Positions 1 through 64,000 of a stretch of DNA of 64,000 nt are shown here, piece by piece. Within the stretch, counting starts at the first letter, position 1, and each line of letters starts with the position of its first letter. The position numbers and the translations under genes are program-made. The stretch lies in contig NZ_VFPP01000001.1 of assembly GCF_006716745.1 (NCBI RefSeq), positions 3,968,001 to 4,032,000 of the forward strand, given 5' to 3'. Source of the DNA: Saccharothrix saharensis (GTDB lineage Bacteria; Actinomycetota; Actinomycetes; Mycobacteriales; Pseudonocardiaceae). Under the pieces are notes generated by a model. It was not told the DNA's origin. It saw only the letters and a list, made by a program, of their open reading frames with translations, and made no database searches.

Positions 1-849
1 TCCGGACCAGCTGAAGACCGTTTCGGTGATCACCGCGCCACCGAAACCCGCGCCGATGTTGAGCGAGGAGACCGTGATGATCGGGATGAGCGCGTTGCGG
101 AACGCGTGCCGGAAGATCGACCGCGCCTCCGAAATGCCCTTGGCCTGCGCCGTGCGCACGTAGTCGGCGTTCAGCGTCTCCAGCATCGAAGCCCGCTGGA
201 AGCGGCTGTAGAGCGCGAACTGGATGACCACCAGCGAAATCGTGGGCAGGATGTACGCGCCGCTGTACTGGAACACCTGCTGGCCGAAGCTGCCGCCGAA
301 CCCGTCACCCGGCGGACCCGCCGTGATGATCCAGCGGTCGGCACCGATGGACTCCAGCCAGTTGTTCAGCTCGATACCCCCGGCCTTGAGCACCAGGGCC
401 ACGCAGAACAACGGCATCGAGAACATCGCGAACGATATTCCCGTCGCCGTGTAGTCGAATATCGAGTACTGTCTCACCGCGCCGATGACGCCGACGACGA
501 TGCCGAGCAGCAGCGCGATGATCTCCGCGCCGAGGATCAGCCGCAGCGTCACGCCGAACGCCTTGAGCAGCTCTTCCTTGACCGGCTTGCCCGCGTTGCC
601 GGGGACGACGGACTCGCCCCAGTCGCCGGTCACGAAGTCGCCGGCCCAGTCGACGTAGCGCTCCATGAACGGCTTGTTGTAGCCCGTCCGCTCGTACGCG
701 GCGGCGATCTCCGCCGGTGTCCGGGGCTTCTGGAGCTTCCACTCGCCCAGGGGATCGCCCATGGCGTTGACGAGACCGAAGCAGAGGAATGAAGCGACGA
801 TCAACAGCGGAATCGAGATCAACAACCGCCGGATTATGTAACGGAACAT
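1..849 (-). CDS. ABC transporter permease, OppB/DppB type (partial)
   Basis: Inner-membrane permease of a peptide/nickel-class ABC importer; 283 residues are visible and the C-terminus lies beyond the left edge. ATG at 849 begins MFRYIIRRLL, followed by a strong first membrane helix (about residues 9-29), as in OppB/DppB. The cytoplasmic loop that contacts the ATPase is visible at about residues 228-255 (YVRTAQAKGISEARSIFRHA, the EAA-type motif with its G). The family is usually 310-340 residues, so little is missing. It lies downstream of the binding-protein gene on the same strand, with a strong hairpin between them. OppC- and ATPase-type partners would be expected beyond the left edge. The transported substrate cannot be told from sequence. 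Confidence 0.93.
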   Translation of the reverse strand, partial: MFRYIIRRLLISIPLLIVASFLCFGLVNAMGDPLGEWKLQKPRTPAEIAAAYERTGYNKPFMERYVDWAGDFVTGDWGESVVPGNAGKPVKEELLKAFGVTLRLILGAEIIALLLGIVVGVIGAVRQYSIFDYTATGISFAMFSMPLFCVALVLKAGGIELNNWLESIGADRWIITAGPPGDGFGGSFGQQVFQYSGAYILPTISLVVIQFALYSRFQRASMLETLNADYVRTAQAKGISEARSIFRHAFRNALIPIITVSSLNIGAGFGGAVITETVFSWSG

Positions 850-919
850 GACGAGTCTCTAGTCTCCCTAGGCACCCCCGCGTGCAAGCGTGGGAGCCTA
901 CCGGACGCGGACACCGTCC

Positions 920-950
920 GGGGGGCCGGTGCTTGTGGCACCGGCCCCCC
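920..950 (-). terminator. Strong hairpin between binding-protein gene and permease
   Basis: A perfect 13-bp inverted repeat (GGGGGGCCGGTGC and its complement) with a 5-nt loop lies between the binding-protein stop (1001) and the permease start (849). There is no T-run. Such hairpins often cut down expression of permease genes relative to the abundant binding protein, or protect the upstream mRNA end. That role is inferred. Confidence 0.7.
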
Positions 951-1000
951 GGCGGTTGGGTAATGCTTTACCTACCTGGACTCACCGAGCCCGGCGTTTA

Positions 1001-2824
1001 CTACTTCTTCTGCCAGGCGTACAGGTTCCAGGTCACACCGCCACCGACACCGATGTACGAGATCGGGCCGATGTCCGCGCTCGACGCCGCGAAGTCGGTC
1101 AACTGGAACAGCGGCACGCTGTGCAGGTCGTCCCGCATGATCTTGTCGGCGTCGTTCATCATCGTGACGCGCTTCTGGTAGTCGAGCTCGCTGTTCGCGG
1201 CCGCCCACTTCTCCGTCAGAGCGGCGGAGTCGTAGTTGTTGTAGTTGGCCGAGCCGCCCTTGTCCTTCTGCGCGTAGTTGCCGTACGCACCGGCCTTCAG
1301 CGGCTGGCCGACCCACGCGAACAGCGCGGCCTCGAACTCGCTCGCCGGGAGGCGCTTGTCGTTGAAGTCGGCCGCCTGGTCGTCGACGATCTCGATGCCG
1401 GCCTGCTTGCACTTGTCCTGCAGGATGCGCACGGTGTCCGCACGGCGCTGGACGATCTTGTGGCCCAGCTTGAAGGACGCCCGGAACTCGCCCTTGGTGT
1501 AGATGCCGTCGGCGCCCTGCTTCCAGCCGGCGTCCTCGAGGGTCTTCTTGGCCGCCGCGACGTCACCCTTGCCGGTGTCGCTGTAGTGGTCCTCGTAGCC
1601 GACCTCGTTCGGCATGAACGTCAGGCTGCCGAGCGGCTTGGCGTTCGGGTCCACGTCCGCGACCAGCTTCTCGACCAAGGCGTCCCGGTCGAAGCACTGG
1701 GCGATCGCGGTGCGCAGCTCCTTGTTCTGCTTGAACAGCGGCAGCGCCATGTTGAAGTCGACGTGCTCGTAGGTCTGGCCACCGGCGGCGTAGACGTCGA
1801 ACGCGCTGTCACCACGCAGCTGCTGCGCGACGGCCGCGTCGGCCTGCGGCGCGATGACCTGGACTTCCTTGTTCTGCAGCTGCTGAGCCGCCGACTGGGC
1901 GTCGGTGTTCGTCTTCAGGATGACCTTGGCCGGGCCACCGGGGTTGCCCCACCACTTCTCGTTGCGCTCGAGGACCGTCTGGTCCTTGAGGTCCGCCGAG
2001 ACGATCTTGTACGGGCCGCCGGACAGCGCGACCGCCGGGTCGAAGCCCCGCCAGCCGGTGGTGTAGAACTCGGCGACCTTCTTGACCGTCTCGTCGTTCT
2101 GCGAGGGCAGCACCTTGGTGATGTCCGCGACGCCGGTCTTCTGCTCCAGGACGTGCGCCGGCAGCAGGCTGTCGCTACCCGGCTGCGAGAACAGGGCGCG
2201 GTAGTCGGCGAACGCCTTGTCCTTGAAGAACGTGGTGGTGACGGTCTTGCCGTCCTCGGAGCACTCGAGCTTCTCGATGTCCTTGTAGCCCGTGTCGGAC
2301 GAGTCGAAGATCGAGGCTTCCGTGCCGTCGTCGCCCTTGACCGTGGCCTTGCTGGTCGCGGCCAGCCACTTCAGGTGGAAGTCGTCGCAGTCGATGGCCT
2401 CGCCATCGGACCAGACGGCGGCCTTCTGGACCTTCCACTCGATGGTCTGCGGGTCGGTGGACGTGACCTTGATGTGCTCCATCAGGTCGCCGTCGACCTT
2501 GATGATCACCTTGCCGTCGACCAGGTCGGTGACGTAGGGCGAGGGCTGCACGTTGGACAGCGCGATGGTGCTCGCGAAGTTGTTCGTGGCACCGATGTTG
2601 TTGTTGTAGTTGCTGAAGCCTTCTTCCACGGCGATCGCGACCTCGCCGATGTCCTCCACCTTCGGACGCTTCAACACCTCGTCCGCGCTACCGATGGCAC
2701 CCGGGTCGGCATCCTGCGGCCCGCTCTGGTCGCCGCCGCCGGCGCCGCCGCCACCACACGCGCTCAGCACGAGCGCGGCACCGGTCAACAGCGCAAGCGC
2801 CGAGACAGCCTTTGATCTCCTCAT
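1001..2824 (-). CDS. ABC transporter substrate-binding lipoprotein, family 5
   Basis: Extracellular lipid-anchored receptor of the peptide/nickel-type importer whose permease follows. 607 residues from ATG 2824, chosen because it gives MRRSKAVSALALLTG and a lipobox VLSAC with the lipid-accepting Cys at residue 23, followed by a Gly-rich linker. An AGGAGG ribosome site lies 10 nt upstream; a GTG two codons earlier is also possible. The rest fits a full-length SBP_bac_5 fold (family 500-600 residues), with motifs such as IEWKVQKAAVWSDGEAI and the LEDAGWKQGADGIYTKGE type C-lobe repeat. The in-frame extension to 3010 has no signal and is upstream DNA. Ligand unknown; oligopeptides are the family default. 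Confidence 0.93.
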   Translation of the reverse strand: MRRSKAVSALALLTGAALVLSACGGGGAGGGDQSGPQDADPGAIGSADEVLKRPKVEDIGEVAIAVEEGFSNYNNNIGATNNFASTIALSNVQPSPYVTDLVDGKVIIKVDGDLMEHIKVTSTDPQTIEWKVQKAAVWSDGEAIDCDDFHLKWLAATSKATVKGDDGTEASIFDSSDTGYKDIEKLECSEDGKTVTTTFFKDKAFADYRALFSQPGSDSLLPAHVLEQKTGVADITKVLPSQNDETVKKVAEFYTTGWRGFDPAVALSGGPYKIVSADLKDQTVLERNEKWWGNPGGPAKVILKTNTDAQSAAQQLQNKEVQVIAPQADAAVAQQLRGDSAFDVYAAGGQTYEHVDFNMALPLFKQNKELRTAIAQCFDRDALVEKLVADVDPNAKPLGSLTFMPNEVGYEDHYSDTGKGDVAAAKKTLEDAGWKQGADGIYTKGEFRASFKLGHKIVQRRADTVRILQDKCKQAGIEIVDDQAADFNDKRLPASEFEAALFAWVGQPLKAGAYGNYAQKDKGGSANYNNYDSAALTEKWAAANSELDYQKRVTMMNDADKIMRDDLHSVPLFQLTDFAASSADIGPISYIGVGGGVTWNLYAWQKK

Positions 2825-3036
2825 CGACACGTGCCCTCCTAGCACTGGGTTGGAGCGACCGTTTGGGCCGACTTCCACCCATAACCGTGATGTGCCAAAC
2901 GCGCCCCGAACCGACACACCGTTGCAGCACGATAAGAAGCCGCGCGCGGCACGGTCACTGCCCATCGGCCGATCGTGACCAAAGGGTGACACGTTGGTCG
3001 CAGCATGCAACTCCGTCGTTACCGGGCGGGAGCGTT

Positions 3037-3065
3037 CGTTAACCGGACGACGGGAATACTGTCAA
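3037..3065 (-). promoter_or_regulatory. Possible promoter of the binding-protein gene
   Basis: Reading leftward, a perfect TTGACA (3065-3060) is followed after 17 nt by TTAACG (3042-3037), about 210 nt upstream of ATG 2824. The -10 match is weak, so this is tentative. The 291-nt gap 2825-3115 holds no gene. Confidence 0.35.
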
Positions 3066-3115
3066 TACTGCCCCGCACACGCATCTTGAAGCCAGTGTTT
3101 CGGCCAGGTCAACGG

Positions 3116-4786
3116 TCAACGATCTTCCCGCCGCCAGGCCCGCGCGGTGCTCAGCGGACCGGCGAACGGCGCACCGGCGGTGACGTTCTGCGCGGCCGGC
3201 AGGACTACCAGCAGGTCCGCTACCTGGAACAACGGCATCGAGACCGCCTGCTGCCAGAGCACCGGCTCGACGGTCTCGAGCGCGTCGGCGAGCAGCACCT
3301 GCCCGCTGAGCGCCTGGTCGATCACCGGCTGGACCGCCTGGTCGCAGAAACCCGACAGATTCGCCGGAATGGGTGTACCGCCGTCCTGCGGGGTGGGCCG
3401 GCAGCCGAATGTGGACGCCAGAACGGCCGCGGAATCGCCGGTGTCCACCTGGGGCACGACGGCAATGTCGACCGGCTCATTGGACGCGGCGGTATCCGAC
3501 AGATCTTCACCGAACAACTCATTGGGCTGCGTTGTCAGGATGCGCGCGGCGATTCCGGACAATGACAGTTGACGCTGAACGCGGTTCGCGACGGTCACGT
3601 AGGGCTCGATCCCGGCCGGTGCGGCGATGGTCAACTCCACCGGCTTGTCGTCACGGCCCCACTGCCCGCCCGCCGGTCGGGTGTAACCCGCTTCGGTGAG
3701 CAGTTGCACCGGGTCACCGGTCTTGGCGGGCATGGTGGCGACGTACCCGGGCTTGCTCGGCGGGATCACCTGGGCGTCCGCGCGGAGTGCTTCGCTGGGT
3801 CCGCTGCGCGAGCCGGCGTCGATCAGGTCGTCCCGGTCGAGCAGGTTCATCACGGCGGTGCGGACCCGGACGTCCTGCATGCGGGGTGACGCCGGCCGGA
3901 ACAGGAGCTGCACCACTTCCGGGCGCGGCACGACGGCACTCGTGAGCGGGGTGGTCTTGGCCAGTTCGGCGATGTCCTTGGTCGCGATCGCGTCGGCGCG
4001 GATGAGCGCGACCTGCGCGTCACCGGAGTTCAACGCCTCGATCGTGTCGTGCTGGCTCGCGCGGCGCAGGACCAGGCGGTCCAGCGCGGGCGGCGCCTCC
4101 CAGAACCGGTCGCTGCGCTCGAGGACGATCTCGCCGCGCGGCTGGTCGAGCGAGCGGACCGCGAACGGCCCCGCCGTGGCCGGGAAGCTGTCGGCGAGCG
4201 CCGCGCCCCACCCGCCGGGCGCGTCCTTGAGCAGGTGGGCGGGCAGGAGGTTGCGGAACAGGCTGCGCCAGCCGGGGTAGGGCTTGCCGAACACGACCTC
4301 GACCACCTTGCCGCCCTCGCGGCTGGTGATGTCGTCGATCAGCCGGTACCCGGCGGGGTCGACCACGCCGGGCTCCTCGCGCATCCGCTGCCAGAGGTAC
4401 ACGAAGTCCTCGGCCGCGATCGGCGCCGAATCCGACCAGCTGGCATCCCGCCGCAACGTGTACGTCACCGTGTACGGCTCCGCGGCCGTCACCTCGGCAC
4501 CGACCAGCAGGTCCAGGTCGGCCCGGGGACTGCCGTCCGCGTCGGTCCGGAACGTCGAGGGCAGCAGCAGCGAGGCCAGCGCGGTCGTCACGGTGCTCTG
4601 GTTGGCCAGCGTGTGCGGGTTGTAGCCGCCCTTGACGTCGTCCACGCCGACGACGACCTCGTTCTGCTTCTCCTTCGGGACGACCGTCATCCCCGGCGTC
4701 GACGGCACCAGGGGCGGTGGCGGTGTCGCCGTGCAACCCGCCAGCGCGAGCGCAGCCACCACCGCAAGAACCTTTCGCGTCCCCAT
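3116..4786 (-). CDS. ABC transporter family-5 substrate-binding lipoprotein (second copy)
   Basis: A second, divergent family-5 solute receptor, 556 residues. ATG 4786 gives MGTRKVLAVVAALALAGC, a signal peptide with lipobox LAGC (lipidated Cys 18) and a Pro-rich linker. The longer frame to 4867 adds an Arg-rich stretch with no signal and was rejected. Family features include the YTLRRDASWSDSAPIAAEDF segment, where the family has its W-DG-P-A-DF motif, and the late VQLLTEAGYTRPAGGQW segment. It is same-strand with the first binding protein but 291 nt upstream of it, with its own upstream region. No obvious Shine-Dalgarno was seen. It probably serves a related importer; ligand unknown. Confidence 0.9.
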   Translation of the reverse strand: MGTRKVLAVVAALALAGCTATPPPPLVPSTPGMTVVPKEKQNEVVVGVDDVKGGYNPHTLANQSTVTTALASLLLPSTFRTDADGSPRADLDLLVGAEVTAAEPYTVTYTLRRDASWSDSAPIAAEDFVYLWQRMREEPGVVDPAGYRLIDDITSREGGKVVEVVFGKPYPGWRSLFRNLLPAHLLKDAPGGWGAALADSFPATAGPFAVRSLDQPRGEIVLERSDRFWEAPPALDRLVLRRASQHDTIEALNSGDAQVALIRADAIATKDIAELAKTTPLTSAVVPRPEVVQLLFRPASPRMQDVRVRTAVMNLLDRDDLIDAGSRSGPSEALRADAQVIPPSKPGYVATMPAKTGDPVQLLTEAGYTRPAGGQWGRDDKPVELTIAAPAGIEPYVTVANRVQRQLSLSGIAARILTTQPNELFGEDLSDTAASNEPVDIAVVPQVDTGDSAAVLASTFGCRPTPQDGGTPIPANLSGFCDQAVQPVIDQALSGQVLLADALETVEPVLWQQAVSMPLFQVADLLVVLPAAQNVTAGAPFAGPLSTARAWRREDR

Positions 4787-4884
4787 GGGTACGAGCGTGC
4801 CAGACGTCGCCGGCGGTCGACGCCCAACCCCACGACTCACACCCACCCGAGGAGTGACCCACGCCACCCGTACCGGGATGAGCG

Positions 4885-4918
4885 ACGGGCACCCCGGGCC
4901 GAAGCCCGAGGTGCCCGT
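4885..4918 (-). terminator. Hairpin downstream of typA
   Basis: A 9-bp outer stem (ACGGGCACC with GGTGCCCGT), one mismatch, and a 5-bp inner stem (CGGGC/GCCCG) close a CGAA tetraloop, 64 nt past the typA stop. Likely the typA terminator. It overlaps the first copy of the adjacent tandem repeat by four bases. Confidence 0.65.
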
Positions 4919-4956
4919 CAGCAGACCCTATATATCCGTCAGCAGACCGTATATAT
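4915..4956. repeat. Tandem 21-bp duplication with TATATAT core
   Basis: Two abutting 21-bp units (4915-4935 and 4936-4956) differ at one base. Each starts CCGTCAGCAGACC and ends TATATAT. This is the most AT-rich spot in the neighbourhood. It lies 26 nt after the typA stop and 129 nt upstream of the second binding-protein gene, so it could form part of that gene's promoter or operator. Confidence 0.8.
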
Positions 4957-4981
4957 AAGGAGTAGCCCGGAGCGGAAGGAC

Positions 4982-6883
4982 TCAGCCCCGCAGCTTGTTG
5001 CGGCTGCGCTCGCGGCCGCGCTGGTTGGCGTCCAGGATCACCTTGCGCACCCGCACGACCTCAGGCGCGACCTCGACGCACTCGTCGGGGGCGCAGAACT
5101 CCAGCGCCTCCTCCAGCGACAGCTTCCGCGGCCGGGCCAGCGTCTCCATCACGTCGGCGGTCGACGTGCGCATGTTCGTCAGCTTCTTCTCGCGGCACAC
5201 GTTGACGTCCAGGTCCTCGGCGCGCGGGTTCTCGCCGACGACCATGCCCTCGTACGCCTCGGCGCCGGGCTCCACGAAGAAGGTGCCGCGGTCGGCGAGC
5301 TGGATCATCGCGTACGCGGTGACCTGGCCGGACCGGTCAGCGACCAGCGAGCCGTTGTGCCTGGTCCGGATCTCGCCGGCCCACGGGCCGTAGCCCTCGG
5401 ACACCGCGTTGGCGATGCCGGTGCCGCGCGTCTCGGTCAGGAACTCGGTGCGGAAGCCGATGAGGCCGCGCGACGGCACGACGTACTCCAGCTTGATCCG
5501 GCCGGAGCCGTGGCCGGACATGTTCTCCATCCGGCCCTTGCGGTTGGCCAGCAGCTGGGTGATCGCGCCCAGGTGCTCCTCGGGGGCGTCGATCGTCAAC
5601 CGCTCGAACGGCTCGTGCAGCTTGCCGTCGACGGTCTTGGTGACCACCTGCGGCTTGCCGACGGTCAGCTCGAAGCCCTCGCGCTTCATCTGCTCGACCA
5701 GGATGGCCAGCGCCAGCTCACCGCGGCCCTGCACCTCCCAGGTGTCGGGGCGCTCGGTGGGCAGCACGCGCACGGACACGTTGCCGACCAGCTCCGAGTC
5801 CAGCCGGGCCTTGAGCATCCGAGCGGTCAGCTTCGTGCCGCCGCCGCGACCGGCCAGCGGCGAGGTGTTCACGCCGATGGTCATCGAGATCGCGGGCTCG
5901 TCCACGGTGATCCGGGGCAGCGGCTCCGGGTTGTCCACGTCGGCGAGCGTGTCGCCGATGGTGATCTCCGGGATGCCGGCGATGGCGACGAGGTCGCCCG
6001 CGCGCGCCTGCTCGGCGGGCACGCGGTCGAGCGCCTCGGTGATCAGCAGCTCGGTGATGCGGACCTTGTGCACGGAGCCGTCCTCGCGGCACCACGCCAC
6101 GGTCTCGCCCTTGCGGATGCGACCGGCCTCGATGCGGCAGAGCGCGATGCGGCCCAGGAACGACGACGCGTCGAGGTTCGTCACCAGCGCGCGCAGCGGC
6201 GCGTCGGCGTCACCCGTCGGGGCGGGAATGTGCTTGAACAGGACCTCGAACAGGACGTCGAGGTTCTCCTCGTCGGGCAGGCCGCCGTCCTCGGGCTGGT
6301 TCAGCGACGCCCGGCCGGCGCGCGCCGACGCGTAGACGACGGGCAGGTCGAGCACCGAGTCGTCGGCGCCGACCTCGGTGGCCAGGTCGAGCAGCAGGTC
6401 GTGCGCTTCCTCGACGACCTCGGAGATCCGGGCGTCGGGGCGGTCGACCTTGTTCACCACCAGGATCACCGGCAGGCCGGCGGCCAGGGTCTTGCGCAGG
6501 ACGAACCGGGTCTGCGGCAGCGGGCCCTCGGAGGCGTCCACCAGCAGCACGACGCCGTCGACCATGGACAGGCCGCGCTCGACCTCACCGCCGAAGTCGG
6601 CGTGCCCGGGGGTGTCGACCACGTTGATGGTCACCGGGCCGTCGGGCGTCTGGCGACGCACGGCGGTGTTCTTCGCGAGGATCGTGATGCCCTTCTCGCG
6701 CTCGAGCTCGCCCGAGTCCATGACCCGGTCGACGAGCTCGGCCCGTTCGGAGAAGGCGCCGGACTGGCGCAGCATGGCGTCCACGAGAGTGGTCTTGCCG
6801 TGGTCAACGTGCGCGACGATCGCGACGTTGCGCAGGTCGTTGCGGACCAGCGTTTCCTTGATCGACGCGGTGGCCGTGGGCAC
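4982..6883 (-). CDS. typA: Ribosome-associated GTPase TypA/BipA
   Basis: Translational GTPase of the EF-G family that acts on 50S ribosome assembly and stress adaptation. 633 residues, full length. G1 is AHVDHGKTT (residues 24-32), the switch I region has EREKGITILAKNT, G3 is DTPGHADFGGEVER and G4 is NKVDRPDA. Domain II, the EF-G III/V-like domains and the TypA-specific C-terminus (SLEEALEFCAPDECVEV) follow in order. The GTG start at 6883 is set by AGGAG six bases upstream and by the short conserved N-terminus. The 146 bp to the next gene on the right hold a divergent promoter region with a possible iron box. Confidence 0.98.
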   Translation of the reverse strand: MPTATASIKETLVRNDLRNVAIVAHVDHGKTTLVDAMLRQSGAFSERAELVDRVMDSGELEREKGITILAKNTAVRRQTPDGPVTINVVDTPGHADFGGEVERGLSMVDGVVLLVDASEGPLPQTRFVLRKTLAAGLPVILVVNKVDRPDARISEVVEEAHDLLLDLATEVGADDSVLDLPVVYASARAGRASLNQPEDGGLPDEENLDVLFEVLFKHIPAPTGDADAPLRALVTNLDASSFLGRIALCRIEAGRIRKGETVAWCREDGSVHKVRITELLITEALDRVPAEQARAGDLVAIAGIPEITIGDTLADVDNPEPLPRITVDEPAISMTIGVNTSPLAGRGGGTKLTARMLKARLDSELVGNVSVRVLPTERPDTWEVQGRGELALAILVEQMKREGFELTVGKPQVVTKTVDGKLHEPFERLTIDAPEEHLGAITQLLANRKGRMENMSGHGSGRIKLEYVVPSRGLIGFRTEFLTETRGTGIANAVSEGYGPWAGEIRTRHNGSLVADRSGQVTAYAMIQLADRGTFFVEPGAEAYEGMVVGENPRAEDLDVNVCREKKLTNMRTSTADVMETLARPRKLSLEEALEFCAPDECVEVAPEVVRVRKVILDANQRGRERSRNKLRG

Positions 6884-6992
6884 GCGGAACTCCTAGAGCT
6901 GTCTGTGCGAGGGAAGCCAGGCGCCGGACATGGATCGCGCGCAGCCTGAGTACAGCGTACCGGGCGTGGTGCCCTTACCACACACGGACGGC

Positions 6993-7012
6993 AGGTGAGG
7001 TCAGCCTCACCT
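6993..7012. promoter_or_regulatory. Possible DtxR/IdeR-type iron box
   Basis: An 8-bp perfect inverted repeat, AGGTGAGG-TCAG-CCTCACCT. Aligned to the IdeR/DmdR consensus TTAGGTTAGGCTAACCTAA it matches 14 of 19 positions (window 6996-7014). It sits between divergent typA (start 6883) and the small gene starting at 7030, 17 nt from the latter. Iron control is inferred only from the motif. Confidence 0.45.
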
Positions 7013-7029
7013 ACTCTGAGGACACCCGG

Positions 7030-7221
7030 ATGAGTGGAGCACGCCGCGTGGGCAAGGTCAAGGTGAAGAAGAAGTGCTGCCGTTCGACACCGAGGTGCAA
7101 GAGCTGTCCGGTGGTCGTGCTGCTCAAGGCCCGGGAGAAAGCCGCGAAGAAGGCGGCGAAGGCGGCGAAGAAGGAGCGCAAGGAGGAGAAGGAGAAAGGC
7201 AAGAAGAAGACGGCAGCGTGA
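7030..7221 (+). CDS. Small Cys-cluster, Lys-rich conserved protein
   Basis: 63 residues, strongly basic. A Cys cluster (Cys 16, 17, 23, 26; pattern CCx5CxxC) is followed by an Ala/Lys/Glu-rich helical tail (KAREKAAKKAAKAAKKERKE). It resembles short actinobacterial proteins of unknown function that begin (M)GKVxVKKxCC. The Cys set could bind a metal and the tail nucleic acid, but that is inference. ATG 7030 is preceded by GAGGA at good spacing; GTG 7048 would give the shorter form starting at GKVKVKKK. The putative iron box directly upstream makes a metal link worth noting. Confidence 0.7.
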   Translation: MSGARRVGKVKVKKKCCRSTPRCKSCPVVVLLKAREKAAKKAAKAAKKERKEEKEKGKKKTAA

Positions 7222-7230
7222 CAGCGACCG

Positions 7231-7246
7231 CCCGGCGCGTGCCGGG
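7231..7246. terminator. Small hairpin between convergent genes
   Basis: A 6-bp stem CCCGGC/GCCGGG with a GCGT loop lies in the 46-bp gap between the convergent small Cys/Lys-rich gene and the YCII gene. It could serve both directions. No T-run. Confidence 0.4.
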
Positions 7247-7267
7247 TGGGACGGATCCGCGCCGCGG

Positions 7268-7567
7268 TTAACCCATCACCGCTTCGTTCACCCTGGCCAG
7301 CTCGGGCGCGGTCCGGGTGGCCTGGAACTCCACCACCTGGTACTTCGCCAGCTTGCGGATCGCGAACGGGTCGGTGGCCAGCAGCGCGTCCAGCTTCCCG
7401 CGCACCATCGGCCGGGCGATGATCACGCCGCCGACCCGCGGCACTTGGCGGCCCGAGGCCAGGAAGTACCCGGCCTCGTACTGCTTCTTCAGCCACTCCA
7501 CGTGGTCCGGGAGGGTGTAGTCGACCTCGTCCAGGGGTGCGGTGTACTCCAGCAGCACGACGTACAT
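7268..7567 (-). CDS. YCII-family protein
   Basis: 99 residues from ATG 7567 (MYVVLLEYTAPLDEVD). YCII/YciI proteins are small ferredoxin-like-fold proteins with a conserved His and Asp, often of unknown activity. Here the conserved DHVEWLKKQYEAGYFLASG segment (the His within residues 20-25) and the DPFAIRKLAKYQVVEF C-terminal strand are present. Length matches the family. The extended frame to 7627 adds an unlikely leader. It diverges from the trpS leader, about 50 bp separating the two starts. Confidence 0.88.
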   Translation of the reverse strand: MYVVLLEYTAPLDEVDYTLPDHVEWLKKQYEAGYFLASGRQVPRVGGVIIARPMVRGKLDALLATDPFAIRKLAKYQVVEFQATRTAPELARVNEAVMG

Positions 7568-7619
7568 AGAAGAAATGTAGACCCGTGACACACCGGGGTC
7601 ACACGCTAGAATCGCGGCT

Positions 7620-7667
7620 ATGCGCACTCTTTACCCGTTCTGGTGGTCCGCCTTCCGGCGGCCCTGA
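7620..7667 (+). CDS. Tryptophan leader peptide of trpS attenuator
   Basis: A 15-residue reading frame, MRTLYPFWWSAFRRP, with two adjacent TGG codons (7641-7646) and a stop at 7665-7667, 94 nt upstream of trpS. Tandem Trp codons in such a short frame before a Trp enzyme gene are the classical mark of a leader peptide whose translation senses charged tRNA-Trp. No strong Shine-Dalgarno is present; the leader mRNA may begin very near the ATG. Confidence 0.88.
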   Translation: MRTLYPFWWSAFRRP

Positions 7668-7722
7668 GAACTGCGCGTCAGACGAACGCAGGCCGCCCGC
7701 TGGGGCGGCCTTCGTGCGTTCG
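7648..7722 (+). promoter_or_regulatory. Transcription attenuator of trpS (segments 1-4)
   Basis: Four segments can pair in mutually exclusive ways. Segment 1 CCGCC (7648-7652) pairs with segment 2 GGCGG (7657-7661). Segment 2 GGCGGCC (7657-7663) can instead pair with segment 3 GGCCGCC (7691-7697), the antiterminator. Segment 3 GGCCGCCC (7691-7698) can pair with segment 4 GGGCGGCC (7703-7710). This terminator is extended by CGAACGCA/TGCGTTCG (7683-7690 with 7715-7722). A ribosome stalled on the Trp codons would mask segment 1 and favour 2:3, allowing trpS expression. Confidence 0.85.
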
Positions 7723-7761
7723 GGGGTCCGGTCGAGCGGGCACACCCCCGAAGGGATCACC

Positions 7762-8727
7762 ATGATCAGGCTGTCCGCGATCACCCCGTCCGGCCCCGTC
7801 CAGCTGGGCAACTACCTCGGCGCCATCCGGCGGTGGGCCGCCGAGGGCACCGAGGAGGACGTCTACTTCATCAGCGACCTGCACGCCATGACGACGTCGC
7901 ACAACCCGTCACGGCTGCGGTCGTTGACCCGGGAGCAGTTGGCGGTGCTCATCGCCGCCGGCGTGGACCCGCGGTCGGTGGCCGTGCAGTCCGACCTGGT
8001 CCGCGAGCTCGGCGCGTTGACGTGGGTGCTGGAGTGCACCTGCACGTACGGCGAGGCGGCCCGGATGATCCAGTTCAAGGAGAAGTCCGCGGGCCGGTCG
8101 TCGGTCCGGTTGAGCCTGCTCACGTACCCGGTGCTGATGGCGGCCGACATCCTGCTGCAGGGGGCGCACGAGGTGCCGGTCGGTGACGACCAGCGGCAGC
8201 ACGTGGAGCTGGCCCGGGTGCTGGCGCGGCGGTTCAACGGCACCTACGGCGAGGTGTTCGTGATGCCGCGGTCCGTGGTGCCGCCGACCGCGGCGCGGGT
8301 GCGCGACCTGGCCGACCCGTCGCGGAAGATGGCGAAGACGGCGAAGGACGCGGCGGGCACGGTGTTCGTGCTCGACCCGCCGGACCTGGTGCGGCGCAAG
8401 ATCCGGCGTGCGGTGACCGACGACCTCGGCGAGGTGCGTTACGCGCCGGTGGAGCAGCCCGGGGTGGCGAACCTGCTGGAGATCCTGGCCGCGTGCACCG
8501 GGAAGGAGCCGGCCGAGCTGGCGTCGTCGCTGTCGGACTACAACGAGTTGAAGGAGGTCACGGCGGACGCGGTGATCGAGGAGCTGCGCCCCGTGCGCGA
8601 GGTCACCCAGGGCCTGCTGGACGACCCCGCCGAACTGGACCGCGCCCGCGCCCACGGCGCCGAACGCTCCCGCGCCCGCTGCACCCACCGCCTGGACGCC
8701 GCCCTCCGCATGTCGGGCCTGGCCTGA
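7762..8727 (+). CDS. trpS: Tryptophanyl-tRNA synthetase, probably auxiliary/inducible
   Basis: Class I aminoacyl-tRNA synthetase charging tRNA-Trp, cytoplasmic, 321 residues. ATG 7762 follows GAAGGG. The HIGH-like signature is PSGPVQLGNYLG near the N-terminus and the KMSKS loop is RKMAKTAKD, a substituted form. The TrpRS block LTYPVLMAADILLQGAHEVP and GDDQRQHVELAR (ATP/Trp site) are intact. In Streptomyces an auxiliary, indolmycin-tolerant TrpRS is regulated by ribosome-mediated attenuation. The identical arrangement here suggests this is the auxiliary enzyme, with a second housekeeping trpS elsewhere; this is inference. No other gene shares the transcript: a repeat array begins at the stop codon. 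Confidence 0.95.
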   Translation: MIRLSAITPSGPVQLGNYLGAIRRWAAEGTEEDVYFISDLHAMTTSHNPSRLRSLTREQLAVLIAAGVDPRSVAVQSDLVRELGALTWVLECTCTYGEAARMIQFKEKSAGRSSVRLSLLTYPVLMAADILLQGAHEVPVGDDQRQHVELARVLARRFNGTYGEVFVMPRSVVPPTAARVRDLADPSRKMAKTAKDAAGTVFVLDPPDLVRRKIRRAVTDDLGEVRYAPVEQPGVANLLEILAACTGKEPAELASSLSDYNELKEVTADAVIEELRPVREVTQGLLDDPAELDRARAHGAERSRARCTHRLDAALRMSGLA

Positions 8728-8872
8728 CCCGAGAGTCGAACGCTCAGGTCCCGAGAGTCGAACGTTCGCGACCCCCGAATTCAACGCTCAGGTTCGCCGG
8801 GCTTGTCCTGAGCGTTGAATTGAGAGGGCCTGAGCGTTCGACACTCGGGACCTGAGCGTTCGACACGCGCGG
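8728..8872. repeat. Inverted array of six intergenic repeat units
   Basis: The whole gap between the convergent trpS and NUDIX genes consists of about 20-bp units. Three run forward (8729-8748 CCGAGAGTCGAACGCTCAGG, 8751-8770, 8773-8792) and three are inverted (8807-8825, 8829-8849, 8851-8872). The innermost pair forms a perfect 15-bp stem, AATTCAACGCTCAGG (8778-8792) with 8807-8821, and a 14-nt loop; outer units pair as nested stems. The first unit begins directly after the trpS TGA, and the last ends one base from the opposing stop. The same motif recurs at 49747-49830. It may act as a bidirectional terminator; its origin is unknown. Confidence 0.88.
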
Positions 8873-8873
8873 G

Positions 8874-9689
8874 TCAGGGGAGGTGGGAGAGGAGGGTCGG
8901 GAGGAGGACGCGGTCGGCGGGGAGCCAGTCGACGGTGGTCAGGGTGGCGGAGGTCAGCCAGCGGACGGCCTGGTGGTCGGTCGGGGTCGGGGTGCCGGAG
9001 GTCAGGGTGGCGGTGTAGGCGCGGAGGAGGAGGTCGGAGCGGAGGGGGATGTCCGGGCCGATCCCGGCACCCGGGGTGACGGTGACGGAGAGTTCCTCGG
9101 CGCACTCGCGGATGACGGCGGCGTGGTCCGTTTCGTCCGGTTCCACGCGACCGCCGGGCAGTTCCCACTTGCCCGCGGCGTCGGGCGGGTAGCTGCGCTG
9201 CTGGGCCAACAGGCGGCCGTTGTCGAAGATCGCGGCGGCTACCACCACGCGCGCGCTCAGGAGTTCGACGCTCCGAGCCGACACGGCCGCCGCACGCGCC
9301 TCCAGCACCTTGAGAGCCAGACCACGGCCCACCACGACGTCGGCCAGGCGACCGAACGGGCCACCGGGGCTCGACCACTCCACCGAGTCCACCACCATCG
9401 TGCCGCCACCGGTGTGCAACAGGTCCGTGACCAGCGTGAACCGCGGCAACGGCCCACCGACCAGCTCCGCCGACACACCCGTGGTGCCCGCCCGCGTCAC
9501 GACCAGCGTCCCGGTCACCGGCCCCACCGACCCGGCCAGCCGCGCCCCCTCGAACAGCACCGGCGCGCCACCCGTGATCCGCACGCCCAGCCCGCGCACG
9601 GCCCGCGCCAGCAACCGGGCGTCCAACAACGCGGCGGCGACGGTCCGCAACGGGGCGTCGACCAGGGTGGTGTTCCTCAGCTCGGGCAC
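8874..9689 (-). CDS. SRPBCC-like domain fused to NUDIX hydrolase
   Basis: 271 residues. The N-terminal 140 residues look like the SRPBCC/START-related ligand-binding fold (NTTLVDAPLRTVAAALLDAR start, VDSVEWSSPGGPFGRLADVV near the end). The C-terminal half is a MutT/NUDIX pyrophosphohydrolase with WELPGGRVEPDETDH and RECAEEL; the Nudix box GX5EX7REUXEE is met, but the final Gly is Ser. The NUDIX half is MutT1/NTP-cleaning-like; the fusion partner's ligand is unknown. The GTG start at 9689 is preceded by AGGA; an in-frame GTG at 9713 lies just after the kinase stop. Same strand as the two-component genes, so it may be the third gene of that operon. Confidence 0.85.
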   Translation of the reverse strand: MPELRNTTLVDAPLRTVAAALLDARLLARAVRGLGVRITGGAPVLFEGARLAGSVGPVTGTLVVTRAGTTGVSAELVGGPLPRFTLVTDLLHTGGGTMVVDSVEWSSPGGPFGRLADVVVGRGLALKVLEARAAAVSARSVELLSARVVVAAAIFDNGRLLAQQRSYPPDAAGKWELPGGRVEPDETDHAAVIRECAEELSVTVTPGAGIGPDIPLRSDLLLRAYTATLTSGTPTPTDHQAVRWLTSATLTTVDWLPADRVLLPTLLSHLP

Positions 9690-9714
9690 GGTCGCACATC
9701 CTGTCAGCCGCACG

Positions 9715-10998
9715 TCACCGGTACAGCGGCCAGCGCACCTCCAGCCGCGCGCCGCCCTCGGGCGACTCCCCGGCCCGGATCGTCCCCCGCCGCCGACGCA
9801 CGAGGTGCGCCACCAGCGCGAGCCCCAGCCCGAACCCGCCGGTGGCCCGCCCCCGGTCGGACTCGACCCGGTAGAAGCGGTCGAACACCTTCTCCCGGTG
9901 CTCCTCGGGGATGCCGTGCCCGTCGTCGTCCACCAGCAACCGCACCTCGCGGGCCGCCGGCAGCACCGAGATCCGGATGAACGTCCGGGCGTACCGGGCC
10001 GCGTTGCGCAGCAGGTTGTCCAGCACCAGCTCCACCTCGGTGCGCGCGGCGGAGATCAGGCACGCCGACATGGGCGCGGCCAGCTGCACGAGCAGCTCCG
10101 CCTCCCCCAGCCGGTCCACCGCGGCCTGCGCCTGCAGCACCAGGTCGACGGGCTCGGCGCGCGGCAGCTCGCCGGTGTCCGCGCGCGCCAGGATCAGCAA
10201 CGCGTCCACCAGCGCGGACAGCCGCTCGGACTCCTCCACCACCGATTCCAGCACCTCGATGGAGAAGTCCGGGTCGGGGTGCGCCACCGCCACCTCGGCC
10301 TGCGCCCGCACGGACGTCACGGGCGACCGCAGCTCGTGCGCCGCGTCACCGGTGAACCGCCGAAGCCGCTCGGTGGCTTCGTCACGCCGGGCCAGCAACG
10401 CGTTCAGCGCCTCCGCAAGCGCTTGCAGCTCGTCCCGCGCGGCCGGCACGGGCAGGCGCTGCCCGCGCGGCAGCTCCGCCGCGGCCACCCGCATCCGCTC
10501 CACCGGCCGCAACGACGACCGCACCGCCAGCCACGTCGCGATCCCCACCAGGCCCGCGACCAGCACCGCGGCCACCGCCAGCCACCGCGTGCCGAGCTGG
10601 TTCGCCTCGCGGTAGCCGACCAGCGTGTCACCGGCCACGTGCAGCTCGGGCGTGCCGTCCGCGGTGAACACGACCCGGCCGATCCACCGGTGCGCGCTGG
10701 GACCGTCGATCCGCAGCACGGGTCCGCCCGCCTTGAGCACGCGGATCTCCGCCGCGGTCAGGTCGGGTCGCGGCCCGCCGTCCAGCGGGTTGCCGGCGGT
10801 GTCGAGCACGCGCACCCGCTCGGCCTTCGCCAGTTCCCGGTCCACCGCGCTGACCTGCACGTACCCGATGAGCTGCGGGGCCAGGAGGGTGAACGCGAGC
10901 AGGCACAGCAGGGCCACGCCGGTCGCCACCACGGTGATCCGGAACCGCAGCGTCCGCCGCAGCCACCACCGGCGCGGCCACCACCGGCCCAGGTTCAC
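9715..10998 (-). CDS. Two-component sensor histidine kinase
   Basis: 427 residues, membrane sensor of the OmpR-class partner encoded just upstream. The GTG start at 10998 overlaps the regulator's TGA (GTGA), giving translational coupling; the longer frame to 11178 runs antiparallel to no signal and was rejected. Order: TM1 (ITVVATGVALLCLLAF), an extracytoplasmic sensor of about 100 residues, TM2 ([19 protein letters not shown]), HAMP, HisKA with phospho-acceptor His near residue 222 (AAHELRSPVTSV), N-box (LDNLLRNAARYA), G1 (DDDGHGIPEEHREKVFDRFY) and G2 (GGFGLGLALVAHLV). Divergent from a LolA-like/ABC exporter operon that it probably controls. Confidence 0.95.
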   Translation of the reverse strand: MNLGRWWPRRWWLRRTLRFRITVVATGVALLCLLAFTLLAPQLIGYVQVSAVDRELAKAERVRVLDTAGNPLDGGPRPDLTAAEIRVLKAGGPVLRIDGPSAHRWIGRVVFTADGTPELHVAGDTLVGYREANQLGTRWLAVAAVLVAGLVGIATWLAVRSSLRPVERMRVAAAELPRGQRLPVPAARDELQALAEALNALLARRDEATERLRRFTGDAAHELRSPVTSVRAQAEVAVAHPDPDFSIEVLESVVEESERLSALVDALLILARADTGELPRAEPVDLVLQAQAAVDRLGEAELLVQLAAPMSACLISAARTEVELVLDNLLRNAARYARTFIRISVLPAAREVRLLVDDDGHGIPEEHREKVFDRFYRVESDRGRATGGFGLGLALVAHLVRRRRGTIRAGESPEGGARLEVRWPLYR

Positions 10999-11720
10999 CT
11001 GCGCCTGGTCCCCGACGACGCTCCCAGCGCCGCGTCGAGGTCGGGCGTGGACGCCAGGTAGCCGTGGCCGCGCACGGTCCGCACCACCTCGCCCGCGCCC
11101 ATCGCGTCGAGCTTGCGCCGCAGGTAGCCGACGTACACCTCGACCGCGTTGCGGGTGGCCGCCTGCTCGTCGCCCCACACGGTGCGCAGCAGCTCGTCCT
11201 TGGTGACCACGGACCCGGCCCGGCTGGCCAGCACGTCGAGCACGGCGTACTCGCGCGGCGACAGCGACACGGGCTCACCGGCCCAGCTGACCTCGCGCAC
11301 GGCCCGGTCCACGACCAGCTCACCGAGCTTGAGGCGCCGCCGGGCGAGGTCCGCGGAGTTGCGCCGCAGCAACGCGCGCACCTGCGCGACCAGCACCACG
11401 AACGAGAACGGCTTCACCAGGTAGCCGTCGGCGCCGAGGTCGAGGCCGTCGGCCTGGTCGACCTCGCCGTCCTTGGCCGACACCATCAGCACGGGCGTGC
11501 GCACGCCCTCGGCGCGCATCCGCTGCAGGACCCGGTAACCGGACAGGCCGGGCAGCATGATGTCCAGCAGCACCACGTCGAACGCGCCGGTCAACGCCAC
11601 CCGGAGGGCGTTCGGGCCGTCGGCGGCCGTCACCACCTCCATGCCCTCGGCGGACAGGCCGCGTTCCAACGCCCGTCGCACGCCGATCTCGTCGTCCACA
11701 ACCAGCACCCGTGGTCTCAC
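10995..11720 (-). CDS. OmpR/PhoB-family response regulator
   Basis: 241 residues. Receiver domain with acidic pair VDDE at the start, phospho-acceptor Asp near residue 51 (VVLLDIMLPGLSG), Ser (LMVSAKDG) and Lys (LVKPFSF), then a winged-helix DNA-binding domain (SPREYAVLDVLA, RNAVEVYVGYLRRKLD). The GTG at 11720 gives the usual short leader RPRVLVVDDE; ATG 11732 or TTG 11750 cannot be excluded. First gene of the regulator-kinase operon. Its likely target sites are the four TCTCAG repeats about 45-90 bp upstream of its start, shared with the divergent exporter operon. Confidence 0.95.
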   Translation of the reverse strand: MRPRVLVVDDEIGVRRALERGLSAEGMEVVTAADGPNALRVALTGAFDVVLLDIMLPGLSGYRVLQRMRAEGVRTPVLMVSAKDGEVDQADGLDLGADGYLVKPFSFVVLVAQVRALLRRNSADLARRRLKLGELVVDRAVREVSWAGEPVSLSPREYAVLDVLASRAGSVVTKDELLRTVWGDEQAATRNAVEVYVGYLRRKLDAMGAGEVVRTVRGHGYLASTPDLDAALGASSGTRRR

Positions 11721-11762
11721 GCCCCACAGCATGCCCCGTGAGGAGGACAATCGGCGCGGGAG

Positions 11763-11808
11763 TCTCAGTGCGCTCTCAGCGTCCGGGCCGCTCTCAGCTC
11801 GATCTCAG
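11763..11808. promoter_or_regulatory. Four phased TCTCAG repeats, candidate response-regulator operator
   Basis: TCTCAG occurs at 11763-11768, 11774-11779, 11792-11797 and 11803-11808. Within each pair the spacing is exactly 11 bp, and the pairs are 18 bp apart (2nd to 3rd). OmpR/PhoB-family regulators bind head-to-tail half-sites with one-turn spacing, so this is a good candidate operator in the 150-bp region between the response regulator and the LolA-like gene. Confidence 0.7.
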
Positions 11809-11870
11809 GGCGTGCGGAGCAGTGTCTGGGGTGTCGGGTCGCAAGGGGCTGCCCGGTGGAGGAGGGACAC

Positions 11871-13013
11871 ATGAACCGGAGAAGGGTGACCGTCGTGGCG
11901 GCGGCGGTCGGCGTGGTCGCCGGCGCGACCGGGCTGGGGCTGCTCGCGATGCCCGCCGGCGCGGGGCCCGCACCGGTGCTGCCGGACGTGAGCGCCGAGG
12001 CGCTGGTCGAGTCCGTGCTCAACGCGAAGCCGGCCGCGTTCGGCGGCACCGTGGACGTGGACAACGACCTGGGCATCCCGGCCATCGCCGGCGTGCCGCA
12101 GCTGTCGGACGGCGCCAGCAACCTGCGGATCTGGACCGACGGCCAGGGCAAGGTGCGGGTGCAGCTGCCCGGTGGCGACTCCGAGCGCACGTTCGTCGAC
12201 GACGGGCAGACCGCGTGGCTGTGGGACTCCGCCGAGCAGACCGTGACCAAGCTGCCGCACGGCTCGTTCGAGCAGGCGCACCCGGACCTGAGCGGTGAGC
12301 CGAAGGCCGCGCCGACGGACCCGGTGACGCTGTCCCGGCAGGTCGTGGCGGCGATCCAGGAGTTCAGCGACGTCACGGTCGACGGCACCGCGCGGGTGGC
12401 GAACCGGCCGGTGTACGAGCTGGTGCTGACGCCGAAGCCGACCGAGAAGACGGTGCTGCGCGAGGTGCGCGTCGCGGTCGACTCGGAGCTGCGGGTGCCG
12501 CTGCGGGTGGCCGTGCTGACCAACGGCACGGACGCGCCCGCCGCGCAGGTCGGGTTCTCCGAGCTGGCCGTCGGCCCGCAGGACGCGTCGCTGTTCGCGT
12601 TCACCCCGCCCGCCGGGGCGAAGGTGACCGAGCCGGAGGTCGACGCGCCGTCGGCGGAGGACAAGGCGGCGGCCGAGAAGGCGTTCACCGAGGCGAACCC
12701 GCAGGTCATCGGTGAGGGTTGGGACGTCGTGCTGGCCGCGCGCGTGCCGCAGGACGCCCTGGCGGGTCTCGCGGAGGCGCAGCAGCAGGGTCGGGGTCAG
12801 CGCGAGGGCCGCTTCCAGGACCGCGGCCAGGGCGAGGACGTCGACGTGCAGGGCCTGATCAAGCAGCTCGGCAAGCAGGTCAGCGGCTCGTGGGGGTCGG
12901 GCACGCTCGTCACCACGCGGGTCGGTGGCGTGCTGATCACCGACGACGGCCGGGTGGCCGCGGGCGCGGTGCCGGAGCAGGTGCTGGTGGACGCGATCGG
13001 CCAGGTCAAGTGA
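11871..13013 (+). CDS. Secreted/anchored LolA-like outer-surface protein
   Basis: 380 residues; ATG 11871 with GGAGGAGGG upstream. N-terminal signal/anchor (RRRVTVVAAAVGVVAGATGLGLLA). The body resembles the LolA/LppX-like or DUF2092-type beta fold: LRIWTDGQGKVRVQLPGGDS, ERTFVDDGQTAWLWDSAEQT and ELVLTPKPTEKTVLREVRVA strands. A Gln/Arg/Gly-rich insertion (QQQGRGQREGRFQDRGQ) sits late in the protein. No lipobox is seen. It overlaps the next gene by GTGA, so it is the first gene of an ABC-exporter operon and may bind or relay a lipophilic ligand; the ligand is unknown. Divergently transcribed from the two-component system. Confidence 0.85.
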   Translation: MNRRRVTVVAAAVGVVAGATGLGLLAMPAGAGPAPVLPDVSAEALVESVLNAKPAAFGGTVDVDNDLGIPAIAGVPQLSDGASNLRIWTDGQGKVRVQLPGGDSERTFVDDGQTAWLWDSAEQTVTKLPHGSFEQAHPDLSGEPKAAPTDPVTLSRQVVAAIQEFSDVTVDGTARVANRPVYELVLTPKPTEKTVLREVRVAVDSELRVPLRVAVLTNGTDAPAAQVGFSELAVGPQDASLFAFTPPAGAKVTEPEVDAPSAEDKAAAEKAFTEANPQVIGEGWDVVLAARVPQDALAGLAEAQQQGRGQREGRFQDRGQGEDVDVQGLIKQLGKQVSGSWGSGTLVTTRVGGVLITDDGRVAAGAVPEQVLVDAIGQVK

Positions 13014-14050
13014 CCACCTCGACCAGCGCGCGGGTGGAGTCGGCCACGGCCGGCTCCACCCCGGTCCTCGCCGCCCGGACGCGGGGACTGCGCAAGGTGT
13101 ACGGGCGCACGGTCGCGGTGGACCGGGTGGACCTCGACGTGCCGCGCGGGGCGGTGCTCGGGATGCTCGGCCCGAACGGGTCGGGCAAGACCACCACGAT
13201 CCGCATGCTGCTCGGGCTCGTGCGGCCGACCGAGGGGGAGGTCGAGCTGCTGGGGAAGGCGTTGCCCGACGGCGCCGCGCAGGCGTTGCCGCACGTGGGC
13301 GCGCTGGTCGAGGGTCCGGGGTTCCACCCGTTCCTGTCGGGGCGGGAGAACCTGCGGCGGGCGGCGGCGTTCGAGCCGCTGCTCGCCACGGGTGACATCA
13401 AGCAGGCCGTCGAGGACGCCTTGGAGCGGGTCGGCCTGGCCGCCGCCGCGCACCGGCGCTACCGGGGGTACTCGCTGGGCATGAAGCAGCGGCTGGGGCT
13501 GGCCTCGGCGCTGCTGGTCAAGCGGGAGCTGATCGTGCTGGACGAGCCGACCAACGGGCTGGACCCGGCGGGCACGCGCGAGGTGCGCAAGGTGATCGCG
13601 GACCTGCACGAGGCGGGCAGCACGGTGGTCGTGTCGTCCCACCTGCTCAGCGAGATCGAGGCGACGTGCACGCACGTCGCCGTGCTGCACCGGGGAACCG
13701 TGGTGGCGCAGGGCGAGCTGGCCGAACTGCTGCACGCGGACAGCAGCTCGCTGCTGGTCGTGACGCCGGACGTGGACGACGCGCTGAACGCGTTGCGCGC
13801 GGGCCGGATCTCGGCGCGGCCGATCCCCGCCGGTGGGACCGGCGACGGGACCGCTCAGGGCGTGCGCATCGAACTCATCGGCACGACCGCGCCCGTGGTG
13901 GTGGAGACGCTGGTGCGGGCGGGGGTCGCGGTGCACGAGGCGCGCCGGCACCGCACCGGGCTGGAAGACCTGTTCGCCCGGCTCACCGAGGCCGAGGAGT
14001 CCGAGCACAACCTGTCCGCGGTGGACACGATCGAGGAGGGTGCGCGATGA
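13010..14050 (+). CDS. ABC transporter ATP-binding protein (exporter type)
   Basis: 346 residues, cytoplasmic ATPase of a DrrA/bacitracin-type exporter. The GTG start at 13010 overlaps the LolA-like stop. Walker A GPNGSGKTTT, Q-loop region, signature YSLGMKQRLGLA, Walker B LIVLDEPTNGLDPAG and switch His SSHLL are intact. A C-terminal extension of about 100 residues after the switch region is typical of this subfamily. It overlaps the permease start by ATGA. Together with the two-component system this is the layout of an envelope-stress or antibiotic-sensing efflux module; the drug is not identifiable. Confidence 0.96.
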   Translation: MTTSTSARVESATAGSTPVLAARTRGLRKVYGRTVAVDRVDLDVPRGAVLGMLGPNGSGKTTTIRMLLGLVRPTEGEVELLGKALPDGAAQALPHVGALVEGPGFHPFLSGRENLRRAAAFEPLLATGDIKQAVEDALERVGLAAAAHRRYRGYSLGMKQRLGLASALLVKRELIVLDEPTNGLDPAGTREVRKVIADLHEAGSTVVVSSHLLSEIEATCTHVAVLHRGTVVAQGELAELLHADSSSLLVVTPDVDDALNALRAGRISARPIPAGGTGDGTAQGVRIELIGTTAPVVVETLVRAGVAVHEARRHRTGLEDLFARLTEAEESEHNLSAVDTIEEGAR

Positions 14051-14880
14051 GCGCGCTGGTCGCCACGCGCGCTCCGCTGGGCAGGCAACTGCGCTCGGAG
14101 CTGCGCTGGATCCTGCGCCGGCCGCGGACGGTGATCGGGCTGGCGTCGCTGTGCCTGGTGCCGGTCCTGGCCGGGATCGGGCTGTGGTTCGCCGCGGACG
14201 GCGACGGCGCCGCCGGACCGGGGTTGGCCGCGATCATCGAGGGCAACGGCCTGGTGTTGCCGGTGTTCACGTTGTTCCTGGCCCTGCCGCTGCTGCTGCC
14301 GCTGGTGGGTGCGATCTGGGCGGCCGACGGGCTGGCGGGCGAGGCGCAGCACGGGACGTTGCGCGGGTTGATGATCTCGCCGGTGGGCCGGCTCAGGCTG
14401 CTGGGCATCAAGGCGTTCGGCGTGGCCACCATGACGCTCGTCGCGGTGACGCTGATCGCGGTGGTCGGTGCGATCACCGGCGTGGTGCTGTTCGGCGGCG
14501 AGGGGATGCTGACGCTGTCGGGGTCCACGCTGTCGTTGGGCGCGGCATTGGGGCGGATCGTGCTGACGATCCTGCTGGTCACCGTGCAGGTGTGGGGTGT
14601 GGCGGCGATCGCGATGGCGATCTCGGCGTGCACCGAGCACCCGTTGGTCGTGATGGCGGCGACGATGGCCGGCGTGATCGTGTTCGCCGTGCTGGGCGTG
14701 TTCAGCGCGTTGGACTGGCTGCACCCGTACCTCATCACGTCCGCGTGGGACGGGTTGATCGACGTGATGCGCGACCCGCTGCCGACCGAGCAGCTCTGGC
14801 GCAGCACGGCCTTGGCGGGGTGCTACGTGCTGATCGGGATGTCGCTGGCGGCAATGCGCTTGGCCACCAAGGACAGCTAG
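14047..14880 (+). CDS. ABC-2 type exporter permease
   Basis: 277 residues with six predicted membrane segments (for example LASLCLVPVLAGIGLWFA, VFTLFLALPLLLPLVGAI, IVLTILLVTVQVWGVAAI, VMAATMAGVIVFAVLGVF, STALAGCYVLIGMSLAAM). Between helices, WAADGLAGEAQHGTLRGLM matches the E-G-T-R cytoplasmic motif common in ABC-2 permeases of the BcrB/NatB kind. ATG overlaps the ATPase stop. Last gene of the LolA-like/ATPase/permease operon. Confidence 0.93.
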   Translation: MSALVATRAPLGRQLRSELRWILRRPRTVIGLASLCLVPVLAGIGLWFAADGDGAAGPGLAAIIEGNGLVLPVFTLFLALPLLLPLVGAIWAADGLAGEAQHGTLRGLMISPVGRLRLLGIKAFGVATMTLVAVTLIAVVGAITGVVLFGGEGMLTLSGSTLSLGAALGRIVLTILLVTVQVWGVAAIAMAISACTEHPLVVMAATMAGVIVFAVLGVFSALDWLHPYLITSAWDGLIDVMRDPLPTEQLWRSTALAGCYVLIGMSLAAMRLATKDS

Positions 14881-14894
14881 CCGACGATCGGGCC

Positions 14895-15263
14895 GTGGTC
14901 GGGGCGAACCGGTTGGTGCTGCGGGGGATCGCGCCCTCCGATGTGGACGATGTGGCCCGGTCGCCGGCCGAGCCGCGGGTGATGCGGTACATCGAGGACG
15001 GCAGGCCGGTGTCGCGGGACGACGTCGAGCGGGTCGTGCTGCCGGAGGGCGCGTCGGCGCTCGTCGGGCACGCGCGGGCGGTGAACGCGGGGTCGCGACG
15101 GGTGCCGGAGAAGGTCGGGCCGCGGCACGTGCGGACGTTCCACGAAGAGTGGCCCGAGTACGTCGAGGGTGCCGAACACGGTGATGTGGAATATGCCCTC
15201 GACCTCCATTCTGACACGTCGGAGGGAATTTCCGGCGCACTTCGGAACACCGAACCGAAATAG
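14895..15263 (+). pseudogene. GNAT acetyltransferase remnant with internal deletion
   Basis: One frame gives about 122 codons: NRLVLRGIAPSDVDDVARSP...MRYIEDGRPVSRDDVERVVLP, the N-terminus of a RimJ/RimL-like N-acetyltransferase, joined directly to NAGSRRVPEKVG-RHVRTFHEEWP...GAEHGDVEYAL, its C-terminus. The middle (acetyl-CoA-binding RXXGXG/A strand and helix, roughly 80-100 residues in the family) is absent. No good start with a ribosome site is seen. The frame is still open, so the event was in-frame or recent. The rest of the gap to 15496 holds no gene, only the upstream region of the next CDS. Confidence 0.7.
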
Positions 15264-15496
15264 CCGCCGAAATGCGGTCGAAGCGTCATCACGATTACCG
15301 TGTTGGAAGTATCACCGCTGGTCAGCAGCTTGCGCACACAGACTTATCCGCCTAGCAAATCCTTTGCGCGACGGCCGCGTTACACCTTTGACTCCGATCG
15401 AGTGATCTCCTTCTCCAGTCGGTATCACCGCCCCTTTCCCGCCGTCCTCCTCGCGTGCCGCCGGCCCTGTCCGGCGGCGCAGAAGGAGGACTAGGC

Positions 15497-17089
15497 ATGT
15501 CCACCAGACATCGGGGAGCGACGCTGCTCGCCCTGTCCGGCTTGGTGGGCGCCGCGGCGCTCACCGGCGCCACGGCGGCCACCGCCGCGGCCGACGCCCT
15601 GCCCATCTACGCCGTGCGCTCGGAGGGCCTGACCCAGGACCAGGCGACCGCCCTCCAGCGCGCGTTCGGCCTCAGGACCGTCGAGCGCACGCCCGAGGGC
15701 GTCGTCACGTTCACGGACGAGTCCCGGCACCTCAAGGTGCCCGGCATCGACCGCGGTGCGGGCACGCCCGACGAGAGCGGCCGGGCCACCACGCTGACCC
15801 AGCTCGACCTGACCACCATCCGGGGGCTGCGGGCCGTGCCCCTGGCCGACGCGACCAAGCGCGTCACCGAGGCGCTGCGCGGGGTCGGGCTGCTGCCCGC
15901 CGAAGCCACCGCGAGCGCGTCGTTCACGACGATCGACATCCACGACGCCAACGGCACCGCGGTCGTCAGCGCCCCGCTGGACACCACGGTCACGTTCGCG
16001 CTGCGGCTCGGCGGCCTGCCGCTGGAGGGGCCGGGCTCCAAGATCCGGGTCTCGCTGGACGGCTCGGGCGCCGTCACCCAGCTCACCTACGCCACCCGCG
16101 TCGTCACCGCCGTCGGCACCAAGCCGGTCCTGACCCTGGAGGACGGCCGGCGCGACTGCGCCAAGGCGCTGGGCGCCAACCCGCTGGGCTCGGTCGAGTA
16201 CGCCTACGCCAACAACATGCTCGGCACCGGCACCACGCACCTGGAGCCGTACTTCCGCTGCCAGGCCGCGGAGACGGGCGAGTCGGCGCCGCTGATCTAC
16301 CTGCCGGCCGTCGTCGGCAGCACGGCCCCGCCGCTCGACCCGAGCGTCCCGCCGCGCTCGGCGACCTCCTCCACCTCGCCCGACCTGGGCACGCGCTGGG
16401 TCACCCGGATCGACGTCGGCAGCTCCGGCACGGGCACGTGCCAGGGCATCCCGAGCATCCCCGCCGACATCACCGGCTTCAACAACCAGTTCACCAGCGC
16501 GGGCATCCCGGTGCAGTTCAGCTGGACCGGTGCCAACTCGTGGGAGCAGGACTTCAAGGACCCGATGTTCCCCGGCGGCCAGGACCACCTGTACGCCGAT
16601 GACGTCGACATGACCTACTTCCGCGGGCTCGGCGGCCCGTTCGGCCTGTCCTTCGCCGGGTGCAGCTCCGTCTCCGACAACTACCTGCGCAACACCGAGG
16701 CGCGCTGGGGCAACCGGGACGCCGAGTGGATGAGCCTGCACACGCCCAACCTGCTCCAGCCGACCGCGAGCGGCCAGGCGTGGTGGCAGCGGTGGGGCCA
16801 GGCGTTCCGCGGGCTGCACCAGATCAACAGCTTCGAGACCGGCGTCGTGCAGTGCGGCGCGTTCGGCTCCCGCTACGGCGACTACCTGCTGCGCCACCGC
16901 CTGCCGGTGCTGCGGGCGTGGTCGCGGGCGGCGATCGACACCCAGCCGTCGTGGGTCCGGTGGGCGACCATGGGCCCGATCGGCACCTCGTGGATCGCGA
17001 ACTTCAACGACCACTTCTGGGGCGCGGGCCCGGTCGGCCCGGACACGCTGCCCAGCGTCGGGTACTGGAAGATCTCCGGCCTGAGCTGA
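15497..17089 (+). CDS. Large secreted protein, possible DUF6345 family
   Basis: 530 residues from ATG 15497 with GGAGGA upstream. A signal peptide (about residues 1-34, cleavage near TAAAADA) predicts export. The N-terminal 200 residues are beta-rich; the C-terminal half, from VTRIDVGSSGTGTCQGIP, contains a conserved-looking core, FAGCSSVSDNYLRNTEARWGN, then RDAEWMSLHTPNLL and the WQRWGQAFRGLHQINSF tract. This resembles actinobacterial secreted proteins carrying DUF6345, for which no activity is established; the assignment is from memory and tentative. It stands alone, with a strong terminator 12 bp downstream. Confidence 0.85.
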   Translation: MSTRHRGATLLALSGLVGAAALTGATAATAAADALPIYAVRSEGLTQDQATALQRAFGLRTVERTPEGVVTFTDESRHLKVPGIDRGAGTPDESGRATTLTQLDLTTIRGLRAVPLADATKRVTEALRGVGLLPAEATASASFTTIDIHDANGTAVVSAPLDTTVTFALRLGGLPLEGPGSKIRVSLDGSGAVTQLTYATRVVTAVGTKPVLTLEDGRRDCAKALGANPLGSVEYAYANNMLGTGTTHLEPYFRCQAAETGESAPLIYLPAVVGSTAPPLDPSVPPRSATSSTSPDLGTRWVTRIDVGSSGTGTCQGIPSIPADITGFNNQFTSAGIPVQFSWTGANSWEQDFKDPMFPGGQDHLYADDVDMTYFRGLGGPFGLSFAGCSSVSDNYLRNTEARWGNRDAEWMSLHTPNLLQPTASGQAWWQRWGQAFRGLHQINSFETGVVQCGAFGSRYGDYLLRHRLPVLRAWSRAAIDTQPSWVRWATMGPIGTSWIANFNDHFWGAGPVGPDTLPSVGYWKISGLS

Positions 17090-17099
17090 CCGACCGCTG

Positions 17100-17130
17100 A
17101 CGCGGGGGTCCCGGACCGGGGCCCCCGCGT
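17100..17130. terminator. Bidirectional terminator between convergent genes
   Basis: ACGCGGGGG pairs with CCCCCGCGT at 17122-17130, with an inner CCC/GGG pairing and short loop, in the 50-bp gap between the secreted protein gene and thiQ. Both genes read into it. Confidence 0.75.
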
Positions 17131-17139
17131 CGGCGGGCG

Positions 17140-18111
17140 TCAGCCGATGACCGCGACCCCGTCGTGGTCGACGGCCAGCGTGACGTGGTCACCGGGTGAC
17201 GGTGGCTCGGCGACCGGGGCCACGGCCTCGAAGTCGTCACCGCCCAGCCGCACGAGCAGCCGCACGTGGTCCCGGCGGTGGACGCGGGCCAGCACCTCCG
17301 CCCCGATCGGCCCGGCCGGGTCGACCCTCAGCGCCGTGGCGCGGAGGCCTACCCGGGCGTGGACGCCCACGAGGCGGTCGGCCTCGTCGGGGGCGAGGAC
17401 CCGGCCGCAGCCCAGGAAGCGCGCGGTGTCCACGTCGGCCGGGTGCCGCCAGACCCGGGACGGTTCGCCGACCTGCACGATGCGACCCGCGCGCATCACC
17501 GCCACCCGGTCGGCGAGGGTGAACGCCTCGTCGTGGTCGTGGGTCACGACCAGCGCGGTGGCGCCCGCCTCGCGCAGCAGTCGGGCCAGGTCCAGGGCCA
17601 ACTGCTCCCGCAACGCCCGGTCGAGGGCGGAGAGCGGTTCGTCGAGCAGGAGCAGCCTCGGGTGCGGCGCGAGGGCGCGGGCCAGGGCCACCCGTTGCTG
17701 TTCGCCGCCCGACAGCTCGGTCACCCGGCGGTCGGCGTAGCCGGAGAGGCCGACCAGCTCCAGCAGCTCGGCCACGCGGCGGTCGCGCGCCCGCCGGTCC
17801 ACCCGGCGCATCCGCAGGCCGAACGCGACGTTGCCGGCGACGTCGCGGTGCGGGAAGAGCTGGCCGTCCTGGAACACCAGGCCGAAGCCGCGCCGGTGCA
17901 CGGGCGTCCCGGCGAGGTCCGCGCCGTCCCACGACACGGTGCCGGCGGCGGGGCGCTCCAGCCCGGCCACGGTGCGCAGCAGCGTCGACTTGCCGCACCC
18001 GGACGGCCCGAGCAGCGCCACCACCTCGCCGTCCGCGATCGACAGGTCCACTTCGGACACGGCCGCCACCGGTCCGTAGTGGACGGTCAGGCCGGCCAGG
18101 CGCAACGACAT
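17140..18111 (-). CDS. thiQ: Thiamine ABC transporter ATP-binding protein
   Basis: 323 residues. ATPase with Walker A LLGPSGCGKSTLLR, signature ELSGGEQQRVALARALA, Walker B LLLLDEPLSALDR and switch THDHDEAFTLADRV. After about residue 235 comes a TOBE-like regulatory domain, so it is longer than E. coli ThiQ (about 230) and closer to the Fe/polyamine ATPase layout. ATG 18111 overlaps the permease stop (TGATG). The TPP riboswitch heading the operon supports thiamine or its phosphates (or a pyrimidine precursor) as substrate. Confidence 0.93.
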   Translation of the reverse strand: MSLRLAGLTVHYGPVAAVSEVDLSIADGEVVALLGPSGCGKSTLLRTVAGLERPAAGTVSWDGADLAGTPVHRRGFGLVFQDGQLFPHRDVAGNVAFGLRMRRVDRRARDRRVAELLELVGLSGYADRRVTELSGGEQQRVALARALAPHPRLLLLDEPLSALDRALREQLALDLARLLREAGATALVVTHDHDEAFTLADRVAVMRAGRIVQVGEPSRVWRHPADVDTARFLGCGRVLAPDEADRLVGVHARVGLRATALRVDPAGPIGAEVLARVHRRDHVRLLVRLGGDDFEAVAPVAEPPSPGDHVTLAVDHDGVAVIG

Positions 18112-19724
18112 CAGAACTCCCCGCCGCTCGGCACGCGCAACCGCTCGATCACCAGCACGGCCACCGCGGTCACCACCATCAGCAGCGCGCACGCCGCGTA
18201 GGCCATCTGGCTGTTCAACTCCCCCGGCCGCGACATCAGCCGCGCGATCACCACCGGCAACGTCGGCGCGTCCGGCCGGACGAGGAAGCTCGTCGCGCCG
18301 AACTCGCCCAGCGCCACCACGAACCCGAACCCGGCCGCCGCGAGCAACGACCGCGCCGCCAGCGGCAGGTCCACCTCGCGCCACACCCGCCACGGGCTCG
18401 CGCCCAACGTCGCCGCCGCCTGCCGCAGCCGTTCGTCCACGGCACGCAGCACCGGCAGCACGATCCGCACGACCAGGGGCGTCACCACCAGCGCCTGCGC
18501 CAGCGGCACCAGCAGCGGCGACGTGCGGAAGTCACCCGGCAGGGCGTCCATCGTGATCAGGTAGCCGAAGCCGACCGTCACGGCGGACACGCCCAGCGGC
18601 AGCATCAGCGCCGTGTCGAGGGTCTCGGCGAACCACGTCCCGTGCCGCCGCAGCCCGACCAGGACGACCGCCGAGGTGATGCCGACGACCAGCGCCACCA
18701 GGGTGGCGTCGGTGGCCGTGCGCAGGGAGTTCACCGCGGCGTCCAGTCCGGAGACCGCCAGCGTGCCGCGCTCCCCCGTGCCCGCCAACGCGGCGTAGCC
18801 CGCGAAGCTCCAGCCGTCGTCGGTGGCCAGCGACCGCGCCACCAGCCCCACGACCGGCGTCAGCAGCGCCGCCACCACCAGCCACGCCGCCGCGACCACG
18901 CCCCACTCGCCGCCGGTGGGCCGCCGGGCCGGCTCGACCCGCAGCGACAGGGCCCGCTCCCGCCTGCGCCGCGCCGCGCCGCCGATCACCAGCACCGCGA
19001 TCACGGCGACGAACTGCACCAGCGACAACGCCGCCGCACCCGGCAGGTCGAACAGCTCCACGGTGCGCAGGTAGATCTCGGTCTCCACCGTGCGGTACCG
19101 CGCGCCGCCGAGCACCAGGACCGCGCCGAAGCTGGTGGCGCAGAACAGGAACACCACCGACGCCGCCGACCCGATCGCGGGCGCCAGCGACGGCAGCACG
19201 ACCGAGGTGAACGCGCGGACGCGGGACGCGCCCAGGGCCCGTGCCGCGTCCTCCGCCCGCCGGTCGACCCCCGCCCACAGGCCGCCGACCGTGCGGGCGA
19301 CCACGGCCACGTTGAAGAACGCGTTCGCCAGCACGATCGGCAGCACGCCGCCGTCGGGCCACAACGCCCGGAACGCCAGCCCCACCACCACGGTCGGCAG
19401 GACGAACGGCACCATCACCGCCGCCCGCACCAGGCCCGTGCCGCGGACCCGGCAGCGGGCCAGCAGGAACGCCACCGGCAGGCCCGCGACCAGCGCCAGC
19501 ACTGTCGCCGCGGCGGCTTGGCCGAGGGTGAACGCGACCAGGTCCCAGGTGTCGGCGCGGGCCAGCACCGGCAGCACGCCGCCCTCGCCCACGCCGAGCG
19601 CGACGATCGCCACCACCGGCCACGCGAAGAACACGCCCAGGAACACCAGGGGCAGCAGGGCGGCCAGCGACCAGGCCAGGCGTGGGCTCAGGGCGCGTTT
19701 CAGCCCTGCACCAACGTGCGCCAC
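18111..19724 (-). CDS. thiP: Thiamine ABC transporter permease, two-domain ThiP type
   Basis: About 537 residues with two fused permease units, as in ThiP/FbpB. Each has its EAA loop: ARALGASRVRAFTSVVLPSL in the first half and AATLGASPWRVWREVDLPLA in the second. About 12 membrane helices are visible. Start is uncertain: the sequence offers GTG 19724 (overlapping thiB by 25 bp), and no ATG is close to the first conserved residues (LKRALSPRLAWSLAALLP). Middle gene of thiB-thiP-thiQ; length matches ThiP (about 536). Confidence 0.92.
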   Translation of the reverse strand: MAHVGAGLKRALSPRLAWSLAALLPLVFLGVFFAWPVVAIVALGVGEGGVLPVLARADTWDLVAFTLGQAAAATVLALVAGLPVAFLLARCRVRGTGLVRAAVMVPFVLPTVVVGLAFRALWPDGGVLPIVLANAFFNVAVVARTVGGLWAGVDRRAEDAARALGASRVRAFTSVVLPSLAPAIGSAASVVFLFCATSFGAVLVLGGARYRTVETEIYLRTVELFDLPGAAALSLVQFVAVIAVLVIGGAARRRRERALSLRVEPARRPTGGEWGVVAAAWLVVAALLTPVVGLVARSLATDDGWSFAGYAALAGTGERGTLAVSGLDAAVNSLRTATDATLVALVVGITSAVVLVGLRRHGTWFAETLDTALMLPLGVSAVTVGFGYLITMDALPGDFRTSPLLVPLAQALVVTPLVVRIVLPVLRAVDERLRQAAATLGASPWRVWREVDLPLAARSLLAAAGFGFVVALGEFGATSFLVRPDAPTLPVVIARLMSRPGELNSQMAYAACALLMVVTAVAVLVIERLRVPSGGEF

Positions 19725-20737
19725 TGCTGCACCCACCGCTCGCGGTTCGCGTCGACCTCGGCGGCGGGCAGCGACCGGGAGCCTGCGGGCAGCGGTGCGG
19801 CCTTCGTCCACGCCTCGGGCAGCGTGACGCCCTCGCGGGACGGGTAGACGTACATCTGGCCCGGCACGTCGGCCTGCACCTGCTCGCCGAGCAGGAAGTC
19901 CACGACCTTCCCGGCGTCGTCGGGGTTCTTCGCGCCGTTCAGCACGCCCGCGTACTCGACCTGGCGGTAGCACGTGTCCGGCAGCGCCTTGGTGCGCGGC
20001 GTGCCGTCGTCACCGATCTCCGCCGACGGCGACGACGCGTACGACACCACGATCGGCCGAGACCCCTTGCCGCTGGAACCGGAGAAGTCCTGCGTGTAGG
20101 CCTCTTCCCAGCCGCTGACGACCTTCACGCCGTTGGCCTTGAGCTGACCCCAGTAGTTCTGCCAGTTCTGCTCGCCGAACACCGCGATCGTGTTCAGCAG
20201 GAACGCCAGGCCCGGTGAGGACGTCGCCGGGTCCTCCACCACCAACATGTCCCGGTACTTCGGGTCGGCCAGGTCGGCGAGCTGCTTCGGCTCGCCGATG
20301 TCCCGGAGCGCGGCGACGTCGATGTTGAGGCACACGTCGCCGACATCGACGGCGTGCAGCCGGTTCGGCGGGTCGAGCTCGTAGCGCTGCGCGCCTTGCC
20401 GCGCCTCGGGGCTCGCGTACTCGGCGAACACGTCCTCCTTCAGCGCGCGCGAGGCGAACGTGGAGTCGACGCCGAACACGGCGTCGCCGATCGGGGCGTC
20501 CTTGGTCAGCACCAGCTTGTTCGTCAGCTCACCCGCGCTGCCGGAGGCGAGGGGCTTGATCGTGATGCCGGTGTCGGCCTTGAACTCCTCCAGCAGCTCG
20601 GGGCTGATCGCGAACGAGTCGTGCGTCACCAGCGTGACGACCCGCTCCCCCGGCGGCGGCGCGTCGGAGGTGGTGACCGAACAAGCGGTGAGCAGCGCGA
20701 ACGCGCTCACGACGGGCAGCACTCGACGGAGCATCAT
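19700..20737 (-). CDS. thiB: Thiamine ABC transporter substrate-binding lipoprotein
   Basis: 345 residues, ThiB/TbpA-like periplasmic-type receptor. Signal peptide with lipobox LLTAC (Cys near residue 19). The mature start VVTLVTHDSFAISPELLEEF is typical of ThiB, and GDAVFGVDSTFASRAL and EDPATSSPGLAFLL match the ligand-lobe motifs. Two adjacent ATGs (20737, 20734) follow AGGGAG; the second has better spacing. That Shine-Dalgarno lies inside the 3' strand of the riboswitch, so ligand binding should block translation. Confidence 0.94.
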   Translation of the reverse strand: MMLRRVLPVVSAFALLTACSVTTSDAPPPGERVVTLVTHDSFAISPELLEEFKADTGITIKPLASGSAGELTNKLVLTKDAPIGDAVFGVDSTFASRALKEDVFAEYASPEARQGAQRYELDPPNRLHAVDVGDVCLNIDVAALRDIGEPKQLADLADPKYRDMLVVEDPATSSPGLAFLLNTIAVFGEQNWQNYWGQLKANGVKVVSGWEEAYTQDFSGSSGKGSRPIVVSYASSPSAEIGDDGTPRTKALPDTCYRQVEYAGVLNGAKNPDDAGKVVDFLLGEQVQADVPGQMYVYPSREGVTLPEAWTKAAPLPAGSRSLPAAEVDANRERWVQQWRTLVQG

Positions 20738-20740
20738 CTC

Positions 20741-20824
20741 TCCCTACACCGGCATGACCCGGATCAGGTTGTACGGTCGAAGGCTCACGCGCCTTCCTCT
20801 CAGCCCGGCGCACCGGACTCCCGT
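20741..20824 (-). promoter_or_regulatory. TPP riboswitch (THI element)
   Basis: Reading leftward the conserved elements occur in order: GGGAGT (20822-20817), CTGAGAGG (20803-20796), ACCTGATCCGGGT with upstream AC (about 20770-20757) and CATGCCGGTGTAGGGAG (to 20740). The last block doubles as the ribosome site of thiB, so regulation is probably at translation initiation. Feature limits are set by the closing stem. Confidence 0.96.
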
Positions 20825-20867
20825 GGCGAACGGGCAGCTTACCGCGCGCGGTGGCACGATCGGGGTC

Positions 20868-21161
20868 ATGGCCGAACTGCTGACCGACGACCAGGTGACC
20901 GCCGCGCTGACCTCGTTGCCGTCCTGGCGGGCGCAGGACGCCGCACTGGTGCGCACGGTGGAGCTGGAGAGCTTCGCCCGGGCGCTCCAGGTGGTGAACC
21001 GGGTGGCGGAGATCGCCGAGAACGACAACCACCACCCCGACATCGACATCCGCTGGCGCACGCTGACGTTCCGGTGCAGCACGCACTCCAGCGGCGGGGT
21101 CACCGCGCTGGACGTGTCACTCGCGGAGGAGATCGAGTCGGTCCTCGACGTCTTCCCCTGA
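20868..21161 (+). CDS. 4a-hydroxytetrahydrobiopterin dehydratase (PCD/DCoH)
   Basis: 97 residues, full length for pterin-4a-carbinolamine dehydratase, which recycles the pterin cofactor of aromatic hydroxylases; many bacteria carry it without such hydroxylases, where molybdopterin roles have been suggested. The active-site block NDNHHPDIDIRW (family [ED]xHHPD) and the final TALDVSLAEEIE helix are present. ATG 20868 is chosen because MAELLTDDQVTAAL is the normal N-terminus. It diverges from the thi operon and its last 45 bp overlap the convergent mannosyltransferase gene. Confidence 0.94.
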   Translation: MAELLTDDQVTAALTSLPSWRAQDAALVRTVELESFARALQVVNRVAEIAENDNHHPDIDIRWRTLTFRCSTHSSGGVTALDVSLAEEIESVLDVFP

Positions 21162-22331
21162 CCGCCGCGCCACCCGCCCGCGCAGCACGACGGCGATCGT
21201 GACGAGCGTGAGCACGCCCACCGCCGGGTACACCCAGCCCAGCGCCGAGTAGTACCAGGGGCGCGGGATGACCCAGATCGACGGCTGGGCCTTGAGCAGG
21301 AACGAGATCAGGTAGCTGCCGATCGCCACCAGCCACGCCACCGCGGTGACCGTCGCGAGCCGGTGCCTGGCCGAGTGGACGAGCCACAGCAGCGCCGGTA
21401 CCGCCCACACCCAGTGGTGGCTCCACGAGATCGGGGAGACCAGCAGGCCGAGGAACTGCACGGACACGATCATCGCCAACGTGTCCCGCGCCTTCACCGA
21501 GGCGTGCAGCGCGAACCCGGTGAGCACGGCCGCGACCGCCACGGCGGCCAGGAAGACCGGCCCCGTGCCGATGTCGTAGCCGACCGTGCGGGACAACGCG
21601 CCGCGCAGCGACTGGTTGATCGCCGAGCCGACCGGTCCGACCCGCGAGGCGTCGCCCAGCAGGTGGAACCAGTACTGGTTCGACAGGCTCGGCGAGATCG
21701 CGTACGCCACCGCGACCGTGCCGAGGAACGCGGCGATCGACCACGCGGCGGCCCGGTAGCGGCGCACGACCAGGAAGTAGAGGCCGGAGATCGCGGGCGT
21801 GAGCTTCAACCCGGCCGCGATCCCGACGCCCGCGCCCTGCGCCCAGCTCCGCGCGCTGACCATCGTGCCGAGCAGGAGGGCGGCCAGGACCAGGTTGACC
21901 TGGCCGTAGTTCAGCGTGGTGCGGACCGGCTCGACCCACACGAACAGGCCGGTCCACAGCATCGCGCGACGCGGGTCGTCGCTGCCGACGAGCTGGAGGG
22001 ACTTGCGCGTGACGAACCACAGGCAGGCCAGGCAGGCGAGCTGCCAGACCCAGCGGGCCACGCCCCACGGCACCCACGACAGCGGCACGAAGACGAGCGC
22101 GGAGAACGGCGGGTAGGTGAAGGGGAGGGCGAACTGGTCGGAGAACTCCTTGAGCCGCCAGTCGTAGAGGAAGCCGGTGAACAGCTCCGGTGAGGCGTTC
22201 CGGTAGACCATCAGGTCGACCATGGTCATCTTCGTCTGGAACGCCACCATCGCCAGGTGGCCGAGCAGGGACAAGCCCAGCACCCACGGCGCGACGGTGA
22301 GCACCCGCTGCTCGAGTGTGCGCAGTCCCAC
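21117..22331 (-). CDS. GT87-family polyprenyl-phosphate mannosyltransferase
   Basis: 404 residues, integral membrane protein with about ten helices (DUF2029/GT87, the PimE type). These enzymes use polyprenyl-phosphate mannose on the outer face to extend lipoglycans or glycolipids. Family marks are FTYPPFSALVFVPLSWVP after the first loop, NYGQVNLVLAALL in the middle and SPISWSHHWVWAVPALLWL later. The GTG start at 22331 is fixed by GGAGG eight bases upstream; the extended frame lacks a signal. It overlaps the convergent dehydratase gene by 45 bp. The acceptor is unknown. Confidence 0.92.
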   Translation of the reverse strand: MGLRTLEQRVLTVAPWVLGLSLLGHLAMVAFQTKMTMVDLMVYRNASPELFTGFLYDWRLKEFSDQFALPFTYPPFSALVFVPLSWVPWGVARWVWQLACLACLWFVTRKSLQLVGSDDPRRAMLWTGLFVWVEPVRTTLNYGQVNLVLAALLLGTMVSARSWAQGAGVGIAAGLKLTPAISGLYFLVVRRYRAAAWSIAAFLGTVAVAYAISPSLSNQYWFHLLGDASRVGPVGSAINQSLRGALSRTVGYDIGTGPVFLAAVAVAAVLTGFALHASVKARDTLAMIVSVQFLGLLVSPISWSHHWVWAVPALLWLVHSARHRLATVTAVAWLVAIGSYLISFLLKAQPSIWVIPRPWYYSALGWVYPAVGVLTLVTIAVVLRGRVARRSGEDVEDRLDLLRE

Positions 22332-22435
22332 TGCCCTTACCTCCACGATCGTGTGAATTACACGACTGTCGGGCCACGAAACGGGGTACCCGGACGTCAA
22401 GACGAGTGGGAGATCAACGCAAGGGGATAATTCGC

Positions 22436-22540
22436 ATGACCACCGACATCGTCGTTTTCACCGTCTCCGCCCTGGGCATGCTGGCCACCGCGGGGGGCGT
22501 CTTCGCCCTGGCCCGCCACAGCCGCAACCAGGTGCGCTGA
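22436..22540 (+). CDS. Tiny single-helix membrane protein
   Basis: 34 residues: MTTDIVVFTVSALGMLATAG, then GVFALARHSRNQVR. One hydrophobic helix (about residues 5-26) and a short basic cytoplasmic tail, the plan of small regulatory or stress membrane proteins. AAGGGG precedes the ATG by about 10 nt and a perfect 14-bp terminator hairpin follows the stop by 18 nt, which makes it a self-contained transcription unit. Divergent from the GT87 gene. Function unknown. Confidence 0.7.
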   Translation: MTTDIVVFTVSALGMLATAGGVFALARHSRNQVR

Positions 22541-22558
22541 CGCCTGGAGCACAGTACC

Positions 22559-22589
22559 TCGGGGCGGTGCGTCGAACGCACCGCCCCGA
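22559..22589 (+). terminator. Terminator of the 34-residue membrane protein gene
   Basis: Perfect 14-bp stem (TCGGGGCGGTGCGT and its complement) closing a CGA triloop, 18 nt after the stop. Confidence 0.8.
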
Positions 22590-22590
22590 A

Positions 22591-22671
22591 CTCTGTTCCG
22601 GCCCCCGCGACTCGCTGCACGTCACCGTGCCGTTCGAGATCGACATCGACCCGGCGAAGCTCATGCCGTGA
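22591..22671 (+). pseudogene. Possible C-terminal scrap of a Uma2-family nuclease
   Basis: A short open frame ends DSLHVTVPFEIDIDPAKLMP-stop, which resembles the C-terminus of Uma2-family (PD-(D/E)XK-like) proteins. Nothing upstream continues it; a terminator hairpin precedes it. The rest of the gap to 22864 has only a 57-codon antisense frame (22834-22661) with no recognisable family. The region looks like decayed coding DNA. Confidence 0.3.
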
Positions 22672-22842
22672 CGCCCCGTCGGCGGTGCACGCCGGTCAGG
22701 TTCAGCCCCTTGGCCGCTCCGCCGCCTTCCGCGTGGCCGACCGCACCGGTGGCCAGGGCGATCACCACGTCGGCTTCCGCCGGCAGGGCCAGCGCGCGCT
22801 CCTGCTCGTCGGTCGACCTCGGGGTCACCGCCATGTTCCCGG

Positions 22843-22861
22843 TGCCACCAACGTGGTGGCA
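22843..22861 (-). terminator. Hairpin just downstream of ychF
   Basis: Perfect 8-bp stem TGCCACCA/TGGTGGCA with an ACG loop, 3 nt beyond the ychF stop codon. No T-run. Confidence 0.5.
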
Positions 22862-22864
22862 AGA

Positions 22865-23944
<1,080 letters not shown>

Positions 23945-24024
23945 GGTGGGTGAGTCTACGCGCCCACGACGCCGTGTCCGATTCCCGCGAGCCACACCCT
24001 CCCGCCGCTGGCAGAGTGGGGTGC

Positions 24025-25293
24025 ATGCTCCTCGACGACGAACGCGCCTACCGGGCCGTCGCCGCCCGCGACGCCCGCTTCGACGGGTGCTTCATCCTCG
24101 CGGTGCGCACGACCCGGATCTACTGCCGACCGTCCTGCCCCGCCGTGACGCCGAAGCGCCGCAACGCCGAGTTCTACCCGACCGCCGCCGCCGCCCAGTC
24201 CGCCGGTTACCGGGCGTGCCGGCGGTGCCTGCCCGACGCCGTGCCCGGCTCGCCGGAGTGGAACCTGCGGGCCGACCTGGCCGCCCGCGCCATGCGCCTG
24301 ATCTCCGACGGCGTGGTGGAGCGCGAGGGCGTGCCGGGGCTGGCGGCGCGGCTGGGCTACTCGGAACGGCACCTGACCCGCGTGCTGACCGCGGAGCTGG
24401 GCGCGGGGCCGTTGGCGCTGGCACGCGCGCACCGCGCGCACTCCGCGCGGTTGCTGATCGAAACGACCGACCTGTCGTTCGCGGACATCGCGTTCGCGGC
24501 CGGTTTCGCCAGCGTGCGGCAGTTCAACGACACGATCCGGGCGGTGTTCGCGGCCACGCCGTCGGCGATGCGCTCGGCCCGTGCCGCGACGGGCACCGCG
24601 GGCCGCATCACGCTGCGCCTGCCGTACCGGCCGCCGTTCGACGCGGCGGGCCTGCTGGCGTACTTCCGCGCCCACGCGATCCCGGGCGTGGAGCACGTGG
24701 CGGACGGTTCCTACGCGCGGTCGCTGCGGCTGCCGCACGGGCAGGCGACCGTGCGGCTGGAACCGGCGGACGGGCACGTGTCGTGCTCGCTGCGGTTGAC
24801 CGACCTGCGCGACCTGGGCAGCGCGGTGAGCCGGGTGCGGCGGCTGCTCGACCTGGACGCGGACCCGGTGGCCGTGGACGACTTCCTGTCCGCCGACCCG
24901 GCGTTGCGCCCGTCCGTCCTCGCCCGGCCGGGCGTGCGGCTGCCGGGCAGCGTCGACGGCGCGGAAACCCTGCTCCGGGCCCTGGGCCACGACGAGCGGG
25001 GCGAGGCGCTGGAGCACCCGGACGGACCGGTGACGCACCTGTACCCGGCGCCGTCGGCGATCGACTCGCCGGTGGCGCGGGCGGTGGCGGACGGCACGTT
25101 GCGGGTCGACGTCGGCCGTGACGCGGACGAGCTGCACGCCGAGCTGTCGGCGTTCCCCGGCATCGGCCCGCAGGTCGCCTCGTACGTCGTGATGCGCGTG
25201 CTCGGCGCCCCTGACATCCCATTGACCAGCGACAACATCGCGTGGCGCCCGTGGCGCTCGTACGCCGCGATGCACTTGAGGAGGACCGCGTGA
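24025..25293 (+). CDS. Ada-type regulator fused to AlkA-like glycosylase (eroded)
   Basis: 422 residues. The Ada N-domain has the zinc/methyl-acceptor set C34-x3-C38-x26-C65-x2-C68 and should take methyl groups from phosphotriesters. An AraC helix-turn-helix follows (LAARLGYSERHLTRVL, DIAFAAGFASVRQFN, about residues 90-180), then an AlkA-like N-domain. The HhH-GPD glycosylase part looks shortened: the helix after PGSVDGAE (usually VRAVLGQQVS) is missing, the PSAI region is short, and LTSDNIA runs straight into WRPWRSYAAMHL. The hairpin PGIGPQVASYVVMRVLG is kept. Regulation and methyl sensing are probably intact; base excision is doubtful. GTGA overlap with ogt. Confidence 0.9.
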   Translation: MLLDDERAYRAVAARDARFDGCFILAVRTTRIYCRPSCPAVTPKRRNAEFYPTAAAAQSAGYRACRRCLPDAVPGSPEWNLRADLAARAMRLISDGVVEREGVPGLAARLGYSERHLTRVLTAELGAGPLALARAHRAHSARLLIETTDLSFADIAFAAGFASVRQFNDTIRAVFAATPSAMRSARAATGTAGRITLRLPYRPPFDAAGLLAYFRAHAIPGVEHVADGSYARSLRLPHGQATVRLEPADGHVSCSLRLTDLRDLGSAVSRVRRLLDLDADPVAVDDFLSADPALRPSVLARPGVRLPGSVDGAETLLRALGHDERGEALEHPDGPVTHLYPAPSAIDSPVARAVADGTLRVDVGRDADELHAELSAFPGIGPQVASYVVMRVLGAPDIPLTSDNIAWRPWRSYAAMHLRRTA

Positions 25294-25796
25294 GCACCGG
25301 CCACGTGTCGACCGTCGACACCCCGATCAGCCCTTTCACCGCCGTCGTCGCCATGGACGGCGCGGTCCTGGCCAGCGGCTGGACCGCGGACGTGGACGAC
25401 CTGCTGCCGCAGGTCTCGCCGTCGCTGCGGCCGACGACCCTGGCCCACCGCCGCGACCTGGGCGCGGTGACCAGGGCCGTGCGCGCCTACCACGCCGGTG
25501 ACGTGGACGCGATCGTCGACATCCCGGTGCGGCAGCGCGGCGGGGAGTTCGTGCAGCGGGCCTGGGACGCGCTGCGCACGGTCCCGGCGGGCAAGCCGGT
25601 CAGCTACGCCGACCACGCCCTGCTGGCCGGCCGCCCGTCGGCGATCCGCGCCGCCGCCACCGCGTGCGCGCGCAACGCGGCCACCTTGTTCGTGCCGTGC
25701 CACCGCGTGGTCCGCACGGGCGGCGCCATCGGCGACTTCCGCTGGGGCGCCGACGTGAAGCGGTGGCTGCTCGCCCATGAATCGCGGGTCGCGTGA
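25290..25796 (+). CDS. ogt: Methylated-DNA-[protein]-cysteine S-methyltransferase
   Basis: 168 residues. Suicide alkyltransferase that repairs O6-methylguanine. The active-site motif is FVPCHRVVRTGG with acceptor Cys 137; the helix-turn-helix with GKPVSYADHALLAGRPSAIR precedes it. The last residues show the GDFRWGADVKRWLLAHE variant of the family's YxWG-xxRKxxLLxxE ending. GTG 25290 overlaps the stop of the Ada/AlkA gene, forming a two-gene adaptive-response operon. Confidence 0.95.
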   Translation: MSTGHVSTVDTPISPFTAVVAMDGAVLASGWTADVDDLLPQVSPSLRPTTLAHRRDLGAVTRAVRAYHAGDVDAIVDIPVRQRGGEFVQRAWDALRTVPAGKPVSYADHALLAGRPSAIRAAATACARNAATLFVPCHRVVRTGGAIGDFRWGADVKRWLLAHESRVA

Positions 25797-25821
25797 CCGT
25801 CGTACACGGTATCAATGGGGC

Positions 25822-26700
25822 ATGGAAAGACGTCGGCCGCGCACTCCCCGCATCGCAGTGCGAAAGCTCCCACGTGGGCGATCCCCGCTCGCACGACCGG
25901 CAACCCAGAATCGGAACCTTCTCCGCGAGATCGCGGTACAACTGCCGGCGCTGATCACAGCCTTGGCCGCGATAGGAGCGCTGGTCTTCACCCAGCAATC
26001 ACTTCGCGCGACGCAGGAACAACTGATCATCAGCCGGAACGGCCAGTCGTCAGAGCGCTTTACGAAAGCGATCGAACAGCTGGGCAACAAGGAATCGATC
26101 GACGTGAGAGTCGGCTCGATCTACGCTCTCGAAAGACTGGCGAAGGACTCCGGGACCGACCGGCCAGTGATCATGGAGGTACTGGCCAACTTCGTCCGGA
26201 CGAGAAGTCCCGCCGTTCAGCAGCCGGATGGGACGTATGCCTGCGCATCGGAGGATCGGGTACCCGCGGACATCGAGGCGGCAGTCGTGGTGATCGGCCG
26301 GCGTGACCGCGGCAGGGACGAGAACTTCGTCGACCTCGGACGATCATGCCTTCGCGTACGTGGCGCGAACCAAGCCGACTTCAGTCAGACAATCCTGTAC
26401 CACTCCGACTTCACCGGAGCCTCCCTGAAACAAGCACGTTTCGTGGGCACTACCGTCCAGCACGCGCGGTTCGACCATGCGATACTCTACGGCGCCAATT
26501 TCAGTGGAGTCACCGGAGACGGTGCATCGTTTCGGTTGGCATCCTTGCCCAATGCTACGTTCGATCGGGCAGATCTTCGTGGAGCCGACTTCACCGGGGC
26601 CTACGTCGGCGATTCTTCGTTCGACGCGTCCGTGGTGACCGGCACGAAATTCGAGGCAGCCGACCTGACGAGGGTCGACTTCTCGAAGGCCATCAGCTGA
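25822..26700 (+). CDS. Membrane-anchored pentapeptide-repeat protein
   Basis: 292 residues from ATG 25822. A basic N-terminus, one membrane helix (LPALITALAAIGALVF, about residues 39-55) and a helical linker ERFTKAIEQLGN...VRVGSIYALERLA are followed by pentapeptide repeats (A[DN]F/L-type: ANQADFSQTI, ASFRLASLPNATFDRADLRG, ADFTGAYVGDSSFDAS) forming a right-handed beta-helix. The N-terminal linker is common in actinobacterial pentapeptide proteins of unknown role. Codon use is visibly less GC-biased than the neighbours, suggesting transfer. It begins 25 bp after ogt. Confidence 0.88.
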   Translation: MERRRPRTPRIAVRKLPRGRSPLARPATQNRNLLREIAVQLPALITALAAIGALVFTQQSLRATQEQLIISRNGQSSERFTKAIEQLGNKESIDVRVGSIYALERLAKDSGTDRPVIMEVLANFVRTRSPAVQQPDGTYACASEDRVPADIEAAVVVIGRRDRGRDENFVDLGRSCLRVRGANQADFSQTILYHSDFTGASLKQARFVGTTVQHARFDHAILYGANFSGVTGDGASFRLASLPNATFDRADLRGADFTGAYVGDSSFDASVVTGTKFEAADLTRVDFSKAIS

Positions 26701-26795
26701 CGATGGCACGACCACCGTCACCCGCCCGCGATGGGGCGGGGCGGCGGTGTGGGACGACCACGCCCCACGCCACGGGCCTGGTCGGGCGGTGAAGA

Positions 26796-27596
26796 TCAGT
26801 CCTCGCCGCGAGGGCGGGGCCGGCGCGGGGGGCGGCCGCCTTCGCGCGGCGGGGCGGGGCGGCGGGGGCGGTCCGGGGAGGTCGACGGCGGCCGGGGGCG
26901 CTTGGGGCGGTCCTCGTCGGTCGGTTGGGTCGGGCGGCGGCGGTCGGCCGGGGTGTCGGCGCGACGGTCGGCCGGGGCGTCGGCGCGGTCCGGCCTGGGG
27001 CGCTTCTTCGGGCGGTCCTCCGGCTGCTCGGAGCGGTCGGCGGGACGGTCGGCGCGGTCGGCGGCGCGGCGCGGTTTGTCCGGCTTGCGCCTGGCCTCGC
27101 GCTTCTCGTCCTTGGTCAGCCGGTTCGGGTCCTTCTGCGTCGTCACCCGGACGATGCCGATGATCACCGTGCACGCGGTCGTGATGGCCATGGCCGGGAA
27201 ACCGTCGATCAGCGGCTTGCCGAGCGTGAGCCCGATCGACGCCAGGCCGCCGCTGCCGGGCATGCCCTGCGTCAGCACGACCAGGATCGGCACCACGATC
27301 GCCAGCACCAGCGGCGGCTGGACGATCGGGCCGAACATCGAGCGCCGCTCGACGAACACGACCGCGCCGACGCAGCCCACGAAGAACGTGACGGCGAACA
27401 CCCAGCCCACGGTGTGCGCGGCCGAGTTGACGTCGACGAACGTGCCGACGATGGCCACCACGAAAGCGATGAGCACCGCCGCCCACCAGGGCAGACCCCG
27501 GAAGCTGCCGAACATGGCGCGGTCGTTCCAGCGGACGGCGGTGTACTCGTCGTCCTCCGGCTCGCTGCGCGAGTCGTCACGCGTTGCAGCGGTCAC
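26796..27596 (-). CDS. DUF6542 membrane protein with disordered tail
   Basis: 266 residues; GTG 27596 chosen for its AGGAG at seven bases. Four membrane segments (LPWWAAVLIAFVVAIVGTF, VGWVFAVTFFVGCVGAVVF, PLVLAIVVPILVVL, MAITTACTVIIGIVRV) are followed by about 110 residues of Arg/Pro/Asp-rich low complexity (RADTPADRRRPTQPTDEDRP). This matches the actinobacterial DUF6542 proteins that neighbour ychF and ispH (Rv1111c position). Function unknown. Confidence 0.88.
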   Translation of the reverse strand: MTAATRDDSRSEPEDDEYTAVRWNDRAMFGSFRGLPWWAAVLIAFVVAIVGTFVDVNSAAHTVGWVFAVTFFVGCVGAVVFVERRSMFGPIVQPPLVLAIVVPILVVLTQGMPGSGGLASIGLTLGKPLIDGFPAMAITTACTVIIGIVRVTTQKDPNRLTKDEKREARRKPDKPRRAADRADRPADRSEQPEDRPKKRPRPDRADAPADRRADTPADRRRPTQPTDEDRPKRPRPPSTSPDRPRRPAPPREGGRPPRRPRPRGED

Positions 27597-27635
27597 GCAC
27601 ACGCTCCTAGTTCGGCTCAGTTCCGACACACTCTA

Positions 27636-28574
27636 TTACGCCTCGCGGGCGTCCAAGGGTGCACCGATGCCGGCCTCGTCCGTCCGCCGCACCAGCGGCA
27701 GGGGTGTGACGTCGGACGACGCGTTGCTCAACGGCTCCACGGCCGCCCGGAAACCCTCCAACGCGTCCAACTCCCGCCGCCGCGCCGACAGGAACCGCTG
27801 CAGGTGCGTGCTCGACAGGTTCACCGCGTCGATCGCGGAGTCCGCGGCCCGGTGCGCGCGCGACGAGGCGGCCCGGACCTGCTCCACGTCGTCGGCCAGC
27901 GCCCGGTCGGTCACCGCGAACATCGCCGCCGACGCGATCACCGCGAACCCGGTCGGCCCGCACAGGAACACCCGCCGGTCGAGCAGCCACCGCAGCAGCT
28001 CCGGGTCGGTGTCCAGGGCCGCCACCACCGCGCCGTCGTTGGGCACGAACATGATCGTCCCGTAGATCGCGTCGGCCCACCGCTGGTAGCCCTTGCCCGC
28101 CAGCTCCGCGGCCCGCGACCGGATGTTGCGGACGTGCACCCGCAGCGCGTCGACGCGTTCGGCCGCGTCGTCGGTCTCCACCGCCTCCGCCCACGTCGCC
28201 ATGCTCATCTTCGCGTCGACCGGCACCCGCCGACCGCCGCCGACGTTGAGCACGAGGTCGGGCCGCACCGCGCCGCCGCCCGCCACGTCCACCTGCAGGT
28301 CGAAGTGGATCCCCTCGCGCAGGCCGAGCACCCGCGCCGTCTCCACCAGCACCTTCTCGCCGAGCTCGCCGCGACCGCTGACCGAGGAGAACGCCACCTC
28401 GTAGCGCTGCAACGCCGCCCACTGCGCGTCGCCGCGTTCCCGCTCGGCCCGCACCGCGGCCAGCGCGGCGTCGGTGCGCCGCACGCTGTCCTGGTAGAGC
28501 CGCCACAGGAACACCAGCGCGCCCGCGAGCAGGAGCGCCACGACCACCGCCGCCGTGCTGAGGACCGCTGTCAT
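27636..28574 (-). CDS. rmuC: DNA recombination protein RmuC
   Basis: 312 residues, somewhat shorter than E. coli RmuC. N-terminal membrane anchor (AAVVVALLLAGALVFLW), a short coiled coil, then the RmuC nuclease-like core: GELGEKVLVETARVLGLREG, PDLVLNVGGGRRVPVDAKMS (PD-(D/E)xK-like D...DAK) and FVPNDGAVVAAL. RmuC limits inversions at short inverted repeats and is thought to act on DNA structures. ATG 28574. Its start region faces sbcD, which also handles hairpins; they are divergent with about 100 bp between. Confidence 0.92.
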   Translation of the reverse strand: MTAVLSTAAVVVALLLAGALVFLWRLYQDSVRRTDAALAAVRAERERGDAQWAALQRYEVAFSSVSGRGELGEKVLVETARVLGLREGIHFDLQVDVAGGGAVRPDLVLNVGGGRRVPVDAKMSMATWAEAVETDDAAERVDALRVHVRNIRSRAAELAGKGYQRWADAIYGTIMFVPNDGAVVAALDTDPELLRWLLDRRVFLCGPTGFAVIASAAMFAVTDRALADDVEQVRAASSRAHRAADSAIDAVNLSSTHLQRFLSARRRELDALEGFRAAVEPLSNASSDVTPLPLVRRTDEAGIGAPLDAREA

Positions 28575-28671
28575 GCCCCGATCATCGCGCACACGTGTCC
28601 GACCACACGTTCGAGCGACACGCCGAGCCGCTTGAACGATCGGAGCGCGCGCCGGCCCTAGCGTGGCCGAC

Positions 28672-29814
28672 GTGTTGATCCTGCACACGTCCGACTGGCA
28701 CGTGGGGCGCACCTTCCACGGCCGTGACCTGCTGCAAGAGCAGGAAGCCGTGCTCGGCGGCCTCGCCGACACCGTGGCGGACGAGCGGGTGGACGTGGTC
28801 GTGGTCTCGGGTGACCTGTTCGACCGGGCCGTGCCGAACGCGGAAGCCGTCGCGGTGTGCTCGCGGGTGCTCAAGCGGATCCGGGCGGCGGGCGCGCAGA
28901 TCGTGATCACGCCCGGCAACCACGACTCGGCGGCCCGGCTGGGCTTCCTGGGCGCGTTCGCCGAGGCGGGCGGCCTGCACCTGCGCACGCGGGTGGCCGA
29001 GCTGCACGAGCCGGTGCTGTTCGCCGACCCGCACGGCCCGGTGGCGGTGTACGGGATCCCGTTCCTGGAGCCGGAGACCGCGCGGCACGTGCTGGGCGTG
29101 GAGGCGAAGGGCCACGGCGGCGTGCTGACCGAGGCGATGCGGCGGATCAAGCTGGACCTGGCGGCCCGCGCGGGCACGCGCTCGGTCGTGCTGGCGCACG
29201 CGTTCGTGACCGGCGGCGAGCCGTGCGAGTCGGAGCGCACCATCGCGGTGGGCGGCGTGCAGGACGTGTCGGGCGCGGTGTTCGCCGGGATCGACTACGT
29301 GGCGCTGGGCCACCTGCACGGACAGCAGACGCTGGCCGGGCACCTGAGGTACTCGGGCAGCCCGGTGGCGTACTCGTTCTCCGAGGCGCGCCACCACAAG
29401 TCGGTGTGGCTGGTCGAGCTGGACGCGGGCGGCCTGGCCGGGGTGGAACGGCGGTCGCTGCCGGTGCCCCGCCCGCTGTCGACGGTGAGCGGCGCGTTGG
29501 ACGACCTGGTGCTGGACCCGGACCACGAGCGGGTCGAGGACCACTTCCTGTCCGTGACGCTGACCGACCGGGTGCGCCCGCTGGACGCGCTGCGGCGGTT
29601 GCAGCGGCGGTTCCCGCACGCGGTGCACGTGGAGTGGCGGCCGGAGGGCGGGCGGACCGGCGAGCTGCGGTTCGCCGAACGGGTGCGCGGCCGCAGCGAC
29701 GAGGAGATCGCCTGCTGCTTCGTCGAGGACGTGCGCGGCGACCAGCCCAACCCGCGCGAGCTGGACCTGTTGCGGGAGGCGTTCGCCGCCGCTGCCCGGG
29801 AAGGGGACTCGTGA
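28672..29814 (+). CDS. sbcD: Exonuclease SbcD (Mre11 family)
   Basis: 380 residues. Mn-dependent nuclease subunit that cuts DNA hairpins and protein-blocked ends with SbcC. Phosphoesterase motifs I-IV appear in order: LHTSDWHVGR, VVVSGDLFDRA, ITPGNHDSAAR, LAHAFVTGG then LGHLHGQQ. The C-terminal cap domain follows. GTG 28672 gives the canonical MLILHTSDWH start; GTG 28663 is three codons upstream. GTGA overlap with sbcC. Confidence 0.96.
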   Translation: MLILHTSDWHVGRTFHGRDLLQEQEAVLGGLADTVADERVDVVVVSGDLFDRAVPNAEAVAVCSRVLKRIRAAGAQIVITPGNHDSAARLGFLGAFAEAGGLHLRTRVAELHEPVLFADPHGPVAVYGIPFLEPETARHVLGVEAKGHGGVLTEAMRRIKLDLAARAGTRSVVLAHAFVTGGEPCESERTIAVGGVQDVSGAVFAGIDYVALGHLHGQQTLAGHLRYSGSPVAYSFSEARHHKSVWLVELDAGGLAGVERRSLPVPRPLSTVSGALDDLVLDPDHERVEDHFLSVTLTDRVRPLDALRRLQRRFPHAVHVEWRPEGGRTGELRFAERVRGRSDEEIACCFVEDVRGDQPNPRELDLLREAFAAAAREGDS

Positions 29815-32690
29815 AGCTGCACCGGTTGGCGGTCAGCGGGTTCGGCCCGTACGCGGCGCGCGAGGAGGTCGACTTCGACCTGCTCGGCGCGGACGGCTTG
29901 TTCCTGCTGCACGGCGACACCGGCGCGGGCAAGACGACGTTGCTGGACGCGGTGGCGTTCGCGCTGTTCGGCAAGGTGCCCGGCGCGCGCGGCGACGTGA
30001 AGCGGCTGCGCTGCGACTACGCCGACCGGGACACCCCGACGTACGTGGAGCTGGAGCTGACCGTGCGCGGCCGGCGGTTCCGGCTCAAGCGCAGCCCCGA
30101 GTACGAGCGGCCGAAGAAGCGCGGCGACGGCGCGACCCGCCAGCAGGCGCAGGTGTCGTTGACGTGGGTCGGCGGGTGGACCGGCGAGGGGCACAGCCGC
30201 ATCGACGACGTGGCCCGCGAGGTCGAGGGCCTGCTCGGGATGACCGCCGAGCAGTTCTTCCAGGTGGTGCTGCTGCCGCAGGGCGAGTTCGCGCGGTTCC
30301 TGCGGGCCGAGACCGCCGAGCGGGAGAAGCTGCTGGAGAAGCTGTTCGGCACCGAGCGGTTCCTGGACGTGGAGAAGTGGTTCCGGGAACGCCGGGCCGA
30401 GCGCAGGCGGGAGCTCGCGCGGCTCGGCCAGGCGCACCGCGACCTGGTGCAGCGGGTGGCCGAGGTCGCGCTGGAGGACCCGCCGGAGGGCGGCGGCGAC
30501 CAGGAGTGGCTGAGCTCGCTGCTCAAGCGGCTGGACGAGGCCGAGCGCGAGGCCGACCAGGCCGCGGCGCAGGCGTCGGACCGGCGGGCCGGGGCCGAGG
30601 CGGCGTGGCAGGAGGCGCGGGCGCGGCACGAGCGGGTGCGCCGGGTGCGGGAGGCGCGCCGCAACCTCGACCGGTACGCGGAGGTGGAGCCGAGCCTGCG
30701 GGCGTGGGTCGCCGAACGGGACGCGGCCCGGCAGGCGGCGGTGGTCGTGCCCGCGCAGGAGCGCGCGGTGAAGCTGGAGCGCGAGCTGGACGCCGCCGTC
30801 GCGCACGAGCAGGCGGCGGCCGCCGCGGTGGCCGCGCTCGGCTACCGGGGCACGGACCTGCGCGGCGACGGCGAGCGGCTGCGCGAGGAGGCCGGCGGAC
30901 TCACGAGCCTGGCCGCCGACGCCGAGCGGCAGCGCGCCGACCAGCGGCGCATCGCCCAGCTGGACCGCGACGTGGCCACCACGTCGCAGCGGCTGGCCGC
31001 GCTGGTCACGCAGCTGGACGAGGTGCCGTCGAAGCTGGCCGCCGCGCGGACCGCGGTCGAGGAGTCGGCCGAGGCCGCGGCCAGGCTGCCGCAGGTGTCG
31101 GGCCTGGCCGCCGCGGCGGCCGAGCTGCCGCGCGTGGAGCGGGCGTTCCGGGACGCGGACGAGGCGCGGCGGGACGCGGTGGACGCGCAGCAGGCGGCGC
31201 GGGAGGCGCTGCTCCGCATCCGCCGGGAACGGCTGGACGGCATGGCGGTCGAGCTGGCCGAGCGGTTGCGGCCGGGCGACGCGTGCCCGGTGTGCGGTTC
31301 GGCCGAGCACCCGTCGCCCGCGCAGCCGGTGCTGAACGCCGTGACGGCCGCGGACGAGGACCGCGCCGCCGAGGACGACCAGGTCGCGCTGGACCGGCGG
31401 CAGCGGGCCGAGCAGGAGGCGCACCGGCTGGCGGAGCGGCTGGCGCTGCTGCGCGAGCAGCTCGGCGACCGGCCGCCCGCCGAGCTGGAGCGCGAGCACC
31501 GGTCCGTGGCGGCGCAGGCCGAGCGGTGGGAGGCCCGGCAGCACGAGCTGGCCGAGCTGGAGGAGAAGGTCCAGCGCGCGCTCGACCAGCGTGGCGCGCT
31601 CGAACGCGAACTGGCCGAGGCGGGCGCGCAGCGGGCGCAACTGGTGGAGGCGGTCGAGGAGCGGGGCGCACGGCTGGAGGAGGCGCGCGGCGACTTCCCG
31701 GACGTGGTGACGCGCCGGGCGCACCTGAGCGACCTGGCCGACGCGCTGACCGCGCTGGCGACCCGCCGGACGGCCGTGGTCGAGCACGGGGAACGCCTGG
31801 CCGACCACCGGCTGGAGGTCGCCCGGCTGGCCGCCGCGCAGGGGTTCGCCGACGTGGCCGACGCCCTGGCCGCGGCCCGCCCGGCCGCCGCCGTCGCCGA
31901 GCTGGAGATCCGCATCCGCGAGGTCGAGAAGACCCGGACCGCGGCCGAGAGCACGCTGGCCGAGCTGCCCGACACCGACCCGGACACCGAGGTGGACGTG
32001 GCGGGCGCGGAGGAGCGGTTCCGGGCGGCGAGCGCGCACGCGACCGACGCCGCCACCGCGTTGACCAACGCCCGCACGCGGGCCGCCCGCGCCGCCGACC
32101 TGGCCGAGCGGCTGCGGACCGCGTGGCTGCGGCTGGAGCCGGTGGAGGCCGAGTTCGCCGAGCTGGACGCGTTGACCGACGTGATCAACGGGCAGGGGCA
32201 GAACGCCAAGAGCATGACCCTGCGGACGTACGTGCTGGCCGCGCGGCTGGAGGAGGTCGCGGTGGCGGCAAGCGCCCGGCTGGAGCGGATGAGCCAGGGC
32301 CGCTACCGGTTCGTGCACTCGGTCGAGGCCGGTCCGCGCGGCACCAGGGGCGGGTTGGGCCTGGACGTCATGGACGACTACTCGGGGCAGCAGCGGCCCG
32401 CGAAGACGCTGTCCGGCGGCGAGTCGTTCCTCGCGTCGCTGGCGCTCGCGCTGGGCCTGGCCGACGTGGTGGCCGCGGGCGCGGTGCTGGACACGCTGTT
32501 CATCGACGAGGGTTTCGGCACGCTCGACGCCGAGACGCTGGAGCTGGTGATGACCACGCTGGACGAGCTGCGCGCGGGCGGCCGGGTGGTCGGCCTGGTC
32601 TCGCACGTGGAGGAGATGCGGCAGCGCATCCCCACCCGGTTGCGCGTCCGCAAGGCCCGCGGTGGTTCGTCGCTGGAGCTGACGGCCTAG
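29811..32690 (+). CDS. sbcC: Exonuclease SbcC (Rad50 family ATPase)
   Basis: 959 residues. Walker A HGDTGAGKTTLLD (residues 34-46), two long coiled-coil arms rich in Ala/Glu/Arg, and the zinc hook CPVC at residues 492-495. The C-terminal head carries signature LSGGESFLASLALALGLADV, Walker B TLFIDEGFGTLD and the switch His (VGLVSHVEEMRQ). Length matches actinobacterial SbcC. Partner of SbcD. Confidence 0.97.
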   Translation: MKLHRLAVSGFGPYAAREEVDFDLLGADGLFLLHGDTGAGKTTLLDAVAFALFGKVPGARGDVKRLRCDYADRDTPTYVELELTVRGRRFRLKRSPEYERPKKRGDGATRQQAQVSLTWVGGWTGEGHSRIDDVAREVEGLLGMTAEQFFQVVLLPQGEFARFLRAETAEREKLLEKLFGTERFLDVEKWFRERRAERRRELARLGQAHRDLVQRVAEVALEDPPEGGGDQEWLSSLLKRLDEAEREADQAAAQASDRRAGAEAAWQEARARHERVRRVREARRNLDRYAEVEPSLRAWVAERDAARQAAVVVPAQERAVKLERELDAAVAHEQAAAAAVAALGYRGTDLRGDGERLREEAGGLTSLAADAERQRADQRRIAQLDRDVATTSQRLAALVTQLDEVPSKLAAARTAVEESAEAAARLPQVSGLAAAAAELPRVERAFRDADEARRDAVDAQQAAREALLRIRRERLDGMAVELAERLRPGDACPVCGSAEHPSPAQPVLNAVTAADEDRAAEDDQVALDRRQRAEQEAHRLAERLALLREQLGDRPPAELEREHRSVAAQAERWEARQHELAELEEKVQRALDQRGALERELAEAGAQRAQLVEAVEERGARLEEARGDFPDVVTRRAHLSDLADALTALATRRTAVVEHGERLADHRLEVARLAAAQGFADVADALAAARPAAAVAELEIRIREVEKTRTAAESTLAELPDTDPDTEVDVAGAEERFRAASAHATDAATALTNARTRAARAADLAERLRTAWLRLEPVEAEFAELDALTDVINGQGQNAKSMTLRTYVLAARLEEVAVAASARLERMSQGRYRFVHSVEAGPRGTRGGLGLDVMDDYSGQQRPAKTLSGGESFLASLALALGLADVVAAGAVLDTLFIDEGFGTLDAETLELVMTTLDELRAGGRVVGLVSHVEEMRQRIPTRLRVRKARGGSSLELTA

Positions 32691-32909
32691 CGGCCCTGCC
32701 GCGCACCCCACGACCGAGGGTCCCCCAGCAGTATTACCCGCGTCCAGGAATTGACATCCGGTGACCACTCGGTCGAGTGAGGCACAATTTCTGCGGAGAT
32801 CTCGGACCGGGGTGGAGCAACCATTTTTCAGCCATTGGGAGCCCCCGATCGGGTGCTAAATTCCCCTTGTCCGCGTTTCGCAAACATCGGACCTGGAGGG
32901 GAATTCGCG

Positions 32910-33824
32910 ATGAAAGTCTCGGTCACCAGAACGTTGATCGCCGCAGTGCTGGCCCTGTTCTTCGCGGGCACGTCCGCGGCGGTCGCCGAACCGGAGCAGG
33001 CGCAGGCGCAGGACAGACAATGGTCGGGCTGGTACGACCTCGGCGGTGTGGTCACCGCGGGCCCGGCCGTGTCGTCGTGGTCGGCGAACCGCCTCGACGT
33101 GTTCGCGCGCGGCACCGACTCGGCCGTGTGGCACCGCTGGTGGAACGGGTCCGCCTGGTCGGGCTGGGAGAGCCTCGGCGGGAACATCATCGACAACCCG
33201 GCCGCCGTCTCGTGGGGGCCCGACCGCATCGACCTGTTCGGCCGCGGCACGAACAACCACCTGCTGCACAAGGCGTGGAACGGCTCGTCCTGGTCCGGCT
33301 GGGTGGACCTCGGCGGCGTCATCACCGCAGGTCCGGCGGTGTCCTCCTGGTCGGCCGGACGGCTCGACGTGTTCGCCAAGGGCACCGACAACGCGCTGTG
33401 GCACAAGGCGTGGACCGGCTCGTCCTGGTCGGGCTGGCAGAACCTCGGCGGTCGGTTCATCGACAACCCGGCGGCCGTGTCGTGGGGGCCCAACCGCATC
33501 GACGTCTTCGTGGAGGGCACGAACAACCACCTGCTGCACAAGGCGTGGAACGGCTCGTCCTGGTCCGGCTGGGCGGACCTCGGCGGCGTCATCACCGCGG
33601 GCCCGGCCGTGGCCTCCTGGTCCGCCGGGCGACTGGACGTGTTCGCCAAGGGCGCCGACAACGCGCTGTGGCACAAGGCGTGGACCGGTGCCGGCTGGTC
33701 CGGGTGGGAAGACCTCGGCGGCACCTTCCTGCACAACCCGGCGGCCGTGTCGTGGGGTCCGAACCGCATCGACATCTTCGTGGCGGGCACCAACAACCAC
33801 ATCTACCAGAAAGCGTGGTACTGA
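32910..33824 (+). CDS. Secreted PLL/PHL-type beta-propeller lectin
   Basis: 304 residues; ATG 32910 with GGAGGGG upstream. A signal peptide (residues 1-27) precedes six repeats of about 45 residues, each ending WSGW. Repeats alternate between type A (DLGGVITAGPAVSSWSAGRL, DVFAKGTDNALWHKAW) and type B (DNPAAVSWGPNRIDVFVEG, TNNHLLHKAWNGSSW). This is the PLL/PHL lectin repeat (Photorhabdus-type fucose-binding beta-propellers), or tachylectin-like. An N-terminal QWSGWYDLGG half-repeat may close the ring. Extracellular glycan binding is inferred; no catalytic domain is attached. Monocistronic, with a terminator at 33853. Confidence 0.9.
   Translation: MKVSVTRTLIAAVLALFFAGTSAAVAEPEQAQAQDRQWSGWYDLGGVVTAGPAVSSWSANRLDVFARGTDSAVWHRWWNGSAWSGWESLGGNIIDNPAAVSWGPDRIDLFGRGTNNHLLHKAWNGSSWSGWVDLGGVITAGPAVSSWSAGRLDVFAKGTDNALWHKAWTGSSWSGWQNLGGRFIDNPAAVSWGPNRIDVFVEGTNNHLLHKAWNGSSWSGWADLGGVITAGPAVASWSAGRLDVFAKGADNALWHKAWTGAGWSGWEDLGGTFLHNPAAVSWGPNRIDIFVAGTNNHIYQKAWY
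33246..33599 (+). repeat. 270-bp intragenic duplication in the lectin gene
   Basis: Bases 33246-33303 and 33516-33573 are identical over 58 nt; after one mismatch, 24 more bases match. The offset is exactly 270 bp, equal to one A+B repeat pair. Neighbouring repeats are more diverged, so at least one propeller pair arose by recent duplication or was homogenised. Confidence 0.85.
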
Positions 33825-33852
33825 TCTCCGGTAATCGCCGCCGGTAACTCAC

Positions 33853-33883
33853 GCTCCCTTTCCCGCAGGCGGGGGAAGGGAGC
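33853..33883. terminator. Terminator between lectin and afsR-like genes
   Basis: GCTCCCTTTCCCGC pairs imperfectly with GCGGGGGAAGGGAGC around a short loop; CTTTCTC follows on the + strand. It can serve both convergent genes. Confidence 0.75.
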
Positions 33884-33945
33884 CGGCGTTCGCCTTTCTC
33901 GCGTGTTCATCCCCTGGCGCGTCGTCGCCACGACCGCGTGTCGCC

Positions 33946-36795
33946 CTACCGGCCACCCGGTGCACGGCGAGTCGCCAACAGCCGGTGCCGGCGGGCGTCC
34001 TCCGGCCGGCCCCAGGCCTCGTAGGCGCGCGCCAGGCCGTCGTGGGCCCGCGCCTCCTCGTGCCGGTCCCCCGTGCGGCGGGTCAGCGCCAGTGCCTCCC
34101 GGTGGTGCTCGACGGCGCGGTCCGGGTCGCCGGCGGCCGTCGCCAGCTCGCCCAGCGTGTCGAGCACCTCGGCCTCCAGGTCGCGGCTGCCGGTCGCCCG
34201 CGCGCCCGCGAGCGCTTCGGCGAGGTGCTTCCCGGCGACCTCGGCGCGGCCGAGCCGCAGGTGCACCAGCCCCAGGTTCGCCTGCAGGTGGTTGACCAGC
34301 GCGTGGTCGTTGTCGACGTCCGGCACGGCCGCCATGGCCTGCTCCATGTGCCGCAACGCCTCCTCGTACCGGCCCGACGCCTCGTGCACCAGCGCCAGGC
34401 TGCACAGCACGGCCGCCTCGCCGCGGCGGTTCCCGATGGCCCGGGCGATGGCCAGCGACTCCCGGAAGACGCGCTCCGCCTCCCGGTGCCGCCCGAGGCG
34501 GCGCAGGACCACGCCCAGGTTCTTCAGCGCCCGGCCGGTGAAGCTCACGTCGCCGGTCTCCCGCGCGACCTCGACCGCCTGCTCGTGGTGGCGCAACGCC
34601 TCCTCGTACCGCCCCAACCGCTCGCACGCGACGCCGAACCCGGTGAGCGCGGCACCCTGGGCGACGCGGTCGGCGCGCCGACGACCGGCCGCCAGGGCGT
34701 GGGTGTGCAGGGCCAGCGACTCGTCGTGGTGGCCGCGGACGTGGAAGTAGCGCCACACCGCGTCGGCCAGTTCCTCGGCCTGCGCGGCGTCACCGTGCCG
34801 GGCCGCGTGCTCGGCGACCGCGAGCAGGTTCGCCCGCTCGGCCTCCAGCCACGCCACCGCCTCGTCCCGGGTGGCCGGCCCGGCCGCGGGGAGCGCCGGT
34901 CCTCGCCCGGCGTGGTCCACCGGGTCGAACAGCACCACCGCGGCCGCCGCCTCGCGCACGTAGTGGTCCGCCAGGGCGTGCACCGCCGCGTGCCGGTCGG
35001 GGTCCGCTTCGGCGGCGAGACCGCGGGCGTAGGTGCGCAGCAGGTCGTGCATCTGGAACCGGCCGTCGGCCGTGCGCTCCACCAGGTGCGCCTGGACCAG
35101 CGCGTCGACGTGCCGGCGGACCGCCGCGTCGGACGAGCCGGTCAGCGCGGCGATCGCGTCCAGGCCGAGTTCGTGGCACGGGTGCGCGCCCAGCAGCCGG
35201 AACACCCGCGCCACCGCCGGGTCCAGGTGCCGGTAGGACCACGAGAACGCCGACCGCAGCGCCGCGTGGGGGTCGGTGTCGTCGTCGAGCCGGTCCAGCC
35301 GGTCCTGCTCCCGGACCAGCTCGCGGCTCAGCCGCGCCAACGACGCGGTGGGGCGGCCGGTGGCGAGTTCCGCGGCCAGGCGCAGGGCCAGCGGCAACCG
35401 CGCGCACAGCTCGGCCAGCGCGTCCACCGCGCCCGGTTCCGCCGCCGCCCGGTCGCCGATCAACGCGCGCAGCAGGTCGTGCGCCTCGGCGGCGGGCAGC
35501 AGGTCGAGCCCCAGCCGGGTCGCGCCGTCCTTCGCGATCAGCCCGCGCATCGAGTCGCGGCTGGTCACCAGCACCAGGCAGCCGGGCGAGCCGGGCAGCA
35601 GCGGCCGGACCTGCGCGGCCGTGCGGGCGTTGTCGAGCACCACGAGGACCCGCCTGCCCGCCAACAGGGACCGGAACGTGGCGGACCGCTCGTCCAGGTC
35701 CTGCGGGAGGTCCCGCGAGTCGACGCCCAGGGCGCGCAGGAAGCCCGCCAGCGCGTCACCCGGACCGACCGGCAGGTCGGGGTCGTAGCCGCGGAGGTTG
35801 ACGTAGAGCTGCCCGTCGGGGAACCGGTCCCGCACGCGGTGCGCCCAGTGCACGGCCAGGGCCGTCTTGCCGACGCCGCCGGTACCGGTGATGACGGCGA
35901 CCGGCGGCGGCTGGCGGTCGTCGGCGCGGGCGAGGAGCCGGTCGAGGCGCCGCAGGTGCTCGGCCCGGCCGGTGAACCCGACGACGGCGGCCGGCACCTG
36001 CGCGGGGCTCACCCACGCCGGCGGACCCGCCTCCCGGTCGACCTCCAGGGCCGGGTCCTGGTTGAGGATGTCCAGGTGCAGCCGGCGCAGCTCCTCCCCC
36101 GGCCGCACGCCCAGCTCCCGGTCCAGCAGCACGCGGCCCTCGTCGTAGACGTCCAGCGCCTCGGCCTGCCGTCCCGCCCGGTACAGCGCGGTCATCAGCG
36201 CACCGCGCAGCCGTTCCCGGAACGGGTGCCGCGCGACCAGCCCCTTGAGCGCGACCGCCGCCTCTTCGTGCGAGCCCAGCGCCGACAACGCCGCCGCGTG
36301 CCCCTCCAACGCGGTCAGCCGCCGCTCGACCAGCCGGGCCCGCACGGTGTCCGCGTCCGACCCGACCAGCTCGCCGAACGGGTCGCCGCGCCACAGCCGG
36401 ACCGCCTCGGCGAACGCCGCCGCGGCCTGCCGGTGCAGCCCCGCGCCGGCGTGCCGCCGACCGGTCCGGACCAGCGCCTCGAACCGGTGCGCGTCCAACT
36501 CGTCGGCCGCAACCCGGACCCGGTAGCCGCCCCGGCCGCCGTCGATCCGCTCGCCGGCCGTCGGGTCCTGCGCGAGCAGCCGGCGCAGCTTCCAGACGTA
36601 GGTCTTGGTGTTCTTCTCCGCCGACGGGGGCGCGCCTTCCGGCCACAGCGCCCCGACCAGCCGCTCGACGCTCACCCACTCGCCCGCGTGCAGCAGGAGC
36701 GTGGCCAGCAGCACGCGTGGTTTCCGGGCTGCGACGGGGATCCGCGCTCCGTCGGACCGCACCACGTCGACCGCGCCCAGGACCCGGAACAGCAC
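33946..36795 (-). CDS. AfsR/SARP-family transcriptional regulator with NB-ARC and TPR
   Basis: 949 residues. Order: OmpR-like winged helix (about residues 1-95, FRVLGAVDVVRSDGARIPVA, KTYVWKLRRLLA), bacterial transcriptional activation domain (about 100-245), NB-ARC STAND ATPase with Walker A ITGTGGVGKTAL (near residue 305), RVLVVLDNARTAAQV as Walker B and GCLVLVTSRDSM, and a C-terminal TPR array (GDVSFTGRALKNLGVVLRRL, RYEEALRHMEQAM). AfsR-type proteins integrate signals to activate secondary-metabolite or morphogenesis genes. GTG 36795 follows GGGGA. No biosynthetic cluster is visible nearby. An 11-bp-period repeat upstream may be its own SARP site. Confidence 0.95.
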   Translation of the reverse strand: MLFRVLGAVDVVRSDGARIPVAARKPRVLLATLLLHAGEWVSVERLVGALWPEGAPPSAEKNTKTYVWKLRRLLAQDPTAGERIDGGRGGYRVRVAADELDAHRFEALVRTGRRHAGAGLHRQAAAAFAEAVRLWRGDPFGELVGSDADTVRARLVERRLTALEGHAAALSALGSHEEAAVALKGLVARHPFRERLRGALMTALYRAGRQAEALDVYDEGRVLLDRELGVRPGEELRRLHLDILNQDPALEVDREAGPPAWVSPAQVPAAVVGFTGRAEHLRRLDRLLARADDRQPPPVAVITGTGGVGKTALAVHWAHRVRDRFPDGQLYVNLRGYDPDLPVGPGDALAGFLRALGVDSRDLPQDLDERSATFRSLLAGRRVLVVLDNARTAAQVRPLLPGSPGCLVLVTSRDSMRGLIAKDGATRLGLDLLPAAEAHDLLRALIGDRAAAEPGAVDALAELCARLPLALRLAAELATGRPTASLARLSRELVREQDRLDRLDDDTDPHAALRSAFSWSYRHLDPAVARVFRLLGAHPCHELGLDAIAALTGSSDAAVRRHVDALVQAHLVERTADGRFQMHDLLRTYARGLAAEADPDRHAAVHALADHYVREAAAAVVLFDPVDHAGRGPALPAAGPATRDEAVAWLEAERANLLAVAEHAARHGDAAQAEELADAVWRYFHVRGHHDESLALHTHALAAGRRRADRVAQGAALTGFGVACERLGRYEEALRHHEQAVEVARETGDVSFTGRALKNLGVVLRRLGRHREAERVFRESLAIARAIGNRRGEAAVLCSLALVHEASGRYEEALRHMEQAMAAVPDVDNDHALVNHLQANLGLVHLRLGRAEVAGKHLAEALAGARATGSRDLEAEVLDTLGELATAAGDPDRAVEHHREALALTRRTGDRHEEARAHDGLARAYEAWGRPEDARRHRLLATRRAPGGR

Positions 36796-36894
36796 TCGGC
36801 ACACTCCCCAGTGCCGCGGCCGTCCCCACGGCGGCCGGGGCGGCATCGAAGGTAGCGCAGTCGTCGCACCACCGGGACCCCCGCGTTGGACCGC

Positions 36895-36924
36895 CGGTGT
36901 ACCGGCGGTGTACCGGCGTGCCCC
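36895..36924 (-). promoter_or_regulatory. 11-bp direct repeats, possible SARP operator
   Basis: CGGTGTACCGG at 36895-36905 is repeated at 36906-36916 and followed by a partial third copy (CGTGCCCCAGG). SARP/AfsR proteins bind direct repeats spaced 11 bp, so autoregulation of the adjacent regulator (start 36795) is plausible. Confidence 0.55.
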
Positions 36925-36945
36925 AGGCTGGTGGCGCGGGCCACC

Positions 36946-36978
36946 GGCTGTGACCTCGATTGGGGGTGGGTCACAGCC
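36946..36978. promoter_or_regulatory. Inverted repeat upstream of the SARP regulator
   Basis: GGCTGTGACC and GGTCACAGCC form a perfect 10-bp inverted repeat with a 13-nt spacer. A further GTGACC follows at 36979-36985. It could be an operator or a transcript hairpin. The 282-bp gap 36796-37077 otherwise contains no gene. Confidence 0.4.
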
Positions 36979-37021
36979 GTGACCTCAGCGCGCGCCGGCG
37001 CCGCGGCGCAAGACCCCACGG

Positions 37022-37065
37022 CCGGGCTCCGGCATGCCGGGCGGCACACTCCACCCGGAGCCCGG
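37022..37065 (-). terminator. Terminator of the MerR gene
   Basis: Perfect 11-bp stem CCGGGCTCCGG/CCGGAGCCCGG with a 22-nt loop, 12 nt after the MerR stop. Confidence 0.7.
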
Positions 37066-37077
37066 TCGTGGTCCGCG

Positions 37078-37881
37078 CTACCCCCAGGTCGCGGTGTCGG
37101 GGTCGACGCCGCGGGCGCGGGCGCTCGCGTCGATGATCCGGCGGAACCACCCGGCCAGGCCCGGGCGAATGCCGTCGTAGTGGGCGGCGAAGCCCGGCTC
37201 GGTCTCGAACCGGCGGCCGAGGCAGACCTGCATCTCCCGGGTGAGCGGGAAGTACGCGGCGAACACCTCGCGGTGCCGTTCGACCAGGTGGTCCGCTGCC
37301 GGGCTGCCGGGCGTGACGCCGGCGTCCATCGCGTCACCGAGGGCGCGTTCGAAGGCGGCCACGGCGTCGGCGACGGCCTGCCACTCCGCCGGGCCGCGCG
37401 CGGCCGAGCGCTCGGCGTACTGCGACCACTGCGCGGTGTCGCCGTAGCGCTGCCGGGCCTGGGCGGTCCGGTCCGGGTCCCAGTCGGGGCCGAAGATCGC
37501 GGCCTGCTGCGCCGCGGTGAGCAGCGGGCCGCGTTCGTGGGCGTCGATCATCCGGTCCAGCCCGGCGGTGAGCCGCCGGAGCCGGTCGATCCGCTCGGCG
37601 ACCTGGGCCCGCTGCGCCCGCAACGCGCCCGGCACGTCCGCCGCGGAGTCGTCCAGGACGACCCGGATCCGGTCCAGGCCCAACCCGATCTCGCGGTACA
37701 CGACGATGCGGTGCAGGCGTTCCAGGTCGGCCGCGGTGTAGAGCCGGTAGCCGCCCGCCGTGCGCAGCGACGGCCGCGCCAGGCCGATCCCGTCCCAGTG
37801 GTGCAGCGCGCGGACCGTCACGCCCAGCCGGGTCGAGACCTGGCCGACGGTCAGGCCGCCGGTCTCCGCGGTGTCACCCAT
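37078..37881 (-). CDS. MerR-family regulator, TipAL-like
   Basis: 267 residues. N-terminal MerR winged helix (LTVGQVSTRLGVTVRALHHW, DGIGLARPSLRTAGGYRLYT), a dimerisation helix, then a TipAS-like drug-recognition domain with the four-helix AERSAARGPAEWQAVADAV...EVFAAYFPLTREMQ segment. Such regulators bind thiopeptides or other drugs and induce export or resistance. ATG 37881 overlaps the upstream VOC gene by 8 bp, so the two are co-expressed. The family Cys that traps thiostrepton is not clearly placed. Confidence 0.93.
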   Translation of the reverse strand: MGDTAETGGLTVGQVSTRLGVTVRALHHWDGIGLARPSLRTAGGYRLYTAADLERLHRIVVYREIGLGLDRIRVVLDDSAADVPGALRAQRAQVAERIDRLRRLTAGLDRMIDAHERGPLLTAAQQAAIFGPDWDPDRTAQARQRYGDTAQWSQYAERSAARGPAEWQAVADAVAAFERALGDAMDAGVTPGSPAADHLVERHREVFAAYFPLTREMQVCLGRRFETEPGFAAHYDGIRPGLAGWFRRIIDASARARGVDPDTATWG

Positions 37882-38404
37882 GGCCCCCATTCTCGTCGGC
37901 GTCCGGGTGCTGGATGCCGATGGCGGCCAGGTTGCGCGCCTCCTGGCTGTCGGGGTCGAAGGGCTTCGCCGCGGTGAACACCACCCGCGCGTTCTCCGGG
38001 GTGATCACCTCGACGTCACGGGTGTTCCAGGGCGTGTCCCGCGGGCCGTCGACCGAGCCCGGGCGCAGCGCGCGGCACGCCTCGACCACGGCGTCCACCT
38101 GGTCGAGCACGCACGAGAAGCTGACGCTCAGCCGCGGCGGCTCCTCCGGCACGCCCTCCGCCGCCACGAGCAGCACGTCCTGGAACGCCCACCGGCGCAG
38201 GTGCACGAGCGTGCCGGGGATGCCGAACAGCTCGAAGAACCCGAGCCCGCGGACCCAGAAGTCCACCGACGCCGCCAGGTCGTCGGTCGGGATGCTGACG
38301 AACGCGGGCATCCCGTAGATGCCGCGGTACAGCTCGGGTGCCACCGCGTCCGGGCCGGGCTCGGGCACGGGGCTGATCTCGAAGGCGTTGTAGTAGTCAC
38401 TCAC
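37874..38404 (-). CDS. VOC-family (glyoxalase/bleomycin-resistance fold) protein
   Basis: 176 residues; GTG 38404 with AAGGTGG upstream. A C-terminal pair of beta-alpha-beta-beta-beta modules (MPAFVSIPTDDLAASVDFW, RVVFTAAKPFDP) marks the vicinal oxygen chelate fold. The first 32 residues (DYYNAFEISPVPEPGPDAVA) are an extra segment. VOC proteins sequester or modify small molecules. Coupling to a TipAL-like MerR gene suggests a drug- or metabolite-binding role. Confidence 0.88.
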   Translation of the reverse strand: MSDYYNAFEISPVPEPGPDAVAPELYRGIYGMPAFVSIPTDDLAASVDFWVRGLGFFELFGIPGTLVHLRRWAFQDVLLVAAEGVPEEPPRLSVSFSCVLDQVDAVVEACRALRPGSVDGPRDTPWNTRDVEVITPENARVVFTAAKPFDPDSQEARNLAAIGIQHPDADENGGHG

Positions 38405-38438
38405 AGGACCCACCTTCGAGCCTCACGCTACGAGAGGG

Positions 38439-40355
<1,917 letters not shown>

Positions 40356-40645
40356 CGTTCCAGCAAACGCGAACTCCCCGCCGCCGCCAACACGGTTCAC
40401 CGTCGGCGCAGCTCATCGGCGCACGCGAGCCGTACCGCCGTACCGCCGTGCGCGGATCGGCCGGGGCCCCGACATCGGCTTCGCGCACCTGTCGACGTGG
40501 GACCGCATCGTCGAGCGCAGCCTGGACGGGGTGACCGAGGCCCGCCACGAGATCGGGAGAAGGTCATTGCCACGGCCGGGTGGCGGGAGCGGGCGAAGGC
40601 CTGCGCGCAGCGGGGCGAGTGCACCCCGAGCCGGTACGGGAACAG
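40356..40645. other. Gene-poor gap with possible frameshifted coding scrap
   Basis: No intact gene. One + frame reads GPDIGFAHLSTWDRIVERSL...TEARHEIG and, after a single-base shift near 40556, continues EKVIATAGWRERAKACAQRG in another frame to SRYGNS. Together these look like protein but match no family I recognise. The promoter of the ABC exporter must also lie here. Confidence 0.4.
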
Positions 40646-40680
40646 CGAAGCGCCCCCGCCGACCGGCGTGGGGCGCTTCG
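40646..40680 (-). terminator. Terminator of ispH
   Basis: CGAAGCGCCCC (40646-40656) pairs with GGGGCGCTTCG (40670-40680), with an inner CGCC/GGCG extension around a GACC loop; 14 nt past the ispH stop. Confidence 0.8.
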
Positions 40681-40693
40681 GGTGGGCCGGGTC

Positions 40694-41638
40694 CTAGCGG
40701 ACCATGTCCTTGCGCAGTTCACGCGGCAGGGCGAACGCGATCTTCTCGTTCGCCGTGGTGATCTCCTCGACGTCGCCGTACCCCTGCGTCGCCAGGTACT
40801 CCAGCAGCTCCATCACCAGGATGTCCGGCACCGACGCGCCCGACGTCACGCCGACCGTCGTCACGCCCTCCAGCCAAGCCGGGTCGACCTCGCGCGCGTA
40901 GTCGACCAAGTACGCCGCCCGCGCGCCGGCCTGCAGCGCCACCTCGACCAGCCGCACCGAGTTCGACGAGTTCTTCGACCCGACCACCAGCACGAGGTCG
41001 CACTCCGGCGCCATCGTCTTCACCGCGGTCTGCCGGTTGGACGTCGCGTAGCAGATGTCGTCCGACGGCGGCTCCTGCAGGTCCGGGAACCGGTCCTGCA
41101 ACTGGCGCACCCGCACCATCGTCTCGTCCACCGACAGCGTGGTCTGCGACAACCACACCACCTTGGACGGATCGCGCACCACGACCTTGTCCACGTCCTC
41201 GGCGGTGTCCACGAGCTGGATGTGCGAGGGCGCCTCGCCGTACGTGCCCTCGACCTCCTCGTGTCCTTCGTGGCCGATCAGCAGGATGTCGTAGTCCTCG
41301 CGCGCGAAGCGCTTGGCCTCGTTGTGCACCTTGGTCACCAACGGGCACGTGGCGTCGATCGTCCTCAGGCCCCGGTCGGCCGCCTCCTGGTGCACGGCGG
41401 GCGACACGCCGTGCGCCGAGAACACCACGAGCGCGCCCTCGGGCACCTCGTCGGTCTCGTCGACGAAGATCGCGCCCCGCGCGGACAGCGTCTCCACGAC
41501 GTGCTTGTTGTGGACGATCTCCTTGCGCACGTAGACCGGCGCGCCGTACTGCTCCAGCGCCTTCTCCACGGTCACGACGGCACGGTCCACGCCGGCGCAG
41601 TAGCCACGCGGCTTGGCCAGGAGCACTCGCTTGTCCAT
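40694..41638 (-). CDS. ispH: 4-hydroxy-3-methylbut-2-enyl diphosphate reductase
   Basis: 314 residues, last enzyme of the MEP isoprenoid pathway, making IPP and DMAPP. The three cluster Cys are in [10 protein letters not shown] (Cys 14), [13 protein letters not shown] and [10 protein letters not shown]. Substrate-binding His/Glu are in [11 protein letters not shown] and [11 protein letters not shown]. Start ATG 41638 gives [14 protein letters not shown]. Divergent from the lipid-droplet-associated gene with 64 bp between. Equivalent of mycobacterial lytB2 (Rv1110). Confidence 0.98.
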
Positions 41639-41702
41639 GGCCTCCAGGGTACGGCGTGCCGGATGTAGGCATCCGACGGCCGACTGCGGCAGGCTGTAGG
41701 GC

Positions 41703-42188
41703 ATGAAGCCACTGCCCCTGACCGTCCGCCTGGCCGCGGGACTGGCGGTCACCGCCGTCGAGCAGGCCCGGAAGCTCCCGCGGCAGCTCGCGGGTCTCCC
41801 GGTCACCGTGGTCAGTGAGGCCCTGCAGCTGTCCATGCGGGTCCAGCAGCGGGTGACGGAACTCGCAATCAAGGGCGACGACGCGCTGTCCGTGCTGCGG
41901 CCGGCGGAGCAGCAACCCGAGTGGGCGACGTTCGACGAGGACGAGCCGGAGGTCGGCCCGCCGACGGCCGACGACCCGTGGGCGGAGGAGGAGCAGGCGC
42001 TGGCCGCCGAGCCGCCCGCCGTGCTGCCGAACTACGACGAGCTGTCGTTGGCGCAGCTCAGGGCACGTCTGCGCACGCTGAGCGCGGAGGACCTCGAAGA
42101 GCTGCTGGCGCACGAGCGCACGCACGCGGCCCGGCCCGAGTTCACCGGCATGCTCACCCGCCGCATCGCGAACCTCAAGCAGCAGTGA
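41703..42188 (+). CDS. Lipid-droplet-associated-type protein (Rv1109c-like)
   Basis: 161 residues. An amphipathic, Leu/Val-rich N-terminus ([40 protein letters not shown]) resembles phasin/lipid-droplet proteins; an acidic linker follows ([20 protein letters not shown]). The C-terminus has a short conserved helical unit, [20 protein letters not shown]. Homologues sit between ispH and xseA in mycobacteria. Lipid binding is inferred. It overlaps xseA by GTGA, so the two are translationally coupled. Confidence 0.88.
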
Positions 42189-43528
42189 ACCCCGAGCAGA
42201 CGGGCACCGGGAAGTCGCAGGCCGAGAAGTCGAGCGCCGAGAGGTCCAGCCCGGAGAACCCGTGGCCGGTCCGGACGGTCGCGCGCAAGATCTTCGACTG
42301 GATCAACCGGCTGGGCGACGTGTGGGTCGAGGGCCAGGTCACCCAGCTCAGCGCCCGTCCGGGCACGGCGACGGCGTTCCTCACCCTGCGTGACCCGTCG
42401 GTGGACATGTCGATGCAGCTGACCGCGCCCGTGGGCCTGGTGCGCGAGCTCCAGCTCACCGAGGGCAGCCGGGTCGTGGTGCACGGCAAGCCCAACTTCT
42501 TCCCCAACCGGGGCACGCTGAGCCTGCGCGTGGACGAGATCCGGCAGGTGGGCATCGGCGAGCTGCTGGCCCGCATCGAACGGCTGCGCAAGCTGCTGAA
42601 CGCCGAGGGCCTGTTCGACCCGCGGCGCAAGCGCAGGCCACCGTTCCTGCCGAACAAGATCGGTCTCGTCACGGGTCGCGCGTCCGCCGCCGAGCGGGAC
42701 GTGCTGACCAACGCGCACGCCCGCTGGCCGGGCGCCCGGTTCCGGGTCGTCAACGTCGCGGTGCAGGGCGCGTTGGCCGTGCCGCAGATCCTCACCGCAC
42801 TGTCGACTCTGGACCGCGACCCCGAGGTGGACGTCATCGTGCTGGCCCGCGGCGGCGGCAGCGTGGAGGACCTGCTGCCGTTCTCCGACGAGGCGCTGTG
42901 CCGCGCGGTGGCGCAGTGCCGCACGCCGGTGCTGTCCGCGATCGGGCACGAGCCGGACACCCCGCTGGTCGACCACGTCGCCGACGTGCGCTGCTCCACG
43001 CCGACCGACGCGGGCAAGCGGGTCGTGCCGGACGTCGCCGAGGAGGGCGAGCGGATCCGCCAGCTGCGCGACCGCAGCCGCCGCGCCCTGCACGGCTGGG
43101 TGGACCGCGAGCGCAAGCTGCTCGCCGCGCTGCGCACGCGACCCGCGCTGTCGGACCCGTACGGCCCGCTGGACCGGCGCGCGGAGGACGTGGACCGGCT
43201 GCGGGAACGGGCCCGGCGCGCGGTGCGCAACCGGCTCGACTCGGAGACCGCGGGCCTGACCGCGACCACGGCGCGCTTGACGACCCTCGGACCTGCCGCC
43301 ACGCTGGCGCGCGGGTACGCCGTGGTGCAGCTCGTCACCCCCGACGGGGTCGACGGGGTCCTCCGGTCGACGTCCCAAGCCCCCTCGGGCACCCGGCTGA
43401 GGGTTCGCGTGGCCGACGGCGCGGTGCACGCGGTCGTCACCGCCGGCGGAGACGGCAGTGACGACCGAGCCGGCGGAGCCGGCAAGACGGCCCAAGAAGG
43501 AGGCGGTGGTGCCGAACCCGGCGCGTGA
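42185..43528 (+). CDS. xseA: Exodeoxyribonuclease VII large subunit
   Basis: 447 residues. N-terminal OB-fold ([20 protein letters not shown]) and catalytic core [59 protein letters not shown], followed by a coiled coil and the [11 protein letters not shown] end block. With XseB it degrades single-stranded DNA. The first 25 residues ([20 protein letters not shown]) are a polar extension. GTG 42185. Confidence 0.97.
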
Positions 43529-43916
43529 GCCCACGTTCCTGCCCTTGACGGTGGCCGCCGCGAGTGACGCCGACGACGAAGGGGCCGTCGCCGTGCGCGA
43601 CCGCGCCGAGTCGGCCGACCGGGCCGCCGCCGACTGCTGGCTGTCCCTGGTGGCGGGCTGCACGTCGGGCAGGCAGACGTTGATCAACCGGTTGCACGAC
43701 CTGTCCGAGGCGACCTGCGGCTACGCCGGCCTGCGCTGGTGGCTGGGCCGCGGCTCGGTGCACCGCAGGCGCGTCGCCGACGCCGAGCACCGCATCGACG
43801 ACGCGGTGCGCGAGGGTGACGGCGCCGAGTTCGCCGAGGCGTTCATCGGCTACGACCAGGCGGTCGCCACCGTCGTGGTGCACGTCCAGAACCGATTGGG
43901 GAAGTTGTCCACGTGA
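43509..43916 (+). CDS. Conserved-operon protein of unknown function between xseA and xseB
   Basis: 135 residues from GTG 43509, preceded at five bases by GAAGGAGG; GTG 43506 and 43458 are alternatives that overlap xseA more. The middle and end are helical ([59 protein letters not shown]), with no signal peptide or membrane helix. I do not recognise the family. It overlaps xseB by GTGA, so all four genes from the lipid-droplet protein to xseB form one coupled operon. Confidence 0.75.
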
Positions 43917-44122
43917 GCGAGCCGGGCTACGAGCAGGCCAGGGACGAGTTGGTGGAGGTGGTCCGCAAGCTGGAGGCGGGCGGCCTGTCGCTGGAGGAGT
44001 CGCTGGCGCTGTGGGAACGCGGCGAGGCCTTGGCGAAGACCTGCGAGCGGCAGCTCGCGGGTGCCCGGGAGCGGATCGATCAAGCACTCAGTGTGACCGA
44101 GGAGGACGTGGCCGAGGCCTGA
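43913..44122 (+). CDS. xseB: Exodeoxyribonuclease VII small subunit
   Basis: 69 residues, family length. Typical helical hairpin [43 protein letters not shown] 43913 overlaps the preceding stop. Partner of XseA. Confidence 0.96.
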
Positions 44123-44175
44123 CGACGTGCGAGGATTGGCTTTACCGGCCGGTAGTCTTCGCAGGAGGAAACGTC

Positions 44176-45231
44176 ATGGTCACAGGCAGCAGCCAGTCCG
44201 AGCGCCGTCGCGAGGCACCTGACCGGAACCTCGCGCTGGAGCTCGTCCGGGTGACCGAGGCGGCCGCCATGGCCGCCGGGCGCTGGGTGGGTCGCGGCGA
44301 CAAGAACGGCGGCGACGGCGCGGCGGTGGACGCCATGCGCAAGCTGATCGGCACCGTGTCGATGCGGGGCGTGGTGGTGATCGGCGAGGGCGAGAAGGAC
44401 GAGGCGCCCATGCTGTTCAACGGCGAGGAGGTCGGTGACGGCAACGGCCCCGAGTGCGACGTGGCGGTCGACCCGATCGACGGCACCACGTTGATGGCCA
44501 AGGGCATGCCGAACGCGCTGGCGGTGCTCGCGGTGGCCGAGCGGGGCGCGATGTTCGACCCGTCCGCCGTGTTCTACATGGAGAAGCTCGCCACCGGGCC
44601 GGAGGCGGCGGACGTCATCGACATCACCGCGCCGATCGCCGAGAACATCCGCCGGATCGCGAAGGCCAAGCACAGCGACGTGTCCGACGTGACGGTGTGC
44701 GTCCTGGACCGGCCGCGGCACGAGTCGCTGATCGGCGAGGTGCGCGCGGCGGGCGCGCGCATCCACTTCATCTCCGACGGCGACGTGGCGGGCGCGATCT
44801 CGGCGGCCCGGCCCAACACCGGCATCGACCTGCTGGTGGGCATCGGCGGCACGCCGGAGGGCATCATCGCGGCGGCGGCGCTCAAGTGCATGGGCGGCGC
44901 GATCCAGGCCAAGCTGTGGCCCAAGGACGACGAGGAGCGGCAGAAGGCGCTGAACGCGGGCCACGACCTGGACCGCGTGCTGCTGACCGACGACCTGGTG
45001 CGCGGCGACAACGTGTTCTTCTGCGCGACCGGCGTCACCGACGGCGACCTGGTGCGCGGCGTGCACTACCGGGCGGGCGGCTGCACGACCCAGTCGATCG
45101 TGATGCGGTCGAAGTCGGGCACGGTCCGGATGATCGACGGCTTCCACCGGCTGACCAAGCTGCGCGAGTACTCGTCGGTCGACTTCGACATCCCGCCGAG
45201 CGCCGAGGACGCGCTGCCGCCGCTGCCGTAG
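44176..45231 (+). CDS. glpX: Class II fructose-1,6-bisphosphatase GlpX
   Basis: 351 residues. Gluconeogenic phosphatase; the only FBPase type in most actinomycetes. Li-sensitive phosphatase motifs: [37 protein letters not shown] and [23 protein letters not shown] 44176 after AGGAGGAA; 53 bp after xseB, possibly same transcript. Equivalent of Rv1099c. Confidence 0.97.
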
Positions 45232-45357
45232 GCCTGCCCGGCGCCGTCAACTGTGAACCCGGCGTTACCGGCCGATCGGCTGTGGTGATCACGTCGCGTT
45301 CATCCCTAGTTTCCGATCCGTCCCCGAGCACCCTGCGCCGGGGACGGAGAGGAAGCG

Positions 45358-46125
45358 ATGAAGGTTCGTACCCTGTTCACCGCCTTCGCGGTGGCGGTCG
45401 GCGCGGCTCTCGCCTCGGCGGCCGGGGCGGCGGCGGCCCCGGCGACCGACGGCGGCGTCACCCCGTTCATCGTGGGCGGCGGCAACGCCACGCAGACCTA
45501 CTCGTTCATGGTGTCCCTGCAGAGCACCACGGGTAGCCACTTCTGCGGCGGCTCGCTGATCAAGGCCAACTGGGTCGTCACGGCCAAGCACTGCGTGCAG
45601 GGCCGTTCGGCGTCCTCGATCCGGGCCCGCATCGGCACCACCAACCGCACCAGCGGCGGCACGGTCGCGTCCGGCGCCCAGGTCGTCACCCACTCGTCGT
45701 ACGACATCGCGCTGGTGCGCCTGGCCACCTCGGTGAGCCAGACGCCGATCGCGGTGGCGTCGACGTCGGGTGCGGTCGGCACGGCGACCCGCATCATCGG
45801 GTGGGGCCAGACCTGCGCCCCGCGCGGTGCCTGCGGCGCGCCGGTCACCCTGCAGGAGCTGAACACGTCGATCGTGTCGGACGGCAGCTGCCTGGGCATC
45901 TACGGCTCGGTGGAGATCTGCACGAACAACCCGAACGGCAACTCGGGCGCCTGCTACGGCGACTCGGGCGGCCCGCAGATCAAGTCCGTGAACGGTGTGT
46001 GGCAGCTGATCGGCGCCACCAGCCGCGCGGGCAACAACAGCTCCACCTGCGCCACCGGCCCGTCGATCTACATGGACGTGCCGGCGTTCCGCTCGTGGAT
46101 CAGCCAGTACGCGGGCGCGGTGTAA
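45358..46125 (+). CDS. Secreted trypsin-fold serine protease
   Basis: 255 residues. Signal peptide (residues 1-27), a short propeptide ending near TPF, and mature start IVGGGNAT, as in chymotrypsin-type zymogens. The triad is intact: His in VVTAKHCV, Asp in SYDIALVRL, Ser in CYGDSGGP. The position equivalent to trypsin Asp189 is Gly ([10 protein letters not shown]), so Arg/Lys specificity is unlikely. Two Cys pairs fit the usual disulfides. Monocistronic; ATG 45358 after GGAGAGGAAGCG. Confidence 0.93.
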
Positions 46126-46146
46126 CCGCTCGTCCTCGCGTTCGAA

Positions 46147-46178
46147 GGGCCGTCCCCCCTCCGGGTGGGGCGGCCTTT
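46147..46178 (+). terminator. Terminator of the serine protease gene
   Basis: GGCCG...CCCC pairs with GGGGCGGCC (one bulged T), followed by TTT; 22 nt after the stop. Confidence 0.75.
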
Positions 46179-46268
46179 CCCATTCGTTATCGAAGGGTCT
46201 GCAACCCGGGGCTTCGACGGGGCGTCTCCAGGATCAGTACCGAGCACGATCATTCTGGGGGGCGCGCG

Positions 46269-46835
46269 ATGCGCAGAGCAGCACTGGTGGCGATCGCTTT
46301 GCTGGCAACGGCTTGCGGGACGACGGAAGCAGCCGGCCCGGCCGCGGTTCCTCCTTCCCCCACCTCCTCCGCACCGACGTCGGAGCCGTCCACCCCCACC
46401 CCCGCGCCCGCCCCGCCGACCGAGACCACGAAGACGCCGGACCCGCAGCCCGCGCCGCCTCCGCCGCCGGTGACCGTGCCCGGCACGCCGTGCGACATCA
46501 CCGAGGGCGCGTGCGTGCGGCTGTCGACCAACGAGTCGTGGCTGATCAGCGGGGGCCGGATCAGCTACGGGCCGGTGCCGACCACGTCCGGCATGCCCGG
46601 GTACGAGACGCCCGTCGGCTACCACGAGGTGCTGTGGAAGGTCGAACTCGACTACAGCCGCGACTTCGGGATGGCCGAGATGCCGTACTCGACCTACTTC
46701 GTCAGCAACGGCATCGCGTTCCACGAGGGCAGCCTCACCGACGAGTCCCACGGCTGCATCCACCTGTCCCGGGAAGCCGCGGCGAAGTACTTCCGCACCC
46801 TCCAAGTGGGTGACCAGGTTCAGGTAACCGCGTAA
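46269..46835 (+). CDS. L,D-transpeptidase lipoprotein (YkuD domain)
   Basis: 188 residues. Lipobox LLATAC (Cys 16), then about 55 residues of Pro/Thr/Ser linker (a wall-spanning spacer), then a compact YkuD catalytic domain. The active-site pattern is GIAFHEG...DESHGCIHLS with catalytic Cys in SHGC and the upstream His. These enzymes make 3-3 peptidoglycan cross-links or attach proteins. ATG 46269 with GGGGGG just upstream. Tandem paralogue follows 57 bp later. Confidence 0.9.
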   Translation: MRRAALVAIALLATACGTTEAAGPAAVPPSPTSSAPTSEPSTPTPAPAPPTETTKTPDPQPAPPPPPVTVPGTPCDITEGACVRLSTNESWLISGGRISYGPVPTTSGMPGYETPVGYHEVLWKVELDYSRDFGMAEMPYSTYFVSNGIAFHEGSLTDESHGCIHLSREAAAKYFRTLQVGDQVQVTA

Positions 46836-46891
46836 CGGCGTGTGTTGGATCACTCGTCGGTGGGTAATCCTGACACCGAGGAGTGATAGCG

Positions 46892-47323
46892 ATGAGGAAG
46901 ACGCTCGGCACGACGGCGCTAGCCGCGGTGGCCCTGACCTTCGGCCTCGCGACTCCCGCGAACGCATCGACCGGCACGCCGTGCTCCGTGCGGAACGGCG
47001 CGTGCGTGCAGTTGTCCACCGACCAGGCGTGGCTGATCCACGACGGGAGCGCCAGCTACGGCCCCGTGCCGGTGTCCCACGGGATGCCCGGCTACGAGAC
47101 CCCCGTCGGCACCTATCCCGTGCTGCGCAAGGTGAAGGACGACTGGAGCGTGCCTTACAACGCGCCGATGCCGAACGCGGTGTACTTCACCACGAACGGC
47201 ATCGCGTTCCACCAGGGTGACCCGAACGTGCAGTCGCACGGCTGCGTGCACCTGGGCCCGCAGGAGTCGTCGGTGTTCCACGACAACCTGTTCCCGGGCG
47301 AGCAGGTGCAGGTGGTCGCCTAA
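46892..47323 (+). CDS. Secreted minimal L,D-transpeptidase (YkuD domain)
   Basis: 143 residues, close paralogue of the preceding lipoprotein without lipobox or linker. Signal peptide (residues 1-28, ATPANA cleavage). Catalytic motif GIAFHQG...VQSHGCVHLG. Shared stretches with the first copy include GMPGYETPVG, SYGPVP and FVSNG/FTTNGIAFH. It lacks the BIg-like domains of mycobacterial Ldt. ATG 46892 after GAGGAG; an in-frame GTG at 46883 is less likely. The TAA stop overlaps the stop of the convergent oxidoreductase by 3 bp. Confidence 0.9.
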   Translation: MRKTLGTTALAAVALTFGLATPANASTGTPCSVRNGACVQLSTDQAWLIHDGSASYGPVPVSHGMPGYETPVGTYPVLRKVKDDWSVPYNAPMPNAVYFTTNGIAFHQGDPNVQSHGCVHLGPQESSVFHDNLFPGEQVQVVA

Positions 47324-48291
47324 CCCGCGTTGCTCGAGTGGCCCGGGAACAGGTGGGCCTCGGGGTTGAGCAGCACGGCGATGTTGTTGACCGCGGTGGC
47401 GGCCTCGCCGAACCCGGTGGCGATCAGCTTCACCTTGCCGGGGTACTGGGCGACGTCGCCCGCCGCGTAGACGCGATCCCGGGCGGTGCGCATGGTGGTG
47501 TCCACCAGCACCGCCCGGTGGTCGAGCTCCAGCCCCCACGACTCGATCGGGCCCAGGTCGGCGGTGAAGCCCAGGGCCGCGACCACGGTCCGCGCGGGCA
47601 GCACCTTGCGGTCGCCGCCCTTCAGGCCCAGCTCCACCTCGGCCAGGTCGGGGTCGCCGCGCAGCGCCAGCACCTCGGCGTCGGTGATGATCTCCACGCC
47701 CAGCTCGCGGACCTGCCGCACGGTCGGCGGGTGCGCCCGGAACGTCGCCCGCCGGTGCACGACCGTGACGCTGGACGCGATCGGGTGCAGCGCGAGCGCC
47801 CAGTCGAACGCCGAGTCGCCGCCGCCGACGACCACCACGTCCTGGCCGGTGTGCACGTCGAGCTTGGGCACGAAGTGCACCACGCCCCGGTCCAGCCAGC
47901 CGTCGCCCGCGGGCAGCGGACGCGGCTTGAACTCGCCGATGCCCGCCGTGATCAGCACCGCGCCCGCCCGCACCAGGCCACCGTCGGCCAGGCCGACCTC
48001 CAGCCGACCGTCCACTTCGGACAAGGTGCGCGCCTGGCGGCCGAGCAGGTACGTCGGCTGCCACTGGTCGGCCTGCTGCACGAGCGCGCTCACCAGCTCG
48101 CGCCCGCGCACCGCCGGGAAGCCGGCCACGTCGAAGATCATCTTTTCCGGGTACATCGCGGTGATCTGGCCGCCCGCCTCGGGCAGCGCGTCGACCAGCG
48201 CGACCGACAGGTCCCGGAACCCCGCGTAGTACGCCGCGAACAGCCCCGTGGGGCCCGCACCGACGATCAGCAGGTCGACCTCAAGCTCCAT
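47320..48291 (-). CDS. Ferredoxin/flavodoxin-NADP reductase-type flavoprotein (TrxB-like)
   Basis: 323 residues, two-dinucleotide-binding-domain flavoprotein. FAD site LLIVGAGPTGLFAAYYA; NAD(P) site DVVVVGGGDSAFDWALAL; the late FAD block RVYAAGDVAQYPGKVKLIAT. It lacks the CxxC redox pair of thioredoxin reductase, matching the FNR2/ferredoxin-reductase subgroup (for example YumC). Starts ATG 48291, 64 bp from divergent fumC. Likely electron transfer between NADPH and ferredoxin or flavodoxin. Confidence 0.93.
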   Translation of the reverse strand: MELEVDLLIVGAGPTGLFAAYYAGFRDLSVALVDALPEAGGQITAMYPEKMIFDVAGFPAVRGRELVSALVQQADQWQPTYLLGRQARTLSEVDGRLEVGLADGGLVRAGAVLITAGIGEFKPRPLPAGDGWLDRGVVHFVPKLDVHTGQDVVVVGGGDSAFDWALALHPIASSVTVVHRRATFRAHPPTVRQVRELGVEIITDAEVLALRGDPDLAEVELGLKGGDRKVLPARTVVAALGFTADLGPIESWGLELDHRAVLVDTTMRTARDRVYAAGDVAQYPGKVKLIATGFGEAATAVNNIAVLLNPEAHLFPGHSSNAG

Positions 48292-48355
48292 CCCTCGACC
48301 ATAGGTGTTCCACGCCACTGTGCCCAGTAAGGCAAGCCGGTCCAAACTCGGTGGT

Positions 48356-49750
48356 ATGGCTGAACAGGAGTACCGCGTCGAGCACGACACCATGGGCGAG
48401 GTCAGGGTGCCGGCGGACGCGCTGTGGCGTGCGCAGACGCAGCGCGCGGTGGAGAACTTCCCGATCTCCGGGCGCGGCCTGGAACGCACCCAGATCCGCG
48501 CGCTCGGCCTGCTCAAGGCCGCCGCGGCGCGGGTGAACGAGCGCTTGGGGGTACTGGAACCCGAAGTCGCCGCGGCCATCGCCTCGGCCGCCGACGCCGT
48601 CGCGGCGGGCGAGCACGACGAGCACTTCCCGGTGGACGTGTTCCAGACCGGGTCCGGCACGTCGTCGAACATGAACGCCAACGAGGTCATCGCCACCCTG
48701 GCGACCCGCGCGCTGGGCCGTGACGTGCACCCGAACGACCACGTCAACGCCTCCCAGTCGTCCAACGACACGTTCCCGACCACCCTGCGCGTCGCCGCCA
48801 CCGAAGCCGTGGCGCGCGACGTCATCCCGGCCCTGGAGCACCTCGTCTCGGTGCTGGACGCCCGGGCCGCCGACTGGACGTCGCTGGTGAAGTCCGGTCG
48901 CACGCACCTGATGGACGCCGTGCCGGTCACGCTGGGCCAGGAGGCGGGCGCGTGGGCGACCCAGGTCCGGTACGGGATCGAACGCCTCACCTCCTCGCTC
49001 CCCCGGCTGGCCGAGCTGCCGATCGGCGGCACGGCCGTGGGCAGCGGCCTGAACGCGCCGGCGGGCTTCGGCGCCGCGGTCTCGGCCGAGCTGGCCTCGG
49101 TCACCGGCCTGCCGCTGACCGAGGCGCGCGACCACTTCGAGGCGCAGGCCACGCAGGACGGCGTGGTGGAGATCTCCGGGCAGCTGCGGGCCACCGCCGT
49201 GGGGCTCTACAAGGTCGCGAACGACCTGCGGTGGCTCGGCTCCGGTCCCCGCACCGGCCTGGGCGAGCTGGCGCTGCCGGACCTCCAGCCGGGCTCGTCG
49301 ATCATGCCGGGCAAGGTGAACCCGGTGATCTCCGAGGCCACGATGATGGTGGTGGCGCAGGTGATCGGCAACGACGCGGCGGTGGCGTTCGCCGGGTCGC
49401 AGGGCAACTTCCAGCTCAACGTGATGCTGCCCGTGATCGCCCGCAACGTCCTGGAGTCGGCCCGCCTGCTGGCCGCCGTCGCCCGCCTGCTCGCCGACAA
49501 GGTGCTGACCGGCGCCGAGCCGCAGATCGACCGGATGCGCGAGTACGCCGAGTCGTCGCCGTCCATCGTCACCCCCCTCAACCGCTACCTGGGCTACGAG
49601 GAAGCCGCCTCCATCGCCAAGCAGTCCCTGAAGGAGCGCAAGACCATCCGCGAGGTCGTCCTCGAACGCGGCCACGTCCCCGGCAAGCTCTCCGAAGCCG
49701 ACCTGGACGCCGCCCTCGACGTCCTCCGCATGGCCAACCCCCACCCGTGA
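48356..49750 (+). CDS. fumC: Class II fumarate hydratase
   Basis: 464 residues, TCA-cycle fumarase, cytoplasmic tetramer. Signature [12 protein letters not shown] and upstream [40 protein letters not shown] (catalytic His in THLMDA). ATG 48356 gives the usual [20 protein letters not shown]. The TGA stop is immediately followed by (and part of) the second intergenic repeat array. Equivalent of Rv1098c. Confidence 0.98.
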
Positions 49751-49830
49751 GTCGAACCCCCAGGCCCCGAGTGTCGAACCCCCAGGCCCCGTGAGTCCTA
49801 CGTTCAGGACCCCTGAATTCAACGCTCGGA
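49747..49830. repeat. Second array of the intergenic repeat family
   Basis: Four direct units: 49747-49766 (GTGAGTCGAACCCCCAGGCC), 49768-49788, 49791-49809 and 49813-49830 (CTGAATTCAACGCTCGGA). The fourth matches the third unit at 8773-8792 almost exactly. Unit 1 contains the fumC TGA and unit 4 contains the last codon and TGA of the convergent EamA gene. Confidence 0.85.
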
Positions 49831-50733
49831 ACGCGCGACCTGGACTTCCGGCTCGACCAAGGGCGGGCGGTCGACCCCGGCCGCCCGCCCCCGCAGCCCG
49901 ACCACGCACCCCACCGCCACCGCGACCGCCCCGGCCGCCGCCACCGCCGTCAACGCCTGCGCACCGAGCACCACCGACGCGACCAGCCCGGCCACCGGCA
50001 TCAGCCCGATCAGCACCCCCGCCCGGTCCGCGCCCAACCGCGCCACCGCGAAGTACCAGAGCCCGAACGCCACGGCCGTCACGACGACCCCCAGCACGAC
50101 CAGCGCCACGCCCTCGGACGCCGTCGGCACCTGCCACCCGCCGACCGCCGTCCCCACCACCGCACCGGCCGCGGCCGCGAGCAGGCAGCACCACGTCGCC
50201 ACCGCCACCCCGCCCAACCGCCGCACCACACCCACCGCGAACAGCGTGAACGACGCCTCACCCGCCATCGTCAACACCGCCAGCAGCAACCCCGGCCCGT
50301 GCCACGACCCACCGCCGGACAGCACCACCACCCCGCCGACCACGGCCACCGCACCGACCACCGCCGCACCGGACGGCCTCCGCCCCGCCAGCAACGGCGC
50401 CACCAGCGCCAGCACCAGCGGGCTGGCCCCGAGCACGGCCGCCACGAACCCCGGCTCGGCGTACCGCTGCGCGTACAGCACGCACGCGTTGAACCCGAGC
50501 ATCCCGGTCGCCACCAGCCCGACCAACGCGGGCCAGTCCCTCAGCCGCGGCACCGGCAGCCGCCCACCCCGCAGCCAGACCCACCCCAGCAACGCCACCC
50601 CACCCAGCGCGTACCGCATCGCCTGGCCCGTGAGCAGCGGATACCCCTGGAGCAAGCCGGTCACCGGCACGGACGCGCCCACGATCACCGACGACATCGC
50701 ACCCGCCGCGATCGCCGTTCTGCCGTATCCCAT
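49819..50733 (-). CDS. EamA/DMT-family transporter
   Basis: 304 residues, ten membrane helices in two EamA repeats, the drug/metabolite exporter fold (for example LVATGMLGFNACVLYAQRYA, LVVLGVVVTAVAFGLWYFAV and RAGVLIGLMPVAGLVASVVL). ATG 50733, GGAG ten bases upstream. It is divergent from a MocR regulator, a common pairing in which the regulator controls the exporter of a vitamin or amino acid. The C-terminal ARSER-stop lies inside an intergenic repeat unit. Confidence 0.92.
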   Translation of the reverse strand: MGYGRTAIAAGAMSSVIVGASVPVTGLLQGYPLLTGQAMRYALGGVALLGWVWLRGGRLPVPRLRDWPALVGLVATGMLGFNACVLYAQRYAEPGFVAAVLGASPLVLALVAPLLAGRRPSGAAVVGAVAVVGGVVVLSGGGSWHGPGLLLAVLTMAGEASFTLFAVGVVRRLGGVAVATWCCLLAAAAGAVVGTAVGGWQVPTASEGVALVVLGVVVTAVAFGLWYFAVARLGADRAGVLIGLMPVAGLVASVVLGAQALTAVAAAGAVAVAVGCVVGLRGRAAGVDRPPLVEPEVQVARSER

Positions 50734-50753
50734 GCCCGGAACTCTCCGCGACC

Positions 50754-50801
50754 AGTGGTCCACGATTAAGCTCCACTTCGATGCCCGCCAACTGGACCAC
50801 T
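50754..50801. promoter_or_regulatory. Inverted repeat in the EamA-MocR divergent promoter
   Basis: AGTGGTCCA (50754-50762) and TGGACCACT (50793-50801) are perfect 9-bp inverted halves, 39 bp centre to centre; a CCACT (50773-50777) lies between them. The right half is inside the first codons of the MocR gene. A likely MocR operator for both genes. Confidence 0.6.
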
Positions 50802-52154
50802 TTCCGCGAACTCCTCCTCCCCGCCCCGAACGGCAGGCGCGGGGTGGAGTCCGAGCTGCGCCGCGCCGTGCGGGACGGGCGGCTCGCGCCGGGCACCCGC
50901 CTGCCGTCCAGCCGCGACCTGGCCGCCCAGCTCGGCGTCGCCCGCGGCACGGTCACGTCCGCGTACGCGCAGCTCATCGGCGAGGGCTACCTGACCGCGC
51001 GACGCGGCTCCGGCACCACCGTGGCGGCCGCCTGCACGTGGCCGGGCGCGACCGACACCTCGACCACCGAACCGCCGCCGAAGTTCCGCTACGACCTCAA
51101 GCCCGGCGTGCCCGCGCTGAGCGCGTTCCCCCGCGACGAGTGGTTGCAGGCGCAGAAGACGGCGCTGGCGGACCTGGCCACCGACGACCTCGGCTACCCC
51201 GACCCGGCCGGTTTCGGCCCGTTGCGCCGGGAGCTGGCGGACTACCTGGGACGGGTGCGCGCCGTGGCCGCGCGACCGTCCGAAGTGGTCGTGACGAACG
51301 GTGCGGCGGAAGGGCTTTCACTGCTGGCGCGCGTTCTGCTGGCGACCGGGCACCGCAGCGTCGCCATCGAGGAGCCGAGCCACTTCGGCCCCGCGGAGAT
51401 CTTCGCCCTGCACGGCTTGGAGGTTCGCACGGTTCCCGTCGACTCGGACGGGTTGCGCGTCGACCTGCTGTCCACTGCGGACTGCCGGGCGGTGCTCGTG
51501 ACGGCGGCGCACCAGTTCCCTTTGGGTGTCGTGCTGCACCCTTCGCGTAGGCGCGCGCTGTTGGACTGGGCGCGCGCGTGCGACGGCGTGGTGGTGGAAG
51601 ACGACTACGACGCCGAGCACCGCTACGACCGACCGGCGTTGGGCGCGATGCAGGCACTCGACCCGACCCGCGTGGTGTACCAGGGCAGCACGAGCAAGGT
51701 GCTCGCCCCCGCGCTGCGCCTGGGGTGGCTGGTGCTGCCGCCCGCGATGCGCGACATCGTGGTGGACCGCAAGCGGTTGGACGACCTGGGCACGGGGACG
51801 CTGCACCAGGCGGCGCTGGCCCGGCTGCTGAGCACCGGCGGGTACGACCGGCACCTGCGCCGCACGCGCCAGCTCTACCGGGCGCGGCGGGACGCGTTGC
51901 TCGAGGCGTTGCGGGCCGTGCTGCCGGAGTGGGAGCCGATCGGGGTGGCGGCCGGGCTGCACGTGGTCGTGCGGCTGCCGGCCGGGACGGACGACGTGGC
52001 GTTGCAGGACCGGCTGGCCCGCCGCGGGGTGAACGCGCCGGCGCTGGCCCGGTACGCGCGCACACCGACGTTCCCGGGGCTCGTGCTCGGGTACGCGGCG
52101 TTGACGCCGGACCGGCTGCGGGAGGCCGTCCGGGAGCTGCGCGCGGCCGCCTGA
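50781..52154 (+). CDS. MocR-family regulator (GntR-aminotransferase fusion)
   Basis: 457 residues. N-terminal GntR winged helix (LRRAVRDGRLAPGTRLPSSR, DLAAQLGVARGTVTSAYAQL), linker, and a fold-type I PLP aminotransferase-like domain with the PLP-region blocks EDDYDAEHRYDR and QGSTSKVLAPALRLGW (PLP Lys in TSK). This is the PdxR/MocR layout, sensing PLP or an amino acid. ATG 50781. Divergent EamA neighbour is the probable target. Confidence 0.95.
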   Translation: MPANWTTFRELLLPAPNGRRGVESELRRAVRDGRLAPGTRLPSSRDLAAQLGVARGTVTSAYAQLIGEGYLTARRGSGTTVAAACTWPGATDTSTTEPPPKFRYDLKPGVPALSAFPRDEWLQAQKTALADLATDDLGYPDPAGFGPLRRELADYLGRVRAVAARPSEVVVTNGAAEGLSLLARVLLATGHRSVAIEEPSHFGPAEIFALHGLEVRTVPVDSDGLRVDLLSTADCRAVLVTAAHQFPLGVVLHPSRRRALLDWARACDGVVVEDDYDAEHRYDRPALGAMQALDPTRVVYQGSTSKVLAPALRLGWLVLPPAMRDIVVDRKRLDDLGTGTLHQAALARLLSTGGYDRHLRRTRQLYRARRDALLEALRAVLPEWEPIGVAAGLHVVVRLPAGTDDVALQDRLARRGVNAPALARYARTPTFPGLVLGYAALTPDRLREAVRELRAAA

Positions 52155-52182
52155 CCGGTTTTTGTCGGTGCTCGGGTGCACC

Positions 52183-53721
52183 ATGGTCAGCGTGTTGTTC
52201 ACCGAAGTCGTCGAGACGTCCGCCGCGGTGGCGGCGACGCGCTCCCGCCTGGCCAAGGTCGCCGCCCTGGCCGGGCTGGTGCGCCGGATGAGCACGCCCG
52301 CGGTGGTGTCGTTCCTGGTCGGCGTGCCCAGCCAGGGCCGCATCGGCGCGGGCTGGCGCACCGTGTTCGACCTGGACGTGCCGCCCGCGCCGGAGCCGTC
52401 GCTGACGGTGTCCGATGTGGACGCGGCGCTGGGGTCGTTCGCCGCGATCGGAGGCAAGGGCTCGGCGGCCCGCCGGGTCGAGGCGCTGACGTCGCTGTTC
52501 GGCCGGGCCACGGCCGCAGAACAGGACTTCCTGCGCCGGTTGCTCACGGGTGAACTGCGTCAAGGTGCACTCGAAGGGGTGATGTTGGACGCGATCGCGC
52601 GGGCGGCCGACGTGCCCGGCGAGGTGGTGCGGCGGGCGTTCATGCTGTCGGGGTCGCTGCCGGGCACGGCGGTGGCCGCGATGAGCGGCGAGGAGGCGTT
52701 GGCGGCGTTCCGGCTGGAGGTGGGGCGGCCGGTGCGGCCGATGCTCGCGTCGCCGGCGGAGTCGCTGGACGCGGCGCTGGGCGAGCTGGGGTCGTGCGTG
52801 GTGGAGCACAAGCTGGACGGCGCGCGGATCCAGGTCCACCGGTCGGGTGACGAGGTGCGGATCTTCACGCGGACGTTGAGGGAGATCACCGGCACCGTGC
52901 CGGAGCTGGTGGAGCTGGTGCGGGCACTGCCGTGCACGTCGGTGGTGCTGGACGGGGAGACCCTGGCGCTGACCGACGAGGGCAAGCCCCGGCCGTTCCA
53001 GGAGACGATGAGCCGGTTCGGGGCGCAGGACGTGCGGGAGCTGCTGCTGAGCCCGTTCTTCTTCGACTGCCTGCACCTGGACGGCGTGGACCTGCTGGAC
53101 GAGCCCTTGCGGGTGCGGCTGGACGCGGTGCGACGGGTGGCCGGGTCGCACGTCATCCCGGGGGTGGTGTCGCCCGGGTCGGCGGAGGAGGCGGCGCGCG
53201 TGCTGGCCGAGGCGCTGGCCGCCGGGCACGAGGGCGTGATGGTGAAGTCGCTGGAGTCGGTGTACGCGGCGGGGCGGCGGGGGCGGGCGTGGCAGAAGGT
53301 GAAGCCGGTGCACACGCTCGACCTCGTGGTGCTCGGGGTGGAGTGGGGCAGCGGTCGGCGGAGGGGGCTGCTGTCGAACCTGCACCTGGGCGCGCGGGAC
53401 CCGGACGGCGGGCCGCCGATCATGGTCGGCAAGACCTTCAAGGGGTTGACCGACGAGTTGCTGGCCTGGCAGACACGTGAGCTGATGGCGATCGCGACGG
53501 AGAAGACGGACTGGGTGGTGGTGGTCCGGCCGGAGATGGTGATCGAGATCGAGCTGGACGGCGTCCAGGTGAGTCCCCGCTACCCGGGCGGCGTGGCGCT
53601 GCGCTTCGCCCGGGTGCTGCGCTACCGGCCGGACAAGGACGCGGGCGACGCGGACACGATCGACGCGGTCCGCGCCCTGTTGCCGCAGCGTGAACCCCCT
53701 GCCCCGAACACGATCGGGTGA
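52183..53721 (+). CDS. ligB: ATP-dependent DNA ligase LigB
   Basis: 512 residues, mycobacterial LigB length (about 507). N-terminal DNA-binding domain (about residues 1-185), nucleotidyltransferase motif I EHKLDGARIQVHR with AMP-Lys 210, motif III SPFFFDCLHLDG, motif IV HEGVMVKS, motif V AWQKVKPVHTLDL, and the C-terminal OB domain (RPEMVIEIELDGVQVS). ATG 52183 or GTG 52192 are possible. Nonessential repair ligase in mycobacteria. 28 bp after the MocR stop. Confidence 0.95.
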   Translation: MVSVLFTEVVETSAAVAATRSRLAKVAALAGLVRRMSTPAVVSFLVGVPSQGRIGAGWRTVFDLDVPPAPEPSLTVSDVDAALGSFAAIGGKGSAARRVEALTSLFGRATAAEQDFLRRLLTGELRQGALEGVMLDAIARAADVPGEVVRRAFMLSGSLPGTAVAAMSGEEALAAFRLEVGRPVRPMLASPAESLDAALGELGSCVVEHKLDGARIQVHRSGDEVRIFTRTLREITGTVPELVELVRALPCTSVVLDGETLALTDEGKPRPFQETMSRFGAQDVRELLLSPFFFDCLHLDGVDLLDEPLRVRLDAVRRVAGSHVIPGVVSPGSAEEAARVLAEALAAGHEGVMVKSLESVYAAGRRGRAWQKVKPVHTLDLVVLGVEWGSGRRRGLLSNLHLGARDPDGGPPIMVGKTFKGLTDELLAWQTRELMAIATEKTDWVVVVRPEMVIEIELDGVQVSPRYPGGVALRFARVLRYRPDKDAGDADTIDAVRALLPQREPPAPNTIG

Positions 53722-55522
<1,801 letters not shown>

Positions 55523-55525
55523 CCT

Positions 55526-55570
55526 CGGGGTTCGACCGGCCGAACCCGGGGTTCGACCGGCCGAGCCCCG
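55526..55570. repeat. Tandem 21-bp palindromic units after guaB1
   Basis: CGGGGTTCGACCGGCCGA occurs at 55526-55543 and 55547-55564. Each folds (GGGTTCG/CGAACCC; GGGG..TCG/CGA..CCCC), giving two stacked hairpins 3 nt past the guaB1 stop. Likely a double terminator. Confidence 0.75.
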
Positions 55571-55592
55571 GAACCGGTCCGATGATCGGGTG

Positions 55593-56285
55593 ATGAGCAC
55601 CGCGATCGCACGCCGTTCCACCGCGTGGCACACCGGCTCACGGGTGTGGCACGGCGTGCTCGCGGCCGTCATCGCCGCGTCGTTGATCACCCAACTGGTG
55701 CTGATCTTCACCAGCGGGCCGGACGTGAACGCCGGTCAAGGGGAGGTGCGGGTGCCGCTGGACGTCCGCCTCGTGCGCCGGTGGCGCGTGGCGCGGCTGG
55801 ACGCCCTGCTCGGCATCACGATCACCGGCGTCGTGTTCGCCGTCCTGCTCGCGCCGCTGGTCCACCACGTCGGCGTGTCCTGGTGGGTCGACCTCGGGTT
55901 CCACCGGCTCTCGCCGGTGCTGGCCGTGCTCGGTTGGTTGCTGTTCGGGCCCCGGCCGCGCATCGACTGGTCGACGATCGCCAAGGCGCTCCTCATCTGG
56001 CCGGTGTTGTGGATCCTGTACACCTTCGTCCACGGCGCGATCACGGACTGGTACCCGTACCCGTTCCTCGACGTCACGGAGGTCGGCTTCGGCACCGCCC
56101 TGCGCAACGCCCTGCTGGTGCCGGCCGTGGCCGCGGTCGCCGCCGCGATCATGAAGCCGATCGACGGGGTCCTGAGGCCCGCGCCGCCTGCCCGACCACC
56201 GGACCGCACCGGGACGGGGGAAGGCCGCCCCGATCACGGCGGACCGGGGCGGCCTCGGCGTCACGGCGACCGTCAGGAGGCGTAG
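55593..56285 (+). CDS. Pr6Pr-family membrane protein, apparently shortened
   Basis: 230 residues. Membrane segments [72 protein letters not shown] and WYPYPFLDV match the Pr6Pr (FAR-17a/AIG1-like) family. The usual second block (R-FFSYFT-QSN type) between VRLVRR and WRVARLD is missing, about 25-30 residues. The Arg/Gly/Pro tail from residue about 195 reads through a shared terminator hairpin and overlaps phoH2 by 13 bp, so the natural stop may also be lost. Possibly a decaying gene; function unknown. Confidence 0.75.
56222..56255. terminator. Terminator hairpin shared by convergent genes
   Basis: AGGCCGCCCCG/CGGGGCGGCCT, 11-bp stem with 12-nt loop, just beyond the phoH2 stop. It lies inside the C-terminal codons of the Pr6Pr gene. 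Confidence 0.75.
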
Positions 56286-57649
56286 TCCTCCAGCATCTCG
56301 GTGACCAGCGCGGCGATCGGGGAGCGCTCCGACCGCGTCAACGTGACGTGCGCGAACAGCGGGTGGCCCTTCAGCTTCTCGATGACCGCCGCCACCCCGT
56401 CGTGCCGCCCCACGCGCAGGTTGTCACGCTGCGCCACGTCGTGCGTGAGCACGACCCGCGAGTTCGCGCCCAACCGCGACAGCACGGTCAGCAGCACGTT
56501 GCGCTCCAACGACTGCGCCTCGTCCACGATCACGAACGAGTCGTGCAGCGACCGGCCGCGGATGTGGGTCAGCGGCATGACCTCGAGCATGCCGCGGTCC
56601 ATGACCTCCTCGACCACGTCCTGGCTGACCAGCGCGCCGAGCGTGTCGAACACCGCCTGCGCCCACGGCTGCATCTTCTCGCTCTCGGAACCGGGCAGGT
56701 ACCCCAGCTCCTGCCCGCCCACCGCGTACAGCGGGCGGAACACCACGACCTTGCGGTGCTGGCGGCGTTCCATGACCGCCTCCAACCCCGCGCACAGCGC
56801 GAGCGCCGACTTACCCGTGCCGGCCCGTCCGCCCAGCGAGACGATGCCGACCTCGGTGTCCAGCAGCAGGTCCAGCGCGACGCGCTGCTCCGCCGACCGG
56901 CCGTGCAGCCCGAACGCCTCCCGGTCGCCGCGCACCAGCCGCAACCGCTTGTCCGCCGTCACCCGCCCCAAGGCGCTGGACGTGCCCGCCAGCAGCCGCA
57001 ACCCGCTGTGGCACGGCAGCTCGGCCACGTGCGCCAGGTCGAACAGCGCCGGGTCGATCACGGTGTCGCGGTACAGCGCGTCCACGACGGACTGGTCCAC
57101 GTCCAGGTCGGACATGCCCGAGTACCCGGACAGCGTCACGTCGTGCGCCCGGTACTCCTCGGCGGCCAGGCCGACCGCGCCGGCCTTGACCCGCAGCGGC
57201 ATGTCCTTGGTGACCAGCGTGACGGCGTTGCCGTCGGCCGCGAGGTTGAGCGCGCAGGCCAGTATCCGGGCGTCGTTGGAGTCCGTGCGGAAACCCGCGG
57301 GCAGCACCTCCGGGTCGGAGTGGTTGAGCTCGACGCGCAGCGTGCCGCCGTCCTCGCCGATCGGGACCGGGTGGTCCAGCCGGCCGTGCCGCAGGCGCAG
57401 GTCGTCGAGCAGGCGCAGCGCCTCCCGGGCGAACCAGCCCAGTTCGGGGTGGTGCCGCTTGCCCTCCAGCTCGCTGATGACCACGAGCGGCAGCACGACC
57501 TCGTGCTCGGCGAACCGCGTGGTGGCCAGGGGGTCGGAGAGCAGCACGGACGTGTCCACCACGTACGTGTTGACCGTCGGCGCGCCACGGCGCCGGGAAG
57601 TGCTGCGCGATGAGCCTGAGGAACGGCTCGCGGGTCGTCGTGCGTTCAC
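56273..57649 (-). CDS. phoH2: PhoH2: PIN nuclease domain fused to PhoH ATPase
   Basis: 458 residues. N-terminal PIN domain ([20 protein letters not shown], acidic residues in [12 protein letters not shown] and [10 protein letters not shown]) and C-terminal PhoH P-loop ATPase ([20 protein letters not shown], Walker [14 protein letters not shown]). In mycobacteria PhoH2 is an ATP-driven RNA helicase/RNase, paired with an upstream small antitoxin. GTG 57649 follows GAGGGAG. No antitoxin frame is obvious in the 375-bp upstream gap. Confidence 0.95.
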
Positions 57650-58024
57650 GGCAACTCCCTCACGAACGCGGCACCCGCGTCCGCTCCTCGCTGGGCCAGG
57701 CACCACCCCGATCGACCGGCACGCCGTCTAGCTCAGGCGCACCGACCACGAGGGCCGGGTGCCGGCCCCCTCGCGCATACAGCCACGATCAGGGCCTCCC
57801 TGCGCGGTCCGCAGTGGACGCGTCCCGCCAACCGGAAGTTACCTCCGCAGGTCCCTCTTATGCAGGCAGCCACACAGGTGATTCGTCAATTCGTCACCTC
57901 GCCGCAAAACTGGCGAAAGGTGTCCACACCGGGTGCCCGCGGGCGACACCGGGCCGTCACATCGGCGCAACACCACCTCGTCCACGCAGCTCAGGGCCGG
58001 TGCGGCCGGTCGCGGCCCGGTCGG
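57650..58024 (-). other. Upstream region of phoH2
   Basis: No convincing gene. AGGTGA/TCACCT (57876-57881 and 57894-57899) flank a tandem ATTCGTCA (57881-57896), an operator-like element about 230 bp upstream of phoH2. CATAAG at 57862-57857 on the minus strand could be a -10. This gap also receives the 3' end of the DUF885 gene, so a terminator would be expected. Confidence 0.35.
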
Positions 58025-59263
58025 TCACCCAGGGTCGCGGGACAGCCAGGGCACGCCCGCCGCGACCTCCTCCGCCACCACGGCCGGCACCAGCGGTTCG
58101 TCAAGAAGTCTCAGGTAGCGGTTACCGAGCGTGTCGGTCGGGGCACGCAAGTCGAGCCATGCTCGGATCAGGCGCACGCCCTCCACGTACGTCGTCGTGT
58201 ACGCCCGCCACAGAGGGTCACCGAGGAAGCGCAGCATGTGACGGGCACGGCGTTCGGGGACCAGCAGCCACCGGCACAGGAAGGCCACGACGTCATCCGG
58301 ATGGGCACGCCGGTCGTGGAGCATCAGGGCGGCGTCCTGACGCACGGTGAGCAGCCCGGACAGCGCGCCCTCGACCCGTTCGGACAGCTCGCCGTCCATC
58401 CGCAGGCCCAGGTCGGCCATGACCTCCTCGGCCCAGCGGCCCCAGCCCGGGCCGACCGCGGCGTGCAGGCCGAGCTCGGCCATGCCCTCGGCCATCAGGC
58501 ACTGCGGCGTGTTGATCAGGAACAACGCCTGCTCGGCGTGCCCGCGCTTGCCGACCAGGCCCACCTCCTTGCGGCAGTGCTCGGTGTGGTGACCGGGGTA
58601 GGACTCGTGCGCGACGAGGTGCGGCAGGTTCGACATCCGGTGCCCCAGGTCGGCGTTGATCGCCACGCGGGACCGGAAGCCGCCCAGGTAGTAGTTGAAG
58701 CCGCTCCACGGCTTGTCGGTGACGATCTCGTACTCCACCAGCTCGTCCACCGGCAGCTCGAACCGTTGCCGCACGCGGTCACGCAGCGCGCTGGACAGGG
58801 CGTGCACGGCGGCCTTGAGGCGGCGCGGCGGCACCTCGTCCAGCGCGCGGTGGTCGGCCAGCCGTTCGGCCAGCGTGCCGGGGCCGGGCAGCAGCTCGTC
58901 CAGGCTCGCGTGCGCACGGCGGTAGGTGTCGGGGTGGCCGGGGCGGATGTCGACCTGGAAGTACGCGCGCACCTCGTCGACGAAGCCGACGCGCACGCCC
59001 GCGAGCTTGCGCGCGATCGCCTCGATCGCGGTCAGGTGGGCGTCCAGGAAGCGCTTGCGGTCCGGTGCCAGGTCGGCGCCGGGCAGCTCGCGGCGCAGCA
59101 GCCTGGCCTGCTCGGTCAGCGCGACGGGGTGCGGCCTCGGCTCGACGTCCACGGCCCGGCGCAGCGCCCGGTCGCCGGTGAACGAGTCCACCAGACCGGG
59201 TGACAGCCGATCGAGCCTCAGCCCGAGCAGCAGGTACTCACGCACGATCCGGTCGCCGTCCAC
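58025..59263 (-). CDS. DUF885-family putative zinc peptidase
   Basis: 412 residues. DUF885 proteins are M3/M32-like; the zinc motif is HESYPGHHTEHC (HExxH variant), with ALFLINTPQCLMAEGMAELG carrying the downstream Glu. The full family is often 550-600 residues, but this short actinobacterial form is common. Start uncertain: GTG 59263 precedes DGDRIVREYLLLGLRLDRLS with no clear ribosome site; GTG 59302 is an alternative. No signal peptide, so cytoplasmic. Substrate unknown. Confidence 0.85.
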   Translation of the reverse strand: MDGDRIVREYLLLGLRLDRLSPGLVDSFTGDRALRRAVDVEPRPHPVALTEQARLLRRELPGADLAPDRKRFLDAHLTAIEAIARKLAGVRVGFVDEVRAYFQVDIRPGHPDTYRRAHASLDELLPGPGTLAERLADHRALDEVPPRRLKAAVHALSSALRDRVRQRFELPVDELVEYEIVTDKPWSGFNYYLGGFRSRVAINADLGHRMSNLPHLVAHESYPGHHTEHCRKEVGLVGKRGHAEQALFLINTPQCLMAEGMAELGLHAAVGPGWGRWAEEVMADLGLRMDGELSERVEGALSGLLTVRQDAALMLHDRRAHPDDVVAFLCRWLLVPERRARHMLRFLGDPLWRAYTTTYVEGVRLIRAWLDLRAPTDTLGNRYLRLLDEPLVPAVVAEEVAAGVPWLSRDPG

Positions 59264-59361
59264 GGACTGAAGACCATACGAGAAGACCGCCCGGTTTACC
59301 ACAGCGGAACCGGTCCCACGATTTCTGCGCGCCAAAGGCACCGTAACGAGGGATAACCACC

Positions 59362-59390
59362 TTCGGACGATCACACAATAGTGGTATAGA
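59362..59390 (+). promoter_or_regulatory. Possible promoter of the first small secreted protein
   Basis: TTCGGA (59362-59367) and TATAGA (59385-59390) are 17 nt apart, about 110 nt before the GTG at 59499. Matches to sigma-70 consensus are moderate. Confidence 0.35.
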
Positions 59391-59498
59391 GATCCACATG
59401 GGGCCGGTGGTTCGGTAGTTTGCCCGCTAGACCAACCCGCATCCGGGCTTCCGAGCAGCGCTGGATCGACTGGGGAAACCCACGAACAGGAGTGTGAA

Positions 59499-59837
59499 GT
59501 GCTGAAGAAGGCGAGCACCGTCGTCGCGGCCGTAGCCGGCCTGATGATGGTCGGCGGCCCGGCATTCGCCGTCGCCGGTGAGCCCCACGAACACGGGAAC
59601 GGACAGATCCAGGAGCACTCCGGGACCACCGCGACCGCGATCGGTTCCTGGCAGGTCGTCGAGGACGGCGACGACGGCGACGTGAACGACCAGTTCGGCC
59701 TCCTCAACTTCGCCGACGACTCCGACGTGGCCGGCAACATCAACATCTGCGAGATCGAGGTCAACGCCGTTCTCGGCATCCCGGTCCTGTCCAACAACGA
59801 CGAGAGCCTCTGCCTCAACGCCGACAACGACGGCTGA
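59499..59837 (+). CDS. Small secreted acidic protein (paralogue 1)
   Basis: 112 residues; GTG 59499 with AGGAG. Signal peptide (LKKASTVVAAVAGLMMVGGP, cleavage after AFA). The mature part is acidic and ends in a block shared with the next gene: NDQFGLLNFADDSDVAGNIN, one Cys, EIEVNAVLGIPVLSNNDESL, second Cys. Two Cys may form one disulfide. It recalls actinobacterial small cell-surface proteins (rodlin/chaplin-like in plan), but no close family is claimed. Function unknown. Confidence 0.8.
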   Translation: MLKKASTVVAAVAGLMMVGGPAFAVAGEPHEHGNGQIQEHSGTTATAIGSWQVVEDGDDGDVNDQFGLLNFADDSDVAGNINICEIEVNAVLGIPVLSNNDESLCLNADNDG

Positions 59838-60173
59838 GCGGCACCGCTCCACGTCAAGCCCCCGGTAGGACGCGTTCAGCGGCGGGTCCGAGCCGGAACC
59901 AGTGCGTACACCACGGTGAAAGCCACTGTCGCAATACCGTCGATTGGACGGCTGCGAGCAGGTGGCGCGATGTCGGAACAAGCCCGAAAACTAAAACCGG
60001 AAAACATCGCGTTCACACGATGGTGTCGATCGGATGCAATCCACAGCGCAAGCCGGTAAATTACAGCAGCGAGGGCAAACCGCCTGAGCCGCCAGACTCC
60101 CCGAATGCTCGGAATGAATCGAGCGAGGTTCTGGGCGTCACATCAATTCCCCACTAGAGGAGTGTGTTTCCAC
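59838..60173. other. Relatively AT-rich spacer between the two secreted paralogues
   Basis: No gene above 30 codons that I can support. The stretch 59990-60065 is notably AT-richer than its surroundings (for example AAAACTAAAACCGGAAAAC), which fits a promoter zone for the second paralogue. No terminator hairpin was recognised after the first one. Confidence 0.4.
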
Positions 60174-60509
60174 ATGTTGAAGAAGGCAGGCGCCGTCGCC
60201 ATCGCCGCGGCTGGTCTCATGTTGCTGGGCTCTCCCGCGTTCGCGACCCCGCACGGCGGCGACGACCACGGCAACGAGTACACCGCGGTGGGCGAGCTGC
60301 AGTACTTCGAGGACGCGGACGGTGGCGACACGAACGACCAGTTCGGTCTGATCAACTTCGCGGACGACTCCGACCTGCTGAGCAACCTCAACGTTTGCGA
60401 GGTCGAGGTCAACGTCCTGGCCATCCCGATCCTCTCGAACAACGACGAGAGCCTGTGCATCAACACGGACAACGACGACAACGACTCCCACGGCTACGAC
60501 GGCAACTGA
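60174..60509 (+). CDS. Small secreted acidic protein (paralogue 2)
   Basis: 111 residues; ATG 60174 after AGAGGAG. Signal peptide (LKKAGAVAIAAAGLMLLGSP, AFA cleavage). Shares NDQFGLINFADDSDLLSNLN and EVEVNVLAIPILSNNDESLC with paralogue 1, while the N-terminal mature part differs (His/Asp-rich HGGDDHGNE) and the tail is NDDNDSHGYDGN. A perfect 18-bp terminator follows. Clearly a tandem duplication with diverged ends. His/Asp content could bind metal, but this is speculation. Confidence 0.82.
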   Translation: MLKKAGAVAIAAAGLMLLGSPAFATPHGGDDHGNEYTAVGELQYFEDADGGDTNDQFGLINFADDSDLLSNLNVCEVEVNVLAIPILSNNDESLCINTDNDDNDSHGYDGN

Positions 60510-60538
60510 CCGTTCGTCCGAGTAGGCGTTGATGTTCG

Positions 60539-60578
60539 CCAAGGGCGGTGCACCCCGGTCGGGGTGCACCGCCCTTGG
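60539..60578. terminator. Strong shared terminator
   Basis: Perfect 18-bp stem CCAAGGGCGGTGCACCCC and complement around a GGTC tetraloop, between the second secreted protein (+) and uppS (-). Bidirectional. Confidence 0.85.
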
Positions 60579-60602
60579 GCGTTGCGGCGGGCGTTGCGGG
60601 GG

Positions 60603-61385
60603 CTAGGAGCCGAAGCGGCGGTGCCGGACGGCGTAGTCGCGCAGCGCGCGCAGGAAGTCGGTGCGGCGGAACTCGGGCCAGTAGGCCTCGGTGAACCAGA
60701 ACTCGGAGTGCGCGGACTGCCAGAGCATGAACCCGGACAGCCGCTGCTCGCCCGAGGTGCGGATGAGCAGGTCCGGGTCGGGCTGGCCGGACGTGTAGAG
60801 GTGCTCGGCGATGTGGTCGACGTCGAGGACCTCGGCCAGCTCCTCGATCGTGCCGCCGGACTCGGCGTGCTTCTGCAGCAGCTTGCGGACCGCGTCGGCG
60901 ATCTCCTGCCGGCCGCCGTAGCCGACCGCGACGTTGACCTCCAGGCCCGTGCGGCCCTTGGTGCGCAACGCGGCGGCGGACAGGCGGGCGGCGGTCTCGG
61001 TGGGCAGCATGTCCAGCGCGCCGACGTGCCGGATGCGCCAGGGGTTACCGGGCTCGGCGAGCTCGTCGACGATGTCGGCGATGATGTCGAGCAGCGGTCC
61101 CAGCTCTTCGGCGGGGCGGTTGAGGTTGTCCGTGGACAGCATCCACAGCGTGACGACCTCGACCTCGGCCTCGCGGCACCAGCTCAGCAGTTCCAGGATC
61201 TTGCGCGCGCCGACGCGGTGGCCGTGCGCGACGTCGGTGAAGCCCGCCTCCTTGGCCCACCGGCGGTTGCCGTCGAGCACGACGCCGACGTGGCGTGGTC
61301 GTTGCTTGCCGTCCAGCCAGCGGTTCAGCCGGTATTCGTAGACCGGCAGGAGGAGCTTGTCCTTGATGCGCTCGCGAAGACCCAC
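60603..61385 (-). CDS. uppS: Cis-prenyl (undecaprenyl-type) diphosphate synthase, Rv1086-like
   Basis: 260 residues. Z-prenyltransferase with catalytic Asp 38 in VVLDGNRRWAKE, substrate loop TLWMLSTDNLNRP, and the C-terminal RTSGEQRLSGFMLWQSAHSE motif. Equivalent to the mycobacterial Rv1086 position, where the enzyme makes short Z,E-farnesyl diphosphate that starts decaprenyl phosphate synthesis. Product length cannot be decided here. GTG 61385. Divergent from hemolysin III gene. Confidence 0.95.
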   Translation of the reverse strand: MGLRERIKDKLLLPVYEYRLNRWLDGKQRPRHVGVVLDGNRRWAKEAGFTDVAHGHRVGARKILELLSWCREAEVEVVTLWMLSTDNLNRPAEELGPLLDIIADIVDELAEPGNPWRIRHVGALDMLPTETAARLSAAALRTKGRTGLEVNVAVGYGGRQEIADAVRKLLQKHAESGGTIEELAEVLDVDHIAEHLYTSGQPDPDLLIRTSGEQRLSGFMLWQSAHSEFWFTEAYWPEFRRTDFLRALRDYAVRHRRFGS

Positions 61386-61466
61386 GCTGGAAGAGCGTAC
61401 GCCGGGTGGGCGCGGTCACGCCGCCGTGTGCTGACCGGGTCACCTACGCTCCCGTAACCTCGGTGC

Positions 61467-62138
61467 GTGACCCCGTCGACTCATACCCCGCAGGCCGCGC
61501 TGCGGCCTCGTCTGCGGGGCTGGCTGCACCTCTGGTCGTTCGTGGTGTCCGTGGCGACGGGCGCGACGCTGATCGCCCTGGCCGCGGCCACCGTGTCGGC
61601 GAAGGCCGCGCTGGCGACGTCCGTGTACGGGGTGACGGTGCTCGGCCTGTTCGGCGTGAGCGCGCTGTACCACCGGGTGAACTGGGTGAGCGTGCGGGCG
61701 CGGACGTGGATGAAGCGCCTCGACCACTCGATGATCTTCGTCTTCATCGCCGGCACCTACACCCCGTTCGCCCTGCTGGCGATGCCGCCGGCCACGGGCA
61801 ACGTGGTGCTGATCGTGGTCTGGGCGGGCGCGCTGGGCGGCGTGACGCTGAAACTGGCCTGGCCGCACGCGCCGCGCTGGCTCGGCGTGCCGATCTACAT
61901 CGCGCTGGGCTGGGTGGCCGTCTTCGTCCTGCCGGACCTGCTGCACCACGTCGGCGTGGCCGCTTTGGTCCTGCTGCTGGTCGGCGGCCTGCTCTACACG
62001 GCGGGCGCCATCTTCTACGCGTCCCGCTGGCCCAACCCCTGGCCGGAGGTCTTCGGCTACCACGAGTTCTTCCACGCGGCCACGGTGCTGGCGGCGTTGT
62101 GCCACTACATCGCCATCTGGTTCGCCATCTACTCCTGA
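61467..62138 (+). CDS. Hemolysin III / TrhA-family membrane protein
   Basis: 223 residues, seven membrane helices (PAQR-related HlyIII family). The zinc-site residues are in [28 protein letters not shown] and [18 protein letters not shown]. Family members influence membrane fluidity homeostasis; hemolysis is doubtful. GTG 61467. Pairs with uppS as Rv1085c does in mycobacteria. Confidence 0.94.
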
Positions 62139-62510
62139 CCAGCGGCTTTGTGGTCGGCCGGTAGTCGTTTCCCGTGATCAGGCCGTCTCCGGGCCGTCAG
62201 GCGGAGCGCCGTGCGCCGGTTCACGTTGCACTGGGGCGAGGTCGTGATTTCCACGGACGAGCCCGTTCCCGACCTGTTGGTGCCCCACGCGGCGCTCACG
62301 GCGCAGCTCGGCCCCTGACCTGCCGCTCCCCTCCGGCGACAGCCGGGAACGCCTCACCCCTGAGGACATGGCCGGTGTCGTCCTCGCCGAGTCTCCCGTG
62401 CACACCTGCTTCGCCTGCCGACAGCGGTTCCGGGTGGTCCACCCGGAGACCGGCCTGGTCTTGTCCGGCGCACGGAGGTCTGACCGGTGGCACCCGTGCC
62501 CACGACGGGG
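62139..62510 (+). other. Gap with one likely small gene and possible coding scrap
   Basis: Besides the 35-residue frame listed separately, a + frame from 62368 reads MAGVVLAESPVHTCFACRQR and continues into antisense of the peptidase gene. Its CxxC could be a fragment of a zinc-ribbon protein, but no family is recognised. No repeat or terminator of note. Confidence 0.35.
62211..62318 (+). CDS. Small unknown protein (35 residues)
   Basis: GTG 62211, with GGCGGAG at four bases, opens VRRFTLHWGEVVISTDEPVP and ends LLVPHAALTAQLGP. Alternating hydrophobic residues suggest a beta hairpin. The good ribosome site and protein-like composition favour coding, but it may be the end of a decayed gene. Not recognised. 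Confidence 0.4.
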   Translation: MRRFTLHWGEVVISTDEPVPDLLVPHAALTAQLGP

Positions 62511-63536
62511 TCAGCCTTCGGACCAGTACGCGGTGAAGGCGGACTCGCTCAGGTGGCGGTGGGGGTTGGTGGTCATGATCTCGTGCAGGGAGCGCAGGAG
62601 GGCGTCGCGGCCGATGGTGGATTCCACGGCGCGGATGCGGGCCAGGTAGGGGGCGTAGGGGTGGTCGGGGAACGGGGTGGACGGGTCCGGGTCCCAGGGG
62701 TGGCCCAGCACGTGCTCGACGAAGAGGCGGCTCAGGTAGACGGCCAGGCCTTCGATCAGGGGCTGGGTGGTGCTGACCAGGTTGCCCGACCACGTGTGCG
62801 CGACTTCGTGGCTGACCACCGTCATCGCCCGAACGGGATCGGTCAGGCGGTCCAGGACGGTGTGGTCGAAGAGGATCAGGCCGGGGGTGGACAGCGCCAG
62901 TGACGACAGGTCGTGGACGAAGACGGCGTCGCACTTCGGGTACGGGAACGGGCCCAGCAGGGTTTCGAAGAATGCGATCGAGGCCTTCACCAGGTCGGCG
63001 ATGGCGGTCCCGTCGACGTGGGCGCGCGACCGCGGCACGTGGACCGAGTCGTGCACTTCCACGAACGGACCCGCCACGGCCGTCACCGTCGCACGGGGGA
63101 TCGGGGCGGTCGGCGCGAACGTCCGCACCTCGCCCGCGTCCACGACCGCGGGACCGTTGGACAGGCACCGCCACGCCGGCGGCACGGTGACGGTCAGCGC
63201 GAACGGTGCGCGTTGCCAGGAGTCGCCGAAGCCGCACATGGTGCGCCGGGGGGTGTCCGGGAAGTTCGTCGCGTACAGGTAGACCTGGCCGTCCACCGGG
63301 TCGACCACCCGCCGGAACCCCCGGTCGCGGAACGGGAACAGCGCCTCGACCCGCAGCACGTTCGGGCCGTCCAGCGGCTCGTCCCACCGCACCGGTCCGC
63401 CGTTCAGGGACGCTTCGAGCACCTCGTCGGCTTCCAGGTCGACGCCCGTGCGCCCGCCCTCGAAGTGGATCGTGGTGCGACCGCGGACCCGCGGCGCGGC
63501 CGGGTCCAGGCGCCAGGCCAGGTCGTAGGACAGCAT
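62511..63536 (-). CDS. M1-family metallopeptidase homologue, atypical active site
   Basis: 341 residues. N-terminal beta domain (residues 1-185), catalytic domain with MTVVSHEVAHTWSGNL (HExxH) and IEGLAVYLSRLF providing the third ligand Glu. Two departures from the family: the Glu lies 14 residues after HEVAH instead of 18, and the GxMEN exopeptidase loop is replaced by LALSTPGLILF. Length is about 100 short of LTA4H-type actinobacterial M1 enzymes. Aminopeptidase activity is therefore doubtful. ATG 63536; 45 bp after the next gene upstream. Confidence 0.85.
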   Translation of the reverse strand: MLSYDLAWRLDPAAPRVRGRTTIHFEGGRTGVDLEADEVLEASLNGGPVRWDEPLDGPNVLRVEALFPFRDRGFRRVVDPVDGQVYLYATNFPDTPRRTMCGFGDSWQRAPFALTVTVPPAWRCLSNGPAVVDAGEVRTFAPTAPIPRATVTAVAGPFVEVHDSVHVPRSRAHVDGTAIADLVKASIAFFETLLGPFPYPKCDAVFVHDLSSLALSTPGLILFDHTVLDRLTDPVRAMTVVSHEVAHTWSGNLVSTTQPLIEGLAVYLSRLFVEHVLGHPWDPDPSTPFPDHPYAPYLARIRAVESTIGRDALLRSLHEIMTTNPHRHLSESAFTAYWSEG

Positions 63537-63581
63537 GACGATCACCCCCGCTCCCCAAGCTAGCGGGAAACGGGGGTGGCG

Positions 63582-64000
63582 TCACGCGAGATCGGGCCCC
63601 TGGGCGCGCAGGTCGTCCACCCTGGTCATGGCCTCGCGCAACTCGGTCAGCCACGCGTCCGCGTGCTCGCCGACCAGCCGCACGGCCCACGCCAGCGCCT
63701 CCGACCGGGACCGCGCCACACCGGCCGCGACCAGCGTGTCCAGCACCATCCGCTCGGGCTGCCGCAACCGCGTCATCACGGGCACCGACAGCGTGGTGAA
63801 CAGCTCCTCCGTGCCGCCGAGCCGCGCGCCCCAGGCGACCTTGCGCCGGTAGCGGTGCTCGGCCTGGCGGGCGATCTCGATCCGCTCGTCCCTGGTCTGC
63901 TCGCGGAACCGGCTGATCCGGCCCGACTCGGCCGCCGCGCGCTCGGCGTCGTCGGCGAACTCGCCCTCCAACGCGGGCAGCGTGCCCACGACCAGGATCT
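63582..64000 (-). CDS. Conserved actinobacterial protein of unknown function (partial)
   Basis: The frame is open to the right edge, so the N-terminus is missing or starts at GTG 63989. About 135-139 residues visible: a helical, Arg-rich protein with ISRFREQTRDERIEIARQAE, EELFTTLSVPVMTRLRQPER and LDTLVAAGVARSRSEALAWA. The last block looks like a ribbon-helix-helix-type tail (SRSEALAWAVRLV). The product resembles hypothetical proteins of other actinomycetes; no function assigned. May be co-transcribed with the M1 homologue. Confidence 0.75.
   Translation of the reverse strand, partial: ILVVGTLPALEGEFADDAERAAAESGRISRFREQTRDERIEIARQAEHRYRRKVAWGARLGGTEELFTTLSVPVMTRLRQPERMVLDTLVAAGVARSRSEALAWAVRLVGEHADAWLTELREAMTRVDDLRAQGPDLA

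Follow-up and report, generated by a model that had tools for sequence, protein, structure and literature searches.

What fills the gap between two converging genes when the whole of it is made of repeats? The question is raised by a short interval in Saccharothrix saharensis that lies in a window of 64,000 nucleotides (the whole stretch of DNA that was analysed). An earlier note on the window had taken the interval to be a dispersed palindromic element that inserts or amplifies at convergent 3' ends. We find that it is one of many arrays in the genome, and that these arrays belong to the dispersed extragenic palindromic repeats, among which their geometry and dialect behaviour are unusual. 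The explanation to which we give an even chance is that each array is a phased set of dyad sites for a putative DNA-binding protein, which would act as a boundary or as a block in both directions where genes converge, and that the arrays spread by copying.

The arrays of the window

The convergent gap (8728-8873) consists of six 21-bp units, three facing three. The earlier note had described this arrangement correctly, but its unit length of 20 bp needs revision, since the 21-bp unit and one linker base give a period of exactly 22 bp. The perfect 15-bp central stem that it had pointed out is indeed present, and both copies can be placed (8778-8792 and 8807-8821, AATTCAACGCTCAGG and its complement). 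The gap holds a long inverted repeat with 63-nt arms that are 84% complementary, with 14 nt between them. Units had also been said to abut the TGA on both sides. This is so on the left, where the first unit starts right after the TGA of the + strand gene (gene end 8727), whereas the outermost right unit stops 2 bp short of the TGA of the - strand gene (8874-8876). Read inward from each stop, the array presents two A units and one C unit, followed by the 14-bp centre (Table 1). The tRNA-synt_1b gene has a similar C-terminus and stop in congeners, whether the array is present or absent.

In the second array of the window, the first unit supplies the left gene's TGA (CCCG-TGA-GTC), and the C unit overlaps with the stop called for the gene on the right.

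Table 1. Coordinates of the array units and flanking genes in the window
Feature	Position	Strand	Basis
Left convergent gene, tryptophanyl/tyrosyl-tRNA synthetase class (tRNA-synt_1b)	7762..8727	+	Translation; Pfam PF00579 E=8e-49
Outer unit A1 (dialect GTC-GAA-C), flush with the left gene's TGA	8728..8748	+	Unit scan
Unit A2	8750..8770	+	Unit scan
Inner cap unit C (TTCAAC core)	8772..8792	+	Unit scan
Centre, 14 bp	8793..8806	.	C-to-C start distance 35 bp, fits helical-phase series
Inner cap unit C, right arm	8807..8827	-	Unit scan
Unit A, right arm	8829..8849	-	Unit scan
Outer unit A, right arm, 2 bp from the right gene's TGA	8851..8871	-	Unit scan
Right convergent gene, NUDIX domain protein	8874..9689	-	Pfam PF00293 E=1e-15
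Second window array, single arm of four units (GAA, GAA, CTA, C)	49744..49830	+	Unit scan

Unit, period and arm

Below, G000 is the own genome (S. saharensis), other G-numbers are related genomes, and L-numbers are loci or stretches. The own-genome set was obtained from 65 stretches fetched around listed copies, together with the window, and contains 70 arrays with 435 units. Its arrays were picked at the first 100 of the 170 places with the exact GAA motif and at 37 places with the C motif, so dialect counts from this set are biased; unbiased dialect figures come from a contiguous 464 kb and from orthologous gaps in relatives.

The consensus of the 435 units is CCCG[ACT]G[AT]GTCGAAC[GC][CT]TCAGG; the A unit is given by CCCG[ACT]G[AT]GTCGAACG[CT]TCAGG, and the C unit reads CCCC[CT]GA[AG]TTCAACG[CT]TCAGG. 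The unit, 21 bp long, has imperfect dyad symmetry (CCnGAGnGT-CNN-ACnCTCnGG), and its positions 5-17, 7-15 and 3-19 form no Watson-Crick pair in most copies. The spacing of the units is rigid. A free scan for units, with no fixed step, places 312 of 314 same-strand neighbours in the 70 own-genome arrays exactly 22 bp apart and the other two 21 bp apart, and pairs of the generic core in the 464 contiguous kb occur 29 times at spacing 22 and never at 19-21 or 23-25.

The basic piece of an array is a polar arm made of A units followed by one C unit at the 3' end, and a C-type unit ends 290 of the 313 arms that have at least three units (all genomes). Arms are arranged head to head (C inside), tail to tail (A inside, usually with a start-to-start distance of 17 bp) or solo. 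Since solo arms are common and arms are also found in tandem gaps, the arm rather than the palindrome is the basic unit. The arrays comprise about 65-300 bp of repeated units.

Placement in the genome

A genome-wide motif search, which the earlier note had proposed as a check, bears out the dispersed nature of the repeats. The 14-mer core GTCGAACGCTCAGG has 170 exact copies (89 + 81) in the 8.92-Mb genome, and the reversed pattern has none (0 + 0). Within the window, the 14-mer has 7 matches at up to two mismatches, against 1.2 expected and a maximum of 4 in 100 shuffles. A stricter census finds 279 matches in the genome and 31 in the 464 kb, all of the latter within arrays, from which the total is estimated by scaling at ~126 arrays.

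The arrays are strongly enriched in convergent gaps. The 464 contiguous kb hold 14 arrays, 11 in the 70 convergent gaps and 3 in the 325 others (2 of 254 tandem and 1 of 71 divergent; Fisher p=6e-7), gap types being taken from our own codon-usage gene caller rather than from annotation, so that single gap types may be wrong. A dispersed palindromic family enriched at convergent junctions is thus supported; simple insertion, the other part of that proposal, is not. Neither of the two outcomes that would have refuted the proposal, a motif confined to this gap or the lack of any excess in convergent gaps, was observed. As 11 of the 70 convergent gaps carry an array, the function of the arrays is dispensable at most junctions.

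Many arms begin at or near a stop codon, and the flanking stops belong to unrelated genes. For 91 of the 121 own arms, a same-sense stop lies within 80 bp on the A side, and for 70 it lies between -7 and +6 bp from the start of the arm. The commonest offsets are 0 (27 arms) and -7 (16 arms), the latter placing the stop inside the unit (CCCG-TGA-GTC). On their C side, 17 arms meet the stop of an opposing gene (-12 to 0 bp), and for 16 arms no 3' end was called on either flank up to a distance of 80 bp.

Two further observations concern location. At L103:3874-5019, two solo arms face each other around a 918-bp gene; we considered this locus as a candidate autonomous element and rejected it, the enclosed gene encoding a DUF559 protein. 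Of the first 100 listed exact motif copies (170 in the genome), 6 fall in the first 2.2 Mb (G000:C1:1-2200000), and the arrays may avoid part of the chromosome.

Helical phasing between arms

The distance between facing arms was studied in arrays whose innermost units are both C-type, with each gap and distance counted once; this filter removed rows with distances of 16, 22, 25, 37, 38 (2), 39 (2), 56, 57, 62, 90 (2) and 112. Among the loci read, 46 of 76 head-to-head C-to-C distances belong to a mode at 35-37 bp. The other 30 are 14 (1), 16 (4), 25/26 (6), 45-48 (12), 56/57 (6) and 111 (1), and 28 of them lie within 1.5 bp of 35.6+k*10.5, where 29% would be expected; only 48 and 111 fall outside. 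The phasing resultant is R=0.89 at 10.5 bp (p=5e-5, the limit of the simulation), compared with 0.81 at a period of 10, 0.78 at 11 and lower values at six other periods tried, and the counts are the same after removal of 7 duplicate arrays. Head-to-head and tail-to-tail phases add up to 0.0 mod 10.5, the value predicted for polar sites that occupy one face of the helix in both topologies. Since the centre sequences mostly look unrelated, it is unlikely that the distance classes were all copied from a common ancestor.

Folding and gene-end hairpins

The gap in the window had been called more structured than a terminator. Its predicted RNA fold agrees with this description (-110.6 kcal/mol, z=-12 against dinucleotide shuffles), but the arms are not matched to each other as those of a selected stem would be: in 39 arrays, an arm pairs with its own partner no more closely than with the arm of another array (duplex p=0.22, identity p=0.45). 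The arms are not mutually co-adapted, and it follows that the conserved object is the unit rather than the stem and that the shared units alone explain the strong fold. Selection on an arm-arm stem was therefore dropped as unsupported by the swap test. Mixed arrays show only a weak mirror order of dialects, with 58 of 103 compared to an expectation of 51.2 (p=0.055).

On circumstantial evidence, the arrays may take over the gene-end role of hairpins. At the L091 gap, 9 of the 12 array-less congeners folded (G255 and G143, also array-less, being left out of this count) have a hairpin of -25 kcal/mol or lower within 46 nt, and at the L082 gap such a hairpin is present in 5 of 15 array-less genomes. 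Among array-less convergent gaps of the 464 kb, 34 of 59 reach -25 kcal/mol and 15 of 59 are no longer than 5 bp; random 120-bp stretches reach that value in 14 of 60 cases. Of the 11 array gaps in the same 464 kb, 7 contain nothing else to fold and 4 contain another foldable stretch. An ordinary hairpin stands beside the arms at L085 and L099 (by eye). No U-tract terminator, that is a GC hairpin followed by a run of T, was found in 8600-9000.

Compared with intrinsic bidirectional terminators, the arrays share the position between convergent stops, and several of their array-free orthologous gaps hold strong GC hairpins. They differ in having no U-tract, in extending over about 65-300 bp of repeats and in having arms that are not co-adapted.

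Persistence in relatives

The census pattern CGNGWGTCNNRCGYTC occurs 99-493 times in 14 of the 25 genus genomes, counting the own genome, 75 times in G195 and 0-5 times in each of the remaining 10; its reversed control occurs 0-5 times. The 14 array-rich genomes form one group in a four-protein tree (base support 0.72, or 1.00 without G215), with G195 outside it.

An inverted array occupies the convergent gap described above in 14 of the 25 genus genomes, S. saharensis among them, and the L091 gap has an array in 9 of 23. A comparison of orthologous gaps had been suggested as a check, and there persistence proves commoner than absence: when 16 more gaps were looked up, G206 yielded 15 of them (12 with an array) and G143 yielded 14 (10 with an array). 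Simple insertion at gaps is not borne out by this persistence; copying between loci gains support from shared centres (see below). At some gaps the array is absent or collapsed in close relatives; in G143, for instance, L108 is reduced to the outer ends of the array. Arm topology can persist as well. By eye, the tail-to-tail form (class 2) recurs at the L082 gap in G000, G288, G296, G292, G110 and G232, and the solo arm at L063 in G000, G296, G159, G288, G143, G110 and G215. The L093 gap is class 1 in G000 and class 2 in G206, and has no array in G143.

At the L100 gap, G206 (L237) has an insertion sequence with a DDE_Tnp_4 transposase inside the array units near the dyad centre, and G143 (L236) has, likewise inside the units near the dyad centre, a short palindromic insert whose ends resemble those of the G206 element. 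These inserts resemble the association of REP with insertion sequences described in the available passages of PMC1525189.

Dialects, turnover and copying

The centre of the unit, GTC-NNR-C, varies by species. It is GTCGAAC in G000 (49 of 53 core units in the contiguous 464 kb) and GTCCTAC in its closest relative G206 (71 of 73 units in orthologous arrays). G143 has a mixture (CAA 26, CTA 16, GAA 12 and GTA 8 of 66), and mixed dialects are also held by G292. With few arrays each, G215 has mostly ATG, G127 GTA, and G195 GTG and others.

Over 16 gaps shared by G000 and G206, for which only arrays adjacent to the stop were taken, orthologous units are 69.1% identical and non-orthologous units 68.5%, while between-array identity is 82.4% within G000 and 84.1% within G206. 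Unit turnover at conserved positions is thus complete in this pair. G143 does not share this homogeneity: its arrays have an identity of 0.73 within the genome, compared with 0.74 to G000 and 0.78 to G206 at shared gaps. Concerted evolution holds for the G000/G206 pair, and G143 is a mixture.

In comparisons of the centres between arms at different gaps, 88 of 3900 pairs match at no fewer than 10 of 11 bases, against 14 of 3900 after shuffling, and identical 14- and 15-bp centres occur at unrelated gaps of different species; one 15-bp centre is common to L083 in G000 and L091 in G159. Shared centres at unrelated gaps argue for copying between loci. Units also seem to be rewritten in place, because at L084 the dialects of G000, G206 and G143 differ although the likeness of their centres can still be recognised.

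Within arms, GAA lies outside CTA in 31 cases, inside in 6 and interleaved in 2. A general rule that the newer dialect lies outside was rejected, as CTA/CAA (7 versus 12) and CAA/GTA (4 versus 9) have no consistent order.

Comparison with known systems

The arrays are closest to the REP, BIME and REPIN families, with which they share short extragenic palindromic units, doublets or clusters placed head to head or tail to tail, hundreds of copies, a preference for 3' ends and convergent gaps, and insertion of IS elements into units. In the passages available, REP/BIME are reported between convergent genes and as gyrase targets in Escherichia coli (PMC3733652, PMC1525189), and REP/REPIN are defined by a GTAG or CGTC tag beside the palindrome (PMC3733652). 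REP-type placement, extragenic and enriched at 3' ends and convergent gaps, is found here. Unlike REP/REPIN, the arrays have no GTAG/CGTC tag (absent from the consensus of 435 units) and the own genome has no RAYT. They also differ from REP in their rigid 22-bp tandem period, the polar arm with its cap unit, the helical phasing between arms and the dialect switch between sister species. The Y1_Tnp domain (PF01797) has 0 matches in G000 and also 0 in the array-rich G143, G206 and G288; it occurs in 5 of 25 genus genomes, namely 3 of the 14 array-rich ones (G292, G255, G110), G195 and 1 of the 10 array-poor ones (G247). RAYT/REPIN machinery was rejected because PF01797 is absent from the own genome, and membership in REP/REPIN also fails on the missing tag.

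Like the arrays, Neisserial DUS occur as inverted pairs at gene ends and are short motifs with species dialects. The arrays differ from them in forming tandem 22-bp series at gene ends, and in some species in mixing dialects: the uniform dialect of DUS has its counterpart in G000 and G206 but not in G143 and G292. Species-specific motif variants are described for the DUS dialects of Neisseriaceae in the available part of PMC3630211.

With regard to geometry, the arrays can also be set beside cooperative DNA-binding site arrays. ParB/KorB sites, BldC operators and MuA/TnsB end sites are such arrays, in which repeated sites are phased on one helix face, as here. Unlike ParB/KorB-type arrays, those described here are dispersed over about 126 (estimated) gene ends, and their binder is putative.

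Other candidates were set aside. A CRISPR array was rejected, as the units abut with one linker base, differ from each other and form inverted arms. A LexA-like site came into question on account of the TCGAAC in the unit and was dropped because the unit core changes between dialects. Searches against 4227 Rfam families gave nothing, either with gathering thresholds on the whole window or with E<=5 on 8650-8950. A plasmid or viral origin was set aside as well: blastn at E<=1e-5 finds no counterpart of the array among 72,556 plasmid records, and IMG/VR has no exact match to two units. A literature search of titles and abstract openings retrieved no account of these repeats, and a term search of the S. 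espanaensis genome paper (PMC3469384) gave no passage relevant to them.

Possible explanations

The reading that we give an even chance would work as follows. A putative DNA-binding protein would recognise each 21-bp imperfect dyad, the units recurring every 22 bp (about two turns) and the polar arm closing with one variant cap unit C. The two arms would be set so that all sites share one helix face, allowing a cooperative nucleoprotein assembly. Lying flush with stop codons, such a complex would halt transcription from both sides as a road-block or terminator, or serve as a supercoil or boundary element, and would replace the ordinary GC hairpin. Arrays would spread and homogenise by copying between loci, giving rise to species dialects of the unit centre. 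Protein-bound double-stranded DNA is favoured over an RNA hairpin because of the helical phasing and because the arms are not co-adapted. The rigid spacing, the placement at stops in convergent gaps, the persistence in relatives and the hairpins of array-less congeners at L091 also speak for this reading. Against it count the weak case for a replacement of terminators, the many convergent gaps that do without an array, and the gaps at which close relatives have lost or collapsed arrays. Unit, period, arm order, phasing, placement, persistence, dialect turnover and shared centres can be read from the sequences, whereas protein binding, the block to transcription, the substitution for a hairpin and the way of copying are inferred. 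More tentatively, and with somewhat less than even confidence, we suggest a so far undescribed gene-end nucleoprotein system of the Pseudonocardiaceae, in which a change of specificity would cause arrays to be rewritten by array-to-array copying while position, arm order and phase are kept; mixed-dialect species would then be in the middle of a switch.

Mobility offers the strongest competitor, though we think it unlikely. The array would be a MITE-like minimal non-autonomous transposon whose arms are recombinase-binding ends, with phasing serving to join the ends and convergent gaps serving as safe landing sites. Centres common to unrelated gaps, the opposite topologies of L093 in sister species and the close likeness of units within G000 and within G206 would fit such an element. 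It is harder to reconcile with the arrays at orthologous gaps, the recurrence of rarer topologies across species (class 2 at L082, the solo arm at L063) and the frequency of solo arms, and neither an autonomous copy nor a linked transposase was found (PF01797 search in G000, G143, G206 and G288), the L103 arms enclosing a DUF559 protein gene. No long insert lies between the arms in the 70 listed arrays, and the coding flanks hide any target duplications. An RNA element, in which transcription from either side makes the array fold into a long hairpin that acts as a terminator or shields the 3' ends of mRNAs without a DNA-binding protein, seems to us improbable. The strong fold, the small hairpin possible from a single consensus unit, the location at 3' ends and the hairpins of array-free orthologous gaps (L091, L082) speak for it. 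But an RNA loop would have no obvious use for a centre phased at 10.5 bp, the arms within one array are not co-adapted, several in-unit positions are mostly unpaired and there is no U-tract; solo arms and mirror-reversed (class 2) arrays would moreover yield different RNAs.

Two functional analogies appear less probable still. One, which we rate as distinctly doubtful, is that the arrays are BIME-like sites for gyrase or another topoisomerase that absorb positive supercoils between convergent genes. Gyrase is conserved, and for this reason a dialect switch between close species would not be expected. Phased arrays could present wrapped DNA, and the location preference is that reported for REP/BIME, whereas neither the sequence and period of the unit nor the cap unit or the dialect change is a feature of REP as described in the available passages of PMC3733652 and PMC1525189. 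The other, which would surprise us most, is a self-recognition signal akin to Neisserial DUS or to conjugation recognition repeats, whose species dialect is read by a translocase or uptake machine. The near-uniform dialects of G000 and G206 recall DUS as presented in the available part of PMC3630211, but G143 and G292 carry dialect mixtures, and the strict census found no match in the 464 kb scattered singly in genes.

Should the arrays prove to be bound boundary elements, they would represent a class of terminator or insulator that arises from DNA-protein geometry rather than from an RNA hairpin. In our judgement, this is relevant to antibiotic-producing actinomycetes, in which 3'-end biology is little known. 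Positions that are kept while units turn over fully between sister species are a bacterial example of concerted evolution at dispersed loci, open to testing in culturable strains, and the dialects provide a handle on the putative trans-acting factor, which should co-vary with the GA/CT/CA/AT spelling.

Repeats in other genomes

The tandem GAA pattern matches only Saccharothrix records (15 stretches) in the contigs of 84,980 species. In the wider family, GTCGAACGYTCAGG is present at least once in 41 of 297 genomes (own genus included); outside the genus it occurs 1-2 times per genome, except in G022 with 29.

The pattern used across the order had a spacing of 21 bp. In other Pseudonocardiaceae genera (G130, G133 and G146; L346-L362), the same core recurs at this spacing of exactly two turns, in CCA, CCG and CTG dialects and with up to 103 pairs in G130. 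The distant congener G195 (L320-L338) has its own dialects, GTG, ATG and ATA, and G022 (L321-L365), from another genus, carries GAA arrays that are spaced less strictly (22, 24). At the trpS gap of the array-free Saccharothrix relatives G184 and G088 (L131, L137), other imperfect tandem repeats of ~16-24 bp can be seen by eye, so that repeats of various kinds may be drawn to the gene ends of the genus.
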